Assembly: GCA_023266195.1 (NCBI GenBank)
Contig: JAHFRP010000001.1
Span: 124,001 to 188,000, forward strand
DNA length: 64,000 nt
From: Sulfuricella sp.
Lineage (GTDB): Bacteria > Pseudomonadota > Gammaproteobacteria > Burkholderiales > Sulfuricellaceae
Direction: 5' to 3'
The first letter of the stretch is position 1. The number at the start of each line of letters is the position of its first letter. Below, piece by piece: positions 1 to 64,000 of the stretch. The position numbers and the translations under genes are program-made. The notes under the pieces are model-generated. The model was given only the letters and a program-made list of their open reading frames with translations. It searched no databases and had not been told where the DNA came from.

Positions 1-2979
1 GGCCTTTTCGAAACGTTCCTGACCGCCCAGCCCGGCATCACCGTCAACACTTTCCACGGCTGGTTTTTGCAGTTGCTCCAGCGCGCTCCGCTGGACAGCG
101 GCGCCGGCGGGGATCATGGCCTGCTCGATCAGACTTCCGCGCTGCTGGAAGAAGCGTGGGAGCTGTTCGCCGAGGATTTGCGCGCCGCCCCCGGCGACGA
201 AGCCGCGCTGGCACTGGATTTCCTCTTTACCGAGTACGGCCTGCACAACACCCGCAGCTTACTCCTCGATTTCGTCGCCAAACGCGCCGAATGGTGGGCT
301 TACACCGAGGGCCAGGCCGACCCGGCGGCATACGCGGCCGAAGCGCTGCGCCGCGACTTGGAGGTCGAGCCGGAGCGGGACGTGGTTGCCGAGTTGTTTG
401 CCGATAGCATGCTGGCGACGGAGGCGGAGGAATTCGCCCGCGGGCTGGAGCGCGGCACGGCCACCGATCTCAAGCACGCCGCCAAGCTGCGCGAGGCTTG
501 GGCGGGATGCGACTTCGAGGCGTTCTGCCTGGTGTTCCTGACCAGAGAAGGCGAGCCGCGCAAGCGCGAATACACCAAGGCTCTGGCGGGCAGATTGGGC
601 GCGGATACAGACCGTTTTCTGGATTTGCATCTGACATTTTGCGCCCGCCTGCAGGAAGCCAAAGACCAACTCACCGCGCAGGCCGCCTGGCGCTTCAACC
701 GCGCCGCCCTGCGCTGCGGCGCTGGCTTGCTGGATGCCTACCAGCGCCTCAAGGATGAGCGGCGGGCGGTCGATTTCACCGACGTGGAATGGCGCGTCCA
801 CCAGCTGCTCAATCGTTCCGACCACGCCGAATACATGCAGTACAAGCTCGATGCGCGCTACCGCCACATCCTGCTTGACGAATTCCAGGACACCAATCCG
901 CTGCAATGGCAGATCATGCGCTCCTGGCTCGATGCCTCGACCGGCGCCGGCAGCGCGCCGACGGTGTTCCTGGTGGGCGACCCGAAGCAGGCGATCTACC
1001 GCTTCCGCCGCGCCGATGCGCGCCTGTTCGATATCGCCGCGGATTTTTTGGAGCAGGGCTACGGCGCCGCCCGGCTGCACCAGAACGTCTCGCGCCGCAG
1101 CGCGCCGCCGGTGCTGGAGGCGGTAAACTGTTTGTTCGGCGAGGAGCCGGAATTCACCGGGTTCGAGGCGCATGGCGCCTTTCATGGCGCGCTTTCCGGC
1201 CACGTCGCGGCGTTGCCGCTGGCCGAGGACGAAGAAGATATGCAGCCTCCATCGCTGGACTTGCGCAATCCCCTGGCCGAGCCGGCGAGGGAGGCGCAAG
1301 ACCGGCGCGTCGAGCGCGAGGCGGCGCAACTGGCGGAAAAAATCCGGGCCATCGTCGGCATCTGGGCGGTGAGCGGCACAGATGGCACCGAACGCCCGGC
1401 GGAGTTCCGCGACATCCTGCTGCTGAAACGAAGCCGCACCAACCTGGCAACCTACGAACGCGCCCTGCGCACCGCCCGCATTCCCTACGTCAGCTCGCGC
1501 CAGGGCGGGCTGCTCGATACTCTGGAATGCGGCGACCTGATCGCCTTGCTGACTTTCCTGATCACCCCGTTCGCCGACTTGTGCCTCGCCCAGGCGCTGC
1601 GCTCGCCGCTGTTCCGTTGCGCCGATGACGACCTGATGGCGTTGGCGCACGAGACAGAGGGTTCATGGTGGGGGCGTCTGCATGCCGTGGCCGGGCGCGA
1701 AGGCGCCAGTCCGGCGCTGGTTCGCGCCCTCGACCTGCTGCAAGGCTGGCTCGCGCTGGCCGACACCCTGCCGGTGCACGACCTGCTCGACCGCATCTAC
1801 TTTGAAGGCGAACTGCTCGAGCGCTACGATGCCGCCGTGCCGGAGGCGATGCGGGGCGCGGTGCAGGCCAATCTGCACGCCTTCATGGAACTGGCGCTGA
1901 ACGTCGACAGCGGGCGCTACCCCAGTCTGCCCAAGTTCATCAACGAATTGCACGAGCTGCGCCGCGCCCGCGCCGAAGAAGCGCCGGACGAAGGGCTGGT
2001 CGGCGATGCCGGCAACGCGGTGCGCATCCTCACCATCCACGGCGCCAAGGGGCTGGAAGCGCCGATCGTCTGGCTGCTCGACGCCCACGCCGCGCCTCGC
2101 AACGAACGCGGCTACCGCGCCGTGATCGACTGGCCGCCGGAAAGCCCCAAGCCGCGGAATTTCTTTCTCTACGCCGGCAAGCGCGAATGCGCCCGGCAGT
2201 GGCAGCCGGTGTTCGACGCCGAAGCCCAACTGGAGCGGCGCGAAGACTTGAACCTGCTCTACGTCGCGATGACCCGCGCGCGCCAGGCCCTGATCGTGAG
2301 CGGCTGCGCCAGCGCGCGTAAGGTGGACGCAAGCTGGCATGGAAAAATTACGGACGCGCTGGGCGAAGCGGCAGCGATTGGCGCGATGCCGTTGGTACCC
2401 GATGAACCTGGTAGGTGCGAATTTATTCGCACAGGCCGAATGAATTCGGCCCTACAGGTGCCGGCCACATCCCGCGACCGGGCCATCCCCACCGGCCAAC
2501 GCATCGACACCCGCCAGACCCCCGTCCAACGCCACGGCATCCGCCTCCACGCGCTGCTGGAATGGATCGCCCCGCCCCTGCCGATGCTCGACCGGACGTG
2601 GCTGAAAGGCCGGCTGGAAGCGGACGACGCGGAATTCGACGCGCTCTGGCGGGATGCCTCGTTCCTCATTCAGGCCCCCCACCTGCGCCGCTTTTTCGAC
2701 CCCGAACGTTACCTGAACGCCTGGAAGGAGCTGCCCTACCGCACCGCCGCCGGCGAAAACCGCCGCCTCGACCGGCTGGTCGAGTTCGAGGATGAAGTGT
2801 GGATTTTGGACTTCAAAGCGACCGAGCCGGCTCGCGAAAACAACCTGGCGGCCTGCGCCGCGCCTTATCTCGGCCAGATGAGGGAATACCGGGCGGCGAT
2901 GGCGGGCGTGTTCGCGGCCAAGGCGGTGCGCTGCGCGCTGGTGTTCGCCAGTGGCGCGGTGTTTGAGGTGCCGGGCTAG
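1..2979 (+). CDS. AddA/RecB-like UvrD-family helicase-nuclease, 5' end outside window
   Basis: The frame is open from the first base, so the N-terminus (Walker A region) lies upstream; 992 residues are visible. UvrD superfamily 1 motifs occur in order: VNTFHGWF near the left edge, LLDEFQDTNPLQW (motif II), VFLVGDPKQAIYRFR (III), ILTIHGAKGLEAPIVWLLD (V) and LLYVAMTRARQALIV (VI). The C-terminus carries a PD-(D/E)XK-type nuclease signature, LDRLVEFEDEVWILDFKAT. Proteins of this build process double-strand DNA ends for recombination repair, usually with an AddB-like partner encoded next door, which would be outside the window. A GTAG-bounded palindrome lies in frame between motif VI and the nuclease domain. 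Family assignment is firm; AddA versus another RecB-like subclass is inferred. Confidence 0.9.
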   Translation, partial: GLFETFLTAQPGITVNTFHGWFLQLLQRAPLDSGAGGDHGLLDQTSALLEEAWELFAEDLRAAPGDEAALALDFLFTEYGLHNTRSLLLDFVAKRAEWWAYTEGQADPAAYAAEALRRDLEVEPERDVVAELFADSMLATEAEEFARGLERGTATDLKHAAKLREAWAGCDFEAFCLVFLTREGEPRKREYTKALAGRLGADTDRFLDLHLTFCARLQEAKDQLTAQAAWRFNRAALRCGAGLLDAYQRLKDERRAVDFTDVEWRVHQLLNRSDHAEYMQYKLDARYRHILLDEFQDTNPLQWQIMRSWLDASTGAGSAPTVFLVGDPKQAIYRFRRADARLFDIAADFLEQGYGAARLHQNVSRRSAPPVLEAVNCLFGEEPEFTGFEAHGAFHGALSGHVAALPLAEDEEDMQPPSLDLRNPLAEPAREAQDRRVEREAAQLAEKIRAIVGIWAVSGTDGTERPAEFRDILLLKRSRTNLATYERALRTARIPYVSSRQGGLLDTLECGDLIALLTFLITPFADLCLAQALRSPLFRCADDDLMALAHETEGSWWGRLHAVAGREGASPALVRALDLLQGWLALADTLPVHDLLDRIYFEGELLERYDAAVPEAMRGAVQANLHAFMELALNVDSGRYPSLPKFINELHELRRARAEEAPDEGLVGDAGNAVRILTIHGAKGLEAPIVWLLDAHAAPRNERGYRAVIDWPPESPKPRNFFLYAGKRECARQWQPVFDAEAQLERREDLNLLYVAMTRARQALIVSGCASARKVDASWHGKITDALGEAAAIGAMPLVPDEPGRCEFIRTGRMNSALQVPATSRDRAIPTGQRIDTRQTPVQRHGIRLHALLEWIAPPLPMLDRTWLKGRLEADDAEFDALWRDASFLIQAPHLRRFFDPERYLNAWKELPYRTAAGENRRLDRLVEFEDEVWILDFKATEPARENNLAACAAPYLGQMREYRAAMAGVFAAKAVRCALVFASGAVFEVPG
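2411..2455. repeat. GTAG-bounded palindrome (REPIN-like) inside the helicase-nuclease gene
   Basis: Two adjacent hairpins, TGCGAA-TTTA-TTCGCA and GGCCGAA-TG-AATTCGGCC, are bounded by GTAGG and CCTAC. It is 45 bp, a multiple of three, and is translated as about 15 residues in the linker before the nuclease domain. Ending in GTAG/CTAC is the hallmark of REP elements mobilised by RAYT transposases. Confidence 0.75.
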
Positions 2980-3048
2980 CGGAACCGCTGCGATAAGCCC
3001 AATCCGTCCGCCGAACTCCCGCAACCGGCGGTCATTCTTCGACGACCG

Positions 3049-3252
3049 CTAATATTTCAACGTGTTGAAAACTTCGTTGAGGTAATCGGAGAAATAATAA
3101 GCAGTCAGCCCTGCCATCGCCAGAACGAGCAACACCAACGCCGTGAGGGTAATCCACTTGGTGTAAGGACTGGGTTCGGATGTTTTTCCCGTTTCCGGGC
3201 GTTCATCCTTCTTCGGGTGCCAGCCGAACATTTCAGGCATTCTGATATCCAT
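3049..3252 (-). CDS. Small single-pass membrane protein, unknown function
   Basis: A 67-residue product starting MDIRMPEMFGWHPKK. It has a charged, Lys/Glu/Pro-rich N-terminal half and one strongly hydrophobic segment (ITLTALVLLVLAMAGLTAYYF, residues about 34-54), then a short polar tail. A longer upstream reading exists, but the ATG at 3252 follows a GGAAGG-like ribosome site and removes a basic, low-complexity leader. It converges with the helicase-nuclease gene and lies downstream of the Mut7-C gene, separated by two hairpins. I recognise no family; expression from the Mut7-C side is possible. Confidence 0.6.
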   Translation of the reverse strand: MDIRMPEMFGWHPKKDERPETGKTSEPSPYTKWITLTALVLLVLAMAGLTAYYFSDYLNEVFNTLKY

Positions 3253-3344
3253 GATCTTGCCTTCCGGAACAATGATGGAAATGCGGCTCGAACTTGAGCC
3301 AATACAGTCGTTTGACTGCATTGCGTTCGTCTTGTTCCAGAGCG

Positions 3345-3380
3345 GGTGCGCCGTGCGCACCAGGTGCGTGGGACGCACCT
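3345..3380. repeat. Twin hairpins between two minus-strand genes
   Basis: GGTGCGC-CGT-GCGCACC (3345-3361) is followed at once by GGTGCGT-GGG-ACGCACC (3363-3379). Similar GGTGCGC/GTGCGC hairpins recur near 13514 and 46291. They sit at the stop codon of the Mut7-C gene and could stabilise or end its transcript, but there is no T-run. Confidence 0.55.
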
Positions 3381-3853
3381 TACGCCTCCTGCCAAACCTC
3401 CAGCCTGTGCCGCATCCTCTTGTAATGCGACCCCTTCCAGTAGACTCGGCCGCAGGCCGGGCAGGTGAACAACTCCTCCCCCGGCCCGCGAACGTCCTGC
3501 GGCGCTTGCACGGCGAGCTCCGGACCGGCGGGTTCAAGTGGGGTGTTGTCGATCAGGCAGCGGGTGAAGGAGCGGCCGATCCAGTCGATGCGAAAACGCG
3601 CGTTCAGCATCGCCGCCTGGGCATCCAGCGAACCGAACGGAAGCTGAATCACGTGCCCATCGGCGGCCTTGTGCAGCATGAAGCCGCGATCCGCCGTCAG
3701 CAGCCAGCGGCCTTGTTCGATGGCTGCGCGCAGGATTTGCGCGTCCGGCGCGGTGGCGTCGGCGAGAGTGGTGTCGAGCCCGGCGGCGCGCAGGTAGCGG
3801 GCCAGCCGCGCCAGCATGACGTCGCAAAGGAAGCGAAGGGATGCGTCAGCCAT
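3380..3853 (-). CDS. Mut7-C RNAse domain protein
   Basis: A 157-residue protein matching the Mut7-C family (a PIN-like fold with a C-terminal zinc ribbon). Visible marks are RFLCDVMLARLARYLRAAG with its early Asp, LTADRGF in the middle, and a C-terminal CPACGRVYWKGSHYKRM in which CPAC and the basic loop suit a zinc ribbon. Such proteins are predicted RNases; substrate is unknown. The ATG at 3853 was chosen because residues further upstream would be translated from a REPIN (3869-3954). Nothing in the neighbourhood defines its job. Confidence 0.8.
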   Translation of the reverse strand: MADASLRFLCDVMLARLARYLRAAGLDTTLADATAPDAQILRAAIEQGRWLLTADRGFMLHKAADGHVIQLPFGSLDAQAAMLNARFRIDWIGRSFTRCLIDNTPLEPAGPELAVQAPQDVRGPGEELFTCPACGRVYWKGSHYKRMRHRLEVWQEA

Positions 3854-3868
3854 CTTTTCGGTCGATGT

Positions 3869-3954
3869 GTAGCCCGCATGAAGCGCAGCGGAATGCGGGG
3901 CGGTCGTGGCGTCGAGAAGCAATCCCGGATTCCACGTTGTTCCATCCGGGCTAC
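3869..3954. repeat. REPIN, GTAGCCCG type
   Basis: GTAGCCCGCATGAAGCGCAG... on the left and ...TGTTCCATCCGGGCTAC on the right: two imperfect hairpins in inverted orientation, each bounded by GTAG. This is a classic proteobacterial REP layout. It separates the Mut7-C gene from the DUF6998-like gene. Confidence 0.75.
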
Positions 3955-3957
3955 TGA

Positions 3958-4644
3958 CTATGTTTGCCCAGCGCTTTTAAGCTCGGCAACGTTCTTGATG
4001 ATCTGACTACCAAGCTGACGTGTGTTTAGCGGGTTGCCGTTGGAGTTGAGAAGCGGGACGCTCAGTTGATGCGCTAGCTCCTTGAGTGTCGGAAGAACGG
4101 GCGTGAGCGCCACGCCATCACGTTCAATCTCAATAGTTCCGCTCTCCAATTCGCGAACGACATAACCCTGGAACGAAACTTCGTTTGTCGTTTTTATCTC
4201 ACTTCTCGGCTTTGACTTCTTCACGAGCCGGCTTAACGACAAGACACGCTTGTCTTCACCCTCCGTGGTCATGAGTGTAAGCGCTTCGGCCAACGGTACG
4301 TCTAGGAGAGTTTCTACCTGCATTTCTTCTGTGTTTACGCGTAGCACGATCACGCGATCAACCTGGCTCAGAGACCTCGGGTTGAACGCAACATGACCGT
4401 TGCTTCCCATCATCGCTGTGGTCTTCACCGAGATACGCTCACCTTGCGCACTCACGACATCGTAGCCTTGTTGGTTTACTGCCACAGCCATCTGGCCATT
4501 TGTGATGAGAGCAGCGTATAGCTCGCCAATTCGTCCACACAGATGCCTAAGCTCCGTTGGCGGAACACCCCATTGAATTTCGCGCTCGAACCATGCCATC
4601 GCTTCACCAAGCGACTGAATAAGCTGCATTTGAGTAATGGCCAT
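3958..4644 (-). CDS. DUF6998-like protein, possible nuclease fold
   Basis: A 228-residue protein. The N-terminal half (residues about 35-105) contains GRIGELYAALITNG, then YDVVSAQGERISVKTT and a strand-rich stretch ending VDRVIVLRV. A Glu, an Asp and an [S/V]-V-K-T motif in that order resemble a PD-(D/E)XK nuclease core, as described for DUF6998-like families; this is an inference from motif order. The C-terminal half is helix-rich and ends LGSQIIKNVAELKSAGQT. Its codon use and composition look less GC-biased than its neighbours, suggesting acquisition. It ends just after a REPIN and starts 21 bp downstream of dut. Confidence 0.65.
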   Translation of the reverse strand: MAITQMQLIQSLGEAMAWFEREIQWGVPPTELRHLCGRIGELYAALITNGQMAVAVNQQGYDVVSAQGERISVKTTAMMGSNGHVAFNPRSLSQVDRVIVLRVNTEEMQVETLLDVPLAEALTLMTTEGEDKRVLSLSRLVKKSKPRSEIKTTNEVSFQGYVVRELESGTIEIERDGVALTPVLPTLKELAHQLSVPLLNSNGNPLNTRQLGSQIIKNVAELKSAGQT

Positions 4645-4665
4645 GTATCAGATCCAATTTTGTTA

Positions 4666-5127
4666 TCAATGCCTCCCCGTACTCCCAAACCCTCCCGCGC
4701 CGCGATCGCTTTCCTCGAAATCCTCCACCACGTTGAATTCGGCGTGGATCACCGGCACGATCACCATCTGGGCGATGCGCTCCATCGGGTTGAGAATAAA
4801 AGGGGTCTGACCCCTGTTCCACATCGAGACGAAGAGCTGGCCCTGGTAGTCCGAGTCGATCAGGCCGACCAGGTTGCCGAGCACGATGCCGTGTTTGTGG
4901 CCGAGGCCGGAGCGGGGCAGGATCATGGCGGCCATGCCGGGGTCGCGCAGGTGGATGGCGATGCCGCTGGGGATGAGTTCGGTCTGGCCGGGGTGGATGG
5001 TCATCACGTGCTCTACACAGGCCCGGAGGTCGAGCCCGGCCGAACCGTCGGTGGCGTAGGCGGGCGGATGCTGCTTGAGGCGGCTGTCGAGAATTTTGAC
5101 GTCCACGGTTTTCAGGGTTTTTTTCAT
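4666..5127 (-). CDS. dut: dUTP diphosphatase
   Basis: A 153-residue trimeric dUTPase that hydrolyses dUTP to dUMP, keeping uracil out of DNA and feeding dTMP synthesis. Motifs: [12 protein letters not shown] (1), [10 protein letters not shown] (2), [13 protein letters not shown] (3), [11 protein letters not shown] (4) and the C-terminal P-loop-like GAGGFGSTG (5). Its length matches the bacterial family. The start overlaps the coaBC stop by 4 bp, so the pair is cotranscribed, an arrangement common in proteobacteria. Confidence 0.97.
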
Positions 5128-6326
5128 TTTGAGCCTTTTTCCTTGTGGTAGAGCTTGGCGGTGCGCGCGATCAGTTGCCGGGCCAGCACGATCTTGGGCG
5201 CGCGCGGCAGGGGATGGGCGCCGTCGTCGTCGAACAGGGTCAGTTCGTTGTCCTCGCTGCCGAGGGCGTCCTGCACCAGGTTGGCGGCGAGGAGCGGCAG
5301 GCGCTTGCGTTTGCGCTTCATTTCGGCGAATTCGTAGAGATTTTCGCTTTCGGCGGCGAAGCCGACGCAGAACGGCGGGTTGGGCAGATTCATCACGTTG
5401 GCGACGATGTCGGGGTTCGGCGCCAGTTCCAGGGTGAGGATGTGGGCGTCCTTCTTGATTTTCTGCTCGCTCGGGTTGAGCACGTAGTAATCGGCCACGG
5501 CGGCGACGCTGATGAAAATGTCGGTGCCGGCGATCTCTTTGTTGACCGCTTCGAGCATCTGCTGGGCGCTGGTGACGGACAGCGTTTTGGCCGCCGTCGG
5601 CGGGGTCAGGCAGGTCGGGCCGGACACCAGGGTGACTTCCGCACCGGCCTCGATGGCGGCGCGGGCGACGGCGTAGCCCATCTTGCCCGAGCTCAGATTG
5701 GTGATGCCGCGCACCGCGTCGATCGCCTCGAAAGTCGGCCCGGCGGTGATCAGCACGCGTTTGCCGGCGAGCAGCTTGGGGTGCCAGTACGATTCAACGT
5801 CTTCCGCCAGCGTCGCCGGTTCCACCATCCGGCCCGGGCCGGTTTCGCCGCAGGCCTGCGCGCCGCTGTCGGGGCCGATGATAACCACGCCGTCGCGCTT
5901 GAGCTGCGCCACGTTGCGCTGGGTGGCGGGGTTGTCCCACATTTCGCGGTTCATCGCCGGGGCGACCAGGAGCGGGCAGGCGCGCGCCAGGCACAAGGTG
6001 GAGAGCAGATCGTCGGCCGCGCCGTGCACCAGCTTGGCGAGAAAATCGGCGCTGGCCGGCGCGATCAGCACCGCGTCGGCGTGGCGCGTCAGCTCGATGT
6101 GCGCCATGCCGTTGGCGGCCGGGCCGTCCCACAGGTCGGTCAGCACCGGCTGGCCGGAAAGCGCCTGGAAGGTGGCGGGGGCGACGAAGTGACGGGCGGC
6201 TTCGGTCATGACGACCCGCACTTCGACGCCGTTTTTCACCAGCAGCCGGGTGAGCTCCGCCGCCTTGTAGGCGGCGACGCCGCCGGTGACGCCGAGGATC
6301 AAGCGTTTTTTTACGATATCGTTCAT
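5124..6326 (-). CDS. coaBC: Bifunctional phosphopantothenoylcysteine decarboxylase/synthetase
   Basis: A 400-residue CoaBC. It ligates cysteine to 4'-phosphopantothenate and decarboxylates the product to 4'-phosphopantetheine in CoA synthesis. The N-terminal flavoprotein decarboxylase has [14 protein letters not shown] and the [14 protein letters not shown] loop with the conserved Asn, then GETGPGRM. The C-terminal synthetase begins near [17 protein letters not shown] and includes [10 protein letters not shown] and FVGFAAE-like [11 protein letters not shown]. It overlaps dut by 4 bp and diverges from radC. Confidence 0.97.
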
Positions 6327-6359
6327 AATCCACTCATTCTACATAAAAAAAACTGAGCG

Positions 6360-7034
6360 ATGGCGATTACCGACTGGCCGGAAGGCGAAAGGCCGCGCGA
6401 GAAGCTCCTGCAAAAGGGTGCGGCGAGCCTGTCCGATGCCGAGCTTGTGGCGATTTTCCTGCGTACCGGCCTGCCCGGCAAGAGCGCGGTGGACCTGGCG
6501 CGCGAACTGGTGGGGCGCTTCGGCAGCCTGGCGGCGCTGTTTTCCGCCGGCGAAAAGGACTTCTGCCTGACGCCCGGCATGGGGACGGCGAAATATGCCC
6601 AGCTGCAGGCGGTGCTGGAAATGGCTCGGCGCGCCTTGCAGGAGGAGATTTCCTGTGGCGACGCGCTGTCTTCGCCGCAGGCCGTGCGCGATTACCTGCG
6701 CCTCAAGCTCCAGGCGCTGCCTCATGAGGTGTTCATGGTGCTGTTCCTCGACGCGCAAAACCGCGTGGTCGGGGACGAGGTGCTGTTCCGCGGCACGCTG
6801 ACCCAGACCAGCGTCTACCCGCGCGAAGTGGTGGTGCGCGCCTTGCACCACAACGCGGCGGGCGTGATCTTCGCCCATAACCATCCTTCCGGCGTGTCCG
6901 AACCCAGCCATGCCGACCAGACGCTGACCCAGGCGCTGAAGAATGCGCTGGGCCTGGTGGACGTCAAGGTGCTCGATCATTTTATCGTTGCCGGCAGCGG
7001 CGCGCTGTCGTTTGCGGAGCGCGGTTTGCTGTGA
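6360..7034 (+). CDS. radC: RadC family protein (JAMM domain)
   Basis: A 224-residue RadC. The N-terminal helix-hairpin-helix-like part contains [13 protein letters not shown] and [15 protein letters not shown]. The C-terminal JAB1/MPN-type domain has [14 protein letters not shown], the zinc-binding H-x-H-x(10)-D motif. The name is historical; a direct repair role is not established. It is divergent from coaBC across 33 bp, and the rpmB promoter follows after about 28 bp. Confidence 0.93.
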
Positions 7035-7062
7035 TTGCGGTTTCCCGGTTTGCAATTTTGTC

Positions 7063-7092
7063 TTGAGTTGCCCCGGCAAAATATGGTATAAA
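7063..7092 (+). promoter_or_regulatory. Predicted sigma-70 promoter for rpmB-rpmG
   Basis: TTGAGT (7063-7068), an 18-bp spacer and TATAAA (7087-7092), placed about 45 bp before the rpmB start. Good match and position; not tested. Confidence 0.6.
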
Positions 7093-7136
7093 TCGCGTTT
7101 TTCCGAATTCACCATCTATTTTTTTGGAGCAACACC

Positions 7137-7373
7137 ATGGCTCGCGTATGCAAGATCACCGGCAAGAAGCCGATGTCGGGGAATAATGTTTCCCACGCCA
7201 ACAACAGGACCAAACGCCGCTTTCTGCCGAACCTGCAAAACCGCAAGTTCTGGGTTGAGAGCGAAAACCGCTGGGTGAGCATGCGCCTTTCCAACGCCGC
7301 CCTGCGTACCATCGACAAGAACGGCATCGACGCCGTGCTGGCTGAGCTGCGCGCTCGCGGCGAACGCATTTAA
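7137..7373 (+). CDS. rpmB: 50S ribosomal protein L28
   Basis: A 78-residue protein starting [20 protein letters not shown], with [12 protein letters not shown] and [20 protein letters not shown], the normal L28 length and motifs. It is part of the large ribosomal subunit. TTTTTTGGAG precedes the ATG as ribosome site. It is followed by rpmG after 11 bp, the usual bacterial pair, and both sit between a clear promoter and a terminator. Confidence 0.98.
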
Positions 7374-7384
7374 GGAGCTGACAA

Positions 7385-7552
7385 ATGGCCAAGGGCGGAC
7401 GCGAAAAAATCAAGCTGGAATCCACTGCGGGTACCGGCCACTTTTACACCACCAGCAAGAACAAGCGCACCATGCCGGAAAAGATGCTGATCAAGAAATA
7501 TGATCCGGTGGCGCGCAAGCATGTGGATTACAAGGAAACCAAGCTGAAATAA
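7385..7552 (+). CDS. rpmG: 50S ribosomal protein L33
   Basis: A short gene of 55 codons plus stop, starting [14 protein letters not shown] and ending YKETKLK, with [17 protein letters not shown] and the basic [10 protein letters not shown] segment typical of L33. No CxxC pairs are present, so this is the zinc-free form. AAGGAG lies just before the start. It is cotranscribed with rpmB and closed by the terminator at 7577. Confidence 0.97.
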
Positions 7553-7576
7553 GCGCCGGTTTCTTTGTGGCACGAA

Positions 7577-7603
7577 TAAAAACCCGCTTCGGCGGGTTTT
7601 TTA
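7577..7603 (+). terminator. Rho-independent terminator after rpmG
   Basis: AAAACCCGC-TTCG-GCGGGTTTT followed by T residues; a strong GC stem with a UUCG tetraloop. Confidence 0.92.
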
Positions 7604-7642
7604 TTGCCCGGATTAGCCGCCGATGAACGTAGGTCGTTTCAT

Positions 7643-7778
7643 GTAGGTTGGGTTAGGCGCGGCATTTTGCGCCATAACCCAACAAACCCGATCTTCCTTC
7701 AAAATGTTGGTTTTGAAGTTTTGGTTTTGAAGTTTGGGGTTTGTTGGGTTACGCGATAAAGCCGCTAACCCAACCTAC
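7643..7778. repeat. REPIN, GTAGGTTGGG type, with long spacer
   Basis: The left arm GTAGGTTGGGTTA... with its own hairpin GGCGC..GCGCC and the right arm ...TAACCCAACCTAC are inverted copies. Pairing continues outward as TTTCATGTAGG/CCTACATGAGA. The spacer contains the direct repeats AAGTTTTGGTTTTGAAGTTT. It fills much of the 251-bp gap between rpmG and the desaturase. Confidence 0.7.
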
Positions 7779-7800
7779 ATGAGACGCTTTGCCAAGGTGG

Positions 7801-7838
7801 ACAATATCGGCGTTTATCCGCGTTCATCGGCGGTTAAC
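7801..7838. repeat. Half copy of a GCCGATTAACGCAGATAAACGCC family repeat
   Basis: AATATCGGCGTTTATCCGCG then TTCATCGGCGGTTAACG. The same sequence recurs as paired arms at 26831-26957 and 37114-37242; here only one arm is present, at the 3' end of the desaturase gene. Confidence 0.65.
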
Positions 7839-7854
7839 GTTTTTTTTTGCGTTC

Positions 7855-8607
7855 TCAAGCTCGCGGCGCCACGTTCCTGATCTGCGCCAGCCCGACCAGC
7901 GCCAGCAGGCGGATGTACGCCCAGCCGATGTCGAATTCGTACCACTTGTTCGACAGCCGGGCCGAGCCGGCGTAGGCGTGGTGGTTGTTGTGCAGTTCCT
8001 CGCCGCCGATCAGGATGCCCCAGGGCAGGATGTTGCGGCTCTGGTCGGGGCTGGAAAAGTTGCGGTAGCCCCACCAGTGGCCGATGCCGTTGATCACGCC
8101 CGCCGCCCAGAACGGAATCCACGCCATTTGCACGCCGAACATCAGCAGGCCGGGAACGGCGCCGAACAGGGCGACGTCGAGCAGCGCCATGGCGGCGATG
8201 CCAAGCGCGTTGTGCGGCGTGTAGATGCGCCGCTCCAGCCAGTCTTCCGGCGAGCCCCGGCCGTAGAGTTCGACGGTTTCGCGGTTGGCGCTTTCGATGC
8301 GGTAAAGCAGGATGCCGCCCCACAGCACTCGATTGATGCCGAGCACCTGCGGGCTGTGCGGGTCGCCGGCGGTTTCGCATTTGGCATGGTGCTTGCGGTG
8401 GATGGCCACCCATTCGCGCGTGACCATGCCGGTAGTGAGCCACAGCCAGAAGCGAAAAAAATGGCTCATTGCCGGGTGCAGTTCCAGCGCCCGGTGCGCC
8501 TGGTGGCGGTGCAAGTAGATGGTGACGCTGGCGATGGTGACGTGCGTCAGCCCGAGAGTGACGAGCACCAGCGCCCACCAGGGCAGGTCGAGTAGTCCTG
8601 AAAACAT
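7855..8607 (-). CDS. Acyl-CoA/fatty-acid desaturase (delta-9 type)
   Basis: A 250-residue integral membrane di-iron desaturase. The three His boxes are YLHRHQAHRAL, AIHRKHHAKCE and EELHNNHHAYAG, and several hydrophobic helices lie between them. Family members insert a cis double bond into acyl chains to keep membranes fluid. The length is short compared with animal SCD-like enzymes but normal for this bacterial group. AAGGAA precedes the ATG. The gene stands alone between repeats; nothing visible shows its regulation. Confidence 0.9.
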   Translation of the reverse strand: MFSGLLDLPWWALVLVTLGLTHVTIASVTIYLHRHQAHRALELHPAMSHFFRFWLWLTTGMVTREWVAIHRKHHAKCETAGDPHSPQVLGINRVLWGGILLYRIESANRETVELYGRGSPEDWLERRIYTPHNALGIAAMALLDVALFGAVPGLLMFGVQMAWIPFWAAGVINGIGHWWGYRNFSSPDQSRNILPWGILIGGEELHNNHHAYAGSARLSNKWYEFDIGWAYIRLLALVGLAQIRNVAPRA

Positions 8608-8720
8608 GAGTTGATTCCTTGCTTAAATATCCCAACGGCCATTCTATACTAAATTAGTCGGGAATAAAGCAACCTGATTTGCCCCCAACCACAGCCAAGG
8701 AGTGGAAGGGCGTTGAAAAA

Positions 8721-8744
8721 TCGCGGCCAGGAGGCCGCTCCTAC
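8721..8744 (-). repeat. Single REP element
   Basis: On the minus strand it reads GTAGGAGCGGCCTCCTGGCC then GCGA: GTAG, then an imperfect hairpin. It is the same architecture as the REPINs but with only one arm, between the desaturase and mscS-like genes. Confidence 0.65.
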
Positions 8745-8788
8745 ATGCGCCGCTGAATATTGTGGCTAATCAGGTAAAGCAAAGGATT

Positions 8789-10072
8789 TCAGCGGGTCTG
8801 GACTGCGCCGGGTAGGCCGCTGACGATGCGGACGTCCCGCTGCGGGAAGGGAATCTCGATGTTTTCCGCCTGGAATCGGCGCCAGATTTCGAGGTTGAGC
8901 TCGGAGCGCAGGTTGAGCTGCCCTTCTTCCGGGTCGATGATCCAGACCGCCAGTTCCAGGTCGATGCCGTTGTCGCCGAAGGATTTCAGGAAGGTTTTCG
9001 GCGCCGGGTCCTTGAGCACGCGCGAGTGTCTTTCCGCGGCCTGGCGCATGATGTTCATCGCCTGCTCCAGATCGCTCTGGTAGCCGATCTGGATCGGGAT
9101 GGCGATGCGCATCTGGCGGTCGGAGTAGGAATGGTTGATGACGGTGGAGGTGATCAGGGTTTCGTTGGGGATGATCGCCTCGGTGCCGTCGTTGCCGCGC
9201 AGCACCAGGTAGCGCGCCGTGAGGCGCGAAACCGTGCCGAACCGGTTGTCCACGGTGAGGACGTCGCCGGGGTGGATGGAGCGGTCGAGCAGGATGATGA
9301 AGCCGCTGACGTAGTTGCTGGCGATTTTTTGCAGGCCGAAGCCGATCCCCACTCCCAGCGCGCCGCCGAACACCGACAGCACGGTGATGTCGATGCCCGC
9401 AACGGGCAGGGCAACCAGCACGCCGAGCACGATCAGCACCGCGCGGATCAGCTTGGACAGCACCACGCGCAGGTTCATGTCCATTTGCTCGGCGCGCATC
9501 ACCCGGTTTTCCAGCGTCCGTCCCAGCCACATCGCTACCAGCAGGGTGACGGCGACCGACAGGATACCGCTCAGGATCATCAGCACGGAAATATGCTGCT
9601 TGCCGACGTGGAAGCCGATTTCGTCCAGTGCGTCGAGGACGTCGGGCAGAAAGCCGGTGAGATGCAGGGCGAGGCCGATCCAGATGGTTGTGGCAATGAA
9701 GCGCTCTGAAGCCTGGAGCCAGCCGCTGGGGGAGAAGGCTTGGCGCAGGATGTAGACGGCAAGGCGGACCAGCGCCAGCGCGAGCAGCAGGGAAACGGCG
9801 ATATCCAGCAGCTTGACCGAGATCCAGCCCTTGAGCAGGGTTTTGCCGATCACCACCAGGAGCAGGGCCGTCAGCGGGAAAATGACCCGCGACACGCCGC
9901 CCAGACCGATCTTCCAGGCACCTTCCGGCTCGGGAAAGCGTTTTTTCAGCAGCCGGTTGAAAACCCAGGCCAGCATGAGGCAAGCCGCCAGCATGGCCAA
10001 TTGCCACATTATCCTGGTTTGTTCCAGGTCGGAAAAAAACTCGGCGAGGGGGTTGAGGGTGGCGTGGTTCAT
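8789..10072 (-). CDS. MscS-family mechanosensitive channel
   Basis: A 427-residue protein. An N-terminal block of four or more hydrophobic helices (residues about 20-190) precedes the pore-lining segment, LSVFGGALGVGIGFGLQKIA, then the beta-domain signature SGFIILLDRSIHPGDVLTVD and FGTVSRLTARYLVLRG. MscS channels open under membrane tension and release solutes in hypo-osmotic shock. The C-terminal alpha/beta domain ends in FPQRDVRIVSGLPG. It is larger than E. coli MscS, as is common for YbiO/YjeP-like mid-size members. It diverges from the beta-lactamase-fold gene across 64 bp. Confidence 0.92.
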   Translation of the reverse strand: MNHATLNPLAEFFSDLEQTRIMWQLAMLAACLMLAWVFNRLLKKRFPEPEGAWKIGLGGVSRVIFPLTALLLVVIGKTLLKGWISVKLLDIAVSLLLALALVRLAVYILRQAFSPSGWLQASERFIATTIWIGLALHLTGFLPDVLDALDEIGFHVGKQHISVLMILSGILSVAVTLLVAMWLGRTLENRVMRAEQMDMNLRVVLSKLIRAVLIVLGVLVALPVAGIDITVLSVFGGALGVGIGFGLQKIASNYVSGFIILLDRSIHPGDVLTVDNRFGTVSRLTARYLVLRGNDGTEAIIPNETLITSTVINHSYSDRQMRIAIPIQIGYQSDLEQAMNIMRQAAERHSRVLKDPAPKTFLKSFGDNGIDLELAVWIIDPEEGQLNLRSELNLEIWRRFQAENIEIPFPQRDVRIVSGLPGAVQTR

Positions 10073-10136
10073 GGACCGGTGCGGTGTCGGATGAATTGGG
10101 CGATATTAACATGATCGTTACGTGCTATAAAAAATC

Positions 10137-10901
10137 ATGAAGATCAAAGTGCTGGGCTGTAGCGCCGGAATCGGCGATAGCCGGAGAACCTCTTGCTGCC
10201 TGCTCGATGCCGACATCCTGCTGGATGTCGGCACCGGCGCGGGCGAGTTGTCCCTGGAAGGGCTGATCGGCATCAACCACGTTTTCCTGACCCACGCCCA
10301 CCTCGACCATGCCGGGCTGTTGCCGCTGGTGGCGGATGCCGCCGGCAGGTTCCGCGACAGGCCGGTGATCGTGCACGCCCTGGCCGAAACCGTCGCCGCG
10401 CTGCGCGAATGCATGTTCAACTGGCGGCTGTGGCCCGATTACGCAGCCTTGCCCAGTCTGGAGCGGCCCTTCCTGCGTTACGAGGCGGTCGAAGTGGGTG
10501 CAACGCTGAGCCTGGGCGGCCGCAAGATCACGCCGCTGCCGGCCAGGCACGCGGTTCCCGCGGTGGGCTACTGGATCGACAGCGGCCAGGCGAGCCTGGC
10601 GCTGAGCGGCGATACCACGCTGTGCGAAGAATTCTGGGACGCGCTGAGCCGCATCGAAAACCTGAAATACCTGCTGATCGAAACCGCGTTCCTGAATGCC
10701 GACGCCGCCCTGGCTGCGGTGGCCGGCCACATGACAGCGGATTTGCTGGCGGCGGGGCTAAGCCGGCTGCGCCGGCCGGTCGAGGTTTACGTCACGCACC
10801 TGGAGCCGGGCTGGGAAGATCGCATTATGGCTGAAATCGGGGCGGCATGCGCCGGTTTCGACGTGCGGCGCCTGCGCCAGGGGATGGAATTCGAGTTTTA
10901 G
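10137..10901 (+). CDS. Metallo-beta-lactamase-fold hydrolase, class II cyclic-nucleotide phosphodiesterase-like
   Basis: A 254-residue MBL-fold protein. The metal motif THAHLDHAG (residues about 45-53) follows VLGCSAGIGDSRRTSCCLLD; later ligands are likely in PARHAVPAVGY, LSGDTT and YVTHLEPG. The N-terminus and the HAHLDH spacing resemble class II 3',5'-cAMP phosphodiesterases and related hydrolases, but substrate cannot be fixed from sequence. No clear ribosome site precedes the ATG. The neighbours are mechanosensitive channel and magnesium transporter genes, which gives no functional hint. Confidence 0.8.
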   Translation: MKIKVLGCSAGIGDSRRTSCCLLDADILLDVGTGAGELSLEGLIGINHVFLTHAHLDHAGLLPLVADAAGRFRDRPVIVHALAETVAALRECMFNWRLWPDYAALPSLERPFLRYEAVEVGATLSLGGRKITPLPARHAVPAVGYWIDSGQASLALSGDTTLCEEFWDALSRIENLKYLLIETAFLNADAALAAVAGHMTADLLAAGLSRLRRPVEVYVTHLEPGWEDRIMAEIGAACAGFDVRRLRQGMEFEF

Positions 10902-10954
10902 GGAAATACCGAACAAGTCCAGCACTGTTATTCCGCACCGGAATCCAGGTTGCT

Positions 10955-11197
10955 CTAGGAGCCTGTGCGCGGCGCCTGGCCGTAGCTCAATATCTGATGC
11001 TTTTCACAGGTGATTTTGCCGGCGTCGTTTTTTACCAGCGCCTTGCCACCGTCATCCGGAATGCAATAGCTGGTGAAGGTTTCGGACAGTGTCCGGGCGG
11101 CGAGGCGGTTGGCGTAGATGTTGCCGTAGGTCTGGGCCGTGATGATCAGCAGGCTGATGGCCAGAACGAGCGCTATTTTATAAATGAAATATTTCAT
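10955..11197 (-). CDS. Small membrane or exported protein, unknown
   Basis: An 80-residue product starting MKYFIYKIALVLAISLLIITAQ, a hydrophobic N-terminal helix that could be a signal anchor or signal peptide. The mature part has two Cys (SYCIPDDGG and ITCEKHQ). A start 12 codons further upstream is possible, but both starts lack a good ribosome site. No family recognised. Confidence 0.5.
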   Translation of the reverse strand: MKYFIYKIALVLAISLLIITAQTYGNIYANRLAARTLSETFTSYCIPDDGGKALVKNDAGKITCEKHQILSYGQAPRTGS

Positions 11198-11309
11198 GGC
11201 GTTAATCCCATAAAAATACACAAATATAAACATAGACTATTTGCGTTGCGGTGCAATGTCTCCCAACGGGAGGGTCTTGCGCTTGCGATCCGCGCCTACA
11301 ACTTGATTT

Positions 11310-12368
11310 TCAGAACCACTTTTTCCTGCGGAAATACACCTGCATCGAGATGGCGACCATTGCCATCAACAGCAGCACCGCCGGGTAGCCCCAGCGCCAT
11401 TGCAGCTCGGGCATGTTCTTGAAATTCATGCCGTAGAGGCCGGCGATGAAGGTCAGCGGCATGAAAATGGTGGCAATCACGGTGAGCGTGCGCATCGCCA
11501 GGTTCATCCGGTTGCTGACGCTGGACAGGTAAATGTCGAGCAAGCCGGTGGCGAGGTCGCGGAAGGTTTCCAGCGTGTCGATGATGTGCACGGTGTGGTC
11601 GTAGATGTCGCGCAGGTAAATGCGCGACGTCTGCTTGAAGAATGGCGATTCGCCGCGCTCCAGCGCGCCGATCACGCTGCGGAACGGAAAGATCGCCTTG
11701 CGCAGGAAGATCAGGTCGCGGCGCAGGGTGTGGATGTTCTGCAGGGTCCTGGGCGTGGGGTCGGCGATCACCTCGTCTTCGAGCAGGTCGATTTCCTCTT
11801 CCCGCTTTTCCAGCACCCCAAAATAGCGGTCCACCACCGCATCGAGCACGGCGTGGGCGAGGTAGTCGGCGCCTTCTTTCCGGATCAGCCCCTTGGCGTT
11901 GCGGATGCGCTCGACGATCGGGTTGAAGATGTCGCTTTCCCGCTCGCGGAAGGAAAGCAGGAAATTCTGTCCCAGGATCAGGCTGATCTGCTCGGCGACG
12001 ATCTCGCCGCCGCCGTTGGTGGTCAGCATTTTCAGCACGATGTAGACGTAGTCGCCGAAATCCTCCATCTTCGGCCGCTGGTCGGTGTTTACAATGTCTT
12101 CCAGCACCAGTGGGTGCAGCCCGAAGCAGCCGCCTAGCCGTTGCAGCAGATCGATCTGGTGGATGCCGTCGACGTTGACCCAGGTGATGCCGGTAGCCGT
12201 CCTGGCGGCGCAGTATTCCTCGGCGGCTTCGGCTTCCTGCTCGAAGAAACCGGATTCGTCGTAGCTGATCAGCTGGATGCGGGTTTTTTCAGTGCGTTTT
12301 TCCCCGATGTGGATCGGCGTGCCGGGCGGCAGGCCGGCTTTTTTCGAGCGCTTGATACGTTTTGGCAT
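11310..12368 (-). CDS. corA: Magnesium/cobalt transporter CorA
   Basis: A 352-residue CorA. A large soluble acidic N-terminal domain and long helix precede two C-terminal membrane helices (TLTVIATIFMPLTFIAGLYG and YPAVLLLMAMVAISMQVYF), with the selectivity motif GMN directly after the first. It ends in the basic tail FRRKKWF, as usual. It forms a pentameric Mg2+ channel in the inner membrane. GGGGGAG sits before the start. It is next to the nickel permease gene, but their promoters look separate. Confidence 0.95.
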   Translation of the reverse strand: MPKRIKRSKKAGLPPGTPIHIGEKRTEKTRIQLISYDESGFFEQEAEAAEEYCAARTATGITWVNVDGIHQIDLLQRLGGCFGLHPLVLEDIVNTDQRPKMEDFGDYVYIVLKMLTTNGGGEIVAEQISLILGQNFLLSFRERESDIFNPIVERIRNAKGLIRKEGADYLAHAVLDAVVDRYFGVLEKREEEIDLLEDEVIADPTPRTLQNIHTLRRDLIFLRKAIFPFRSVIGALERGESPFFKQTSRIYLRDIYDHTVHIIDTLETFRDLATGLLDIYLSSVSNRMNLAMRTLTVIATIFMPLTFIAGLYGMNFKNMPELQWRWGYPAVLLLMAMVAISMQVYFRRKKWF

Positions 12369-12501
12369 GGCTCCCCCGTTGCTGGCCCTGGCGGCTTCGG
12401 CGCACCAAGGCAGGGTTCAGGATAGCATATCGGCTTGGCGCGGCGTCGCCAAAAAATGGGTCGTGAGGCGGATGTGCAATGTGCGCGGACGTCGTTTCAG
12501 T

Positions 12502-13338
12502 TCAACGATCGGCGGAAATCGGCGTAAGCGCGGCCGACTGCCTGGGCGACAGGCGCAGCGCGAGGTAGAAGCTCGCGGCCACGGTGCCGACCACGGTTAG
12601 CCCCATCAGCAGTTCGCGTCCTTCGGTGTGGGCGCCGACTTCGGGGAAGAAAATCTTGGCGATGCCGAACATTCCCACCAGCAGGCTCAGGCTGCCCACC
12701 GCCAGGCCCATCACGCGCGAGGCAATCAGTGCGCGCTGGTCGGCGCGGTTGAGTAAATGGGATATCCACAGCCCGTTGATGCCGTCGGTGGCGATCATGC
12801 CGAGCATGAAGGCCATGCCGAGCACCACCGAGAACAGCCAGCCTGCCATGCTCGACGCGGTCAGGGAAAAAACGGCGGTCTGGCTCAGGGTGTCGAACGA
12901 CAGGGCGAACAGCGCGCCGATGCAGGCGATCGGCACGGGATGGCTGGCTTGGCAGAGCTTGCCCAGCCAGCGGCCCTTCAGCCCGGCCATGCGCACCACC
13001 TCGCCGGGACGGGCGCGGAGGACGGCGGCGAGGTTGACCGTGCCGAGCGCGAGCAGGAACAAAATCGAAATCCACGCGCCGAGATCCTCGATCCAGGCGG
13101 GAATCGCCCAGCGCTTGGCGGCAACGCCGACCAGCGCAGCCACCGCCATCACCACGGTGCCGTGGCCGAGCGAGAACAGCAGGCCCGACCAGCGCGAAAG
13201 TAGCGGCTTGTTGGCGGCGGCGTTGAAGCGGGTCAGGCCGTCGATGGTGGCGAGGTGGTCGGGATCGAAGCCGTGTTTCAGCCCCAGCACGAATACCAGG
13301 GCCAAGAGCGCGAGCCAGTCGTTGGGCAGATTTTCCAT
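12502..13338 (-). CDS. Nickel/cobalt permease of the NiCoT (HoxN/NixA) family
   Basis: A 278-residue multi-pass inner membrane protein. Near the N-terminus is the NiCoT signature LKHGFDPDHLATIDG, the H-x4-D-H metal-recognition motif (His22, Asp27, His28), then LGHGTVV and a run of hydrophobic helices. LGMIATDGINGLW is another family motif. It should import Ni2+ for hydrogenase. The ATG at 13338 follows AAGGAA; a much longer upstream reading would run antisense through nikR and is not credible. A NikR operator starts 16 bp upstream of the ATG and nikR itself is divergent, so nickel repression is very likely. Confidence 0.93.
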   Translation of the reverse strand: MENLPNDWLALLALVFVLGLKHGFDPDHLATIDGLTRFNAAANKPLLSRWSGLLFSLGHGTVVMAVAALVGVAAKRWAIPAWIEDLGAWISILFLLALGTVNLAAVLRARPGEVVRMAGLKGRWLGKLCQASHPVPIACIGALFALSFDTLSQTAVFSLTASSMAGWLFSVVLGMAFMLGMIATDGINGLWISHLLNRADQRALIASRVMGLAVGSLSLLVGMFGIAKIFFPEVGAHTEGRELLMGLTVVGTVAASFYLALRLSPRQSAALTPISADR

Positions 13339-13354
13339 AAGGCGTTCCTTGCGG

Positions 13355-13381
13355 GTATGATAATTATGATAATCGTCATAC
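13355..13381 (-). promoter_or_regulatory. NikR operator for the nickel permease
   Basis: GTATGA and TCATAC, perfect dyad halves, separated by 15 bp (TAATTATGATAATCG). The E. coli NikR consensus is GTATGA-N16-TCATAC, so this is one base shorter. It sits 16 bp before the permease ATG, where a bound repressor would block transcription, and about 255 bp from nikR. Confidence 0.85.
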
Positions 13382-13589
13382 AAGTTTCGTGCCATAGTTA
13401 CAGGGTCTTGTATTGCGTGGAATTCTCCGCGTTTCGCGGGATAATCGGGTGGTAAGCCGGTTTGCATCGGCCGGCGTCCTATGGCAGCCGGGCTTGCATT
13501 GTGAAAGGATGTTTTCGCAGGGGTGCGCCGTGCGCGCATCCTGCCCGAATGGTACGCGCCGCGCACCTGGCCGGTTTTTTTGCGCGGCA

Positions 13590-13620
13590 TGGCATTTATA
13601 TTGCGTGGTGTGGCATTTAT
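13590..13620 (+). promoter_or_regulatory. Direct repeat upstream of nikR
   Basis: TGGCATTTAT occurs at 13590-13599 and 13611-13620, 21 bp start to start (two helical turns), ending 15 bp before the nikR ATG. It could be a regulator or promoter site; no known consensus is matched. Confidence 0.35.
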
Positions 13621-13635
13621 TAGGGTAGAGAGGCT

Positions 13636-14097
13636 ATGGAACGCTTTACCATTTCGCTGGATGAATCGCTGGCGCGGCAGTTCGATGAGTTGATCAAGAA
13701 TCGGGGCTACCTGAACCGTTCCGAGGCGGTGCGCGACATGCTGCGGCAGCAGCTCGATGCGCAACGCATCCGCAGTGCCGAGGCGCCCGATTGCATCGCC
13801 AGCCTGAGCTATGTCTACAACCATCACGAACGCGACCTGGCCGCACGGCTGACCGGCCTGCAGCACGCCCATCACCACCTCAACCTGTCCACCATGCATG
13901 TCCACCTCAACCACGACGATTGCCTGGAAACCGTGATCCTGCGTGGGCCGACCGCCGAGGTGCGGGTGTTTTCCGACAAGGTCATCGCCGAGCGCGGCGT
14001 GCGCCACGGCCAGCTCAACCTGATTCCCGTCAACCTGGATGTGGAACGGCATGCACACGGTGCGCACTCCCATCTGCACAGTCATCCCAACACCTGA
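13636..14097 (+). CDS. nikR: Nickel-responsive repressor NikR
   Basis: A 153-residue ribbon-helix-helix/ACT-type regulator. The N-terminus MERFTISLDESLARQFDELI and NRSEAVRDMLR form the DNA-binding RHH. The nickel site residues line up with E. coli: His77 (LQHAHHH), His88 and His90 (TMHVHLNHDD) and Cys96. An unusual C-terminal tail, HAHGAHSHLHSHPNT, is His-rich and extends beyond the usual length. It represses nickel uptake when Ni2+ is abundant. hoxJ begins 8 bp after its stop, so nickel and H2 regulators share a transcript. Confidence 0.96.
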   Translation: MERFTISLDESLARQFDELIKNRGYLNRSEAVRDMLRQQLDAQRIRSAEAPDCIASLSYVYNHHERDLAARLTGLQHAHHHLNLSTMHVHLNHDDCLETVILRGPTAEVRVFSDKVIAERGVRHGQLNLIPVNLDVERHAHGAHSHLHSHPNT

Positions 14098-14105
14098 GAG
14101 ATTCC

Positions 14106-15485
14106 ATGTCCGCGCTTAATTCGCCGCCTGAATCCGACGACCACCTGCATGAACGGCACGAATCGCTGGCGGCGGCGCAGTTCTGCCCGATCGACGGCGT
14201 CGGCGAATCGGCCTGGATCGACGTCATCCGCAAGATGGACGAGGTTTATTCCAATCTGCTTCAATATCAGGTGGCGCTGGAAGAGAAAAACGCCGAACTG
14301 GAGGAAACCCAGCAGTTCGTCTATAGCGTGCTGACCTCGATGTCCGACGTGCTGATCGTGTGCGATTTGGGCGGCAGCGTGGTCGAGGTCAACCGCGCGC
14401 TGGTCAACCTCGTCGGGCGCGACGAGAATGAACTGCGCGGCAGGCCGGTGCTGGACCTGTTCGTCGACGATGGTTCCCGCGACAAGGCGCGGATCGCGCT
14501 GACCTCGCGCAATTTGCAGGTGCGCGATTGCGAAACGCAATTCCGCGGTGCCCTGGGCGAAAGCATCCCCGTGGCGATGAATTGCGCACTGCGCTACGAC
14601 CTGCGTGGGCGCGAAGCCGGTTTCGTGATGGTGGGGCGTCCGGTCGGCGAGTTGCGCCGGGCCTACCAGGAACTGCACGAAACCCACGAGGCGCTCAAGC
14701 GCGCGCAGCAGCAGCTGGTGCATTCCGAAAAAATGGTGTCGCTCGGCCGTCTGGTGGCGGGCGTGGCGCACGAGCTCAACAACCCGATCAGCTTCGTGCT
14801 CGGCAACATACACGCCTTGCAGCGCTACAGCCAGCGCCTGAAAACCTACCTGGACGCGATCCATGGCGGCGCCCCTGCGCCCCACTGCGAGGAAATGCGG
14901 GACGAGCTGCGTATCGACCGCATCCTGGCCGATCTCGATTCGCTGATCGAAGGTACGGTGGAGGGCGCCGAACGCACCCGCGATATCGTCGAGGGGCTGA
15001 AACGCTTTTCCGCCAAGGACCAGGACGAATCGAGCCGCTTCAACCTTGCCGACGTGGTCGCCAAGGCGGTGTACTGGGTGACCAGTTCGTCTTCCACGCA
15101 ATGCGAAGTGCGCTACGACCTGCCGCCGGAAATTGCGATCCTGGGCAATCTCGGCCAGATCCAGCAGGTCGTGGTCAACCTGGTGCAGAACGCACTCGAC
15201 GCCACGCGCGGCCGGGAAGCGCCGATGCTCGATATCGGCGGCCGCACCGCGGATGGCCATGTCGAGATCGTGTTCCACGACAACGGCCCCGGCATCGAGC
15301 CGCAGCATCTCAACCGGGTGTTCGACCCGTTTTTTACCACCAAGCCGGTGGGCAAGGGCACCGGCCTGGGCCTCTCCATCAGCTACGGCATCGTCGATCG
15401 CCATGGCGGCCGGCTCTCCGTCGCCAATCATCCCGACGGCGGTGCGGTATTTACCTTGCGCTTGCCCCTCGCGGCAGAAGACTGA
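14106..15485 (+). CDS. hoxJ: H2-signalling PAS histidine kinase HoxJ/HupT
   Basis: A 459-residue soluble kinase. A coiled segment (LLQYQVALEEKNAELEETQQ) leads into a PAS domain (FVYSVLTSMSDVLIVCDLGG, about residues 75-190). The dimerisation/phospho-acceptor helix HSEKMVSLGRLVAGVAHELNNPI follows, with His222, then the ATPase motifs NLVQNALDA, DNGPGI and GKGTGLGLSI. The very distinctive region around His222 and the length match HupT/HoxJ, which relays the signal from the H2 sensor HoxB-HoxC to HoxA. The ATG at 14106 follows GAGAG; upstream in-frame codons overlap nikR and are unlikely to be used. hoxA lies about 20 kb away. Confidence 0.88.
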   Translation: MSALNSPPESDDHLHERHESLAAAQFCPIDGVGESAWIDVIRKMDEVYSNLLQYQVALEEKNAELEETQQFVYSVLTSMSDVLIVCDLGGSVVEVNRALVNLVGRDENELRGRPVLDLFVDDGSRDKARIALTSRNLQVRDCETQFRGALGESIPVAMNCALRYDLRGREAGFVMVGRPVGELRRAYQELHETHEALKRAQQQLVHSEKMVSLGRLVAGVAHELNNPISFVLGNIHALQRYSQRLKTYLDAIHGGAPAPHCEEMRDELRIDRILADLDSLIEGTVEGAERTRDIVEGLKRFSAKDQDESSRFNLADVVAKAVYWVTSSSSTQCEVRYDLPPEIAILGNLGQIQQVVVNLVQNALDATRGREAPMLDIGGRTADGHVEIVFHDNGPGIEPQHLNRVFDPFFTTKPVGKGTGLGLSISYGIVDRHGGRLSVANHPDGGAVFTLRLPLAAED

Positions 15486-15516
15486 CACACCCTATGGGGG
15501 TGGCCACTAAATATCG

Positions 15517-15652
15517 ACGTTCCTTCATTCCTGTGCAGGCGGGAATCCCGTATCGATAAGACCCACTGGATCGCGGGCCAAGCCTGGAATGACGGCATTT
15601 TAAGGAAACGCCGATATATTTGTCGTCCCGGCGAAGGCCGGAATGAGTATGA
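15517..15652. repeat. GTCATTCC/GGAATGA dispersed repeat between hoxJ and hybO
   Basis: It includes CATTCCTGTGCAGGCGGGAA, TGGAATGACGGC and CCCGGCGAAGGCCGGAATGA. Related sequence lies at 23786-23854 and 63329-63355. It occupies most of the 396-bp stretch between hoxJ and hybO; the rest holds the candidate hybO promoter. Confidence 0.6.
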
Positions 15653-15820
15653 ATCCGGGCCAGAATTAACCGGCATCTCCCGAATCAAAGCTATCGGTTG
15701 CCCGCACTGCAAGTCTGCTTTCCATTTTCCCCGCCAAACTGTCATTCCGGTTTGCTTTCTGCCGTTGTATTTCTTTTTTGTTATTCGGCAACAAATTGTT
15801 TCGTATAAGGATTATCTTTA

Positions 15821-15836
15821 TGGCACGGTTTTTGTT
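15821..15836 (+). promoter_or_regulatory. Candidate sigma-54 promoter for the hyb operon
   Basis: TGGCACG-GTTT-TTGTT matches the -24/-12 consensus TGGCACG-N4-TTGCW except that the -12 GC is GT. It is 45 bp before the hybO ATG. A nearby dyad TTGTT-N7-AACAA (15778-15794) lies upstream. HoxA/HupR-type regulators act with sigma-54 in some hosts, which supports but does not prove this. Confidence 0.45.
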
Positions 15837-15881
15837 AATGGATTGATCGTGTTGCAAACGATAACAAGGGGGGCTGAGGCA

Positions 15882-17039
15882 ATGGATGAGAATATTCTTG
15901 AAAACGATGAAAGCTTGGTAGCACTGGAAAAGCGGCTGGGTATTTCCCGGCGCAGCTTCATGCAGCTGTGTACGGCAATGGCGGCGACCATGGGTCTGGC
16001 GAAGGGCGCGGATGCGGCGATGGTTGCCGCGGTGGCGACCAAGAAGCGGCCTTCGGTGATCTGGTTGCACTTCCAGGAGTGCACCGGATGTACCGAGTCG
16101 CTGTTGCGCGCCGAGCATCCCACGCTGGAAAAATTGATCCTCGACGTGATTTCGCTGGATTACCACGAAACCCTGTTCGCGGCTGCCGGCCACCAGGCCG
16201 AGGCGGCGCGGCGGTCGGCGATGAAGGCCAACAAGGGCAAGTACCTGCTGGTGGTGGAAGGCGCCATCCCGACCAAGGACAACGGTATCTACTGCAAGGT
16301 CGGCGGCCAGACCGCCATCGAGATGCTCAAGGAATGCGCCGCCGATGCCGCTGCCGTGGTGGCGATCGGCAGCTGCGCGTCGTGGGGCGGCATGCCTTCG
16401 ACGCCGCCCAATCCGACCGGGGCGAAGAGCGCGGGCGAGGTGCTGGGCAAGGTGATTCCCAACATTCCGGGCTGCCCGCCCAATCCGTACAACTTCCTCT
16501 CCACCGTGGTCCACTTCCTGACCTTCGGCAAGCTGCCCGAGGTGGATCACATCGGCCGTCCCAAGTTCGCCTACTCCCGCCTGATCCACGAAAACTGCGA
16601 GCGGCGCGCCCACTTCGACGCCGGCCGCTTCGCCATGGAGTTCGGCGACGAGGGCCACCGCAAGGGTTACTGCCTGTACAAGCTGGGCTGCAAGGGGCCG
16701 GAAACCTACGCCAACTGCCCGTCGATCCTGTTCGGCGACGTCGGCAACGCGAGCTGGCCGGTCGGCACCGGCCATCCCTGCATCGGCTGCACCGAGAAGG
16801 GCGTCGGCTTCGCCAAGCCGATCCACGAACTGGCGGTCCTGAAGACGGTGGTGCCGCCGGTCGGCTTCCCGCGCGTCGTCGAGGAGCAGGGCAAGGGCGC
16901 TTCCATCGGCGCGGCGGCCCTGACCGCGGCGATTGCCGGCGTGGCGGCGGGCGCCGGCGCGAAGATGGCGCAGAACCTCGGCAAGGGGGTCAAGACCGAC
17001 GAGGGCGCCGGCAAGCATGAGGAAAGGGCCGAATCATGA
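15882..17039 (+). CDS. hybO: [NiFe]-hydrogenase small subunit, Hyb type
   Basis: A 385-residue electron-transfer subunit. The Tat signal ISRRSFMQLCTAMAATMGLA lies near residue 21-40. FQECTGCTESLL begins the proximal cluster; IGSCASWGG, NIPGCPPNPYN, RLIHENCERRAHFDAGR, KGYCLYKLGCKGPETYANC and GHPCIGCTEKG supply the other cluster ligands. The two extra Cys of O2-tolerant enzymes (ECTCC and GSCASWGC) are absent. The C-terminus has an Ala/Gly-rich hydrophobic anchor. It is closest in pattern to E. coli HybO. The start at 15882 follows AAGGGGGG; an earlier in-frame start would break the Tat layout. It overlaps hybA by 4 bp. Confidence 0.96.
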   Translation: MDENILENDESLVALEKRLGISRRSFMQLCTAMAATMGLAKGADAAMVAAVATKKRPSVIWLHFQECTGCTESLLRAEHPTLEKLILDVISLDYHETLFAAAGHQAEAARRSAMKANKGKYLLVVEGAIPTKDNGIYCKVGGQTAIEMLKECAADAAAVVAIGSCASWGGMPSTPPNPTGAKSAGEVLGKVIPNIPGCPPNPYNFLSTVVHFLTFGKLPEVDHIGRPKFAYSRLIHENCERRAHFDAGRFAMEFGDEGHRKGYCLYKLGCKGPETYANCPSILFGDVGNASWPVGTGHPCIGCTEKGVGFAKPIHELAVLKTVVPPVGFPRVVEEQGKGASIGAAALTAAIAGVAAGAGAKMAQNLGKGVKTDEGAGKHEERAES

Positions 17040-18004
17040 GCATCAACCGGCGCAATTTCCTGAAAGGGGCGCTGGCCGGAGGCACCTTGCTGGCGGCGGG
17101 TGCCCCGGTCGAGGCTCGTCCCAACAAGACCATGCCGCCCGACGCGGTGGGGCTCCTCTACGACAGCACGCTGTGCATCGGCTGCAAGGCCTGCGTGGCG
17201 GCGTGCAAGGAAGCCAACGACATGCCGCCGGAGTTCTCCACGACGGAGCAGTTGTGGGATACCCCGCTCGACATTTCCGGCAAGACGCTCAACGTCATCA
17301 AGATGTACAAGGACGGCACGGGCGAGACCAAGGACGTCGAGAAGGACGGCTTCGCCTTCATGAAGGTGTCCTGCCTGCACTGCGCCGATCCGTCGTGCGT
17401 TTCCGCCTGCCCGGTGTCGGCGATGACCAAGGATCCGGTCACCGGCATCGTCGGCTACGACAAGAGCATCTGCATTGGCTGCCGCTACTGCGTGGCGGCG
17501 TGCCCGTTCGGCGTGCCGCGCTTCCAGTACGACCGCGCCCTGCCGCAGATTTCCAAGTGCCAGCTGTGCCGCCACCGCATTGCGGACGGCAAGTACTCGG
17601 CCTGCGCGGAAGTTTGTCCGACCGGGGCGACGTTGTTTGGCAAGGTGACAGACCTGCAAGCCGAAGCGAAACGACGCCTGGCGCTGAAACCGGGCGAGGA
17701 GTCCCAGTTCCCGCGCGGCAATCTCAATACCCACGACCAGTCGCCGCATACCGCCAAGGTTGCGCACTACATCCCCGAGGTCTACGGCGAGAAAGAGGTC
17801 GGCGGCACCCAGGTGATCAAGCTGTCCGCCGTGCCGTTCGACCAGCTGGGCATGCCCAAGCTGCCGGAGCGGTCCTACGCCAGCGTTTCCGAGACCATGC
17901 AGCACACGCTGTACGGCGGCCTGCTCGCGCCGCTGGCTTTCCTCGGCGTGCTGACCTATGTCGCCAAGCGCAACGTGAAGGATGACGAAAATGATGACAA
18001 ATAA
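17036..18004 (+). CDS. hybA: Hydrogenase 2 ferredoxin-like subunit HybA
   Basis: A 322-residue exported iron-sulfur protein. The Tat signal NRRNFLKGALAGGTLLAAG leads to four [4Fe-4S] motifs: CIGCKACVAACKEAN, CLHCADPSCVSACP, CIGCRYCVAACPFG, and CQLCRHRI with CAEVCPTG. A C-terminal hydrophobic helix (TLYGGLLAPLAFLGVLTYVA) anchors it. It passes electrons between HybO and the membrane subunit HybB. Its ATG overlaps the hybO stop. Between it and hybB lies an inverted repeat. Confidence 0.95.
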   Translation: MSINRRNFLKGALAGGTLLAAGAPVEARPNKTMPPDAVGLLYDSTLCIGCKACVAACKEANDMPPEFSTTEQLWDTPLDISGKTLNVIKMYKDGTGETKDVEKDGFAFMKVSCLHCADPSCVSACPVSAMTKDPVTGIVGYDKSICIGCRYCVAACPFGVPRFQYDRALPQISKCQLCRHRIADGKYSACAEVCPTGATLFGKVTDLQAEAKRRLALKPGEESQFPRGNLNTHDQSPHTAKVAHYIPEVYGEKEVGGTQVIKLSAVPFDQLGMPKLPERSYASVSETMQHTLYGGLLAPLAFLGVLTYVAKRNVKDDENDDK

Positions 18005-18008
18005 CGAA

Positions 18009-18088
18009 CTGCGGAGGACGCAGAGGGCGCAGAGGAACCCCATGCGTTTAACCCGTTTCTCCTCCGCGTCCACCGCGTTCTCTGCGGT
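18009..18088. repeat. CGCAGAGG-type inverted repeat between hybA and hybB
   Basis: The left part GCGGAGGACGCAGAGGGCGC and the right part TCCTCCGCGTC...TTCTCTGCGG are imperfect inverted copies. The motif belongs to the same CAGAGG style as the 31080-31188 element. It ends just before the hybB ribosome site AAAGGAGG. Confidence 0.6.
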
Positions 18089-18114
18089 GAAAAAAATTGC
18101 AAAAGGAGGTTCCG

Positions 18115-19263
18115 ATGTCCACAACGCATAACCATCCCGCTCCCGCGCCGCTCGGCGGCCAGTTGGTGACGCCGGCCACGCTGATTCTGGCGGCGCTGGT
18201 GGTGATCGCCCTCGGCATCCTGGCGGTGCGCTTCCTGTTTGGCCTGGGCGCGGTCACCAACATCAACGACGGCTACACCTGGGGTATCTGGGTGGTGTAC
18301 GACGTGGTGATCGGCTCCGCTTTCGCCTGCGGCGGCTATTCGGTGGCGCTCCTGGTCTACATCTTCAACAAGGGCGAATATCACCCGATGGTGCGCCCGG
18401 CGCTCCTGGCCAGCCTGTTCGGCTATACCCTGGCGGGCGCCGGGGTGATCTTCGATCTGGGCCGCTACTGGAACTTCTGGCACATCTTCTGGCCGGGCTA
18501 CGCCCAGGTCAATTCGGTGATGTTCGAGGTGGCGGTGTGCATCACGGCTTACATTATCGTGATGTGGATCGAATTCTCGCCCGCCTTCCTCGAAAAGTTC
18601 GGTCTGAAGGACGCGAAGAAGAAGCTCTCCAGGGTGTTGTTCTTCATCATCGCGCTCGGCACGCTGCTGCCGTCCATGCACCAGTCCTCGCTCGGCTCGC
18701 TGCTGGTGGTGTTCGGCTACCAGATCCACCCGCTCTGGCAGACCGTGCTGCTGCCGCTGTTGTACCTGATGACGGCGCTGGCCATCGGCTTCGCCATCGT
18801 CATCTTCGAAGCCTGCCTGTCCTCGTCCGGCTTCAAGCGGCCGCTGGAGATGCACCTGCTCGGCAAGCTGTCCAACGTGATGACCTGGATGCTGGCGGCC
18901 TACCTTGCGGTACGGGTCGCCGATCTGGTGGTGCGCGGCGCGGTTCCGAGCATGTTCCAGCCGAACGTCGAGGCGCTCATGTTCTGGATCGAGATGGCGC
19001 TGTTCGTGGCTCCGCTGGTGATCCTGGCCCGCCCCGAAGCGCGCCGGAATCCGGCCAAACTGTTCGTGGCGGCGGTGTGCCTGATGCTGGCGGGGTTCCT
19101 GCTGCGCATCAACTCCTTCCTGGTCGGCTACGAAACCGGACCGGGCTGGCACTACTTTCCCTCGGTTTCGGAAATCATGGTTTCGATCGGCATGATCGCG
19201 CTGGAAATTCTGGGCTACATCGTGCTGGTGCGCTACCTGCCGATTATGCCGAAGGAAGCGTGA
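18115..19263 (+). CDS. hybB: Hydrogenase 2 membrane subunit HybB (NrfD-like)
   Basis: A 382-residue polytopic protein with about ten hydrophobic segments. TWGIWVVYDVVIGSAFACGG near residue 60 is the NrfD/HybB hallmark; YWNFWHIFWPGYAQVN and SSLGSLLVV follow. It connects HybA to the quinone pool and, in E. coli, allows reversible, proton-coupled electron transfer. The ATG at 18115 was chosen over one six codons earlier because a perfect AAAGGAGG lies at the right distance. A REPIN separates it from hybC. Confidence 0.94.
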   Translation: MSTTHNHPAPAPLGGQLVTPATLILAALVVIALGILAVRFLFGLGAVTNINDGYTWGIWVVYDVVIGSAFACGGYSVALLVYIFNKGEYHPMVRPALLASLFGYTLAGAGVIFDLGRYWNFWHIFWPGYAQVNSVMFEVAVCITAYIIVMWIEFSPAFLEKFGLKDAKKKLSRVLFFIIALGTLLPSMHQSSLGSLLVVFGYQIHPLWQTVLLPLLYLMTALAIGFAIVIFEACLSSSGFKRPLEMHLLGKLSNVMTWMLAAYLAVRVADLVVRGAVPSMFQPNVEALMFWIEMALFVAPLVILARPEARRNPAKLFVAAVCLMLAGFLLRINSFLVGYETGPGWHYFPSVSEIMVSIGMIALEILGYIVLVRYLPIMPKEA

Positions 19264-19292
19264 GTTTGATTTAACTGCAAAGACGCGAGCAG

Positions 19293-19369
19293 GTAGGTCG
19301 GTTCAAGCGAAGCGGAACCGACATGCCGCGAGAGGGATCGTCGGTTCCGCTTCGCTTGAACCGACCTAC
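19293..19369. repeat. REPIN between hybB and hybC
   Basis: GTAGGTCGGTTCAAGCGAAG and the inverted CTTCGCTTGAACCGACCTAC are near-perfect arms around a short loop. Each arm itself folds as GTAG plus hairpin (CGGTTC...GAACCG). Confidence 0.8.
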
Positions 19370-19424
19370 ACCTGGCTACACATGGCGCCGCGTTTCAACG
19401 CAACAGATTACTTAGGAGAGAGTT

Positions 19425-21128
19425 ATGGGAAAAAGAATTACGATAGACCCGATCACCCGGATTGAAGGCCACCTGCGCGTCGATTGCGAGGTGAACGGCG
19501 GCAAGGTTTCCAAGGCCTGGGCTTCGGGCCAGATGTGGCGCGGCGTCGAGCAGATCCTGCTGGGCCACGATCCGCGCGACGCCTGGGCGATCACCCAGCG
19601 CATCTGCGGCGTGTGCACCACGGTGCATGCGGTGGCTTCGGTGCGCGCGGTGGAAAACGCCCTGCAGATGGAAGTGCCGGTCAACGCGCAATATATCCGC
19701 AACCTGATCATCACGGCGCACGCGATCCACGACCATATCGTGCACTTCTACCACCTCTCGGCGCTCGACTGGGTGGACGTCGTTTCCGCGCTCAAGGCCG
19801 ATCCGGCCAAGACCGCGTCGCTCGCCGGCGGGCTGTCGAACTGGAACGGCAACAGCCGGCAGGAATTCACCAAGGTCAAGGAGCGCCTCGCCGGCTTCGT
19901 CGGCACCGGCCAGCTCGGCATTTTCACCAACGGCTATTGGGGCCATCCGGCGATGAAGCTGTCGCCCGAGGTCAACCTGCTGGCGGTGACGCACTACCTG
20001 CAGGCGCTGGAAGTGCAGCGCTACGCCAACAAGATCGTCGCCGTGCTCGGCTCGAAATCGCCGCACATCCAGAACATGGCGGTGGGCGGGGTTTCCAACC
20101 CGATCGCGCTGGATTCGCAGTCGGTGCTGACCATCGAGCGCCTGCTGGCGGTGAAGGAGTGGATCGACAAGCTCAACGACTTCATCAAGAACGTCTACCT
20201 GGTGGACATCGCCGCCATCGGCGCGTTCTACGCCGACTGGACCGCGATCGGAGCGGGTGTCACCGATTACCTGTCGGTGCCCGATCTGCCGCTCGATACC
20301 AAGGGCACTCAGTTCGCCCTGCCCGGCGGCTACGTCAAGGGCGGCGACCTGGCCAGCGTCAAGCCGATCAAGAGCTTCAACGACGCCTACTTCCGCGACG
20401 GTGTCGAGGAAAGCGTCAAGCACTCCTGGTACAAGGGCGGCAAGGGCGCGCTGCACCCCTACAAGGGCGAAACCGAGCCGGACTACACCGACTTCCAGGA
20501 CAACGGCAAGTATTCCTGGGTCAAGTCGCCCACCTTCTACAGCAAACCGGCCCAGGTCGGCCCGCTGTCGCGGGTGCTGGCGATGGCGGCGCAGAACCAC
20601 AAGCCGACGCTGAAATACCTGACCGGCGTGCTCGACACCGCCGGCTCGCTCGCCAACACCAAGATACCGCTTGCCGCGGTGCACTCCACCATCGGCCGCC
20701 ACGCCGCCCGCGCCGTATCCTGCGCGGTGCAGGTGGACGAGCTGGCGAACCAGTGGCAGCTGCTGGTGGACAACATCGGCAAGGGCGACACCAAGACCTT
20801 CAACAAGCCGGTGTTCCCCAAGGGCGAAGTCAGCGGCGTCGGTTTCCACGAAGCCCCGCGCGGCGTGCTGTCGCACTGGGTGGTGATCAAGGGCGGCAAG
20901 ATCACCAACTACCAGGCGGTCGTGCCGACCACCTGGAACGCCGCGCCGCGCAACGAAGGCGACGAGCCTGGCCCGTATGAGGCGTCGCTGATGAACACCC
21001 CGATCGCCGACCCGGAACGCCCGCTCGAAGTGCTGCGCACGGTGCACTCGTTCGACCCGTGCCTGGCCTGCGCGGTGCATGTGCTGGATGCCGAGGGCAA
21101 ACCGGTGGTGCAGGTCAAGGCGCTTTGA
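19425..21128 (+). CDS. hybC: [NiFe]-hydrogenase large subunit, Hyb type
   Basis: A 567-residue catalytic subunit carrying the NiFe(CN)2CO centre. N-terminal RITIDPITRIEGHLRVDCEV, the first Cys pair in RICGVCTTVHAV and the second in DPCLACAVH bind the metals. A 15-residue tail after His (VLDAEGKPVVQVKAL) is the peptide removed by HybD after nickel insertion. It catalyses H2 oxidation in the periplasm after Tat export with HybO. TTAGGAGAG precedes the ATG. Together with hybO-A-B the order equals E. coli hybOABC. Confidence 0.97.
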   Translation: MGKRITIDPITRIEGHLRVDCEVNGGKVSKAWASGQMWRGVEQILLGHDPRDAWAITQRICGVCTTVHAVASVRAVENALQMEVPVNAQYIRNLIITAHAIHDHIVHFYHLSALDWVDVVSALKADPAKTASLAGGLSNWNGNSRQEFTKVKERLAGFVGTGQLGIFTNGYWGHPAMKLSPEVNLLAVTHYLQALEVQRYANKIVAVLGSKSPHIQNMAVGGVSNPIALDSQSVLTIERLLAVKEWIDKLNDFIKNVYLVDIAAIGAFYADWTAIGAGVTDYLSVPDLPLDTKGTQFALPGGYVKGGDLASVKPIKSFNDAYFRDGVEESVKHSWYKGGKGALHPYKGETEPDYTDFQDNGKYSWVKSPTFYSKPAQVGPLSRVLAMAAQNHKPTLKYLTGVLDTAGSLANTKIPLAAVHSTIGRHAARAVSCAVQVDELANQWQLLVDNIGKGDTKTFNKPVFPKGEVSGVGFHEAPRGVLSHWVVIKGGKITNYQAVVPTTWNAAPRNEGDEPGPYEASLMNTPIADPERPLEVLRTVHSFDPCLACAVHVLDAEGKPVVQVKAL

Positions 21129-21147
21129 TGTTAAATCCGAAAAGCAA

Positions 21148-21344
21148 TTAACCACAGGGAGCGCGAGGGAAACCGCGCTACATGGTTCCCCGCTTTGAAA
21201 AAGGGGGGCGAGGGGGGATTTCTACGGCGCAGGCATTCCCAACGTCGCTTAAATCCCCCTCCCCCTTTTTTTCAAAGGGGGAGGCGGGTGGGTTTGAGTT
21301 CGTTTGCCCTGTTCCCCCGTGCGCCCCGTGTTCCCCGTGGTTAA
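21148..21344. repeat. Nested inverted repeats between hybC and hybD
   Basis: Outer arms are TTAACCACAGGGA (21148-21160) and TTCCCCGTGGTTAA (21331-21344). Inside sits a second element, CTTTGAAAAAGGGGGG...GGGGGGATTT (from 21193) against AAATCCCCCTCCCCC...CAAAG (to 21277), related to the inserts in hypF and hoxX. It looks like one repeat inserted into another. Confidence 0.7.
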
Positions 21345-21378
21345 AATGCTTCTTTCACCTCAATCAAGGATTTTTAAA

Positions 21379-21867
21379 ATGCGCATAATCGTCCTGGGCG
21401 TCGGCAACATCCTCCTCTCCGACGAAGGTATCGGCGTGCGGACGGTGGAGAAACTGCAACGGGATTTCGTCCTCCCCGCTGAAGTCGAGATCATCGATGG
21501 CGGCACCACCGGCATGGAAATGCTGGAAGATCTGGCGGGCGCCGACCATATCGTCATCGTCGATGCGGTGCGCAGCGGCCAGGCGCCGGCGAGCATCGTC
21601 AAGCTCACCGGCGATCAGGTGCCGGTGTTTTTCCGCACCAAGTTGTCGCCGCACCAGATCGGCCTGTCGGACGTGCTGGCCACGCTGGAGCTGACCGGCG
21701 AGGCGCCCGGCGGCATCACCGTGATCGGCGTCGAACCGGCATCGCTGGAAACCGCCATCGAACTGTCGCCGCAAGTGGAAGCCCTGCTGCCGGAACTGGT
21801 CGATCTGGTGGTCGCCGAACTGCGCCAGCTGGGCGTCGCGGCCGGCCGCATGGCAAAGGCCGCATAG
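21379..21867 (+). CDS. hybD: Hydrogenase maturation endopeptidase
   Basis: A 162-residue aspartic-type protease of the HybD/HyaD family. GVGNILLSDEGIGVR has the conserved acidic residue, DGGTTGMEMLEDL the second Asp, and SPHQIGLSD the His that together ligand nickel in the precursor. It cleaves the tail of HybC after nickel insertion. The ATG at 21379 follows AAGGA; upstream in-frame residues come from repeat DNA. hypC-like follows after 2 bp. Confidence 0.95.
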   Translation: MRIIVLGVGNILLSDEGIGVRTVEKLQRDFVLPAEVEIIDGGTTGMEMLEDLAGADHIVIVDAVRSGQAPASIVKLTGDQVPVFFRTKLSPHQIGLSDVLATLELTGEAPGGITVIGVEPASLETAIELSPQVEALLPELVDLVVAELRQLGVAAGRMAKAA

Positions 21868-21869
21868 TC

Positions 21870-22103
21870 ATGTGCATGGCGATTCCCTCCCGCGTCGTCG
21901 CCCTCGCCGGCGAAATGGCTACCGTCGAATGCTTCGGCGAGCGGCGCGATGTCAGCCTGATGCTGATGGGCGGCGAGGTGGCGCTGGGCGATTATTTGCT
22001 GATCCAGGCCGGCGGCTTCGCCTACGAGCGCGTCGAGCCGCCCGCGGCGCAGGAGGCGTTGCGTATTTTCAGCGAAGTGATCGGGCAGGCCGAGGCGGCC
22101 TAA
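21870..22103 (+). CDS. HypC/HybG family maturation chaperone (first copy)
   Basis: A 77-residue protein starting MCMAIPSRVVALAGE, with the essential N-terminal Cys and the C-terminal helix REVIG-like FSEVIGQAEAA. HypC proteins carry the Fe(CN)2CO unit with HypD and bind the large-subunit precursor. Its place directly after hybD suggests a dedicated HybG-like role for HybC; the second copy at 30824 sits with hypD-hypE. The operon ends here with a terminator. Confidence 0.92.
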   Translation: MCMAIPSRVVALAGEMATVECFGERRDVSLMLMGGEVALGDYLLIQAGGFAYERVEPPAAQEALRIFSEVIGQAEAA

Positions 22104-22125
22104 GAAATATAACCTCCGTTGACAG

Positions 22126-22149
22126 CCGGCCGCAAGGCCGGTTTTTTTT
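22126..22149 (+). terminator. Rho-independent terminator of the hyb operon
   Basis: CCGGCC-GCAA-GGCCGG followed by eight T. It lies 23 bp after the HypC-like stop. Confidence 0.92.
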
Positions 22150-22222
22150 GTGTCCGGATTTGAAAAATGCAGAATTAGTTGGCGCTGGAGGCCAATTTTG
22201 TAGGGGGCTGACGAGCGCCTAG

Positions 22223-22293
22223 GAGCCTGTCGGACTTGAAGGATCGAAGCGCAGAGGGTCAGGCAGCCGATTTCCTTTAAGTCCGACCGGCTC
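22223..22293. repeat. GAGCC-GTCGGACTT inverted repeat
   Basis: GAGCCTGTCGGACTT (22223-22237) and AAGTCCGACCGGCTC (22279-22293), one mismatch, with a 41-bp loop. It lacks the AAC/GTT core of attC sites and is a different element. It marks the edge of the accessory patch. Confidence 0.65.
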
Positions 22294-22347
22294 TTGGGAA
22301 GCAGAGGTTTGACATAGGAATATTGCCCATGTCTCCGGACTTTTTTG

Positions 22348-22602
22348 TTACCTGGGCGTCGGCTGCTGGGGCAGGCTGAACACACCTGCCTGCAAGCTGC
22401 TGGCTGAACTTGTCCGCACAGGCACATACAGAGAGCCGCGCGCCGTACTCGTGGTATCCCTTCCGCTTACTGAGCGCGAGCAATGTTCAATCCGATCTTC
22501 CAACACCTTGAGATAGCTATCGAGGGCCCAACTCTCGTAGTCAAAGGGGATGCCCGGAAAATTTAGGCCGAGATCGAGAAATTGCTTCGGCGTGAGGGCC
22601 AT
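22348..22602 (-). CDS. Hypothetical protein, possible gene-cassette ORF
   Basis: An 84-residue reading frame starting MALTPKQFLDLGLNFPGIPF. The first half looks like real protein (mixed, acidic); the C-terminal half is Ser/Thr-rich with little predicted order, so it may be truncated. GGAG is well placed before the ATG, 13 bp downstream of the attC-like site at 22616-22704, the layout of an integron cassette. No family recognised. Confidence 0.45.
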   Translation of the reverse strand: MALTPKQFLDLGLNFPGIPFDYESWALDSYLKVLEDRIEHCSRSVSGRDTTSTARGSLYVPVRTSSASSLQAGVFSLPQQPTPR

Positions 22603-22615
22603 GGTGTTCTCCGAA

Positions 22616-22704
22616 GTCCAACGAATTGCATTTATCCGCCGCCAATTAGGATGCGGGGCTATTTGGGAAACTTGGGGAGGCCGGATAAACGCAATTCGTT
22701 GGGC
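22616..22704 (-). other. attC-like integron recombination site (site 1)
   Basis: On the minus strand it begins with GCCCAAC, matching R'' (RYYYAAC), and ends with GTTGGAC, matching R' (GTTRRRY). Between them are the arms GAATTGCGTTTATCCG and CGGATAAATGCAATTC around a 40-bp loop. It lies immediately downstream of the secreted-protein gene, as an attC should. Called from core motifs and symmetry only. Confidence 0.6.
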
Positions 22705-22707
22705 GGC

Positions 22708-23136
22708 TCATGGCTCAACTCTCCGTAGCGGGCCGAAGCATTGGTTTAAGGTTGGAGTTTGGCAAACCAAATGGAGCGGCTGCGTCTTGTGAAAAAGGAT
22801 GTAGATCGTAAATGGTGCGGTATCGTTGTTCGGTGCACCATCCGAACAATCCTGGGCTTCGTTGGACTTGACCAGTTGGGCCTTCAGTTCGTAGAAGCCG
22901 TTGGCATCCGGGCGCTCGGAGATCGAATAGGTGTTACTCGTTTCTTCGGCGCCACTCCTGGTGTAAAAAGTGCCATCCGCGCGATAGTCATACATTTCAG
23001 TGCAATTGTTCGTACTGCGAGTCCACTGCCATTTCCCGACAATTTGGTGGCGGACGGTGGGCAATGGCTCCGTTACCGCATGAGCCATGAGGCTCCCCGA
23101 GAGTAGCAGCGCGGAAATCATTGCAAGCTTCTTCAA
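22708..23136 (-). CDS. Small exported protein, probable gene-cassette product
   Basis: A 142-residue protein. Reading from the TTG at 23136 gives MKKLAMISALLLSGSLMAHA, a textbook Sec signal peptide; GGAGGAG lies upstream at good distance, whereas the nearer GTG is too close to it. The mature part has HQIVGKWQWTRSTNNCTEMY and ADGTFYTRSG, like lipocalin-type small periplasmic proteins, and three more Cys. No family can be named. It is bounded by two attC-like sites, so it is probably a mobile cassette gene. Confidence 0.65.
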   Translation of the reverse strand: MKKLAMISALLLSGSLMAHAVTEPLPTVRHQIVGKWQWTRSTNNCTEMYDYRADGTFYTRSGAEETSNTYSISERPDANGFYELKAQLVKSNEAQDCSDGAPNNDTAPFTIYILFHKTQPLHLVCQTPTLNQCFGPLRRVEP

Positions 23137-23158
23137 GAACACACTCCTCCAGGCACGA

Positions 23159-23235
23159 GTTGAACGAATCGCGTTTGTCCGCCGCCCCCTCTCCATTTCC
23201 CTCTATATTTAGCGGCGGATAAACCTTGTTGGGCT
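23159..23235 (-). other. attC-like integron recombination site (site 2)
   Basis: The minus strand begins GCCCAAC (R'') and ends GTTCAAC, which differs from GTTRRRY at one position. Arms TTTATCCGCCGC and GCGGCGGACAAA pair with one mismatch. It precedes the exported-protein gene by about 22 bp. The remaining stretch to 23467 shows no further gene or attC. Confidence 0.5.
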
Positions 23236-23467
23236 GAACTGCGGGGCGGACGGTACTTCCGGTGATTGTAAGGTTACGCGAGAAGAAGTCAACCAAATGT
23301 CATGATGCAAAGGGGTCGGCGTGAGGTGGAAGGGTGACCGGATGACGCAGAACACCCCCATCCCGCCGGCAGTCATCGCGGGTGTAGCCTGCGCCGGCGG
23401 CGAAGGTGTACGATAACGGCAGGATGGCGAATGGTCGGCAATGGGCAATAATTAAGGAGAGAGCATC

Positions 23468-23545
23468 ATGGGAAACAAAGACAACAGGAAAGAATCAAAA
23501 GGCAAGAAGCCGCAACCCAAACCGGCTAAGCCAGTGCCGGCGTAA
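23468..23545 (+). CDS. Possible 25-residue basic protein
   Basis: MGNKDNRKESKGKKPQPKPA then KPVPA, stop. TAAGGAGAG lies six bases before the ATG, one of the best ribosome sites in the window. The product is Lys/Pro-rich with no hydrophobic segment. No promoter or partner is evident. It could be a genuine small protein or a remnant of a longer gene. Confidence 0.45.
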   Translation: MGNKDNRKESKGKKPQPKPAKPVPA

Positions 23546-23780
23546 GACGTCTGGAGGCATATACCCGATGGGTCACAATGTTCGGCGGGGCGCCGCTCCT
23601 GCAGCGATATCTCGTCGCGGGTGGCGGGCTTCCAACCCCACGGTATAACTAAAAATGGCGGCATGCGCGGAGTAAACAGGGTCCGTTCCAATATTTCAAC
23701 AAAATATTGCGATGTTGGAATTCACCCCGTGGGTTCGTTTCGGGCAGATGGCTGCCGATTCCCGTTCTTAGGGGGGTGAA

Positions 23781-24227
23781 TTAATCGTCACCCCGGCGAA
23801 GGCCAGGGCCCGGTTCGCGGATTTTCCTCGATTCCGGCATTCGCCGGAATGACGAACTCAGATAATCAGCGTCTTTTTCGGCTTTCAGATTTTCCCAACG
23901 GGCAAGCTCCACCCGGTTGCGTCCGTTTTCCTTGGCGCGAACCAGGGCGGCATCGGTACGGGCATCGGCCTCATCCATGGCGGCGACGCAGATGCGCGCT
24001 GTCAGCGGAATGATCGGGCCATCCTGCGCGAGGGGCGCTTCTTCCACCCTCCGGCGCAGCCGCTCGGTGAAGGCTGGTGCGCCGGCCGGATCGGTGTCGG
24101 GCAGGACGAAGGCAAACTCTTCTCCGCCTACCCGGCCTGCCATATCGACCTCGCGCAAATCGCCGCGCATCGGTGCCGCGGCGTGCCTGAGCATCGCACC
24201 GCCGGTGGCGGGGCCGTAGGCAGCGGA
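23781..24227 (-). pseudogene. GGDEF-domain fragment
   Basis: The frame contains MAGRVGGEEFAFVLPDTDP, the GG(D/E)EF active-site loop of diguanylate cyclases, and KENGRNRVEL, the usual domain end. Preceding in-frame codons read YGPATGGAMLRHAAA, matching the middle of the domain, but the N-terminal half with the DxD region and any start codon are missing. The 3' end reads into a GTCATTCC-type repeat (23786-23854), which supplies the stop. It is most likely a decayed c-di-GMP synthesis gene. Confidence 0.7.
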
Positions 24228-24596
24228 GTCGGAAATTTTCGGGCCAGGCGGGAATCTTAATGCGGTAAGGTTGTAGGCAAGTCTCGAATTTATCGCCGCG
24301 AAAAATATGCGTGACCTACAGAGCCAAAAAGATCTGGCGGGAGATTGACCATATTGAAAACGTTGTTTTCACCTCTTGAAAAGTGGCGGAAACATACTTT
24401 CCTTTTTGTTTTATGGGTGGAATGCTGGTTGCCGCAAACGGGTTCGTGGATGTCCGGGCCGTCCAGATAACTTCATGATGCGGCGTTTGTTTTTTTTTCG
24501 AACAAACTGGCATGGATCTTGATACCAAACGCGTCATCCAGACCGGATTCGATGAGGTATACAAATGGCGTTATCCGCGCTGAGGGCCTTCGCAGC
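24228..24596. other. Non-coding stretch before hybE
   Basis: No convincing gene. Near its end is TGGCATG-GATC-TTGAT (24508-24523), a weak sigma-54-like match with -12 GA instead of GC, preceded by the dyad GTTTGTT...AACAAAC (24485-24507). This could start the hybE-hupK-hypAB... transcript. Confidence 0.35.
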
Positions 24597-25148
24597 ATGA
24601 CGGAAATATCCACGCCGGACGCGGTTGGCCGTACCGGCTGCTCGCTCGAGGAAATTTACCGCCGCATCCACCGCGAGCAGATGCTCGGGCTTCCCATCCT
24701 CAACCCGGCGTTGGAGGTCGAGGCGGTGGGCTTCGCGCCGTATTGCGGCCATCGCCTCGGCATACTGGTTACGCCCTGGTTCATGAAGCTGATGCTGTGG
24801 CCGGGAGAAGAGGCGCCGTGGCCGGAGCTGCGCGAAGGGGAAAGCCAGTCCTGGCAGTTTCCCTGCGGTGCCTTGAAGTTCGTTGCCGAGCGCGACGAAC
24901 AAGCGGGATCGTATCATGCGTTCTCCCTATTTTCGCCGATGCACGAATTCGCCGGCCAGGACGAGGCGCGCGCCGCCGCCCAAGCCGTGCTGCAGGGTTT
25001 GTTCATCGAGGCGGCGCCTGCCGAACCGGTGCCGGCTGCGCCTGCCGGCCCACTGGCGGAAATCCGCGAGGCGGTGGCGGCGCCGATGTCCAAGCGGGAT
25101 TTCCTGCGCGGAAGCTTTCTGGGGAGGCGGCGTGAATCTGGAAGGTAA
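24597..25148 (+). CDS. hybE: [NiFe]-hydrogenase assembly chaperone HybE/HupJ family
   Basis: A 183-residue cytoplasmic chaperone. The central LGILVTPWFMKLMLWPG and QFPCGALKFV match HybE/HupJ; FSPMHEFAGQDEAR follows. It ends with a basic SKRDFLRGSFLGRRRE segment common in this family. HybE is thought to bind the small-subunit precursor and hold Tat export until the partner is mature. The start at 24597 was chosen by homology. The stop overlaps the hupK start by 17 bp. Confidence 0.85.
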   Translation: MTEISTPDAVGRTGCSLEEIYRRIHREQMLGLPILNPALEVEAVGFAPYCGHRLGILVTPWFMKLMLWPGEEAPWPELREGESQSWQFPCGALKFVAERDEQAGSYHAFSLFSPMHEFAGQDEARAAAQAVLQGLFIEAAPAEPVPAAPAGPLAEIREAVAAPMSKRDFLRGSFLGRRRESGR

Positions 25149-26319
25149 GATCGCCGTTCGTCTGCGCTGGGACGGCCAGCGCATAACCAGGGCGGAACTG
25201 GAGTCGCGCCGCCCGCTGCAGCCGGTCGCCTTGCTGCGCGGCAAATCGGCGGCAGAGGCGGCGCATACCTTGCCGCTGTTGTTCAGCATCTGCGCCAAAG
25301 CCCAGGGCGTGGCCGCGGTGACGGCGCTGGAGGCCGCGCAGGGCATTGCGCCCGGTCCGTCCGCCGTGAAATGGCGCGAACGGCTGGTGGTCGGCGAGGC
25401 GATCCAGGAATTGCTGTGGCGTTTCCTGCTCGATCTGCCCGGACTCCTGGGCGAGCCGCGCAACCCGGAATTGCTGACCGGTCTGCGTCGCCGCTTTGCC
25501 GGCCTGGTTGCGCCGGCGATGGCGGACGACGTCTGGAAAACGCCGGGAGCCGCCTTGCCCGAGCCGGACGCGGCAGCGTGGGAGGCGTTCTCCCGCGAGG
25601 TGGAGGCCGCTGTCGGCGCGAATATTCTGGGCATGCCGGCAGAAACCTGGCATCGGACGATCACGCTCGATCAGGTGTCGCGCTGGCTGCATGCCGCGTC
25701 TACGCCTACCGCCCGGCTGCTGCTCCGATTGTGCAACGGCAAGGGATTGTGGGGTGACGGCGGGGTTCCGCTGATGCCGGAGGCGAACCGCGAACGGGTG
25801 ATGAACGAACTGCTGCCTGGGCTGGAGGGTGATCCGGACTTCGCCTTGCGCCCGCATTGGCAGGGTCGGCCCGTGGAAACCGGCGCACTGTCACGCATGC
25901 GCGGCCATGCCCTGCTCGCCGGGTTGCTCCAGCGCGACGGCGCGACCGTGTTGGCACGCCTGCTGGCGCGCCTGGTGGAGTTGGTCGAACTGGTGCGGTG
26001 GCTGCGCGAACCGTCGCCTCACCCGGTGATCGAATCCGTAGCGCCGGCTCCGCGTACCGGCCTGGCCTGGATTCAGACCGCGCGCGGTCTGCTGCTGCAC
26101 CGGGCCGCGCTGGACGAAGAAGGGCGGGTTCTGGGCTACCGCGTCGTTGCCCCGACCGAATGGAATTTTCATCCGGCCGGTCCGTGTATCCGCGGACTGG
26201 CGGGCCGGAGCGCGGCCAGCCAGGAGGATGCGCGCGGTTGCGCCGAGCTTTTGGTTCAGGCGCTCGATCCTTGCGTGGCTTATCAAATCGATATTTTGAA
26301 GGACACCTCACATGCATGA
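25132..26319 (+). CDS. hupK: HupK-like maturation factor related to the large subunit
   Basis: A 395-residue protein starting at GTG 25132 with GGGGAGG before it. It resembles a degenerate hydrogenase large subunit: FSICAKAQGVAAVTALE stands where RICGVC would be, VVAPTEWNFHPAGP matches the conserved (A/P)TTWN region, and the end reads LDPCVAYQIDI where DPCxxCxxH would be. HupK is proposed to be a scaffold on which the Fe(CN)2CO group is assembled or held. It overlaps hybE and hypA, so translation is coupled. Confidence 0.82.
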   Translation: MNLEGKIAVRLRWDGQRITRAELESRRPLQPVALLRGKSAAEAAHTLPLLFSICAKAQGVAAVTALEAAQGIAPGPSAVKWRERLVVGEAIQELLWRFLLDLPGLLGEPRNPELLTGLRRRFAGLVAPAMADDVWKTPGAALPEPDAAAWEAFSREVEAAVGANILGMPAETWHRTITLDQVSRWLHAASTPTARLLLRLCNGKGLWGDGGVPLMPEANRERVMNELLPGLEGDPDFALRPHWQGRPVETGALSRMRGHALLAGLLQRDGATVLARLLARLVELVELVRWLREPSPHPVIESVAPAPRTGLAWIQTARGLLLHRAALDEEGRVLGYRVVAPTEWNFHPAGPCIRGLAGRSAASQEDARGCAELLVQALDPCVAYQIDILKDTSHA

Positions 26320-26653
26320 AATGTCGCTGGCCGAAGGCGTCCTGCAGGTGATCGAGGGCAGCGCGAAGCAGAACGGGTTCACCCGTGTGAAAACGGTGTG
26401 GCTGGAGATCGGCCGCTTGTCCGGGGCGGAAGCCGAAGCCATGCGTTTTTGCTTCGATGCGGTGGCGCAGGATACCCTGCTCCAGGGCGCCCGGCTGGAA
26501 ATCGTGGAAACAGAAGGCCAGGGCTGGTGTCTGAGCTGTAGTCAAACGGTCGCGATCCAGCTACGCTACGATCCATGCCCGTTGTGCGGCGGTTATCAGG
26601 TGCAGCCGACCGGCGGCTTGGAAATGCGGGTGAAGGAACTCGAAGTCGAATAG
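26312..26653 (+). CDS. hypA: Nickel-insertion protein HypA
   Basis: A 113-residue HypA. MHEMSLAE has the nickel-binding His2; the zinc site is CLSCSQ and CPLCGG. It delivers Ni2+ to the large subunit with HypB. It overlaps hupK by 8 bp. About 335 bp of repeat DNA separate it from hypB. Confidence 0.95.
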   Translation: MHEMSLAEGVLQVIEGSAKQNGFTRVKTVWLEIGRLSGAEAEAMRFCFDAVAQDTLLQGARLEIVETEGQGWCLSCSQTVAIQLRYDPCPLCGGYQVQPTGGLEMRVKELEVE

Positions 26654-26715
26654 ACCTAACGATCATGGCGAATCGTCGCCCCGAATCATGAAACAGCAAT
26701 TCGCCCTGACCGTTT

Positions 26716-26795
26716 CCCTCTCCCCGCACCCGCAAGGAGTGTCTCCGCCGAGAGCAGCGGCAAAGCCGCTCGCTCTGGCGAGACGGGAGAGGGGG
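26716..26795. repeat. Modular palindrome, frame GGAGTGTCYCCGCCG...GGCGAGAC
   Basis: Outer arms CCCTCTCCCC and GGGAGAGGGG enclose GGAGTGTCTCCGCCG (26736-26750), a variable hairpin GAGCAGCGGC-AAA-GCCGCTCGCTC, and GGCGAGAC. Its flanking tail (GCTTCGCGAGTTT) recurs at 57607. The same frame with different hairpins occurs in hypF, hoxX and before tsaE. Confidence 0.7.
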
Positions 26796-26830
26796 CGAGG
26801 CCTTGCTTCGCGAGTTTCACGCTAAGAACT

Positions 26831-26957
26831 GTTCAACCGCCGATTAGCGCAGATAAACGCCAATATATCATCGTGCAAGGTCCGCTCTGGACTCTCGCGG
26901 TGAATTGGACTGGAACTTTAACGGTCTGAATGATGCGTGTTAATCGACGGTTAACAG
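26831..26957. repeat. GCCGATTA-type inverted repeat before hypB
   Basis: GTTCAACCGCCGATTAGCGC on the left and GCGTGTTAATCGACGGTTAAC on the right, imperfect arms about 75 bp apart. It shares its arm with 7801-7838 and 37114-37242. With the preceding element it fills the hypA-hypB gap. Confidence 0.65.
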
Positions 26958-26988
26958 TCATTTTGGGATAACCATCAGGAGAACAGGC

Positions 26989-28017
26989 ATGTGCACAGTT
27001 TGCGGCTGCGGCCAGGGCGAAACCACCATCGAGGGCGGGGAACACGGGCATGCCCATACCCACGTGCACGAGCACCCGCACGAGCACGGCGGCGCCGCGC
27101 ACGACCATCCACACGAACATACTCACCTGCACGACCCTGCGTCGGGGCACGACCACGAGCACGGCCATGATCATCCGCATCAGGGCGGCGCCGCGCACGA
27201 ACATAGCCACGAACATGGGCACGAGCACGGCGACCTGCATTACGGCACCGGCATCGCGGGGGCGCACGCACCGGGCGTTTCGCAGTCCCGCATGGTGCAG
27301 ATCGAGCAGGACATCCTGGCCAAGAACAACCAGTTCGCCGCCGCCAACCGCCGCGTCTTTGCCGAGCGCGGCATCTTCGCGCTCAACCTGGTATCGAGCC
27401 CCGGCTCCGGCAAGACCACGCTGCTCACCCGTACCATCGGCCTGCTCAAGGGCAAGGCCGGCATCGCGGTGCTGGAAGGCGACCAGCAGACCAGCCTGGA
27501 CGCGGACCGCATCCGCGCGACCGGCGCCGCCGCGATCCAGATCAATACCGGCAAGGGCTGCCATCTCGACGCCCACATGGTCGGCCATGCGATGGAACGG
27601 CTGAATCTGGCCGACGGCTCGCTGCTTCTGATCGAAAACGTCGGCAACCTGGTTTGCCCGGCGGCGTTCGACCTCGGCGAGGCGCACAAGGTGGCGATCC
27701 TGTCCGTCACCGAGGGCGAGGACAAGCCGCTCAAATACCCGGACATGTTCGCCGCCGCCGACGTGATGCTGCTCAACAAGATCGACCTGTTGCCCTATCT
27801 CGACTTCAAGGTGCCGCTGGCGATCGAATACGCCCGGCGCGTCAATCCCAATATTCAGGTGATCCTCACTTCCGCCGTCAGCGGCGAAGGCCTGGAGGAA
27901 TGGCTGGCGTGGGTCGAGGCCGGCCTGAAGCGGGCGGCGGGGCAGAAAGAGCGCGAAGTGGATGCGCTGAAGCGGCGCGTCGCCGAGCTTGAGGCCGCTT
28001 TGGCCGGGAAGGGTTGA
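26989..28017 (+). CDS. hypB: Nickel GTPase HypB with long His-rich domain
   Basis: A 342-residue HypB. The N-terminal CTVCGCG is the high-affinity metal motif. Residues about 18-98 carry 28 His in E-H/D-H/P-H dipeptides and include two copies of GGAAH(D/E)H, suggesting internal duplication; such tails store nickel. The GTPase has [11 protein letters not shown] (P-loop), [27 protein letters not shown], and LNKIDLL. A charged helix closes the protein. It powers nickel delivery with HypA. CAGGAGAA precedes the ATG. It is coupled to hypF. Confidence 0.97.
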
Positions 28018-30731
28018 CGCCGGTGAGCTTCAGAGTGAAGAGCGAGGAGTCGGGAGTGAGGAGTGAAAACCCTCAGCGCCCGGTTTTTGACCTTACTCCT
28101 TACTCCTCACTCCTCACTCCTGTCGCGGTTCGTATCCGTGTCCGCGGTCAGGTGCAGGGCGTCGGATTCCGCCCCTTCGTCTACCGTCTGGCCGCCGAAC
28201 TGGGCCTCTGCGGCTGGGTGCGCAACGACGCCGACGGCGTGGAAATCGAGGCGCAGGGCGGCGCGAAGGAGATCGAATCCCTGCTCGCCCGGCTCAGGGA
28301 CGAGGCGCCGGTGCTGGCGCGGGTGGACGAAGTGAGCGCGACCCCGGCCGGGATTGAGTCCAACCGGCTCGATTTCTCCATCCTGGAGAGCCGCGCCGGC
28401 CATGCCCATACCGGCATCGCGCCCGACGCTGCCCTCTGCCCGGACTGCCTGGCCGAGATTTGCGATCCCGCCGACCGGCGCTACCGCTATGCCTTCACCA
28501 ACTGCACCCACTGCGGCCCGCGCTACACCATCACCCGCCATCTGCCCTACGACCGCCCCAATACCAGCATGGCCGGCTTCGCCCTGTGCCCGGCCTGCAA
28601 GCGCGAATACGACGATCCGCTCGACCGCCGCTTCCATGCCCAGCCCAATGCCTGTCCGGCGTGCGGGCCGAAGCTATGGCTGGTCGATGCCCCGAAATCC
28701 CCCCTAACCCCCCTTTTGCAAAGGGGGGAAACGGCGGAGGCGCCACTGTTCTCTCCTTTGCAAAGGGGGGAAACGGCGGATGCGCTATCGCTCCCTCTTT
28801 CGCAAAATGGAGAAACGGCAACGGCAGCATCCCTCCCCCCTTTGTCTCGCCGTGGTCGCCGCGAAGCGGCGGGAACCCGGCGGGGACACTCCTCGCGGGT
28901 GAAAAAGGGGGGCTGGGGGGGATTCGACGATCCCATCGCCGCCACCGTCGAGCACCTGCGCGCCGGCCGGATCGTCGCGATCAAGGGCGTCGGCGGCTTT
29001 CACCTGATGTGCGACGCACGCAACCCCGAAGCCGTCGCCCGCCTGCGCCGGCGCAAGCAGCGCGAGGAAAAGCCCTTCGCCGTGATGCTGGCGGGGGTTG
29101 CCTCCGTCGCGCCTTTTGCCGAGTGCGATGCGGTGGAACGGGAGCTGCTGGAAAGCCGCGAACGCCCCATCGTCCTGCTAAAGAAGCGGGCCGAGTGCGA
29201 CGCCGCCCTGCCCGGCATCGCCCCCGGCATGAGCGAGCTGGGCGTGCTGCTGCCCTACGCGCCGCTGCATTATTTGCTGTTCCACGAAGCCGCCGGCCGG
29301 CCGCAAGGCACGGCCTGGCTGGCCGCGCCGCAGGAACTGGCGCTGGTCTGCACCTCGGCCAACCCCGGCGACGAACCGCTGGTGACCGGCAACGACGAAG
29401 CGCTTGCCCGTCTGGCGGACATCGCCGATGCGTTTCTGCTGCATGACCGGGACATTCTGGTGCGCTGCGACGATTCTGTAGTGAGGAGTGTAAAAGCAGT
29501 GAGGAGTGAGGAGTATGGAGTGAGGAGTGAAAACCTCCACAGCGTAGTGAGGAGTGAAGAGTCAGGAGTGAAGAGTAAAAATCTCCACCGCGCCGCTTTT
29601 GACTTTACTCCTCACTCATTCTCCTTCGTCCGCCGCGCTCGCGGCTACACCCCGCGCGCCATCAAGCTGGCGCGGGCGGGACGTTCGGTGCTGGCGGTGG
29701 GCGGCTGGTTCAAGAACACCGTCTGCCTGACGCGCGGCGACGAAGCGTTCCTGTCCCAGCACATCGGCGACCTCGACCATGCCGCCACCTGTCGCAGCCT
29801 GGAGGAGGCCGCGCAGCACCTGATGAATGTGCTGGAGATCGAGCCGGAAATCGTCGCCCATGATCGCCACCCGGATTTCTTCAGCACCCGCTTCGCGGTG
29901 GATTTCGCCGGTGGGCGCGGTATTCCCGCCCTCGCCGTGCAGCACCATCACGCCCACATCGCCGCCGTATTGGCCGAGCACGGCGTGGCCGGGCCGGTGC
30001 TGGGACTGGCGCTGGACGGCGTCGGCCTGGGCGCGGACGGTTCTGCGTGGGGCGGCGAACTGCTGCGGGTGGACGGCGTCCAATTCCAGCGCCTCGGCCA
30101 TTTGAATCCGCTCGCGCTGCCCGGCGGCGACCGCGCCGCGCGCGAACCCTGGCGCATGGCGGCGAGCGCCCTGCATGCCTTGGGCCGGGGGGCGGAAATC
30201 GAACGGCGCTTCGCCCACCCGGCCGGTGCGGCGGTGCGGCAGTTGCTGGAACGCAACGTCAACAGCCCGGCCACATCCAGTTGCGGCCGCCTGTTCGACG
30301 CCGCCGCCGGGCTGCTCGGCGTGCGCGATGCGGCGGCCTTCGAAGGCCAGGCCGCGATGCTGCTGGAAGGGCTGGCCGAGGCGCATGGCCCGGCCGTGCC
30401 GCTCGCACAGGGCTATGTGGTGGAAGCCGACGGCCGCCTCAACCTGCTGCCGCTGCTCGCGGCCTTGAGCGAAATCCGCGATGCCGGCTACGGCGCGGCG
30501 CTGTTTCACGCCTCCCTGGCCCAGGCGCTGGCGGCCTGGATCGAACCCGCCCTGGAAAAAACCGGGTTGAACCGCGTCGCCCTGGGCGGCGGCTGCTTTC
30601 TCAACCGACTGCTCTGCGCCGATCTCGGCGCCCGCCTCGCCGGGCTGGGCGTCACCGCGTACCAGGCGCGCCAGGCGCCCCCCAACGATGGCGGGCTGAG
30701 CCTGGGGCAGGCGTGGGTGGCGATGCAGTAA
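28014..30731 (+). CDS. hypF: Carbamoyltransferase HypF with three repeat-encoded insertions
   Basis: A 905-residue HypF (usually about 750). It transfers carbamoyl phosphate to HypE for CN ligand synthesis. Acylphosphatase [18 protein letters not shown], zinc fingers [15 protein letters not shown] and CPACKRE/CPACGP, a YrdC-like domain, and a Kae1-like domain with [10 protein letters not shown] and [10 protein letters not shown] are all present. Insertions from repeat DNA lie at the N-terminus (28029-28119), after the zinc fingers (28695-28925) and near RCDDSVVR (29484-29624); together they account for the excess. The start is TTG at 28014 (overlapping the hypB stop) or GTG at 28023. Probably functional, since all motifs and the frame survive. 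Confidence 0.94.
28029..28119. repeat. GGAGTGA heptamer inverted repeat in the 5' end of hypF
   Basis: GGAGTCGGGAGTGAGGAGTG on the left and ACTCCTCACTCCTCACTCC on the right. It lies between the start codon and the acylphosphatase domain and adds about 30 residues in frame. Confidence 0.75.
28695..28925. repeat. Composite repeat inserted in hypF after the zinc fingers
   Basis: 231 bp (77 codons). It has a triple 42-bp direct repeat with TTTGCAAAGGGGGGAAACGG at 28715 and 28757 and a decayed copy at 28799, encoding 14-residue units around QRGETA. Then comes the modular frame GTCTCGCCG (28844) - hairpin - GGCGGGGACACTCC. Outer arms are AAATCCCCCC and GGGGGG(A). Confidence 0.8.
29484..29624. repeat. 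GGAGTGA heptamer element inserted in hypF
   Basis: AGGAGTG/GGAGTGA units repeat on the left (29484-29578), with one short inverted arm TTTACTCCTCACTC on the right (29604-29617). It adds about 46 residues in frame between DDSVVR and FVRRARGY, where other HypF proteins have a few residues. Confidence 0.78.
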
Positions 30732-30732
30732 T

Positions 30733-30806
30733 GTAGGTCGGGCACCCCGTGCCCGACATGTTTGATTTTTGTTTGAGTTTTGTCGGGCACGGGGTGCCCG
30801 ACCTAC
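30733..30806. repeat. REPIN between hypF and hypC (TCGGGCAC type)
   Basis: GTAGG-TCGGGCAC-CCC-GTGCCCGA and its inverted copy, with a T-rich loop. The same unit recurs at 32334-32405 and 54948-55023. Confidence 0.85.
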
Positions 30807-30823
30807 ATACCAAGGATTGATTC

Positions 30824-31060
30824 ATGTGCCTGGCCATCCCCGCCCGAGTGGTGGAACTGCTGGAAAACGACGCTGCCCTGATCGATGTCGGCGGCGTGCG
30901 GAAGGAAATCTCGGTCGCCCTGGTTGAAGGCGTGGTCGTGGGCGACTACGTCATCGTCCACGTCGGCTACGCGCTCAACCGCCTCGACCCGGAAGAGGCG
31001 GAAAAAACCCTGGCATTGTTCGCACAAATCAACGCGGAAATGGGTGCGTCGCCAATATGA
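30824..31060 (+). CDS. hypC: Maturation chaperone HypC (second copy)
   Basis: A 78-residue HypC starting MCLAIPARVVELLENDAALI, with the essential Cys2 and VGDYVIVHVGYALNRLDPEEA, the family core. It partners HypD in building the Fe(CN)2CO group. AAGGATTGATTC precedes the ATG. It differs clearly from the HybG-like copy at 21870 and, by position next to hypD-hypE, is the general HypC. Confidence 0.95.
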   Translation: MCLAIPARVVELLENDAALIDVGGVRKEISVALVEGVVVGDYVIVHVGYALNRLDPEEAEKTLALFAQINAEMGASPI

Positions 31061-31079
31061 ACCTGGAAAAAAACATTTG

Positions 31080-31188
31080 GCCACAGAGATCACAGAGGAA
31101 AAACACGTGGTTGTCGAAGTTGTTCTCACCCCATCGGGCGAATGTGAAAACACCCCAAAATCCGCTTTTTCTCTGTGTTCTCTGTGGC
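31080..31188. repeat. CCACAGAG inverted repeat between hypC and hypD
   Basis: GCCACAGAGATCACAGAGGA (+AAAA) and the inverted TTTTTCTCTGTGTTCTCTGT (+GGC), near-perfect arms with a 62-bp loop. It ends about 20 bp before the hypD start. Confidence 0.75.
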
Positions 31189-31208
31189 TTGAACTGAGGT
31201 TTTAAGAT

Positions 31209-32330
31209 TTGAAATACATCGACGAATTCCGCGACGGCGCCCTGGCCCGCAAACTCGCCGCCGACATCCGGCGCGAGGTGCAGCCCGGGCGCAGCTATGC
31301 CCTGATGGAATTCTGCGGCGGGCATACCCACGCCATTTTCCGCTACGGAATCCAGGACTTGCTGCCGGAAAACGTGCGCATGATCCACGGCCCCGGCTGC
31401 CCGGTGTGCGTGCTGCCGATCGGCCGGGTGGACAACGCCATAGAACTCGCGCGCATGCCCGGCGTGATCCTGTGCTCCTACGGCGACATGCTGCGCGTGC
31501 CGGGTTCGGAGCGGGTCAGCCTGTTGAAGGCCAAGGCGGGCGGGGCGGATGTACGCATGATCTATTCTGTCGCCGACGCGCTGCGGATCGCCCAGGAAAA
31601 CCCGTCCAGCCAGGTGGTGTTCTTCGCCATCGGCTTCGAGACCACCACGCCGCCCACCGCCGTGGCGATCCTGCAGGCAGAAAAGCTGGGGCTGACCAAT
31701 TTCTCGGTGTTTTCCAACCACGTGCTGACCCCGTCCGCCATCGCCAACATCCTCGAATCGCCCGAAGTGCGCAAGCTGGGCCTGTTGCCGCTGGACGGCT
31801 TCATCGGCCCGGCGCACGTCTCCACCGTGATCGGCAGCCGGCCCTACGAATATTTCGCCTACGAATACCAGCGCCCGGTGGTGATCGCCGGCTTCGAGCC
31901 GCTCGACGTGATGCAGGCGGTGCTGATGCTGGTGCGCCAGTTGAACGAAGGCCGCGCCGAGGTCGAAAACGAGTTCTCGCGCGCGGTGACGCGCGAGGGC
32001 AACCTCAAGGCGCTCGACATGGTGGCGGAAGTGTTCGAACTGCGCCGCGCCTTCGAATGGCGCGGCTTGGGCCTGGTGCCCTACAGCGGGCTGAAGATCA
32101 AGGCCAAATACGCCGAATTCGACGCCGAGCGCCGCTTCGGGCTGACCTACCGGACGGTGCCCGACAACAAGGCCTGCGAATGCGGCGCGATCATCCGCGG
32201 CGTGAAGAAACCGCTCGACTGCAAGCTGTTCGGCACGGTGTGCACGCCTGAGAACCCGGTCGGCTCGTGCATGGTGTCGTCGGAAGGGGCGTGCGCGGCT
32301 TATTACACCTACGGACGATACAGGAATTGA
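31209..32330 (+). CDS. hypD: Fe-S scaffold HypD
   Basis: A 373-residue HypD using a TTG start (MKYIDEFRDG), with GAGG upstream; no ATG fits the conserved N-terminus. CGGHTHAIFRYG, HGPGCPVCVLPIGR, GFETTTPPTAVA and the C-terminal [4Fe-4S] Cys set (KACECGAII, LDCKLFGTVC, GSCMVSSEGAC) are intact. It assembles CN and CO on iron with HypC and HypE. Confidence 0.96.
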   Translation: MKYIDEFRDGALARKLAADIRREVQPGRSYALMEFCGGHTHAIFRYGIQDLLPENVRMIHGPGCPVCVLPIGRVDNAIELARMPGVILCSYGDMLRVPGSERVSLLKAKAGGADVRMIYSVADALRIAQENPSSQVVFFAIGFETTTPPTAVAILQAEKLGLTNFSVFSNHVLTPSAIANILESPEVRKLGLLPLDGFIGPAHVSTVIGSRPYEYFAYEYQRPVVIAGFEPLDVMQAVLMLVRQLNEGRAEVENEFSRAVTREGNLKALDMVAEVFELRRAFEWRGLGLVPYSGLKIKAKYAEFDAERRFGLTYRTVPDNKACECGAIIRGVKKPLDCKLFGTVCTPENPVGSCMVSSEGACAAYYTYGRYRN

Positions 32331-32333
32331 GCG

Positions 32334-32405
32334 GTAGGTCGGGCACCCCGTGCCCGACATGGGTTGCAGGAGATGAAATTGTCGGGCACGGGGTGCCCGA
32401 CCTAC
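32334..32405. repeat. REPIN after hypD (TCGGGCAC type)
   Basis: Same unit as 30733-30806 with a different loop (GGTTGCAGGAGATGAAATT). It starts 3 bp after the hypD stop. Confidence 0.85.
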
Positions 32406-32411
32406 GAGACT

Positions 32412-32617
32412 AGTAGCTGGTGGCTGGTAGCTTGTAGCAAAAGCAGCGCGCGCTTCGCGCGCACAATCCCGCTACAAGCTACAGGCTACAAGCTACAAGC
32501 TACAGGCTACAAGCTACAAGCTACAGGCTACAGGCTACAAGCTACAAGCTACAAGCTACAAGCTACAGGCTACAAGCTACAGGCTACAAGCTACAAGCTA
32601 CAAGCTACAGGCTACAA
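32412..32617. repeat. Hairpin plus 21-copy heptamer array before hypE
   Basis: A hairpin core GCAAAAGCAGCGCGCGCTTC (+GCGCGC) with inverted flanks AGCTTGTAGC/GCTACAAGCT, then GCTACAA or GCTACAG repeated exactly 21 times at 32471-32617 (147 bp). The array ends 15 bp before the hypE start, so it lies in the hypE leader. The core recurs at 33693-33786. Confidence 0.9.
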
Positions 32618-32632
32618 GCCGGAAAGAGACGC

Positions 32633-33682
32633 ATGACTAACATCAGAAAACCCTACATCCGCCCCCTCGACCTCAAGCACGGTCAGGTGGACATGACGCA
32701 CGGCAGCGGCGGGCGGGCGATGGCGCAGCTGGTCGAGGAGTTATTCCTCGCCGCCTTCGACAACGAATACCTCAACCAGCAGAACGATCAGGCCAGCTTT
32801 GCCGTGCCCGGCGGGCGCATGGTGATGGCGACCGATTCGCACGTGGTTTCGCCGCTGTTTTTTCCCGGCGGCGACATCGGCTGCCTGTCGGTGCACGGCA
32901 CCGTCAACGACGTCGCGATGGCGGGTGCCGTGCCGCTTTACCTTTCCGCCGGCTTCATCCTGGAAGAAGGCTTTCCGCTCGCCGACCTGGCGCGCATCGT
33001 CGAGTCCATGGCGCGGGCCGCTAAAGAGGCCAGCGTGCCCATCGTCACCGGCGACACCAAGGTGGTCGAGCGCGGCAAGGGCGACGGCGTGTTCATCAAT
33101 ACCACCGGCGTCGGCGTGGTGCCGGCGGGGGTCAACATCTCCGGCGAGCGCGCCCGGCCGGGAGACGTCATCATCGTCAGCGGGCCGATCGGCGATCACG
33201 GCGTGGCGATCATGTCGCTGCGCGAGAACCTGAGCTTCGGCACCGCCATTCAGTCCGACACTGCCGCGCTGCACGGCCTGGTGGCGGACATGATCGCCGC
33301 CGTGGCGGATATCCACGTGCTGCGCGACCCGACCCGCGGCGGCCTCGCCACCACCCTCAACGAAATCGCCCGCCAGTCCGGCGTCGGCATGATGCTGCGG
33401 GAAACGGCGCTGCCGATCCGCGCCGAAGTGCGCGCCGCGTGCGAGTTTCTCGGGCTCGACCCGCTTTATTCCGCCAACGAGGGCAAGCTCGTCGCGATCT
33501 GCGCGAGAGAGGACGCCCACGCCCTGCTGACGGCGATGCGGGCTCACCCATTGGGGCGCGAAGCGGCCCTGATCGGCGAAGCGATCGCCGACGACCATCA
33601 TTTCGTGCAGATGGAAACCGCCTTCGGCGGCCGCCGCATCGTGGATTGGCTGACGGGCGAGCAGCTGCCGCGGATATGTTGA
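32633..33682 (+). CDS. hypE: Hydrogenase maturation dehydratase HypE
   Basis: A 349-residue HypE of the PurM fold. DMTHGSGGRAM, ATDSHVVSPLFFPGGDIG and DPTRGGLATTLNEIA are ATP/active-site motifs; the protein ends PRIC, the C-terminal Cys that receives the carbamoyl group and is dehydrated to thiocyanate. GGAAAGAG precedes the ATG. The long heptamer array lies in its 5' leader, without breaking the gene. Confidence 0.97.
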   Translation: MTNIRKPYIRPLDLKHGQVDMTHGSGGRAMAQLVEELFLAAFDNEYLNQQNDQASFAVPGGRMVMATDSHVVSPLFFPGGDIGCLSVHGTVNDVAMAGAVPLYLSAGFILEEGFPLADLARIVESMARAAKEASVPIVTGDTKVVERGKGDGVFINTTGVGVVPAGVNISGERARPGDVIIVSGPIGDHGVAIMSLRENLSFGTAIQSDTAALHGLVADMIAAVADIHVLRDPTRGGLATTLNEIARQSGVGMMLRETALPIRAEVRAACEFLGLDPLYSANEGKLVAICAREDAHALLTAMRAHPLGREAALIGEAIADDHHFVQMETAFGGRRIVDWLTGEQLPRIC

Positions 33683-33692
33683 TTAACTCTTT

Positions 33693-33786
33693 AGCTTGGA
33701 GCTGGTAGCTTGTCGCTTGTAGCAAAAGCAGCGCGCGCTTTGCGCGCACGATCAAGCTACCAGCTACCCGCTACAAGCTACAGGCC
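33693..33786. repeat. Hairpin/heptamer element between hypE and hoxX
   Basis: It shares GTAGCAAAAGCAGCGCGCGC with the 32412 element, with inverted flanks AGCTGGTAGCTTG / CAAGCTACCAGCT and only two or three heptamers. It reads like a short form of that element. Confidence 0.82.
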
Positions 33787-33795
33787 TAATACAAA

Positions 33796-35655
33796 ATGCG
33801 CATCCTATTCCTGACCCATTCCTTCAACAGCCTGGCGCAACGCCTCTACCTGGAGCTGACGGCGCGCGGGCACGAGGTGTCGATCGAGTTCGACATCAGC
33901 GACGCGGTGACGCTGGAGGCGGTGGCGCTGTACCAGCCGGACCTGATCGTCGCGCCTTTCCTCAAGCGCGCGATTCCCGAGGCGATCTGGCGCGAGCGGG
34001 TGTGCCTGATCGTCCATCCCGGCATCAAGGGCGACCGCGGGCCTTCGGCGCTGGATTGGGCGATTCTGAATAATGAAGCCGAGTGGGGCGTGACCGTGCT
34101 GCAGGCCGCCGCCGAAATGGACGCCGGCGATATCTGGGCCGAGGCACGCTTTCCCATGCGCGCGGCGAGCAAGAGCAGCCTGTACCGCAACGAGGTGACG
34201 CAGGCGGCGGTAGCCGCTGTGCTGGAGGCGACGGAGAAGTTCGAGCGGGGCGGCTTTACGCCCGAGCCGCTCGACACCAGCCGGGCCGATGTGCGCGGCC
34301 AGTGGCGCCCGGCCATGCGCCAGGAAGACCGCGCCATCGACTGGCAACGTGACGACACCGCAGCCGTGCTGCGCAAGATCCGCTGTGCCGACGGTTTTCC
34401 CGGCGTGCTCGACGAAGTGCTGGGCCTCAAGTGCTATTTGTACGATGCCCATCCGGCGGAAGGCTTGGCCGGTGCGCCGGGTGAAGTGATTGTTCACGAT
34501 GGCGGCGCGATCTGCCGCGCGACGACGGACGGCGCGGTGTGGATCGGCCATTTGAAGGAAAAGCGCGAGGGCGAGCCGGCATTCAAATTGCCGGCGGAAA
34601 TGGTGTTGGGGGAGAGGCTGGCGGGGATTTTGCGGAGCCAGCCTTTTTGCACGCAAAATCAAATCCCCCCTAACCCCCCTTTTTCACCCGCGAGGAGTGG
34701 CAGCAAGCTGCACTCCGACTTTCTATCGACTAAAGTCGATGAAAGATCGTATGTCCCCGCCGGGTTCCCGCCGCTTCGCGGCGACCACGGCGAGACAAAG
34801 GGGGGGACAGGACACCACGGGCAGGGGTTTTGTCACGACATCCGCTACGAAGAAAAAAACGCCGTCGGTTTTCTCCATTTCGACTTCTACAACGGCGCCA
34901 TGGACACTCAACAATGTGAGCGCCTACTTCATGCCTACCTGGAGGCGGCGCGACGCGACACCAAAGTGATCGTGCTGGCGGGCGGGGCGGATTTCTGGTC
35001 GAACGGACTGCACCTCAACCTGATCGAGGCGGCGGACAGCGCGGCCGACGCATCCTGGGAAAACATCAATGCCATGAACGACCTGGCGCGCGCCGTCATC
35101 GAAACCGACAGCCACGTCACCCTGGCCGCGCTGAACGGCAACGCCGGCGCGGGCGGCGTATTCCTCGCGCTGGCGGCGGACCGGGTCGCGGCGCGCGCGG
35201 GCGTGGTGCTCAACCCGCATTACAAGGCGATGGGCAACCTGTACGGCTCGGAATACTGGACCTATCTGCTGCCGCGCCGGGTGGGCGCGGAGCGGGCCGC
35301 CGCGATCACCGACAATCGCCTGCCCATCGGGGCGTCGCAGGCGCAGGCGTTGGGCCTGATCGACGCGTGCTTCGAGGGCGATGCGGACGAATTCCGGCGC
35401 GAGGTGGAGGCGTTGGCGCAAAAACTCGCTGCCGACGCGCCAGCCTTGCTCGCCGGCAAAATCGAACGGCGCCGCCGCGACGAAGCCGAAAAACCGCTGG
35501 CCGCTTACCGCGCCGAGGAACTCGCCCACATGAAGCGCAATTTCTACGGCTTCGACCCCAGCTACCACGTGGCGCGCTACAATTTCGTCCACAAGGTGCC
35601 GCATTCGCGCACGCCGCGCCATCTGGCGCTGCACCGCAGAATTGGGGGAAAATAA
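33796..35655 (+). CDS. hoxX: CO-ligand enzyme HoxX/HypX with repeat-encoded linker
   Basis: A 619-residue two-domain protein. The N-terminal formyltransferase-like part has IVHPGIKGDRGPSALDW and MDAGDIW; the C-terminal enoyl-CoA hydratase-like part has VLAGGADFWSNGLHLN and LNGNAGAGGVFLALAADR, then GSEYWTYLLPRRVG. HypX makes CO from formyl-tetrahydrofolate for the active site under aerobic conditions. The interdomain linker contains about 50 extra residues from a repeat (34661-34810). No good ribosome site is seen. hoxA follows after 3 bp. Confidence 0.93.
   Translation: MRILFLTHSFNSLAQRLYLELTARGHEVSIEFDISDAVTLEAVALYQPDLIVAPFLKRAIPEAIWRERVCLIVHPGIKGDRGPSALDWAILNNEAEWGVTVLQAAAEMDAGDIWAEARFPMRAASKSSLYRNEVTQAAVAAVLEATEKFERGGFTPEPLDTSRADVRGQWRPAMRQEDRAIDWQRDDTAAVLRKIRCADGFPGVLDEVLGLKCYLYDAHPAEGLAGAPGEVIVHDGGAICRATTDGAVWIGHLKEKREGEPAFKLPAEMVLGERLAGILRSQPFCTQNQIPPNPPFSPARSGSKLHSDFLSTKVDERSYVPAGFPPLRGDHGETKGGTGHHGQGFCHDIRYEEKNAVGFLHFDFYNGAMDTQQCERLLHAYLEAARRDTKVIVLAGGADFWSNGLHLNLIEAADSAADASWENINAMNDLARAVIETDSHVTLAALNGNAGAGGVFLALAADRVAARAGVVLNPHYKAMGNLYGSEYWTYLLPRRVGAERAAAITDNRLPIGASQAQALGLIDACFEGDADEFRREVEALAQKLAADAPALLAGKIERRRRDEAEKPLAAYRAEELAHMKRNFYGFDPSYHVARYNFVHKVPHSRTPRHLALHRRIGGK
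34661..34810. repeat. Modular palindrome inserted in hoxX
   Basis: It starts AAATCCCCCCTAACCCCCCT. The frame GGAGTG...TCCCCGCCG - hairpin CCGC-TTC-GCGG - GGCGAGAC is as in hypF but in the opposite orientation. An extra block, GGCAGCAAGCTGCACTCC plus CTTTC-ATCGAC-TAAA-GTCGAT-GAAAG, sits inside. Related blocks occur at 48730-48915. Confidence 0.8.
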
Positions 35656-35658
35656 GCC

Positions 35659-37104
35659 ATGCCTAACCTTCCCACCGTCCTGGTCGTCGACGATGAAGTG
35701 CGCTCGCAGGAATCCCTGCGCCGCACGCTGGAGGAGGAATTCGAGGTGTTCACGGCGTCCGGGGCGGAAGAGGCGCTGGCGCTCCTGGAGCACGAGTGGG
35801 TGCACGTCATCCTGTGCGACCAGCGCATGCCGGGGACGAGCGGGGTGGATTTTCTCCGGCAGGTGCGCGAGCGCTGGCCGGACACGGTGCGCATCATTTT
35901 GTCCGGCTTCACCGAGACCGAGGACATCATCGCCGGCATCAACGCCGCCGGCATCTACCAGTACATCACCAAGCCCTGGCACCCCGATTCGCTGCTCTTG
36001 TCGGTGCGCGCGGCGGCGCAGCTCCACCGCTTGCAGCGGGAAAACCAGCAGGCGTCGCTCGAATTGCGCACCAGCGAGCCGGTGCTGCGGCGGCGGGTGG
36101 AGGCCAAGCGTGAAGCGCTCAAGAGCCGCTACGATTTCGTGCGCCTGGTGCGCGCCAAGGACAGCCCGGTCAACCGGGTCTGCCAGACCGCGCAGCGCAT
36201 TGCGTCCTACGATATTTCCGTGCTGATCACCGGCGAATCCGGCACCGGCAAGGAACTCCTCGCGCGCGCCATCCATTCCGGCAGCAGCCGCGCCGACCGC
36301 GTGTTCGTGATCGAAAACTGCGGCGCCCTGTCAGATACTCTGCTCGAATCCGAGCTGTTCGGCCACAAGCGCGGCGCCTTCACCGGCGCGTTCGAGAACC
36401 GCATCGGGCTGTTCGAGCAGGCCGACGGCGGCACCATCTTCCTGGACGAAATCGGCGATACCTCGCCCGCGTTCCAGGTCAAGTTGCTGCGCGTCCTGCA
36501 GGAAGGCGAGATTCGCCCGCTCGGCAGCTCGCGCACCCGCAGTGTCGATGTGCGGGTGATTTCGGCCACCAACCGCGACCTGGAAGACGACGTGCGCAAA
36601 GGGCGCTTCCGCGAAGACCTGTATTACCGCCTCACCACGTTCGCCCTGCGCGTGCCGCCCCTGCGCGAGCGCCCCAACGATATCCAGCCGCTCGCCGACC
36701 ATTTGCTGGACGAGGCCGCGCGCGCCCTCGACAAGCCGGTCAGGGGCTTCACCGCCGAGGCGGTGGATTGCCTGCGCGCCTACCACTGGCCGGGCAACGT
36801 GCGCGAACTGCAAAACGAGGTCGTCCGCATGCTGGCGCTGGCCGACGGCGAATACCTCGGTGCAGAGCTGCTCACCCCGCGGGTTCTGCGCGCGGTCGGA
36901 CAGGGGCCGGAGGATAACGATTTGACCCCCACTGCCACCGGCGAAGGGCTGCTCAAGGACCGGCTGGAAGTGCTGGAAAAATCCGTGCTCAAGGAAACCC
37001 TGATCCGCCACCGCTGGAACAAGTCGCGCGCCGCGGAGGAACTGGGGCTGTCGCGGGTGGGGCTGCGGGCCAAGTTGCAGCGGTTTGGGCTGGAGAGGAA
37101 ATAA
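35659..37104 (+). CDS. hoxA: NtrC-type regulator HoxA/HupR
   Basis: A 481-residue response regulator. The receiver has VVDDE and Asp54 in ILCDQRMPGTSG; a linker helix precedes the AAA+ domain with GESGTGKELLAR (Walker A), GAFTGAFENRIG (sigma-54 contact loop), TIFLDEIGD (Walker B) and RLTTFALRVPPLRERPNDI; the C-terminal Fis-type helix-turn-helix is SRAAEELGLSRVGLRAKLQR. It activates hydrogenase promoters with sigma-54 and responds to HoxJ; in relatives the unphosphorylated form is active. It lies 3 bp after hoxX. Confidence 0.93.
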   Translation: MPNLPTVLVVDDEVRSQESLRRTLEEEFEVFTASGAEEALALLEHEWVHVILCDQRMPGTSGVDFLRQVRERWPDTVRIILSGFTETEDIIAGINAAGIYQYITKPWHPDSLLLSVRAAAQLHRLQRENQQASLELRTSEPVLRRRVEAKREALKSRYDFVRLVRAKDSPVNRVCQTAQRIASYDISVLITGESGTGKELLARAIHSGSSRADRVFVIENCGALSDTLLESELFGHKRGAFTGAFENRIGLFEQADGGTIFLDEIGDTSPAFQVKLLRVLQEGEIRPLGSSRTRSVDVRVISATNRDLEDDVRKGRFREDLYYRLTTFALRVPPLRERPNDIQPLADHLLDEAARALDKPVRGFTAEAVDCLRAYHWPGNVRELQNEVVRMLALADGEYLGAELLTPRVLRAVGQGPEDNDLTPTATGEGLLKDRLEVLEKSVLKETLIRHRWNKSRAAEELGLSRVGLRAKLQRFGLERK

Positions 37105-37113
37105 ACAAAAAAG

Positions 37114-37242
37114 CTGTTAGCCGCCGATTAACGCAGATGAACGCCGATTAATCAAAATATTGCGCGTCCACGGCTTGTGGTGACTGGCAAAAATTTTTTG
37201 CGGAAATATCGGCGTTTATCTGCGTTAATCGGCGGTTGAACA
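37114..37242. repeat. GCCGATTAACGC inverted repeat between hoxA and hoxB
   Basis: GTTAGCCGCCGATTAACGCA then GATGAACGCCG on the left, and CGGCGTTTATCTGCGTTAAT then CGGCGGTTGAAC on the right; near-perfect 30-bp arms with a 57-bp loop. Full version of the family seen at 7801 and 26831. Confidence 0.8.
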
Positions 37243-37266
37243 AATTTTAGGGTCGAATGGAAAAGC

Positions 37267-38271
37267 ATGCCTGATTTGAACATCCTCTGGCTCCAGTCCG
37301 CCGGCTGCGGCGGGTGCAGCATTTCGCTGCTCAACGCCGAGTCGCCCGACCTGCATGGCGCGCTGGCGACGGCGGGGGCGCGCCTGCTGTGGCATCCGTC
37401 GCTGAGCGAGGAGTCCGGCGCGGATGCGCTGGCGATATTCGAGCGCTGCTTGTCCGGCGAAACGCGGCTCGACGTGCTGTGCGTCGAGGGGGCGATGCTG
37501 CGCGGGCCGAACGGGACGGGCAAATTCCACCTCCTGTCCGGCAGCGGCGACCCGATGATGCAGTGGGTCAGGCGGCTGGCGGCGGTGGCGCGCTATACCC
37601 TCGCCATCGGCAGCTGCGCAGCTTTCGGCGGCATCAATATTTCGCGCGGCAACCCCACCGGTGCCTGCGGCCTGCAATACGAAAGCGATGTTCCGGGCGG
37701 CCTGCTCGGCGCCGATTACCGCGCCGGTTCCGGGATGCCGGTGATCAACGTGGCGGGTTGTCCGACCCATCCCAATTGGGTGACCGAGACTCTGACCCTG
37801 CTGGCGCTGGGCGAGCTGACCCCGGACCAGCTCGATCCGCTCGGCCGGCCGCGCCATTACGCCGACCACCTGGTGCACCATGGCTGCCCGCGCAACGAAT
37901 ACTACGAATTCAAGGCCAGCGCGGAGAAATCCTCCGATCTCGGCTGCCTGATGGAAAACCTGGGCTGCAAGGGCACCCAGGCGCACGCCGACTGCAATCT
38001 CCGCCTGTGGAACGGCGAGGGCTCCTGCCCGCGCGGCGGCTATGCCTGCATCAGCTGCACCGAACCGGGCTTCGAGGATCCCGGCCACCCCTTCGGATAT
38101 ACGCCGAAATTCGCCGGTATCCCGATCGGCCTGCCGACCGACATGCCCAAGGCCTGGTTTGTCGCGCTGGCGTCGCTGTCGAAATCCGCCACGCCGAAGC
38201 GGGTACGGGAAAACGCCCATGCGGACCACCAGATTGTGCCGCCGGCGGTGAAGAAGACGAGGTTGAAGTGA
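37267..38271 (+). CDS. hoxB: Regulatory hydrogenase small subunit (H2 sensor)
   Basis: A 334-residue HoxB/HupU. It begins directly at MPDLNILWLQSAGCGGCSIS with no Tat signal, so it stays in the cytoplasm. IGSCAAFGGINISRG, NVAGCPTHPNWV, HHGCPRNEYYEF, LGCKGTQAHADCN and CPRGGYACISCTEPG provide cluster ligands. With HoxC it binds H2 and signals to HoxJ rather than doing bulk catalysis. Confidence 0.95.
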   Translation: MPDLNILWLQSAGCGGCSISLLNAESPDLHGALATAGARLLWHPSLSEESGADALAIFERCLSGETRLDVLCVEGAMLRGPNGTGKFHLLSGSGDPMMQWVRRLAAVARYTLAIGSCAAFGGINISRGNPTGACGLQYESDVPGGLLGADYRAGSGMPVINVAGCPTHPNWVTETLTLLALGELTPDQLDPLGRPRHYADHLVHHGCPRNEYYEFKASAEKSSDLGCLMENLGCKGTQAHADCNLRLWNGEGSCPRGGYACISCTEPGFEDPGHPFGYTPKFAGIPIGLPTDMPKAWFVALASLSKSATPKRVRENAHADHQIVPPAVKKTRLK

Positions 38272-38280
38272 GCTATGTGA

Positions 38281-38384
38281 AGAGAGAGGAGAGAGGAGTG
38301 AGGAGTAAAAACCATGTCACCACGTTGAGCGGGTCGCAGCAGGAGCTTTTCACTCCTCACTCCTCACTCCTCACCCCTTACTCC
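38281..38384. repeat. GGAGTGA heptamer inverted repeat between hoxB and hoxC
   Basis: GAGGAGTGAGGAGTAAAAA on the left and TTTTCACTCCTCACTCCTCA (+CTCC) on the right. Same family as the hypF inserts at 28029 and 29484. It ends 2 bp before the hoxC ATG, so it also shapes the hoxC ribosome-binding region. Confidence 0.8.
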
Positions 38385-38386
38385 AT

Positions 38387-39832
38387 ATGCGTCTGATCGT
38401 CGGCCCCTTCAATCGCGTCGAGGGCGATCTCGAAGTCGCCCTCGACATCGCCGACGGGCGGGTGGTTTCGGCGCAGGTCAACGCGCCGCTGTATCGCGGT
38501 TTCGAGCAGATCATGCAGGGTCGCGACCCATTCGATGCGCTGGTGATCGCGCCGCGCATCTGCGGCATCTGTTCGGTGTCGCAGTCGGCCGCCGCGGCGA
38601 CCGTCCTGGCCGGGGCGATGGGCCTGGACATGCCGCCCAACGGTCGGCTGGCGCAGAACCTGACGATGGCCTGCGAAAACATGGCTGACCATTTTTCCCA
38701 TTTTTACCTGTTTTTCATGCCGGATTTCGCCCGCGACGCCTACCGCGACCGCGCCTGGTTTTCACAGGCCCAGGCCCGCTTCAAGGCGATCTCCGGATCG
38801 GCGGCGCAGCAGGCGCTGCCGGCGCGCGCCGACTTTCTCCACCTGATGGCCTACCTGGCCGGGAAATGGCCGCACACCCTGAGCATCCAGCCGGGCGGCT
38901 CGGCCAAGGGCGTGGAGGCGGCGGAAAAGGCGCGCATGCTGGCGGTGATCCACCAGTTCCGCCGCTTTCTCGAACAGACCCTGTTCGGCGACCGGCTTGA
39001 AGCCATTGCCGCGCTCGATTCCGAAGCGGCGCTGCAAGCCTGGATCGACGCCCGCCCAGCCGGGGCGAGCGATTTCCGGCTGTTCCTCGAAATCTCGCGC
39101 GGCCTGCAACTGCACCGCCTCGGCCGCGCCGCCGACCGCTTCATGAGCTATGGCAGCTATCCGTTCGAATCCTCCCACCTGTTCCGCCCCGGCGTGTGGC
39201 ACGGCGAATGGCAGGCGCTCGACCCGGCTGCCATCGCCGAGGACGTCAGCCACAGCCTGATGTCCGGGCCGCCGGAGCCGTTGCCGCCGGCGCTGGGCAT
39301 CACCCTGCCGCTGGAAGAAAAGGCCGGCGCCTATTCCTGGTGCAAGGCGCCGCGGCTGGCCGGCGCGGTGATGGAAACCGGCGCCCTGGCGCGGCAACTG
39401 GTGCAGGGCCACCCCCTGGCGCGCGATCTGGCGGCGCGCCACGGCGGCAACGTGCACAACCGCGTCGTCGCGCGCCTGCTGGAATTCGCGCTGGTGGTGC
39501 CGGCGATGGAAAACTGGGTGAAGCGGCTCGCGCCGGGCGAGCCGTTTTGCCTCCACGGAGAAATGCCGGACGACGCCCGCAGCGTCGGCCTGGTCGAAGC
39601 CGCGCGCGGCAGTCTCGGCCACTGGCTGCACGTGCACCGCGGCCGGATTTTCAACTACCAGATCATCGCCCCGACCACCTGGAATTTCTCCCCGCGCGAT
39701 GCCGCCGGCACACCGGGCGCGCTGGAGCAGGCTCTGGTCGGCGCGCCGGTACTGCCCGGCGAGGACACGCCGGTGGCGGTGCAGCACGTGGTGCGTTCGT
39801 TCGATCCGTGCATGGTGTGCACGGTGCATTGA
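38387..39832 (+). CDS. hoxC: Regulatory hydrogenase large subunit (H2 sensor)
   Basis: A 481-residue HoxC/HupV. RLIVGPFNRVEGDLEVALDI, RICGICSVSQSAAAAT and the C-terminal DPCMVCTVH bind NiFe. The protein stops exactly at that His, without the tail found in HybC, as expected for sensor hydrogenases, which need no protease. It completes the island; toxin-antitoxin genes follow on the other strand. The start region is inside or beside repeat DNA and no clear ribosome site is visible. Confidence 0.95.
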   Translation: MRLIVGPFNRVEGDLEVALDIADGRVVSAQVNAPLYRGFEQIMQGRDPFDALVIAPRICGICSVSQSAAAATVLAGAMGLDMPPNGRLAQNLTMACENMADHFSHFYLFFMPDFARDAYRDRAWFSQAQARFKAISGSAAQQALPARADFLHLMAYLAGKWPHTLSIQPGGSAKGVEAAEKARMLAVIHQFRRFLEQTLFGDRLEAIAALDSEAALQAWIDARPAGASDFRLFLEISRGLQLHRLGRAADRFMSYGSYPFESSHLFRPGVWHGEWQALDPAAIAEDVSHSLMSGPPEPLPPALGITLPLEEKAGAYSWCKAPRLAGAVMETGALARQLVQGHPLARDLAARHGGNVHNRVVARLLEFALVVPAMENWVKRLAPGEPFCLHGEMPDDARSVGLVEAARGSLGHWLHVHRGRIFNYQIIAPTTWNFSPRDAAGTPGALEQALVGAPVLPGEDTPVAVQHVVRSFDPCMVCTVH

Positions 39833-39900
39833 CGCTCCTCCCATTTTCTCTTATTCGTGTAGGGAGTGGAAAACCGTGGTCTGTCCCCCATTCGAACCAG

Positions 39901-40188
39901 TCAGGCGGCTTCGAGTTCGACGTGAACGCGGCGGCCGAGCGCGGCTGCGATGTTCACCAGGGCGTCGAGCGAGAAGCGTGAAATTCGACCGCGCAGCAAA
40001 TCGTTGATGCGCGGCTGGGTCACGCCGCAATGCGATGCGGCTTCGAGTTGCGTCCACCCTTTTTCCTCGACAACGGCGGCGATTTTGTCCATGAGTTCGG
40101 AGCGCAGCCTCAGGTTGGCCGCTTCTTCCGGCGTGTCGGAAATCGCATCCCACACGCTGGCGTAACTTTCGATCTTCGATTTGCTCAT
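39901..40188 (-). CDS. XRE-family antitoxin (HigA-like)
   Basis: A 95-residue helix-turn-helix protein: GWTQLEAASHCGVTQPRIND is the DNA-binding unit, then RFSLDALVNIAAALGRRV. It follows the toxin gene with a 1-base overlap, the usual HigB-HigA order, and would neutralise it and repress the shared promoter through the palindrome at 40521-40536. Confidence 0.87.
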   Translation of the reverse strand: MSKSKIESYASVWDAISDTPEEAANLRLRSELMDKIAAVVEEKGWTQLEAASHCGVTQPRINDLLRGRISRFSLDALVNIAAALGRRVHVELEAA

Positions 40189-40511
40189 TATTTACCTCTC
40201 AACAATTGTGCGAAGCGTGCTTTCGCGGTGTCCATGTCTCGTTTCGATGTGGTCTGGGTTTTCTTCTGAAAGGCATGCAGGATGTAAACGGCGTCAGCCA
40301 GGCGGGCCGTGTAGATCACCCGGAATGCGCCGGCGTCATCCCATATCCGAATTTCCTCAACACCCTTGCCAATTGAGGGTATGGGTTTAAAGTCGTCGGG
40401 CTGCTTGCCGTTCTGCACTTTGTCAAGCTGGCGTCCCGCATCTTGTCGCGCGTCCTTAGGGAATTCGCGCAAACACTTGAGTGAGTCGCCAAGGAATCGG
40501 ACCGGTTTCAT
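40188..40511 (-). CDS. RelE/HigB-like toxin (phage Gp49 family)
   Basis: A 107-residue protein of the PF05973 type: FPKDARQDAGRQLDKVQNG, then EIRIWDDAGAFRVIYTARLADAVYILHAFQKKTQTT, the conserved core with basic and aromatic residues. Such toxins cut mRNA, often at the ribosome. It is first gene of the pair. Confidence 0.87.
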   Translation of the reverse strand: MKPVRFLGDSLKCLREFPKDARQDAGRQLDKVQNGKQPDDFKPIPSIGKGVEEIRIWDDAGAFRVIYTARLADAVYILHAFQKKTQTTSKRDMDTAKARFAQLLRGK

Positions 40512-40520
40512 GTTTCAATG

Positions 40521-40559
40521 ATATCCGTATGGATATAAAAATACAAACCAAACTTTCAA
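40521..40559 (-). promoter_or_regulatory. Toxin-antitoxin promoter with palindromic operator
   Basis: On the minus strand TTGAAA (40559-40554), a 16-bp spacer and TATATC (40537-40532). The perfect dyad ATATCC-GTAT-GGATAT (40521-40536) overlaps the -10, a good place for autorepression by the antitoxin. Confidence 0.6.
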
Positions 40560-40567
40560 TAAAAAGC

Positions 40568-40640
40568 CCGTAGGATGCGGTGAGCTTGCGATCCGCATCA
40601 ATCGCGAACGATGCGGTTCCTTCGTCGCCGCATCCTACGG
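40568..40640. repeat. REPIN, GTAGGATGCGG type
   Basis: CCGTAGGATGCGG and CCGCATCCTACGG arms, each with its own hairpin, placed between the two toxin-antitoxin pairs. Confidence 0.8.
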
Positions 40641-40659
40641 CCCTGAAATGCCCTTCGAC

Positions 40660-41073
40660 TTATTGCGATTCCGGGCAGATCAGCCGCACTGAGGGAAAAT
40701 AAGTCCGGTAGCGGCGGCTATCCCGTGTCAGCAACCCCATCTTGTTGACCGCGGCATGCGCGCCGATAAAAAAATCCGGCAGGGGTGAGCGTTTTAACCC
40801 GCCTTTTTTCCGGTATTGCAGAAAGCACTTTCCGGCCAGAAAAGCGGCTTCCCATGGTAATGGCGCATATTCGAAGTCGGCCATGGGCAGTGCCTCGCTC
40901 ATTTCCTCAATAGTGGCAAAGCCGATGGAAACCTCGGAGTAGATCACCGGGTTGATCACCAGCGCATTGTCCTCGGCGCACGTTGCGAGCGCATTCGCGG
41001 ACCAGGCGTTCCATACTGGGTCGAGTTCGACAATATCCAGAATGACATTGCTGTCCACCAGAATCTTTCGCAT
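40660..41073 (-). CDS. PIN-domain toxin (VapC-like)
   Basis: A 137-residue PIN ribonuclease: ILVDSNVILDIVE has the first Asp, INPVIYSEVSIGF the Glu, and LPDFFIGAHAAVNKMGLLTRD the later acids. It would cleave RNA unless held by the antitoxin. The ATG at 41073 overlaps the antitoxin stop by one base (TGATG), so translation is coupled. Confidence 0.87.
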   Translation of the reverse strand: MRKILVDSNVILDIVELDPVWNAWSANALATCAEDNALVINPVIYSEVSIGFATIEEMSEALPMADFEYAPLPWEAAFLAGKCFLQYRKKGGLKRSPLPDFFIGAHAAVNKMGLLTRDSRRYRTYFPSVRLICPESQ

Positions 41074-41303
41074 CAATCGTCACCCCGTGTCAGCGCCATG
41101 ATTTCGTCGGTCGTCATGCGGATGGTTGCCTTGCCACGCATCCGCTCGACCAGTTTTTGCCCGCGGGTTGCCTGGCCGGGCGATTTTTTCAGGAGAACTT
41201 CACCATCGCGGAATTCGAACTCTACGTCGGTATTCGGGAGCAACCCCGCTTGCGCCCTGATTTCAATCGGGATGGTGACTTGCCCTTTGCTGGTGATGCG
41301 CAT
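41073..41303 (-). CDS. AbrB/MazE-like antitoxin (VapB-like)
   Basis: A 76-residue swapped-hairpin protein: MRITSKGQVTIPIEIRAQAG is the classic AbrB start, followed by FEFRDGEVLLKKSPG. The tail would bind the PIN toxin. First gene of the pair. Confidence 0.88.
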   Translation of the reverse strand: MRITSKGQVTIPIEIRAQAGLLPNTDVEFEFRDGEVLLKKSPGQATRGQKLVERMRGKATIRMTTDEIMALTRGDD

Positions 41304-41561
41304 TTTTCAGCTCCTTGTAAAATCTTGTCTTGAAGTGTGAGTAATACCAGTAACCATCTTACTGAAGAATTCAAGGTTAAGCCATTCCGGGTTTTATGGC
41401 GATCGTTGCAAAAAAACAACACATTTTCCGCTATGATCAAAAAACGAACCGTTTTTCTTAACCAGCGCTAGGAAACCGGATTCCCCTTGGTGATAATGAA
41501 GCTGTCTGAAAGGACAGGGCTCTGCAGAGCTTCAATTCGATTAACTCAAGGAGAGAAACAC

Positions 41562-42770
41562 ATGAACAAGAAACTTTTGGCTGTGGCAATTGCTGCCGCA
41601 CTGGCACCTGTCGCTGCGATGGCCGACGGCAACGTGACCGTTTACGGTCAGATGAACGTTTCCGTTGACTCGGTCGATACCGGCCGCACCGCTGGTGGCG
41701 TTCGCACCACCCAGATCAACGACAACACCTCCCGCCTGGGCTTCAAGGGTACCGAATCCCTGGGCAACGGCCTGACCACCGTGTGGCAGATCGAAGGTTC
41801 CGTCGCCGGCGACGGCGCTGCGTCCACCGTGTCCGGCCAAACTGCTGCGACCGGCGGCGCTAGCACGGCCGGCACCATCGGCACGCGCAACACCTTCGTC
41901 GGCCTGACCGGCGGCTTCGGTACCGCGATCCTGGGTCGCCACGACACCCCGTACAAGCTGTCCACCCGCGGCCTCGACGTGTTCGCCGACGGCATCGCCG
42001 ACAACCGCTCCCTGATGGGCCAATCCGGCAACGGCGCGACCACGTTCGACGGCCGTCAATCCAACGTGATCGCCTACATCTCGCCGACGGTGAGCGGCGT
42101 GACCGGCGCCATCGGCTACGTGGCCGGCGCTGAAAACGCTACCCTTCCCGCTCAGACCAAGGGCGATGCCTGGTCCGCCATGGTCAACTACGGCAACGGC
42201 CCGGTCTACGCCAGCTTGGCTTATGAGAAGCACAACGTGGGCACCGCTTGTACCGGCACCTTGGGCGATCCTACGGCTGCGTGTCCGGCTGCGGGCTTTG
42301 TCCTGGATGGCGCCAATGAAAGCGCCTGGAAACTCGGCCTGGGCTACACCATGGACGCGTTGAAGATTGGTTTTGCTTATGAGAAGACCAGCGACAACTT
42401 TGGTACCAAGCTTGGTGCGCCGGATAGCAATATCTTCGGCCATCACTCCTACTACCTGAGCGGTGCCTACACCATGGGCGCCAACGTTCTGAAACTGGCC
42501 TACACCAAGACCGGTGACTTGAACGGCGTTGCTAGCCTCGGTCACAGCGCGACCGGCGCCAAGCAGTGGACCCTCGGCGTGGATCACAACATGAGCAAGC
42601 GTACTGCGGTTTACGCCTTGTACTCCAAGCTGAGCAACGACACCAACGGTATCTATGGCCTGACCGGCGGCTCCAATGGCGGCGTTGCTGCTAGCTCCCC
42701 TATTTTTGGCGGTGTTGGGGTTAACCAAGCTCCGAGCGTTTTCTCTCTGGGTATGCGTCACTCCTTCTAA
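41562..42770 (+). CDS. Gram-negative trimeric porin (betaproteobacterial type)
   Basis: A 402-residue outer membrane porin. Signal peptide MNKKLLAVAIAAALAPVAAM-ADG; then VTVYGQMNVSVDSVDTG, TSRLGFKGTESLGNGLTTVW, AILGRHDTPYKLSTRGLDVF, typical of OmpC-like porins in this class. It ends GMRHSF, with the terminal Phe needed for assembly. AAGGAGAG precedes the ATG. A strong terminator follows. The upstream 258 bp contain no gene. Confidence 0.95.
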   Translation: MNKKLLAVAIAAALAPVAAMADGNVTVYGQMNVSVDSVDTGRTAGGVRTTQINDNTSRLGFKGTESLGNGLTTVWQIEGSVAGDGAASTVSGQTAATGGASTAGTIGTRNTFVGLTGGFGTAILGRHDTPYKLSTRGLDVFADGIADNRSLMGQSGNGATTFDGRQSNVIAYISPTVSGVTGAIGYVAGAENATLPAQTKGDAWSAMVNYGNGPVYASLAYEKHNVGTACTGTLGDPTAACPAAGFVLDGANESAWKLGLGYTMDALKIGFAYEKTSDNFGTKLGAPDSNIFGHHSYYLSGAYTMGANVLKLAYTKTGDLNGVASLGHSATGAKQWTLGVDHNMSKRTAVYALYSKLSNDTNGIYGLTGGSNGGVAASSPIFGGVGVNQAPSVFSLGMRHSF

Positions 42771-42811
42771 TTTCACGCCGGCCTGGCCGGTTTGAAGTTT
42801 GAAGATTGAAA

Positions 42812-42837
42812 CGGGCCTCTTCGGAGGCCCGTTTTTT
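42812..42837 (+). terminator. Rho-independent terminator after the porin
   Basis: CGGGCCTC-TTCG-GAGGCCCG then six T. Confidence 0.93.
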
Positions 42838-42880
42838 GTTATAGTGTTTCCAGTTCGCGTAGGCAATAACCGGCGGGCAT

Positions 42881-42927
42881 TGAGTAAATAGGGGACATGA
42901 GTAAATAGGGGACCACTGAGTAAATAG
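42881..42927. repeat. TGAGTAAATAGGGGAC direct repeats
   Basis: TGAGTAAATAGGGGAC at 42881 and 42898 and a partial copy at 42917. About 130 bp on, AAAACCGTGGTCTGTCCCC (43054-43072) matches 39870-39888 exactly, and GTCCCCGATTCC is tandem there. The 436-bp gap to murI holds only the terminator and these repeats. Confidence 0.65.
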
Positions 42928-43206
42928 AATTTCGCGCTTGGCGATGAACGTTTCGCGGCTCAAATCTCGTCGGCACTCGGGATGCGCGCTATACCCGGAA
43001 AGTCGGGGCGGCCACGAAATGAGTTGAAACAAGGTGCATTTTAGGCTGCGACAAAAACCGTGGTCTGTCCCCGATTCCCGCGTGTCCCCGATTCCGCGCG
43101 CCGATTCCGCGCGTTTTCCCTGCAATTTTCGAGAAAACAGATGCGTGGCAATATATCTGCCTGCTTGTCGCGCAGGTGCCATCAGCAAGTGTAGGGCGGA
43201 CACGAA

Positions 43207-44013
43207 CTACCACTTCACCACATGTACGTTGGATAGCGTGCGCCCCAGGAAACGCTCGCCGATGGTCTGGAACCTGAGCGGCACGTCAGTGACGTAGAAA
43301 TTGTATTGCGGCGGCAGGCGCTGGGGATTGGTGAGGCTCATGTCGCCGAGCAGCGCGGCGGCTTCTTCCGCCATCGCCTCAGCCGAATCCACCAGCCGCA
43401 CTCCGCGGCCCGCCACTTCCTGCAAGAGCGGCTTGAGCAGCGGATAGTGGGTGCAGCCCAGCACCAGGGTGTCGATATCCTGCGCCAGCACCGGCTTGAG
43501 ATATTCCTGCGCGGTCAGGCGGGTGACCTGGTGATCGAGCCAGCCTTCCTCTACCAGCGGCACGAACAGCGGGCAGGCCTGGGAAAAAATCCGTACTTCC
43601 GGCTCGTACTGGTGAATGGCACGCGCATAGGCGTTGCTGTTGATGGTGGTGGGGGTGCCGATCACTCCCACCTGCTTTCTGGTCGAGGCGGCGATCGCGC
43701 CGAGCGCGCCGGCGTCGATTACGTCCAGCACCGGCACCGGGGAAAGATCCTTCACCACCTGCGAGGCCACCGCCGCCATGGTATTGCAGGCGATAACCAG
43801 CAGTTTGACGCGCTTGGCGAGCAGGAATTCCGCGATCTGGGTGGTGTAATGGGCGATGGTTTCGACCGATTTAACGCCGTATGGAACGCGCGCGGTGTCG
43901 CCGAAATAGACGATATCTTCGAACGGCAGGCGCTCCATCAGGGCGCGCACCACGGTCAGGCCGCCTACGCCGGAATCGAAAACGCCAATGGGGTTGCTGG
44001 AGTCGGGGTGCAT
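43207..44013 (-). CDS. murI: Glutamate racemase
   Basis: A 268-residue enzyme making D-glutamate for peptidoglycan. IGVFDSGVGGLTVVRAL, VIACNTMAA (first catalytic Cys) and LVLGCTHYPLLKPLLQ (second Cys) are all present, with YFGDTARVPYG between. Length is normal. It is alone, converging with the porin. Confidence 0.96.
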   Translation of the reverse strand: MHPDSSNPIGVFDSGVGGLTVVRALMERLPFEDIVYFGDTARVPYGVKSVETIAHYTTQIAEFLLAKRVKLLVIACNTMAAVASQVVKDLSPVPVLDVIDAGALGAIAASTRKQVGVIGTPTTINSNAYARAIHQYEPEVRIFSQACPLFVPLVEEGWLDHQVTRLTAQEYLKPVLAQDIDTLVLGCTHYPLLKPLLQEVAGRGVRLVDSAEAMAEEAAALLGDMSLTNPQRLPPQYNFYVTDVPLRFQTIGERFLGRTLSNVHVVKW

Positions 44014-44291
44014 GGGATGTCCGCGTTGTGGTTACGCGCCATTATAATTAAATTACGGTAGCGGGGTGCGCCAAACGAGAACCAGGGTTGTTTCGTGTCG
44101 CGGCCGACATCGAATGCGTGTCGCGGTATGAATTCTGTACGAATATTAATTAAACAGAAGGAGCGGCAAAACGATAAAATTGACGTGCCACACAACCGAC
44201 AGTCGCACCGGTCAAATCGTGCCGCGACCAAGTTGTTTCAGCGGGTCTTGCATATGAAATTCCTTTCTATCGCTGGGGCGATCTAGAAATC

Positions 44292-46172
44292 ATGGACGAA
44301 TCAACCTCCTTAGCCTGCCGCGTCCTCCTGGTGGAAGACGATCCGTGCGATGCCCGGCTGGTGTGCCAGGCATTGCATGCCAGCGGCGAGCCCCGTTTCG
44401 ACACCGTCTGGGTGACCACCCTCGCCGAGGCGCGCCGGCAGCTGTTCGAGAACCCGCCCGACGTGCTGCTGCTGGATTTGTCGCTGCCCGATTCGAGCGG
44501 GCTCGATACGGTGCGCTTGGGTGTGCATGCGGCGGGCGGCTTGCCGCTCATCGTGCTCACCGGCCGCGACGACAGCGGCTTCGCGCTGCAGACCCTCGAG
44601 GTCGGCGCGCAGGATTACCTGGTCAAGGGCCGTTTCGATACCGACGACCTGGTCCGCGCCATCCGCTACGCCATCAGCCGGGGCCGGCTGGAACAGCGCC
44701 TGGCGGAGACCGGGATGCACCTGCTCACCCTGATCAACGCCATGCCCGACATCATCTGCTTCAAGGATGGGGAAGGGCGCTGGCTGGAGGCCAACGATTT
44801 CGCCCTCGAACTGTTCCAGCTGGAGGGCGTGGACTATCGCGGCAAGAAGGATTCGGAACTGGCCGCCCATCAGGATTTCTACCGCGAGACTTTCCTGGCC
44901 TGTGAAGCCAGCGACGAGGCCGCCTGGCGGGCCGGCGGCGCGAGCCAGGAGGAGGAGATTATCCCGCGGCCGGACACGTCGCCGCTGGTATTCGAGATCG
45001 TCAGGGTGCCGCTGTTTCACGAGGACGGCCGCCGCAAGGGGCTGGTGGTGGTCGGGCGCGATATCACCAAGCGCAAACAGGCAGAGGTGGAGCTGGAATT
45101 CCGGCATGTTCTCCTGGTCACGCTGCAGGAGACCACCCTCGACGGCGTCCTGGTGGTCGATGAGGCCGGCAATATCCTGTTCTACAACCGTCGTTTCGTC
45201 GAAATGTGGGGAATCCCTGCGGAAACCATCGCTGCCCGCTCCGACGCACCCGTCCTGAAGCTGGTGGTGGACCAGGTGGCTGAGCCGCGGCGGTTTCTCG
45301 AAAAGGTAAGGTATCTTTATGCCCACCAGCGGGAAATCGGCCAGGACGAACTGGCGCTCAAGGACGGCCGGATTGTTGAACGCTATTCCGCGCCGGTATT
45401 CGGCTATCGCGATCAATACTACGCACGGGTGTGGTATTTCCGCGACATGACCGAGAAAAAGCTGGCGGAGGAGAGGCTCAAGGCGTCGAACCTGGAACTG
45501 CAACGGCTGGCTACCCACCTGGAAGTGGTCAGGGAGGAGGAACAAAAGCGCATCGCGCGCGAACTGCACGACGAAATGGGCGGTGTGCTGGCCGCGCTCA
45601 ATATCAACGTTTCGCTGCTGGCAGCGGATATTCCGGCGGCAATGCCGCAGCTCCTGACTGACGTGGGCAGCCTGGAAAAGCTGGTGGCCGATGGCATCAA
45701 GACCATGCGTCAGACAGTCGCGGCGTTGCGGCCGTCGCTTCTGGATGAAGTGGGCCTTAAGTTGTCGATCGAAAAATACGTGCAGGAATTCAAGCAGAAC
45801 ACCGGCGTCGAGTGCGAACTGCGCCTGCCCGAGGAAGACCTGGTGCTGGATGCAAACCAGGCCGCAGCGATTTTCCGCATCGCCCAGGAAGCGTTGACCA
45901 ACGTGGTAAGGCACGCCGCCGCCGACAAGGTCAATATCACCTTGAGCGAATGGGACGGAACGCTGATGCTGACGGTGAAGGACAACGGCAGGGGCTTCGA
46001 TCCGGCCACCAGCAAGGCCAGATCCTTCGGCCTGCTCGGGATAAGGGAGCGCGCCGCCATGGCGGGCGGCAAGGCCGAAATCATCAGTCAAGTCGGCAAG
46101 GGTACGACAATCAGGGTGAGCATGGCGGCCAGGGCCGGAATGAAGCACCGCCGCCAGGATTTTGAATTTTAG
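44292..46172 (+). CDS. Hybrid sensor kinase: REC-PAS-PAS-HisKA_3
   Basis: A 626-residue soluble kinase. An N-terminal receiver has LLVEDDPCDA and Asp62 in LLLDLSLPDSSG; PAS domains cover about 145-265 (INAMPDIICFKDGEG) and 275-395 (DGVLVVDEAGNILFYNRRFV); RIARELHDEMGGVLAALNIN holds His426 of a NarX/HisKA_3 dimerisation domain; the ATPase has EALTNVVRHA, DNGRGFD and GLLGIRERA. Such kinases usually pair with a LuxR-type regulator, absent here. The 278 bp before it show no gene. Confidence 0.9.
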   Translation: MDESTSLACRVLLVEDDPCDARLVCQALHASGEPRFDTVWVTTLAEARRQLFENPPDVLLLDLSLPDSSGLDTVRLGVHAAGGLPLIVLTGRDDSGFALQTLEVGAQDYLVKGRFDTDDLVRAIRYAISRGRLEQRLAETGMHLLTLINAMPDIICFKDGEGRWLEANDFALELFQLEGVDYRGKKDSELAAHQDFYRETFLACEASDEAAWRAGGASQEEEIIPRPDTSPLVFEIVRVPLFHEDGRRKGLVVVGRDITKRKQAEVELEFRHVLLVTLQETTLDGVLVVDEAGNILFYNRRFVEMWGIPAETIAARSDAPVLKLVVDQVAEPRRFLEKVRYLYAHQREIGQDELALKDGRIVERYSAPVFGYRDQYYARVWYFRDMTEKKLAEERLKASNLELQRLATHLEVVREEEQKRIARELHDEMGGVLAALNINVSLLAADIPAAMPQLLTDVGSLEKLVADGIKTMRQTVAALRPSLLDEVGLKLSIEKYVQEFKQNTGVECELRLPEEDLVLDANQAAAIFRIAQEALTNVVRHAAADKVNITLSEWDGTLMLTVKDNGRGFDPATSKARSFGLLGIRERAAMAGGKAEIISQVGKGTTIRVSMAARAGMKHRRQDFEF

Positions 46173-46283
46173 CCTGAAAATCGCGAGCCATTGTTTCGTG
46201 GGAGCCCGATTTAACCAGCCGCTCTCAAGAAACACCATGCAACCCATTGATTATGTCGGGTGTGCCGTGAGTGCCAGTGGCCG

Positions 46284-46308
46284 CAATGGTGCGCACGGCG
46301 CATCCTAC
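46284..46308 (-). repeat. Single REP element
   Basis: On the minus strand GTAGGATGCGCCGTGCGCAC (+CATTG): GTAG plus a GTGCGC-type hairpin. It lies in the 309-bp gap before the cytochrome gene, which otherwise holds only the candidate promoter. Confidence 0.6.
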
Positions 46309-46406
46309 AGCGGTTCTTCGGCGCGATTTGCGGCATAGGGCCGAATACCTCGCTAACCCATCGTTTCCCGGCCGGCGTTTCAGGCTTCCACCACCAGCAC
46401 TCTGAC

Positions 46407-46435
46407 TTGGGCCTGGTTTACATTTGCCGTACAAT
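46407..46435 (+). promoter_or_regulatory. Candidate promoter for the cytochrome gene
   Basis: TTGGGC, 17-bp spacer, TACAAT; the -10 is 47 bp before the start codon. Moderate match. Confidence 0.45.
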
Positions 46436-46481
46436 CCCCATTGTCGATTTGTGTCATTTGTGTGTCAGAGGAGATTGGTAA

Positions 46482-47270
46482 GTGGTTGGTAAGTCGAGTA
46501 AATATGTTTTTCTGTTGGCGGCTGTTCTGGCGCTGTCCCCAGCGGGCGGTCTCGCGGCAACCAAGAAAGTGGCCAAGAAAACCGTCAAAGCGCCGGTCGT
46601 CGAGGCGCCCGAAGCGGCACCAGCCAACAAGCCGGTCGTTACCCAGATTTCCGCCGCTATCGCGGCGCTCAAAGCCGATCCCGAGACCGGGCGCCAGATC
46701 AACGGCGTGTGCGCGGCCTGCCACGGCGATTCGGGCCAGGGCGGCAAGAAGGGCGAATATCCCCGGCTGGCGGGACAGAACGTCGAATATCTGATGGGAC
46801 AGCTGCACAAGTTCAAGGGGCGCAACCGGAGCAACATGCCCATGTTCCCCTATACCGAGGAGCGCGAACTGCCGGACGAGGATATCGTGCACATTTCGGC
46901 CTATCTCGCTTCCATCAAGCTGGACACCGCCTATCCGGTGTTCAAGGACACCGACGATGCGCTGACCCGGCTGCAGGCGACGGAAAAAGTGCTCAACATT
47001 CCCCGCTCGGAGGGAGACATAGAGGCCGGCGCCAAGCGCTACAAATCAGAATGCGCCTCCTGCCACGGCCATACCGGGATGGGCAAGCGCGCGGTGCCGA
47101 TGCTGACCGGCCAGTACACGGTCTATCTCAAGCGCCAGATCGACAAGTTCATCAAGGGCGAGCGCCTCCACGACGAGGATGAAAAGGATACGAGCAAGGA
47201 ATTGCTGAGTCAGCTCAAGCCGGAGGAGATACGGGATATCCTGGCGTATCTCACCACGCTGGACGACTGA
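46482..47270 (+). CDS. Diheme cytochrome c (c4-like)
   Basis: A 262-residue periplasmic electron carrier. A signal peptide (KYVFLLAAVLALSPAGGLA) precedes a Lys/Ala/Pro-rich stretch (TKKVAKKTVKAPVVEAPEAA), then two c-type domains with CAACH and CASCH haem sites and Met ligands probably in NMPMFPY and VPMLTGQ. It uses a GTG start with AGAGGAG before it. Likely carries electrons to a terminal oxidase; no oxidase gene is near. Confidence 0.92.
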   Translation: MVGKSSKYVFLLAAVLALSPAGGLAATKKVAKKTVKAPVVEAPEAAPANKPVVTQISAAIAALKADPETGRQINGVCAACHGDSGQGGKKGEYPRLAGQNVEYLMGQLHKFKGRNRSNMPMFPYTEERELPDEDIVHISAYLASIKLDTAYPVFKDTDDALTRLQATEKVLNIPRSEGDIEAGAKRYKSECASCHGHTGMGKRAVPMLTGQYTVYLKRQIDKFIKGERLHDEDEKDTSKELLSQLKPEEIRDILAYLTTLDD

Positions 47271-47391
47271 ATGGGTATAACCGGAGCCGTGGGCTTTGTG
47301 GGCACGGCTTTGGCGTGCAGCCAGGCTGAAAGCCTGACCCACATGATGCGGCCCAGGTTCCGCCAATTACTGACGTTGGCCGAGTGATCAT

Positions 47392-47435
47392 GTAGGGCGG
47401 GCTCCGCCCGCCGTGGCGGGCAGAGCCCGCCCTAC
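47392..47435. repeat. REPIN, GTAGGGCGGGC type
   Basis: GTAGGGCGGGCTCCGCCCGC and the inverted GCGGGCAGAGCCCGCCCTAC-like arm, almost no spacer. It lies between convergent cytochrome and queG genes. Confidence 0.8.
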
Positions 47436-47470
47436 GTTTTCATGGGGTACGACTTCAGCTGTCATACCCA

Positions 47471-48577
47471 TTAGGGCGCATCTGGCCGCACGGCAAAAGC
47501 TGTGCCTGCCCGCTGTCTTTCCAGCGCCCACTCTACATGTTCCCGCACCAGCGCGGACGGGTGGTCGAGCCGCTCTTGCAGGGCGGCGACCGCTTCCGCC
47601 GAGGGCGGCGCGTTGCCCAACCCCACCGCCAGATTGCGCAGCCAGCGCTCGTGGCCGATGCGGCGGATCGGGCTGCCGGCGAGTCTGGCGTTGAATTCCG
47701 CTTCGCTCCACACGAACAGCGCCGCCAGCGCGGCGTCGTCCAGTCCGTGGCGCACGTTGAAATCGGCTTCGCGCGTGGCCTGGCCGAATTTGTCCCAGGG
47801 GCAGGCGAGCTGGCAGTCGTCGCAGCCGTAGACGCGGTTGCCGATCAGCGGGCGCAATTTCACCGGAATCGCGCCTTTCAGCTCGATGGTGAGGTAGGAA
47901 ATGCAGCGCCGCGCATCGACCTGGTAGGGCGCGACGATGGCGCCGGTGGGGCAGGCGGGGCGGCACTTTTCGCAGCTGCCGCAATGGCTTTGCTCGGACT
48001 CGTCCACGGGCAGCGGCAGATCGGTATACAGCTCGCCCAGGAAAAAGCGCGAGCCGGCCTGGCGCGACAGCAGCATCGAATGTTTGCCGCGCCAGCCGAG
48101 CCCGCTCCGGCTGGCCAGTTCGACTTCCATCACCGGCGCGCTGTCGGTGAAGGCGCGATACTGGAACGGGCCGATCTCCCGCTCGATTCTTTCCGCCAGT
48201 TTTTGCAGGCGGGCGCGCACCAGCTTGTGATAGTCGCGCCCCAGCGCGTAGCGCGAGATGAATGCCTTGCCCCCGTCCGCCAGCACTTCCCGGCTGTTGC
48301 GCGCCTGCGGCGGGAGATAGGCCATGCGCGCGGTGACGATGCGCAGCGTGCCCGGCACCAATTCCTGCGGGCGGCTGCGCTTCACTCCGTGGTTTGCCAT
48401 ATAATCCATCTCGCCGTGGCGGCCTTGCACCAGCCATTCCAGCAGGCGCGCTTCGGCCTGGCCGAGGTCGGTGCCGGCGATGCCGACCGCCTGAAAACCG
48501 AGTTCCATTCCCCAGGCCTTGATATTTGCGGCGAGCTGCCGTAAATCCAGGTTAGAGTAGTCAGCGAGTATATTCAC
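47471..48577 (-). CDS. queG: Epoxyqueuosine reductase
   Basis: A 368-residue enzyme that completes queuosine in tRNA using cobalamin and two [4Fe-4S] clusters: CGSCEKCRPACPTGAI and CDDCQLACPWDKF. YRAFTDSAPVMEVELA and GWRGKHSMLLSRQAGS are QueG hallmarks; a HEAT-like C-terminal segment ends the protein. Divergent from tsaE, the usual arrangement in this class. Confidence 0.96.
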   Translation of the reverse strand: MNILADYSNLDLRQLAANIKAWGMELGFQAVGIAGTDLGQAEARLLEWLVQGRHGEMDYMANHGVKRSRPQELVPGTLRIVTARMAYLPPQARNSREVLADGGKAFISRYALGRDYHKLVRARLQKLAERIEREIGPFQYRAFTDSAPVMEVELASRSGLGWRGKHSMLLSRQAGSRFFLGELYTDLPLPVDESEQSHCGSCEKCRPACPTGAIVAPYQVDARRCISYLTIELKGAIPVKLRPLIGNRVYGCDDCQLACPWDKFGQATREADFNVRHGLDDAALAALFVWSEAEFNARLAGSPIRRIGHERWLRNLAVGLGNAPPSAEAVAALQERLDHPSALVREHVEWALERQRAGTAFAVRPDAP

Positions 48578-48729
48578 GTGCCCAGTTTAACCTAGAAACC
48601 TCGGTTGACCGCTTGCCATGAAGGTTAACATTTTGGTTCTATAAGGCTTTGTCATGATATTTTCATTCACTCATATAGTGAGAGCGCTACGGGCCGGATT
48701 GCACGGTTTTGCGGGCGCATGGCGGTGTT

Positions 48730-48915
48730 GTCTCGCCGGAACGAGCAGCTTTGCTGCCGTTCCCGGCGGGGACGCCCTTTACGGGTGCAGCTCCTTGGAA
48801 TGGAATAACCATTCCGCGTCGTTGCGCCTAGCCCTGCATACGATCTTTCACGAGCTTCAGCTCGTAGAAAGTCGGAGTCCTTTAGGGCACCCGCAAAACC
48901 GCACACTCCAGCCCG
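48730..48915. repeat. Modular palindrome between queG and tsaE
   Basis: GTCTCGCCG - hairpin GAACG-AGCAGC-TTT-GCTGC-CGTTC - CGGCGGGGAC, then the second module ATACGATCTTTC - ACGAGC-TTCA-GCTCGT - AGAAAGTCGGAGT. Both modules occur in the hoxX insert with different hairpins. It takes up most of the 374-bp gap. Confidence 0.75.
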
Positions 48916-48951
48916 TCCAACCGAGGTTTCTAGGTTTATGAAAACGACGCA

Positions 48952-49461
48952 ATGCCGAAAATAGAGCGCTTTCTGGCCGACGAGGCCGCGACCGGGGCAT
49001 TCGGCGCGGAGCTGGCTTCGGTGCTGGTTTCCGGCCTGGTCGTCACGTTGAGCGGCGACCTCGGCGCGGGCAAGACCGCCCTGGTGCGCGCCGTGCTGCG
49101 CGCGCTGGGCCATGCGGGGAAAGTTAAAAGCCCGACCTATGCCCTGGTTGAAATTTATGCGATTTCTAGCTTATACTTATATCACTTTGATTTTTATCGA
49201 TTCAACGATCCAGATGAGTGGCACGAGGCGGGTTTCCGCGAATATTTCAATCCTCATTCGGTCTGTTTCGTGGAATGGCCGGAAAAAGCCGGCGGCCTGC
49301 TGCCGGCGGCGGACATCGCGATCCGGCTCCGCATCGAGGGAACGGGTCGGGAGATCGCGCTCGAAGCGGGCAGCGAGAAGGGCAAACGATGTTTGCTGGG
49401 GCTAATATCAAATCCGCGAAGCGCACCTCGCCCCCCTCTCCCGCAGGCGGGAGAGGGTTAG
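48952..49461 (+). CDS. tsaE: tRNA t6A synthesis ATPase TsaE
   Basis: A 169-residue P-loop protein: LSGDLGAGKTALVRAVLRAL (Walker A), KSPTYALVE, and HFDFYRF and FVEWPEKAG. It supports TsaB/TsaD in making t6A37 of tRNA. The C-terminal ISNPRSAPRPPLPQAGEG comes from repeat DNA (49434-49457) and overlaps amiC, so the native end has been replaced. Confidence 0.94.
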   Translation: MPKIERFLADEAATGAFGAELASVLVSGLVVTLSGDLGAGKTALVRAVLRALGHAGKVKSPTYALVEIYAISSLYLYHFDFYRFNDPDEWHEAGFREYFNPHSVCFVEWPEKAGGLLPAADIAIRLRIEGTGREIALEAGSEKGKRCLLGLISNPRSAPRPPLPQAGEG

Positions 49462-50849
49462 GGGTGAGGGAAACGGCTGTCGTGGCCGTCAGGTTAGGCG
49501 TAGCGCTGCTGTTCTTGCTGGCCCTCGCGGCCGGCGCAGAGGCCGGCGTCGCCATGACGTCGGCGCGGGTCTGGCCGGCGGCCGACTACACGCGAGTGAC
49601 GCTGGAATCGGCCAGCCCGGTCAAATATCAGTTCCTCGCCGTAAAAAACCCCGACCGTCTGGTGATCGACCTCGAAGGCGTGGATCTCAATGCCGCGCTG
49701 GAAGGCCTGGCCGGCAAGGTGGCGGCGAACGATCCCTACATCAAGCTGGTGCGCGTTGCCCGCAACAAGCCGGGCGTGGTGCGGGTAGTGCTGGACCTCA
49801 AGGCCGAGGTCAAGCCGCAGATGTTTACTTTGCCGCCTTACGGCGAATACGGCCACCGGCTGGTGCTGGACATCTACCCCTTGCAGCCGGCCGATCCGCT
49901 GATGGCGCTGGTGGAGAAGCGGGATGCGGGCGCGACCGAAGGGATCAAGGAGCCGGCCGACAAAACCGCCAAGCCGGAAGCGGACCAGGCGCCCGAACTC
50001 GCTCTATCCACGGCACTGGAAAATCCCGCCAACGAAAACAAGGAAAAACGCACCGAAGCGGCGAAGCCGGCCGAGAAGCCCGTCAAGCCTGAAAACCCGG
50101 TGAAGAAGCTGGATGTCGCGCGCCTGATCACGGTCGCCATCGACGCCGGCCACGGCGGCGAGGATCCCGGCGCCCACGGCCAGAACGGCTCCAACGAGAA
50201 GGACGTGACCCTGGCGATCGCGCGCCGCCTCAAGGCGCAGGTGGATGGCGAGCCCAACATGCGCGCCGTGCTGATCCGCGACGGCGATTATTTCATCCCG
50301 CTGCACGGCCGCGTGGTCAAGGCGCGCAACGTCAAGGCCGACCTGTTTGTGTCGATCCATGCCGACGCCTTCGTCAAGCCCGATGCGCGGGGTTCTTCGG
50401 TGTTTGCTTTATCGGAGCGCGGCGCCACCTCCGCCGCCGCGCGCTGGCTGGCGAAGAAGGAAAACGAGGCCGACCTGATCGGCGGCGTCAACATCGACGT
50501 CAAGGACGTCTACCTCAAGCAGACCCTGCTCGACCTGTCGCAGACCGCCACCATCAACGACAGCCTCAAGCTGGGCAAGGCGGTGCTCGGCGAGCTGGGC
50601 GGCATCAACCGCCTGCACAAGGGCTCGGTGGAGCAGGCCGGCTTTGCCGTGCTGAAATCGCCGGACATCCCCTCGATCCTGGTGGAAACCGCCTTCATCT
50701 CCAACCCCGAGGAAGAGCAGCGGCTCAAGGACGATGCCTACCAGGGCAAGATGGCGGCGGCGATCCTCGGCGGCATCAAGCGCTACTTCGCCAAGAGCCC
50801 CCCGCTGGCGCGTTCCAGCAAGATGGCCAGCCTGGATGGGCATCAATAG
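49389..50849 (+). CDS. amiC: N-acetylmuramoyl-L-alanine amidase (AmiC type)
   Basis: A 486-residue zinc amidase for septal peptidoglycan splitting. An N-terminal AMIN domain (VWPAADYTRVTLESASPVKY) and a Lys/Glu/Pro linker precede the amidase_3 domain: VAIDAGHGGEDPGAHG, LFVSIHADAF and ILVETAFISNPEE. The ATG at 49389 has AGAAGGG, but its first 25 codons are partly repeat DNA; the in-frame GTG at 49464, preceded by GGAGAGGG from the repeat, would give a cleaner signal peptide (VRLGVALLFLLALAAGAEA). Confidence 0.93.
   Translation: MFAGANIKSAKRTSPPSPAGGRGLGVRETAVVAVRLGVALLFLLALAAGAEAGVAMTSARVWPAADYTRVTLESASPVKYQFLAVKNPDRLVIDLEGVDLNAALEGLAGKVAANDPYIKLVRVARNKPGVVRVVLDLKAEVKPQMFTLPPYGEYGHRLVLDIYPLQPADPLMALVEKRDAGATEGIKEPADKTAKPEADQAPELALSTALENPANENKEKRTEAAKPAEKPVKPENPVKKLDVARLITVAIDAGHGGEDPGAHGQNGSNEKDVTLAIARRLKAQVDGEPNMRAVLIRDGDYFIPLHGRVVKARNVKADLFVSIHADAFVKPDARGSSVFALSERGATSAAARWLAKKENEADLIGGVNIDVKDVYLKQTLLDLSQTATINDSLKLGKAVLGELGGINRLHKGSVEQAGFAVLKSPDIPSILVETAFISNPEEEQRLKDDAYQGKMAAAILGGIKRYFAKSPPLARSSKMASLDGHQ
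49434..49457. repeat. CCCTCTCCCGC palindrome at the tsaE/amiC overlap
   Basis: CCCTCTCCCGC-AG-GCGGGAGAGGG, a perfect stem. Related copies form the outer arms at 26716-26795 and the 57561-57622 element. It encodes the end of TsaE and the leader of AmiC at once. Confidence 0.8.
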
Positions 50850-50915
50850 ATTCGTCTGGCCGTCGTTGCGTCAACACATACGGGTTTCCGACTGAACTCC
50901 GCGAAGGGGAGGGAC

Positions 50916-53597
50916 ATGGCAATCTCGTCTGACAACACTCCGCGTTCGCCGCGCCGCAAATCCACGGTAAACGGAGCGGAACGGGAACGCGTCATCGCGC
51001 AAAGCCGGGACAACCCGGAATGGTGCCGCTGGGGGCCATATCTCAGCGAACGCCAGTGGGGGACGGTGCGCGAAGACTATAGCCCCGACGGCGATGCCTG
51101 GGATTATTTCAGCCACGACCAGGCGCGCAGCCGCGCGTATCGCTGGGGCGAGGACGGCATCGCGGGCATCTGCGACAAGTACCAGCATCTGTGCCTGGCT
51201 CTGGCGTTGTGGAACGGCCGGGACCCTATCCTCAAGGAGCGGCTGTTCGGGCTTACCAACGGCGAGGGCAACCACGGCGAGGATGTGAAGGAGCTCTATT
51301 ACTACCTGGATGCCACTCCGACCCATTCCTACCTCAAGATGCTTTACAAGTATCCCCAACGGCCTTTTCCCTACGTACTGCTAGGGGCTGAGAACCGTCG
51401 CCGGGGCAGGGCGCTGCCCGAATTCGAGCTGATCGATAGCGGCGTGTTCGACGACGACCGCTATTTCGACGTTTACGTCGAATACGCCAAGGCCGGCCCG
51501 CACGACATTCTGATGCAGGTCTCCGCGCACAACCGCGGCGCGGAGGACGCGCCGCTGCACATCCTGCCGCAGCTCTGGTTCAGAAACGAATGGTCGTGGG
51601 GCGAGCCGGGTGCCAAGCCGCAGTTGTCGGTGAACGACCACGGCGCCATCGTGGCGTGCCACGCCAAACTTGGTACCTACCGCTGCACTCTGGATGGCGC
51701 CCCCGAGCTGTTGTTCTGCGATAACGAAACCAACCCGCAATGCCTGAACGGCAGGCCGGTCGCGGGTCACTTCAAGGATGCGTTCCACGAGCGCGTGATC
51801 GGCGGCAAGGAAGACGCCGTCAACCCGGCGCGCATCGGCACCAAGGCCGCCGGGCACTTTGTTTTCACGGTGCCGGCCGGCGGTGGCGTGGAAGTTCGCC
51901 TGCGTCTGGCAAAAACCGCAGCGAACCAGCCCTTCGAGGATTTTGCCCAGGTTATGAACCTGCGCCGTGCCGAGGCCGACGCCTACTATGACGAGTTGCA
52001 GGCGGGCATCGACGACGCCGACGCGCGGCTGATCCAGCGCCAGGCCCTCGCCGGCTTGATCTGGAGCAAGCAGTTCTATTATTTCGACGTGCCGCGCTGG
52101 CTGGAAGGCGACCCCGGCATGCCGGCGCCGCCCCCGGAGCGCCGGCAAGGGCGCAACTGCGACTGGGGCCACCTCAACAACGGCGACGTGATCTCCATGC
52201 CGGACAAGTGGGAATACCCCTGGTACGCGGCGTGGGATCTGGCTTTTCACTGCATTCCGCTGGCCATGGTCGATCCCGCGTTCGCCAAGGGCCAGCTCGT
52301 CCTGATGACGCGCGAGTGGTACATGCACCCCAACGGACAGATCCCCGCCTACGAGTGGGGATTCGGCGATGTGAACCCGCCGGTTCACGCCTGGGCCGCG
52401 TGGGAAGTATACAAGACCGAGCGCGACGCCAACGGCGGGAAGGGCGATACGGCGTTTCTGGAACGCATCCTGCACAAGCTGCTGCTCAACTTCACCTGGT
52501 GGGTGAATCGCAAGGACGCCGCCGGCCACAACGTTTTCCAGGGGGGCTTCCTCGGCCTCGACAACATCGGCGTGTTCGACCGCAGCAAGCCGCTGCCGGA
52601 CGGCGGCTACATCAACCAGGCCGACGGTACGAGCTGGATGGCGATGTATTGCCTGAACCTGATGCGCATCGCGCTGGAGCTCGCGCAATACAATCATGTG
52701 TACGAGGATATCGCGACCAAGTTCTTCGAGCATTTCCTGTACATCGCCCGCGCCATGAACAACATCGGCGACCAGGGCATCGGCCTGTGGGACGAGGAGG
52801 ACCAGTTTTTCTACGACGTGCTGCGCTTTCCGGACGGGCGCATGATGCCCCTGCGGGTGCGCTCCATGGTCGGGCTGATCCCGCTGTTCGCGGTCGAAAT
52901 CATAGAGCCGGAGCTGCTCGATTGTCTGCCGAACTTCAAGCGACGGCTCGAATGGTTCATGAAGTACCGCCCCGAGCTGGCCGCCCAGGTTTCCCACTGG
53001 CAGGAGCCGGGGCGGGGCGATCGCCGCCTGCTGTCGCTGCTGCGCCCGCACCGCATGCGGCGCCTGCTGCAGCGCATGCTGGATGAACGCGAATTCTTGT
53101 CTGACTACGGCGTGCGCTCACTTTCCCGCGTCCACCTGGATCAGCCCTATGTGTTTTCTCCCAACAGCCATCCGGTGAGCGTGAGCTACCAGCCGGCGGA
53201 GTCGGAGTCCGCGCTGTTCGGTGGCAATTCCAACTGGCGCGGACCGATCTGGTTTCCTGTCAATTATTTGCTGGTGGGATCGCTTTACCGCTTCGCCGAT
53301 TTTTACGGCGAGGGGTTGAAGGTGGAGTGCCCGACAGGCTCTGGCCTCGATCTCAGTCTCGGCCAGGTCGCCGACGACCTCACACGCCGCCTCACCGGGA
53401 TTTTTCGCCGCGATGGGCAGGGCGGACGCCCGGCACACGGTGCTGCAGACAAGCTGCGCGATGATCCGCACTTCCGCGATCACATCCTGTTCTACGAGTA
53501 TTTTCACGGCGACAGCGGGCGCGGCATGGGCGCCTCGCATCAGACCGGGTGGACCGGGCTGATGGCGAAGCTGCTTGAGCCGCGCCGCCCATCCTGA
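50916..53597 (+). CDS. GH63-like glucosidase (MGH1-type glycoside hydrolase)
   Basis: An 893-residue cytoplasmic protein with no signal peptide. The N-terminal beta-rich part begins [20 protein letters not shown]; the (alpha/alpha)6-type barrel contains [57 protein letters not shown] and [20 protein letters not shown], where Asp/Glu pairs suit an inverting glycosidase. Family members hydrolyse alpha-glucosides or mannosylglycerate-type compounds; substrate is undetermined. GAAGGGGAGGGAC precedes the ATG. The glycosyltransferase follows. Confidence 0.88.
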
Positions 53598-53763
53598 CAG
53601 GTTTCTTCGCGCACTGGGGAAATTCATGCTTCGGCGCGATGAGACGGTTCGGCGTTGCTGTGCCGTTTTGCCGATTAATGGCCGCTGATAGCCAAACCGT
53701 CATTTTTCTGTCATTCGCCTCCGCTAGAATTACCCGCTTGGGCAACCCTGTTTCTGGCGAGCA

Positions 53764-54951
53764 ATGAAAATCCTGATGATTTCGGATGTATATTTTCCCC
53801 GTGTCAACGGTGTTTCCACCTCGATCGCCACCTTCCGCCGCGACCTGGAGGCGCAGGGCCACGAGGTGCACCTGATCGCTCCGGACTACGGCCATATCAC
53901 CGCGGACGAGAGCCGTATCCGCCGCATCCCCTCGCACTATCTCTTCCTCGATCCCGAAGACCGGCTGATCAGGACGGGCGCCGTGCTGGCCATGCGCGAC
54001 GAACTGCGCCAGGCCCGTTTCGACATTCTGCATATCCAGACGCCGTTCGCCGCCCATTACCTGGGCGTGCGCCTGGCTCGCGAACTGGGGCTGCCGCGGG
54101 TGGAAAGCTACCATACCTTTTTCGAGGAATACCTGCATTACTATGTGCCGTTACTGCCGAAAAAGCTGATGCGTTTCCTGGCGCGGCGCCTGTCCTGCCA
54201 CCAGTGCAACGACCTCGACGGCCTGGTGGTGCCTTCATCGGCCATGATGGCGGCGCTGCACGGCTATGGCATCGTCACCCACGCCCAGATCATCCCCACC
54301 GGGCTCGAACCGGAAAGCTTCGTGCCGGGCGACGGCGAGGCTTTCCGCCAACGCCACGGCATTTCGGCCGAGCGCCCGGTGCTGGCGTATGTCGGGCGGG
54401 TAGCGCATGAGAAGAACATCGGCTTTTTGCTCAAGGTGGCGGCCCGCGTCCGGCGCGACGTCCCGGACGTGCTGCTGGTGGTGGCGGGCGAAGGCCCGGC
54501 GCTGGCCGGCCTGCGCCAGGAAGCCGGCAGGCTGGGCCTGGCGGGCAACGTGCTGTTCGTCGGCTATCTCGACCGCCGCCGCGAATTGCCGGACTGTTAT
54601 CGCGCGGCGGACGTATTCGTGTTCGCGTCGCATACCGAAACGCAGGGCCTGGTGCTGCTCGAAGCGATGGCCCAGGGCGTGCCGCTGGTGGCGCTCGCCG
54701 AGATGGGAGCGAAGGACGTGCTCAAGCCCGGACAGGGCGTGCTGATTGCCGACGACGATGTCGAGGATTTCGCCGCCAGGGTGGCGAGCCTGCTGCGGGA
54801 CAAGGCGGCGGCGACGCGGCTGGGCGAACTGGGCCGGAGCTATGCGGCCACCTGGTCGGCGGCGGCGCTGGCGGAGCGGCTGGCCGGTTTTTACCGGGAG
54901 GTGATCGAGAAGCACGCCCTTGCGTGCGAGCCGGCCGCCAATATGATGTAG
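53764..54951 (+). CDS. GT4 glycosyltransferase
   Basis: A 395-residue GT-B enzyme. ILMISDVYFPRVNGVSTSIA near the start, YHTFFEEYLHYYVPL, VGRVAHEKNIGFLLKVA, and the donor-binding FASHTETQGLVLLEAMAQG (E-x7-E motif). Similar proteins transfer glucose or mannose to diacylglycerol or lipid carriers. The acceptor cannot be deduced. Its stop overlaps the start of a REPIN; the LpxH-like gene converges on it. Confidence 0.92.
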   Translation: MKILMISDVYFPRVNGVSTSIATFRRDLEAQGHEVHLIAPDYGHITADESRIRRIPSHYLFLDPEDRLIRTGAVLAMRDELRQARFDILHIQTPFAAHYLGVRLARELGLPRVESYHTFFEEYLHYYVPLLPKKLMRFLARRLSCHQCNDLDGLVVPSSAMMAALHGYGIVTHAQIIPTGLEPESFVPGDGEAFRQRHGISAERPVLAYVGRVAHEKNIGFLLKVAARVRRDVPDVLLVVAGEGPALAGLRQEAGRLGLAGNVLFVGYLDRRRELPDCYRAADVFVFASHTETQGLVLLEAMAQGVPLVALAEMGAKDVLKPGQGVLIADDDVEDFAARVASLLRDKAAATRLGELGRSYAATWSAAALAERLAGFYREVIEKHALACEPAANMM

Positions 54952-55023
54952 GTCGGGCACCCCGTGCCCGACGAATGTGGGTCAGGCTTCAGCCTGATGT
55001 CGGGCACGGGGTGCCCGACCTAC
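54948..55023. repeat. REPIN between convergent genes (TCGGGCAC type)
   Basis: Third copy of the unit at 30733 and 32334; the loop itself contains GTCAGGCTTCAGCCTGA. It overlaps both neighbouring stop codons by a few bases. Confidence 0.85.
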
Positions 55024-55781
55024 ACGGGTTTCACCGCGGTCAACTCGCCGTCCCAGGCGACCAGTTCCAGTTGGCCGTCCAGATGCTCCACGATGGCGGT
55101 GCAGCTGTCCACCCAGTCGCCGCAGTTCAGGTATGTCAGATCGCCGATCGGCTTTATCGCCGGCCAGTGGATATGGCCGCAGATCACGCCGTCCAGGCCG
55201 CGTTCGCGGGCATGGCGGATGACGGAATCCTCGAAATCGAAAATGAAGCTGACCGCCGTTTTTACCTTGCGCTTGGCATAACCGGCCAGCGACCAGTAGC
55301 CGGGGCGGCGCAGCGTGCGGCGCAGCCAGGACAGCCAGTTGTTGAGCCGCACCAGGAAGTTGTAGGAGATGTCGCCGAGCACCGCGACCCATTTGTGGTG
55401 CCGCGTGACCTGGTCGAATTCGTCGCCGTGCAGGAGCAGGTAGCGCTGGCCGCCGACCGTGGTGTGGACGTATTCGTGCTCGACGCGGATATCGCCGAAC
55501 GAGGTGTCGATATATTCGCGCAACGCTTCGTCATGGTTGCCGGGGATGAAAAACACCTTCTCTCCATGCCGGGCGCGCCGCAGCAATTTTTGAACGATGG
55601 TGTTCTGCGCCGGCGACCAGTAGATGCCGCCACGGCTCATCGCCCAGAAATCGACGATGTCGCCGAGCAGGAACAGGTATTCGGAGGGATATTCCTTGAG
55701 GAAATCGAGCAGGCGCTCCGCCTGGCAGGCGCGGGTGCCGAGGTGTACGTCGGAAATGAAGACTGCCCGGACTTGCGCCAT
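55020..55781 (-). CDS. LpxH-like UDP-2,3-diacylglucosamine diphosphatase family protein
   Basis: A 253-residue calcineurin-like phosphoesterase: FISDVHLGTRAC, LLGDIVDFWAM, IPGNHDEAL, LLHGDEFDQV and VICGHIHWPAI give all five metal motifs. LpxH cleaves UDP-diacylglucosamine in lipid A synthesis, but this longer, DFW-containing branch may serve another lipid. The start at MAQVRAVF fits homologues; 22 more in-frame codons lie upstream. Confidence 0.88.
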   Translation of the reverse strand: MAQVRAVFISDVHLGTRACQAERLLDFLKEYPSEYLFLLGDIVDFWAMSRGGIYWSPAQNTIVQKLLRRARHGEKVFFIPGNHDEALREYIDTSFGDIRVEHEYVHTTVGGQRYLLLHGDEFDQVTRHHKWVAVLGDISYNFLVRLNNWLSWLRRTLRRPGYWSLAGYAKRKVKTAVSFIFDFEDSVIRHARERGLDGVICGHIHWPAIKPIGDLTYLNCGDWVDSCTAIVEHLDGQLELVAWDGELTAVKPV

Positions 55782-56230
55782 GGTTCTGGTGTTTGAAGAA
55801 GTTGGCCCATGATAGTCAGGGATTGTGACAGCCGCGTTACAAGGCATGGGTTGCCGCTTTCGTCATGTCATGAAATTTACACTTTACGTGGTTATGCTGA
55901 ATCCGTTAAAATCCGCTCCGTTTTCATTGTGCGGAGATCCTTCGTGGATAGTTGTTCGAGTGGCGGTATGCGCCTGCGTGTAGCAGGTTTCGCCTCGGCA
56001 AGATAACGCAGGTTCTTTTCCCCTGCCGCATCTCGCCCAGCGCGGGAAGCGGCATCTTTAAGGTCAGGCCGGATTTTCCAGGCCGATCTCGCAGTTTCCG
56101 GATTACTCCCCAACCCAAACACCGCTTTGCATTTTTCCCCGAATGCATGGGCTGGTGTGCTGCATGGCATGCGCCACGCGGACGACGTTCACGTTGAGGC
56201 GCTCGGCAACCGACCGTAAGAGGCAAGCCG
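55782..56230. other. Intergenic stretch with no recognisable gene
   Basis: About 450 bp. It shows no convincing reading frame, tRNA or known repeat. GCAAGATAACGCAGG and several short palindromes occur. It presumably contains the promoters of the divergent phosphoesterase and porin genes. Confidence 0.4.
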
Positions 56231-57556
56231 ATGTTGAAGAAAAACCATGGATTCGCGCATGCCGGATGGGCTGCGCTAATGCTCATCCCGCTGGCCGCGC
56301 TCGCGCAGGATGCGCCCGAGGACTGGAACGCCAAGTTCCAGGCGACCTACGTCCGGCAGTCGAAAAACCACTTCAACGCGGCCTATTCCGGGCCGAACAG
56401 CCTCTCCACCGAGCGGGAGAAAAGCTATTCCTTCACCGCCACCGCCTTCCTCGGTTTTCGCCCCTGGGCCGGCGGCGAGCTTTACTTCGATCCGGAAATA
56501 TCCCAGGGCGTGCCGCTGTCCGGCCTGACCGGCCTGGGCGGCCTCACCAACGGCGAGATGGCGCGCACCTCCGGGCCCACCCCGACGCTTTATCGCGCCC
56601 GCCTGTTCCTGCGCCAGACCTGGGGCCTGGGCGGCGGCAGCGAGGCGGTCGAATCCGGCGCCAACCAGCTGGCCGGCACTGTAGACAAGCGCCGCGTGGT
56701 GCTGACCGCCGGCAATCTGTCGGTGACCGATATTTTCGACGCCAACAGCTTCAACCACGACCCCCGCACCCAATTCCTCAACTGGTCGCTGATGACCCAC
56801 GGCGCCTACGATTTCGCCGCCGACGCACGCGGCTACACCTGGGGCGCGGCGCTGGAATATTACGACGACGACTGGGCATTCCGCGCCGGCCGCTTCATGC
56901 AGCCGAAACTGCCCAACCAGCAGCCGCTCGACTGGCGCATCTTCGAGCATTACGGTGACCAGGTCGAGATCGAGCACGGCCATACCCTGGGCGGCCAGCC
57001 CGGCAGGATACGCCTGCTCGCGTTCCGCAACCGCGCCCGGATGGCGGGCTTCCAGGACGCGCTCGACTACGCCGCGATCCACGGCGGCGTGCCGGACATC
57101 GACAACGTGCGCGGCGGCGAGAAGGTCAAGGTCGGCTACGGCATCAACCTGGAGCAAAACCTGACCGCCGACATCGGTGCATTTGCCCGCGCCAGCTGGG
57201 CCGACGGCCAGACCGAGACCTACGCCTTCACCGAGATCGACAATTCGCTGTCGGCGGGCGTGTCGGTCAAGGGCGCGGCGTGGGGGCGGGCGGCGGACAT
57301 GGTGGGCGCGGCTTTCGTCCGCAACGGCTTGTCGCGCGAGCGGCGCGACTACCTCGCCGCCGGCGGCATCGGCTTTTTCATCGGCGACGGCGCCTTAAAC
57401 TACCGGACGGAGCAGATTGTCGAGGTCTATTACAGCCTGGCGGCCGCCAGGGCGAGCTGGCTGGCGCTGGACTTGCAGCGCATCGCCAACCCCGCCTACA
57501 ACGCCGACCGCGGGCCGGTTTCCGTAGCCGCGATCCGGCTGCACAGCGAATTCTGA
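56231..57556 (+). CDS. OprB-family carbohydrate-selective porin
   Basis: A 441-residue outer membrane protein. A signal peptide ends at PLAALA-QDAPEDW; FQATYVRQSKNHFNAAYSG, YFDPEISQGVPLSG and NLSVTDIFDANSFNHDPRTQF are OprB-like signatures. It ends LHSEF with a terminal Phe. Substrate not inferable. It precedes mgtA by 85 bp with a repeat between. Confidence 0.88.
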   Translation: MLKKNHGFAHAGWAALMLIPLAALAQDAPEDWNAKFQATYVRQSKNHFNAAYSGPNSLSTEREKSYSFTATAFLGFRPWAGGELYFDPEISQGVPLSGLTGLGGLTNGEMARTSGPTPTLYRARLFLRQTWGLGGGSEAVESGANQLAGTVDKRRVVLTAGNLSVTDIFDANSFNHDPRTQFLNWSLMTHGAYDFAADARGYTWGAALEYYDDDWAFRAGRFMQPKLPNQQPLDWRIFEHYGDQVEIEHGHTLGGQPGRIRLLAFRNRARMAGFQDALDYAAIHGGVPDIDNVRGGEKVKVGYGINLEQNLTADIGAFARASWADGQTETYAFTEIDNSLSAGVSVKGAAWGRAADMVGAAFVRNGLSRERRDYLAAGGIGFFIGDGALNYRTEQIVEVYYSLAAARASWLALDLQRIANPAYNADRGPVSVAAIRLHSEF

Positions 57557-57560
57557 GTAC

Positions 57561-57622
57561 CTCTCCCCTAGCCCTCTCCCGCAGACGGGCGAGGGGGACG
57601 AGGTCTCGCTTCGCGAGTTTTA
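57561..57622. repeat. CCCTCTCCCGC / TCGCTTCGCGAG element before mgtA
   Basis: CCCTCTCCCGCAGACGGGCGAGGG then TCTCGCTTCGCGAGTTTTAC. The same two parts flank the modular palindrome at 26716-26822. It ends about 20 bp before the mgtA start. Confidence 0.65.
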
Positions 57623-57641
57623 CATTTAAGGGGGCAAGAAC

Positions 57642-60407
57642 ATGAACATTGTATTCCTCAAGGAATTCTTCGCCGGATTCGTGCGCACGCGCGCGATTAA
57701 CCGCCATTTCCGCCGCCTTGCCATCCTCGATACCCTGAAGGGGCCGACGGTTGCCAGGGAGGTGCCGCCATCTCTCGCGCAAAGCCTGGCGGCCGCTGCC
57801 ACGGCGGAGCCCGACGCACTGCTCGTCCAGCACGGCAGCCATCTCGACGGCCTGTCGGAGAGCGCGGCCGAGGCTATCCGCGATCATGCCGGGCTGAACG
57901 AAGTCGAGCACGAGAAGCCGCTGCCGTGGTGGCTGCATCTGTGGTATTGCTACAAGAATCCTTTCAGCCTGCTGCTGACCGTGCTTGCGCTCATTTCCTA
58001 CTACACCGAGGACATGAAGGCGGCGATCGTCATCTCCTCGATGGTGGTGCTGGCGACGTTGATGCGTTTTGTGCAGGAAGGGCGCTCGAACAGGGCCGCC
58101 GACCAGTTGAAGGAAATGGTGAGCAACACCGCGACGGTGCTGCGCCGCGACCCGGCCGAGGATGCAGCGGAGGAGGCGCGCAAGTATTTTGCCGTCGCCC
58201 TCCACCCGAAGGGCTCGAAGCGTGTCGAGGTGCCGATCAAGCAACTGGTCCCCGGCGACATCGTGGTGCTGTCGGCTGGCGACATGATCCCGGCCGATTT
58301 GCGCGTGCTCATGGCCAAAGACCTGTTCGTCAGCCAGGCCGCCATGACCGGCGAATCGATGCCGGTGGAGAAATTCGCCGTCCAGCGCAAGGCCGATGCG
58401 ACCAATCCGCTGGAACTGGAAAACATCTGCTTCATGGGCACCAACGTGGTCAGCGGCTCGGCCACGGCGCTGATCGTCGCCACCGGCAGCCGTACCTACT
58501 TCGGCGCCCTGGCTGAGCGCGTCACCGCCACCAGCCGCGTGCCGACGGCGTTCCAGGCCGGCATCAACAAGGTGAGCTGGCTGTTGATCCGCTTCATGCT
58601 GGTGATGGCGCCGACGGTGCTGTTGATCAACGGCTTCACCAAGGGCGACTGGCTGGAGGCGGCGCTGTTCGCCCTGTCGGTCGCGGTCGGCCTGACGCCG
58701 GAAATGCTGCCGATGATCGTCACCTCGACGCTCGCCAAGGGAGCGGTGATGCTGTCGCGCAAGAAGGTGATCGTGAAGCGGCTGGACGCGATTCAGAATT
58801 TCGGCGCGATGGACGTGCTGTGCACCGACAAGACCGGCACGCTCACCCAGGACAAGATTTTCCTGGAACGCCATACCGACGTGTGGGGCGAGGAATCCGA
58901 CGATGTGCTCGAATTCGCCTATCTCAACAGCTATTACCAGACCGGCCTGAAAAACCTGCTCGACGTCGCGGTGCTGGAACATGTGGACGTGCATAGCGAA
59001 ATCGGCGCCGTCAGGAACTACCGCAAGGTGGACGAGGTGCCGTTCGACTTCCAGCGCCGCCGCATGTCGGTGGTGGTGAGCGAGCGCGAGGATCACCACG
59101 AGCTGATCTGCAAGGGTGCGGTGGATGAAATTCTCGCCGTTTGCAGCCGCGTCCGCCACGGCGAGGCGGACGAGCCGCTGACGGCGGAGCTGCTGGCCCA
59201 GATGCGCCAGGTGACGGCCGACCTCAACGAGGAAGGATTGCGCGTGGTGGCGGTAGCGGTGCGGGAGATGCCGCCGCACAAGGAAGTTTACGGCATCGCC
59301 GACGAACGCGAGATGACCCTGATCGGCTATATCGCCTTCCTCGACCCGCCCAAGGATTCCACCGCTCCGGCGTTGACGGCGCTGAAGGACAACGGCGTCG
59401 AGGTCAAGGTGCTGACCGGCGACAACGAACTGGTGACCGCCAAGGTTTGCCGCTCGGTCGGCCTGGCTGTCACCGGGGTGCTGCTCGGCGCGGACGTCGA
59501 GCGCATGAGCGACGCCGAACTGGCGCTGGCCGTGGAAAACCACAACGTTTTTGCCAAGCTGACGCCGTCGCACAAGGAGCGCATCGTGCGGGTGCTGCAC
59601 GACAACGGGCATGTGGTCGGTTTCATGGGTGACGGCATCAACGACGCGCCGGCATTGCGCGCGGCGGACATCGGCATCTCGGTGAACACCGCGGTGGATA
59701 TCGCCAAGGAGGCCGCCGACATCATCCTGCTCGAACACAGCCTGATGGTGCTGGAAGAAGGGGTTATCGAAGGTCGCAAGACTTTCGCCAATATGCTGAA
59801 GTACATCAAGATGACGGCCAGCTCGAATTTCGGCAATGTGTTTTCGGTGCTGGTGGCGAGCGCTTTCCTGCCGTTTTTGCCGATGCTGCCGTTGCAGCTT
59901 CTGGTGCAGAACCTGCTCTACGACATTTCGCAGATCGCGATTCCCTTCGACAATGTCGACGAGGAATTCCTGCGCCAGCCGCAGCGCTGGAACCCCGAGA
60001 ATATCGGTCGTTTCATGGTTTACTTCGGGCCGATCAGCTCGGTGTTCGACATCGCCACCTTCGCGCTGATGTGGTTCGCCTTCGGCGCCAATGCTCCGGA
60101 ACACCAGACCCTGTTCCAGTCGGGCTGGTTCATCGAGGGGCTGCTGTCGCAGACCCTGATCGTGCACATGATCCGCACCCAGCGCATCCCGTTCGTCGGC
60201 AGCCGGGCATCCGGACCGCTCATGGGCATGACGGCGGCGATCATGGCGGTCGGCGTGTTCCTGCCGATGTCTCCGTTTGCCGATTATTTCAAGTTCCAGG
60301 GGCTGCCGTTCGGCTATTTCCCGTGGCTGGCCGCAATCCTGTTCGGCTACATGGCGCTGGCGCAGGCGATGAAGAGTTATTATCGGCGGCGGTATGTGTG
60401 GCAATGA
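57642..60407 (+). CDS. mgtA: Magnesium-translocating P-type ATPase
   Basis: A 921-residue P3B ATPase that imports Mg2+. TGESMPVEKF (actuator), CTDKTGTLTQDKIFLERHTD (phosphorylated Asp), GDGINDAPALRAADIGISVN (hinge) and about ten membrane helices are present; VAVGLTPEMLPMIVTSTLAK is the MgtA ion-site helix. No mgtC or leader switch is visible nearby. With CorA it gives two Mg2+ routes in this window. Confidence 0.95.
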   Translation: MNIVFLKEFFAGFVRTRAINRHFRRLAILDTLKGPTVAREVPPSLAQSLAAAATAEPDALLVQHGSHLDGLSESAAEAIRDHAGLNEVEHEKPLPWWLHLWYCYKNPFSLLLTVLALISYYTEDMKAAIVISSMVVLATLMRFVQEGRSNRAADQLKEMVSNTATVLRRDPAEDAAEEARKYFAVALHPKGSKRVEVPIKQLVPGDIVVLSAGDMIPADLRVLMAKDLFVSQAAMTGESMPVEKFAVQRKADATNPLELENICFMGTNVVSGSATALIVATGSRTYFGALAERVTATSRVPTAFQAGINKVSWLLIRFMLVMAPTVLLINGFTKGDWLEAALFALSVAVGLTPEMLPMIVTSTLAKGAVMLSRKKVIVKRLDAIQNFGAMDVLCTDKTGTLTQDKIFLERHTDVWGEESDDVLEFAYLNSYYQTGLKNLLDVAVLEHVDVHSEIGAVRNYRKVDEVPFDFQRRRMSVVVSEREDHHELICKGAVDEILAVCSRVRHGEADEPLTAELLAQMRQVTADLNEEGLRVVAVAVREMPPHKEVYGIADEREMTLIGYIAFLDPPKDSTAPALTALKDNGVEVKVLTGDNELVTAKVCRSVGLAVTGVLLGADVERMSDAELALAVENHNVFAKLTPSHKERIVRVLHDNGHVVGFMGDGINDAPALRAADIGISVNTAVDIAKEAADIILLEHSLMVLEEGVIEGRKTFANMLKYIKMTASSNFGNVFSVLVASAFLPFLPMLPLQLLVQNLLYDISQIAIPFDNVDEEFLRQPQRWNPENIGRFMVYFGPISSVFDIATFALMWFAFGANAPEHQTLFQSGWFIEGLLSQTLIVHMIRTQRIPFVGSRASGPLMGMTAAIMAVGVFLPMSPFADYFKFQGLPFGYFPWLAAILFGYMALAQAMKSYYRRRYVWQ

Positions 60408-60430
60408 ACGGTGAGAGGGGTGTGCCGGCG

Positions 60431-60458
60431 TTCTCCAATCGCGCATGCAGGATATAAT
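60431..60458 (+). promoter_or_regulatory. Candidate promoter for mutL
   Basis: TTCTCC, 16-bp spacer, consensus TATAAT (60453-60458), 36 bp before the mutL ATG. Good -10, weak -35. Confidence 0.45.
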
Positions 60459-60493
60459 CGAAGTTTCATTTACAAACTCCTTCGCGTGAGCTC

Positions 60494-62257
60494 ATGAGCG
60501 TCATCCGGGTTTTGCCCGACCTTCTCATCAACCAGATCGCCGCCGGCGAGGTGGTGGAACGCCCCGCCTCGGCTCTCAAGGAGCTGCTTGAAAACAGCGT
60601 GGATGCGGCTTCCGGCGAGATTTCGGTGACGCTGGCGCAGGGCGGGATCAAGCAGCTGCGGGTTTCCGACGACGGCATCGGCATCGTCGCCGAACAGCTG
60701 GCGCTGGCGCTGGCGCGCCATGCCACCAGCAAGATCGCCTCGCTGGACGATCTGGAGGCGGTAAACAGCCTCGGTTTTCGCGGCGAGGCGCTGGCCAGCA
60801 TCGCGGCAGTGTCGCGCCTGACGCTGGTGAGCCGCCGGCGCGGCGAGCGCCATGCCTGGAAGGTGGAGGCGGCGGGCGGCGACATCGCCGGATTGCAGCC
60901 GGCGGCGCTGGAATCGGGCACCGCGGTGGATGTGCAGGACTTGTATTTCAACACCCCGGCGCGGCGCAAGTTCCTCAAGAGCGAGGCCACCGAATACGGC
61001 CACTGCGAGGAGATGTTCCGGCGCATCGCGCTGTCCCGCGCCGATATCGGCTTCTCGTTGCAGCACAACGGCCGCGGCATCTGGCAGCTGCCGGCCGGCA
61101 GCCCGGAGCGCCGCGCCGCCATGCTCCTGGGCGAGGATTTCTCGCGCGCCTCGGTCGCCCTCGATGAGCGCGCCGGCGGTCTGCGCCTGTGGGGCCTGGC
61201 GAGCCTGCCCGGCTTTTCGCGCGGCGGGCGCGACGCCCAGTATTTCTACGTCAACGGCCGCTTCGTGCGCGACAAGCTGATCAGCCATGCCCTGCGCGAG
61301 GCGTACCGCGACGTCCTGCACCACGACCGCCATCCGGCCTTCGCGCTGTTCCTCGAAATCGAGCCGGAAGGGGTGGACGTGAACGTCCATCCGACCAAGA
61401 TCGAGGTGCGCTTCCGCGAGTCGCGCGCGGTGCACCAGTTCATTTTCCATGCGCTCACCAAGGCCCTGGCGGCGCCGATCAGAACCCGGCACGGCGCCGC
61501 GGAGCCTTCTCCCGCGATTTCCCATCAGCCGGAGGAGATCGCTTCCTACACCGCCCAGCCGCGCCAGGCGCAAATGCCGCTGCGTGTGGAAGAGCGCGTC
61601 GATCTCTACGCCAACCTGTTCGGCCGCCTGGGCAAGCCGGAAGCCGCGCCGGAGAACGAAGCGGACGAAGCGATCCCGCCGCTCGGCTTCGCGCTCGGCC
61701 AGCTGCTGGGCGTTTACATCCTGGCGCAGAACGCCCGCGGCCTGGTCGTCGTCGACATGCACGCCGCGCACGAACGGGTGACCTACGAAAAGCTGAAAAC
61801 CGCGTTCGACCGCCGGGAGGTTGCCATGCAGGCGCTGCTGGTGCCGGTTTCGTTCCATGCCGGCGCACTGGATGCAGCCGCCGCCGAGGAACACCGCGAC
61901 ACGCTCGCCGGGCTGGGTTTCGATATTGCTGCACTATCGCCCACCACGCTCTCGGTGCGGGCGCTGCCGGCGCTGCTGCAGGAGGCCGACCCGGTGCTGC
62001 TGGCGCGCGACGTGCTGAAGGCGCTGCGCGAATCCGGCGCCGGACAGGTGATCGCCGAACGCCGCAACGAACTGCTCGCCACGCTCGCCTGCCACGGTTC
62101 GGTGCGCGCCAATCGCCGGCTGACGGTGCCGGAAATGAATGCCTTGCTGCGCGAGATGGAAGCCACCGAGCGCGCCGACCAGTGCAACCACGGCCGCCCC
62201 ACCTGGCGCGAAATTTCGATGGAAGAGCTGGACAAGCTGTTCATGCGCGGCAAGTAA
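60494..62257 (+). CDS. mutL: DNA mismatch repair protein MutL
   Basis: A 587-residue GHKL ATPase that links MutS to strand incision. IAAGEVVERPASALKELLEN, DDGIG, ARHATSKI and GFRGEALASIA form the ATP site; NVHPTKIEVRF closes the N-terminal domain. The C-terminal dimerisation part has DMHAAHERVTYEKL and CHGSVRANRRL with QCNHGRPTW; no DQHA(x)2E(x)4E endonuclease motif is seen. It is followed by miaA, a common order. Confidence 0.96.
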   Translation: MSVIRVLPDLLINQIAAGEVVERPASALKELLENSVDAASGEISVTLAQGGIKQLRVSDDGIGIVAEQLALALARHATSKIASLDDLEAVNSLGFRGEALASIAAVSRLTLVSRRRGERHAWKVEAAGGDIAGLQPAALESGTAVDVQDLYFNTPARRKFLKSEATEYGHCEEMFRRIALSRADIGFSLQHNGRGIWQLPAGSPERRAAMLLGEDFSRASVALDERAGGLRLWGLASLPGFSRGGRDAQYFYVNGRFVRDKLISHALREAYRDVLHHDRHPAFALFLEIEPEGVDVNVHPTKIEVRFRESRAVHQFIFHALTKALAAPIRTRHGAAEPSPAISHQPEEIASYTAQPRQAQMPLRVEERVDLYANLFGRLGKPEAAPENEADEAIPPLGFALGQLLGVYILAQNARGLVVVDMHAAHERVTYEKLKTAFDRREVAMQALLVPVSFHAGALDAAAAEEHRDTLAGLGFDIAALSPTTLSVRALPALLQEADPVLLARDVLKALRESGAGQVIAERRNELLATLACHGSVRANRRLTVPEMNALLREMEATERADQCNHGRPTWREISMEELDKLFMRGK

Positions 62258-62270
62258 AAAAGCAGTTTTT

Positions 62271-62383
62271 AATTTTGAATTGGGGAAGCCATATCGCTCT
62301 ACGTCAATTCAAAACTCAAAATTAAAAACTCAAAATTCAACGTCCCATGCCTATTCAAAACTCAAAACTCAAAACTCAAGATT
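62271..62383. repeat. ACTCAAA heptamer element between mutL and miaA
   Basis: Heptamers CAAAACT/CAAAATT, four at 62310-62337 and four at 62356-62383, with the inverted AGTTTTTAATTTTGAATT at 62264-62281. The second block lies inside the predicted 5' end of miaA. Confidence 0.78.
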
Positions 62384-63321
62384 CCAAAGCGCCGCCTCCC
62401 GCCATTTTCCTCATGGGCCCCACCGCCAGCGGCAAGACCGGCGTGGCGGTGGACTTGGTGCGGTGCCTGCCGTGCGAGATCGTCAGCGTCGATTCCGCCC
62501 TGGTCTACCGCGGCATGGACATCGGCACGGCCAAGCCGGACGCCGCGACGCTGGCCGTTGCGCCGCACCACCTGATCGACGTCATCGATCCGACCCAGAG
62601 CTATTCCGCCGCGCAGTTCCGGCTGGACGCCCTGCGCCTGATGGCGGAAATCACCGCGCGCGGCCATATTCCGCTGCTCGCCGGCGGCACCATGCTGTAC
62701 TTCAAGGCGTTGCGGCAGGGCTTGAACGACCTGCCGCAGGCCGACCCGGCCACTCGCGCGACCATCGATGCGATGGCCGCGGAGCGCGGCTGGGCGGGCG
62801 TGCACGCGGAGCTTGCCCGGCTCGACCCGGCCACCGCGGCGCGGCTCAATCCGGCCGACTCGCAGCGCATTCAGCGCGCCATGGAAGTGTGCCTGCTGAC
62901 GGGCCGGCCGATGTCGGCGCTGATCGAGGAAGAAGCGGAAGCCGATCTGCCTTATCGGGTCATTCCTCTCGCCTTGCTGCCGTCCGACCGCGCTATGCTG
63001 CACCGGCGCATCGCCCAGCGCTTCGACGCCATGCTGGCGGACGGGCTGATCGACGAGGTGGCGCGGCTGCGGCGCGATTACCCGCTCGACCCCGGATTGC
63101 CGTCGATGCGCTGCGTCGGCTATCGCCAGGCCTGGCAATACCTGGACGGCGAATTCGGTTCTGCAGAATTGCGCGAGAAAGGGCTCGCCGCCACGCGCCA
63201 ACTGGCGAAGCGGCAGCTGACCTGGCTGCGCGGCATGGAGGGATTGACGGAATTCGATTGCCTGGCGACGGATTTGAGCGCGCAGGTTTTTGACTTTGCG
63301 GCGAGGGCGGTTGGGCGGTGA
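62347..63321 (+). CDS. miaA: tRNA dimethylallyltransferase
   Basis: A 324-residue enzyme making i6A37 in tRNAs. [18 protein letters not shown] (P-loop), [37 protein letters not shown] and [13 protein letters not shown] are conserved. The first 13 residues ([13 protein letters not shown]) are encoded by heptamer repeats; the next Met, inside the P-loop, is too late to start. So the repeat supplies the start region, and no ordinary ribosome site is visible. Confidence 0.95.
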
Positions 63322-63524
63322 CTTGCCCGCTGGATTCCCGCTTCCGCGGGAATGAGTGCGTCAACCTAAAAACCGCAATTCGTTAACTGAAAAGGTGAGA
63401 AGTCGCAAAGAAAACAACAGCGTATAATAACTTTCGCATTCACCTGGAAGGCGATTGGACGAATTCGATAACACCATGATTTTCCTTCGCGCCTTTGCGG
63501 TTCCTACTTTTTTAGGATCAACGC

Positions 63525-64000
63525 TCATTTTCCCGCCTTCTTCGCATCCGGGCTTTCCGGGTCGCCGTTCATTTCCTCGATGACGTGTTTCAGCGCCTGC
63601 GCGCTGGCCTTGCTGTCCTTGCCGTTGATGATCAGCACGCCGTCTTTGGGCGGGATCCGGTTTGGCCGGTATGCGGTGTTCGCCGGGTGCGCGCCCTGTT
63701 TTTTCAGAGCCTCGATTTGCGCCTGCATGTCCTGATTTTGTTTCTTTAGCACCTCGATTTGTGCCTGAACATCTTCTCCGGCCTGGCCGGAAGCGGCGGC
63801 TTGCGGTTCTCCTGCGGATGGGGAAGCTGGAGCCGCTACGGCGGCGTCTGGCGCGGCTGTCGCGTCGAGCGCCTGCTGCGGCGCCGCGGTGCCGGTCATG
63901 GGCGCGGCGAAGGCGGGCTCTTCGCCGCTCGCCGGCGCGGGCTGCGGCGCTTCTGCTTCTTTGGTTTCCGGCGCGGCAGGCTCTTCCTGCGGTTTGGCGA
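63525..64000 (-). CDS. Ala/Pro-rich protein with coiled coil, N-terminus outside window
   Basis: The frame is open to the right edge. Visible residues are Ala/Pro/Glu-rich (EEPAAPETKEAEAPQPAP), then a short heptad stretch with two copies of QAQIE-LKKQ (VQAQIEVLKKQNQDMQAQIEA...), and a polar end with YRPNRIPPKDGVLIINGKD. It could be the tail of a large exported or membrane-anchored protein. Family not recognised. Confidence 0.6.
   Translation of the reverse strand, partial: AKPQEEPAAPETKEAEAPQPAPASGEEPAFAAPMTGTAAPQQALDATAAPDAAVAAPASPSAGEPQAAASGQAGEDVQAQIEVLKKQNQDMQAQIEALKKQGAHPANTAYRPNRIPPKDGVLIINGKDSKASAQALKHVIEEMNGDPESPDAKKAGK

Follow-up and report, generated by a model that had tools for sequence, protein, structure and literature searches.

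Unrelated hairpin repeats lie in frame in loops of hypF and other conserved genes of a Sulfuricella genome and its relatives

In-frame invasion of conserved genes by palindromes is best known from Rickettsia, an obligate intracellular lineage, in which dispersed palindromic repeats of several families (RPEs) keep the reading frame open in conserved genes that are unrelated to one another; one RPE-carrying protein has been shown to be made and active (accessible parts of PMC2229807 and PMC10969869). Bacterial MITEs with open frames (ERIC/RU-1, the 107-bp form of Correia/NEMIS, and YPAL) are described as small elements with hairpin transcripts and in-frame fusions (accessible part of PMC2229807). 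Giant sulfur bacteria (Beggiatoaceae, Thiomargarita) carry TAACTGA heptamer repeats, called intergenic in a title in the reference list of PMC4853749, and a MITE that interrupts the hydrogenase gene hupL (PMC4853749, accessible part).

The DNA analysed here is a stretch of 64,000 nucleotides from a Sulfuricella sp., referred to as the window. Its repeats resemble RPEs in being multi-copy, palindromic and in frame in conserved genes, at sites that are empty in relatives. They differ in that the elements are often built of heptamers, occur as several copies in one gene and contain a nested tip module, and in that unrelated families follow one another at the same codon. The host here belongs to the Sulfuricellaceae, whereas RPEs reside in intracellular Rickettsia. 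Because the host is a relative of Sulfuricella and not Rickettsia, the window repeats are not filed as RPEs; they appear to work like them, a likeness drawn from organisation and not from sequence comparison. Like the MITEs, the window elements are small hairpin repeats fused in frame. They differ from the MITEs in that no target-site duplication was recognised (LeuRS and S2 sites, where the ends are palindromic and the targets partly replaced), nor, with PF01797 as the one profile searched, a parent transposase tied to the repeat families. REP and REPIN elements are mobilised by RAYT (Y1) transposases. The window genome likewise combines hairpin repeats with Y1 transposases, but window-type repeats often lie inside genes, and PF01797 (Y1) matches were present in 15/17 genomes, with G005 and G017 holding copies yet giving no match at E 0.001. 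Heptamer repeats in sulfur oxidisers are a feature shared with Beggiatoaceae and Thiomargarita, whose MITE interrupts hupL, whereas frames stay open in the window genes. In-frame inserts of this kind were not found described for Sulfuricella or Betaproteobacteria, a weak absence given the thin coverage of subscription papers, and the peptide text 'GEGWGEG' had no literature match.

The hypF product is the carbamoyltransferase of NiFe hydrogenase maturation, and its best structural matches are the solved HypF structures. The domains follow the expected order (acylphosphatase, two zf-HYPF, YrdC-like and Kae1-like parts), and zf-HYPF was found at one locus in the genome, hypF, with two domains (E 3.8e-19 and 1.2e-16). 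Full-length solved HypFs have 761 and 772 residues, against 905 here. A phmmer alignment with 3vth breaks at query residues 224/300 and 490/536, where the 3vth chain is at 196/197 and 371/378. An AlphaFold model has the HypF fold outside three blocks, S1 to S3 (pTM 0.83; TMt 0.91 against 3vth). Its long stretches below 50 match the blocks (Table 1), all three coincide with gaps relative to the solved structures, and the S3 residues lie between strands 489-492 and 536-540. No known RNA family was matched at gathering score over 26500-33000.

Table 1 Features of the window, with positions counted from its first nucleotide.
Feature	Position	Strand	Make-up	Setting or basis
hypF	28014-30731	+	905 codons plus stop, predicted TTG start	ORF call
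S1 (block 1)	28032-28121	+	family A GGAGTGA heptamers and inverted arm	hypB/hypF junction; residues 1-32 of low confidence
S2 (block 2)	28696-28924	+	family E composite AATCCCCCCTAACCCCCC...GGGGGGATT, 42-nt tandem repeats	linker after zinc finger 2; residues 236-304 of low confidence
Module T copy (L255)	28845-28901	-	57 nt	last S2 hairpin, between CCCCCCTTT and AAAGGGGGG arms
S3 (block 3)	about 29480-29622	+	family A, two GGAGTGA units 48 nt apart and inverted arm	hairpin DDSVVR/F[IV]RRARG, block at the slash; residues 498-533 of low confidence
Family E core	34665-34682	+		in frame in HypX-type ORF 33790-35652, between formyl transferase and enoyl-CoA hydratase domains

In-frame starts at S1 are TTG 28014, GTG 28023, GTG 28035 and GTG 28056, so that about 20 or more residues of the element would be translated unless the first beta strand were lost. 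S2 is a 229-nt CCCCCCTAACCCCCC...GGGGGG composite that holds three copies of the 42-nt repeat, of which the third resembles the first at 64%, and its last tip contains a second palindrome. S1 and S3 each have 1/6 frames open, in both cases that of hypF; S2 has 4/6, and the core spans of CCCTCTCCCC-type family B copies have a mean of 5.6/6. An earlier note on this DNA had described an over-long HypF whose excess falls in three repeat-derived blocks, in frame, with domain motifs intact and no stop, and the lengths, the dispersal of the families, the domains, the model and the structure alignments all bear this out. Its 231-bp composite after the zinc fingers is indeed a composite, though of 229 nt, and its expectation that reading through palindromes mostly meets stops is correct for the GGAGTGA blocks but fails for S2 and family B.

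Dispersal was tested for families A, C, B and E in 17 genomes; family D and the genomes of L038, L040, L059, L076, L090, L052 and L054 were outside this set, and repeat families were assigned by eye. Family A has 17 exact GGAGTGAGGAGTGA sites genome-wide, family E has 30 CCCCCCTNNCCCCCCTTT sites against 0 for the reversed pattern, and family B has 22 sites in its own genome. The reversed GGAGTGA pattern gave 13 sites and, being itself part of that heptamer array, is uninformative as a control.

In the comparison with relatives that the earlier note had proposed as a refuting check, L004, the nearest of them (85% identity over its best segment), partly shares S1 but is without S2, and its S3 holds another repeat family. 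About 22 nt of L004 sequence are missing from the window at the S2 site, and at S3 L004 has a family A remnant followed by another palindrome. S2 and S3 therefore look like insertion-replacement and turnover; the note's three independent insertions keep their repeat origin but do not look like simple insertions. The S3 site of G001 hypF retains the A left arm ahead of B.

Among 98 distinct HypFs, a set that may include partial rows, 25 have at least 15 extra residues at S3, and all other internal positions together have 14 row-inserts, S2 accounting for 7. By eye, 24/25 S3 inserts show palindromic arms or a known family, L088 being the exception, and the inserts comprise about eight palindrome types (also by eye) encoding unrelated peptides. 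S3 is almost empty in several relatives (L022-L025, L046). A family was given to 22 of the 25 rows, 21 of which were placed on a quick tree with 7 open forks, L016 being left off. The state of S3 changes at least 14 times on this 33-row tree and at least 9 times over 18 near rows, one of which is of another family (L011, G055). L052 and L054 were scored 'none', although their DNA, read later, is palindromic, so the count is if anything low; the script label F on the tree (L076) is unrelated to module T. S3 is thus a recurrent landing site.

Divergence within S3 bears on how this patchwork arose. In 6/7 aligned pairs divergence is lower in the insert than in the remainder of hypF, most markedly in L007/L016 (7.3% against 23.4%, with L016 at a contig end), and family C spans three genera. 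Both observations suit a history of few S3 insertions, with homologous recombination carrying alleles that differ in their repeats from species to species. We regard this as possible but rather improbable as the main explanation: about eight palindrome types require at least about eight insertions, in L010 and L004 one family sits within or next to what is left of another, and L008/L018 are reversed (insert 24.8%, core 6.2%). Turnover at S3 may nevertheless be partly recombination between species.

The same repeats were found in other conserved genes. In-frame copies lie between or inside domains of LeuRS, IleRS, MetRS, HrpA (three copies), PurL, MurF, MurB, Lpd, and YgiQ-type and HypX-type proteins. 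Leaving out hypF itself, 28/62 copies are inside ORFs (26 ORFs, all Pfam-scanned); the 62 comprise 60 copies plus the window E sites at 21200, outside ORFs, and 34665, in the HypX-type ORF. Pfam domains stand on both sides of, or span, 13 of the 28 (11 genes), while 6 lie ahead of the first domain, 4 elsewhere (L156, L160, L170, L175) and 5 in ORFs without a Pfam family (L137, L152, L154, L155, L165:5291). Outside ORFs lie 33/60 copies. No broken gene was found around these in a scan of 30 ORFs with 16 same-strand neighbour pairs: none resembles two pieces of one gene, the L130 pair being two nearly full-length lipid A acyltransferases and the L176 pair having no Pfam family. This result holds for copies with same-strand ORFs as neighbours; the others have opposite-strand ORFs, short ones or none beside them.

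Loci for IleRS, LeuRS and HrpA from 19 related genomes share discrete repeat sites, in a listing where some inserts are not repeats (e.g. LeuRS after 595 and N-terminal rows) and some genomes have two loci. With families assigned by eye, HrpA 980 holds E in the window genome and B in G001, and in related genomes HrpA 687 holds E or B and IleRS 450 holds E or D. G001 IleRS retains AAATCCCCCC ahead of another palindrome. hypF is not a special case, since the pattern recurs across the genome and in relatives.

Module T is 57 nt long in 24/26 copies in its own genome. In 21/26 of these it is enclosed by the complementary arms of another palindrome (B, E or a third kind; stem score at least 7), the other 5 scoring lower, compared with 1.9% of 945 control spans; in other genomes the figures are 15/27 scored copies, with 12 scoring lower, and 2.1% of 955 controls. 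The presence of T in the tips of other palindromes is the strangest part of the picture. This above-chance placement could be extended to genes, with sites chosen by DNA structure (target hairpins) and not by protein tolerance. We consider this very unlikely, because at 11/11 sites in four genes the stems of the empty orthologues are about average for other positions or weaker. For simple stems, hairpin targeting at gene sites was rejected (mean percentile 0.38-0.55 at 11/11 sites).

A further reading is that a guild of unrelated palindromes has a common mechanism by which resident palindromes receive new ones in their tips, making occupied loops landing pads. Junctions of a remnant with a new element occur in G001 hypF and IleRS. 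The E core is mostly 30 nt, and the B core is 33 or 36 nt in 15/21 spans and 90 nt in 3; with unit lengths mostly divisible by three, such a guild could exchange and lengthen loops of essential enzymes without loss of frame. This proposal is tentative and somewhat doubtful, being weakened by the missing hairpin preference at gene sites and the lower-scoring T copies.

The number of species with inserts at one hairpin might suggest that the blocks have a function and were recruited and retained for some advantage, such as regulation or partner binding. This is very unlikely: S3 carries about eight unrelated types with unrelated peptides and is almost empty in the relatives listed above, the blocks are of low confidence in the model, and dN/dS inside aligned S3 inserts is relaxed, at 0.35-0.82, in 6/7 pairs (0.04 in one; the window/L004 line prints 0.00 and was left uncounted because synonymous change is saturated). 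Outside the blocks, dN/dS between the window and L004 is 0.22 over 738 codons, the hypF core gives 0.12-0.24 in 8/8 pairs (cores in pairs without the window being untrimmed at S1 and S2), and the 905 codons hold zero internal stops. This single hypF is under purifying selection, and to judge from its sequence the long HypF is probably made and active. Decay of hypF, or an origin of the blocks in faulty assembly, is hardly credible, even though repeats commonly cause misassembly and some relatives are fragmentary MAGs, given the dN/dS and open frame just described, a genome 100% complete with 0.03% contamination, the position of hypF within a 538-kb contig, and family A at S3 in Sulfuricella sp. 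T08 (L035, same contig as L006; record not labelled MAG).

The explanation we favour, and consider probable, is that RPE-like elements have invaded, in frame, those loops of Sulfuricellaceae proteins that tolerate them, unrelated families turning over at sites already occupied. Copies of dispersed hairpin repeats (families A and E, plus the nested T) would have entered hypF, presumably moving as DNA, and the blocks would have survived where extra residues are tolerated (N-terminus, inter-domain linker, beta-hairpin tip) and no stop closes the frame. Throughout the genomes of the family the same process would be at work. A loop once filled with expendable sequence would become a safe harbour in which later families insert into or replace the resident; such sites would gather survivors rather than attract insertions. 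Because an occupied loop would act in this way, the family at one codon position would change repeatedly between species.

hypF is one case of a habit of this genome and its relatives in which several unrelated hairpin repeats occupy loops of essential enzymes and replace one another. What stands out here is its occurrence in essential enzymes of sulfur oxidisers and the repeated turnover at the same codons. Some sulfur oxidisers of the group are in culture, so laboratory testing is possible. The finding opens questions on the neutrality of the loops, on how the elements move and on the origin of new surface loops in old enzymes, and it advises caution, since unusual peptides of low complexity in enzymes of Betaproteobacteria may stem from repeat DNA and not be domains.

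The hypF ORF lies within a hypA-hypB-hypF-hypC-hypD-hypE cluster, in which profile tests covered hypF and the neighbours were named from our reading of their ORFs; it was the sole genomic locus with zf-HYPF domains in a profile search. Full-length HypF in solved structures has 761 and 772 residues, compared with 905 here, and the surplus falls in three blocks: one N-terminal, one at about 229-303 after the second zinc finger (S2), and one at about 490-535 (S3). An AlphaFold2 model, built with 48 window and locus sequences, had a mean pLDDT of 81.9 and a pTM of 0.83, and a Foldseek search with it returned solved HypFs as top matches (3vth, TM by target 0.91). pLDDT was below 50 at residues 1-32, 182-185, 236-304 and 498-533; the first, third and fourth are the only long stretches and are therefore the three blocks. 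Predicted strands 489-492 and 536-540 border S3.

Blocks 1 and 3 contain family A, GGAGTGA heptamers with inverted arms, and block 2 contains family E, a CCCCCCTAACCCCCC.../GGGGGG composite with 42-nt tandem repeats. Across the genome, family A has 17 exact 14-mer matches, family E 30 cores and family B (CCCTCTCCCC/GGGGAGAGGG) 22 copies; reversed-pattern controls for E and B gave none. Matches to A or C were found in 13 of 17 genomes, to B in 16 and to E in 8, in varying numbers and with none in some relatives. The earlier note's observation of three repeat-derived, in-frame blocks is confirmed, and the core of its interpretation is correct. Its expectation that reading through palindromes usually gives stops holds for the GGAGTGA blocks, where only the frame in use is open out of six, so that an open frame is not cheap there, but fails for block 2, with four of six open. 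Over genomic core spans, mostly 30-90 nt and shorter than whole elements, the mean number of open frames was 2.6 for A (n=9), 5.6 for B (n=21) and 3.8 for E (n=34). Tandem copies are spaced by 48 nt in S3 and 42 nt in S2, both multiples of three.

Features discussed, by window position unless a locus or genome is named
Feature	Position	Remarks
hypF ORF	28014-30731	905 residues
Module T	28845-28901 and L241-L266	26 exact-pattern copies in genome
Genes with copies between or within domains		LeuRS, IleRS, MetRS, HrpA (three), PurL, MurF, MurB, Lpd, YgiQ-type radical SAM protein, lipoyl ligase-DUF116 protein
HypX-type ORF, also with copy between domains	33790-35652	near hyp cluster; family E at 34665, in frame, between formyl transferase and enoyl-CoA hydratase domains
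Six copies ahead of first domain		LipB, MurG, SecD, AcrB, RuvX, RuvC types
Further repeat families between hyp cluster genes	30731-30808, 31080-31188, 32334-32405, 32410-32620	GTCGGGCAC palindromes, CACAGAG palindrome, GCTACAA/GCTACAG heptamer array
Family A copy (L134)	about 38350-38370	at NiFe hydrogenase large-subunit ORF start, directly after small subunit
DUF559 ORF	L175:1115-2482 (-)	in frame across family E copy into PrmC
Weak Y1 transposase match	G014:C1:3568328-3568636	directly upstream of hypF in this relative

The nearest hypF, L004 of the closest relative G001 (85% identity in the best segment; 0.857 nucleotide identity over aligned bases), wholly lacks block 2, and its block 3 begins with a family A left arm and continues as family B. 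Among full rows from the window's own family, 15 of 17 have an occupied S3 site (CDDSV..|..RRARG), the exceptions being L019 and L022. Within that family, A is found in the window, L006, L009 and L010; B in L004, L007, L008, L017, L018 and L021, and in the partial row L016; and C (GGAATGG heptamers) in L005 and L012-L015. Outside it, S3 holds D (GGATGAA heptamers) in L011, E in L038, L040 and L090, and three more palindromes in L076, L052 and L054. An A-like GGAGTGG form occurs in L059, a Rhodocyclaceae record, and the site is empty or nearly so in L023-L025 and L046. Among 98 distinct HypFs, 25 have S3 inserts of at least 15 residues, against 14 row-inserts at all other internal positions combined, 7 of them at S2. 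On a HypF tree built without the inserts, with unassigned or empty rows scored 'none', S3 requires at least 14 changes of state across 33 rows and at least 9 across 18 near rows; part of these changes may be recombination.

The hypF core is constrained, with dN/dS of 0.22 between the window and L004 outside the blocks (738 codons) and 0.12-0.24 in all eight pairs. Aligned S3 inserts gave 0.35-0.82 in six of seven pairs and 0.04 in L007/L016, window/L004 being omitted as its inserts are unrelated. The insert is less diverged than the core in six of seven pairs, which cuts against a simple view of old, freely drifting inserts. The most extreme pair, L007/L016 (G006, G002; insert 7.3%, rest of hypF 23.4%), hints at insert transfer or a contig-end artefact; L008/L018 shows the opposite (insert 24.8%, core 6.2%).

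The earlier note's scope was too narrow, since eleven genes together carry 13 copies that either lie between Pfam domains or are spanned by one (gene names are our reading of these domains). Overall, 51 stretches of the genome gave 60 copies of A, B and E after merging, and 27 of these lie within ORFs of at least 150 codons, or 28 of 62 with two further window sites; some of these ORFs are chance ORFs. No split genes were seen among 16 neighbour pairs scanned around copies outside ORFs. The HrpA-type ORF (L147, 1376 codons) has three in-frame copies (B, B, E), at sites occupied by other copies in relatives. At the IleRS, LeuRS and HrpA loci of 19 related genomes, repeats likewise sit at discrete sites, several with differing families. 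The DUF559-PrmC ORF is possibly a gene fusion made by a repeat.

The sulfur-oxidiser lineage studied here is presumed free-living. The closest known phenomenon is the Rickettsia palindromic element, for which reviews describe in-frame fusion in conserved genes and, for one guanylate kinase, demonstrated translation and activity (PMC2229807, PMC10969869). The present case differs in its sulfur-oxidiser host, in the build of its families and in that unrelated families succeed one another at a single codon. No description of such succession was found in open-access literature, and we know of none.

Module T is palindromic, and 24 of its 26 own copies measure 57 nt (19 codons). By a stem score of at least 7, it lies within the tip of another palindrome (arms of B, E or GTACGGCT/AGCCGTAC type) in 21 of the 26, compared with 1.9% of 945 controls. 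A count over 16 other genomes gave 109 matches; of the 30 that were read, three had no recognisable end, and 15 of the 27 scorable copies reached this score. Y1 transposases were found in 15 of 17 genomes; in the other two, G005 and G017, repeat copies are present without a Y1 match. Remnants at S3 and in IleRS of G001, and at S3 of L010, suggest that newcomer elements land within resident ones. Empty gene sites lay in DNA hairpins no more than other positions did, and survival at tolerant protein positions therefore explains the sites better than simple hairpin targeting. The repeats would persist where the protein tolerates extra residues.
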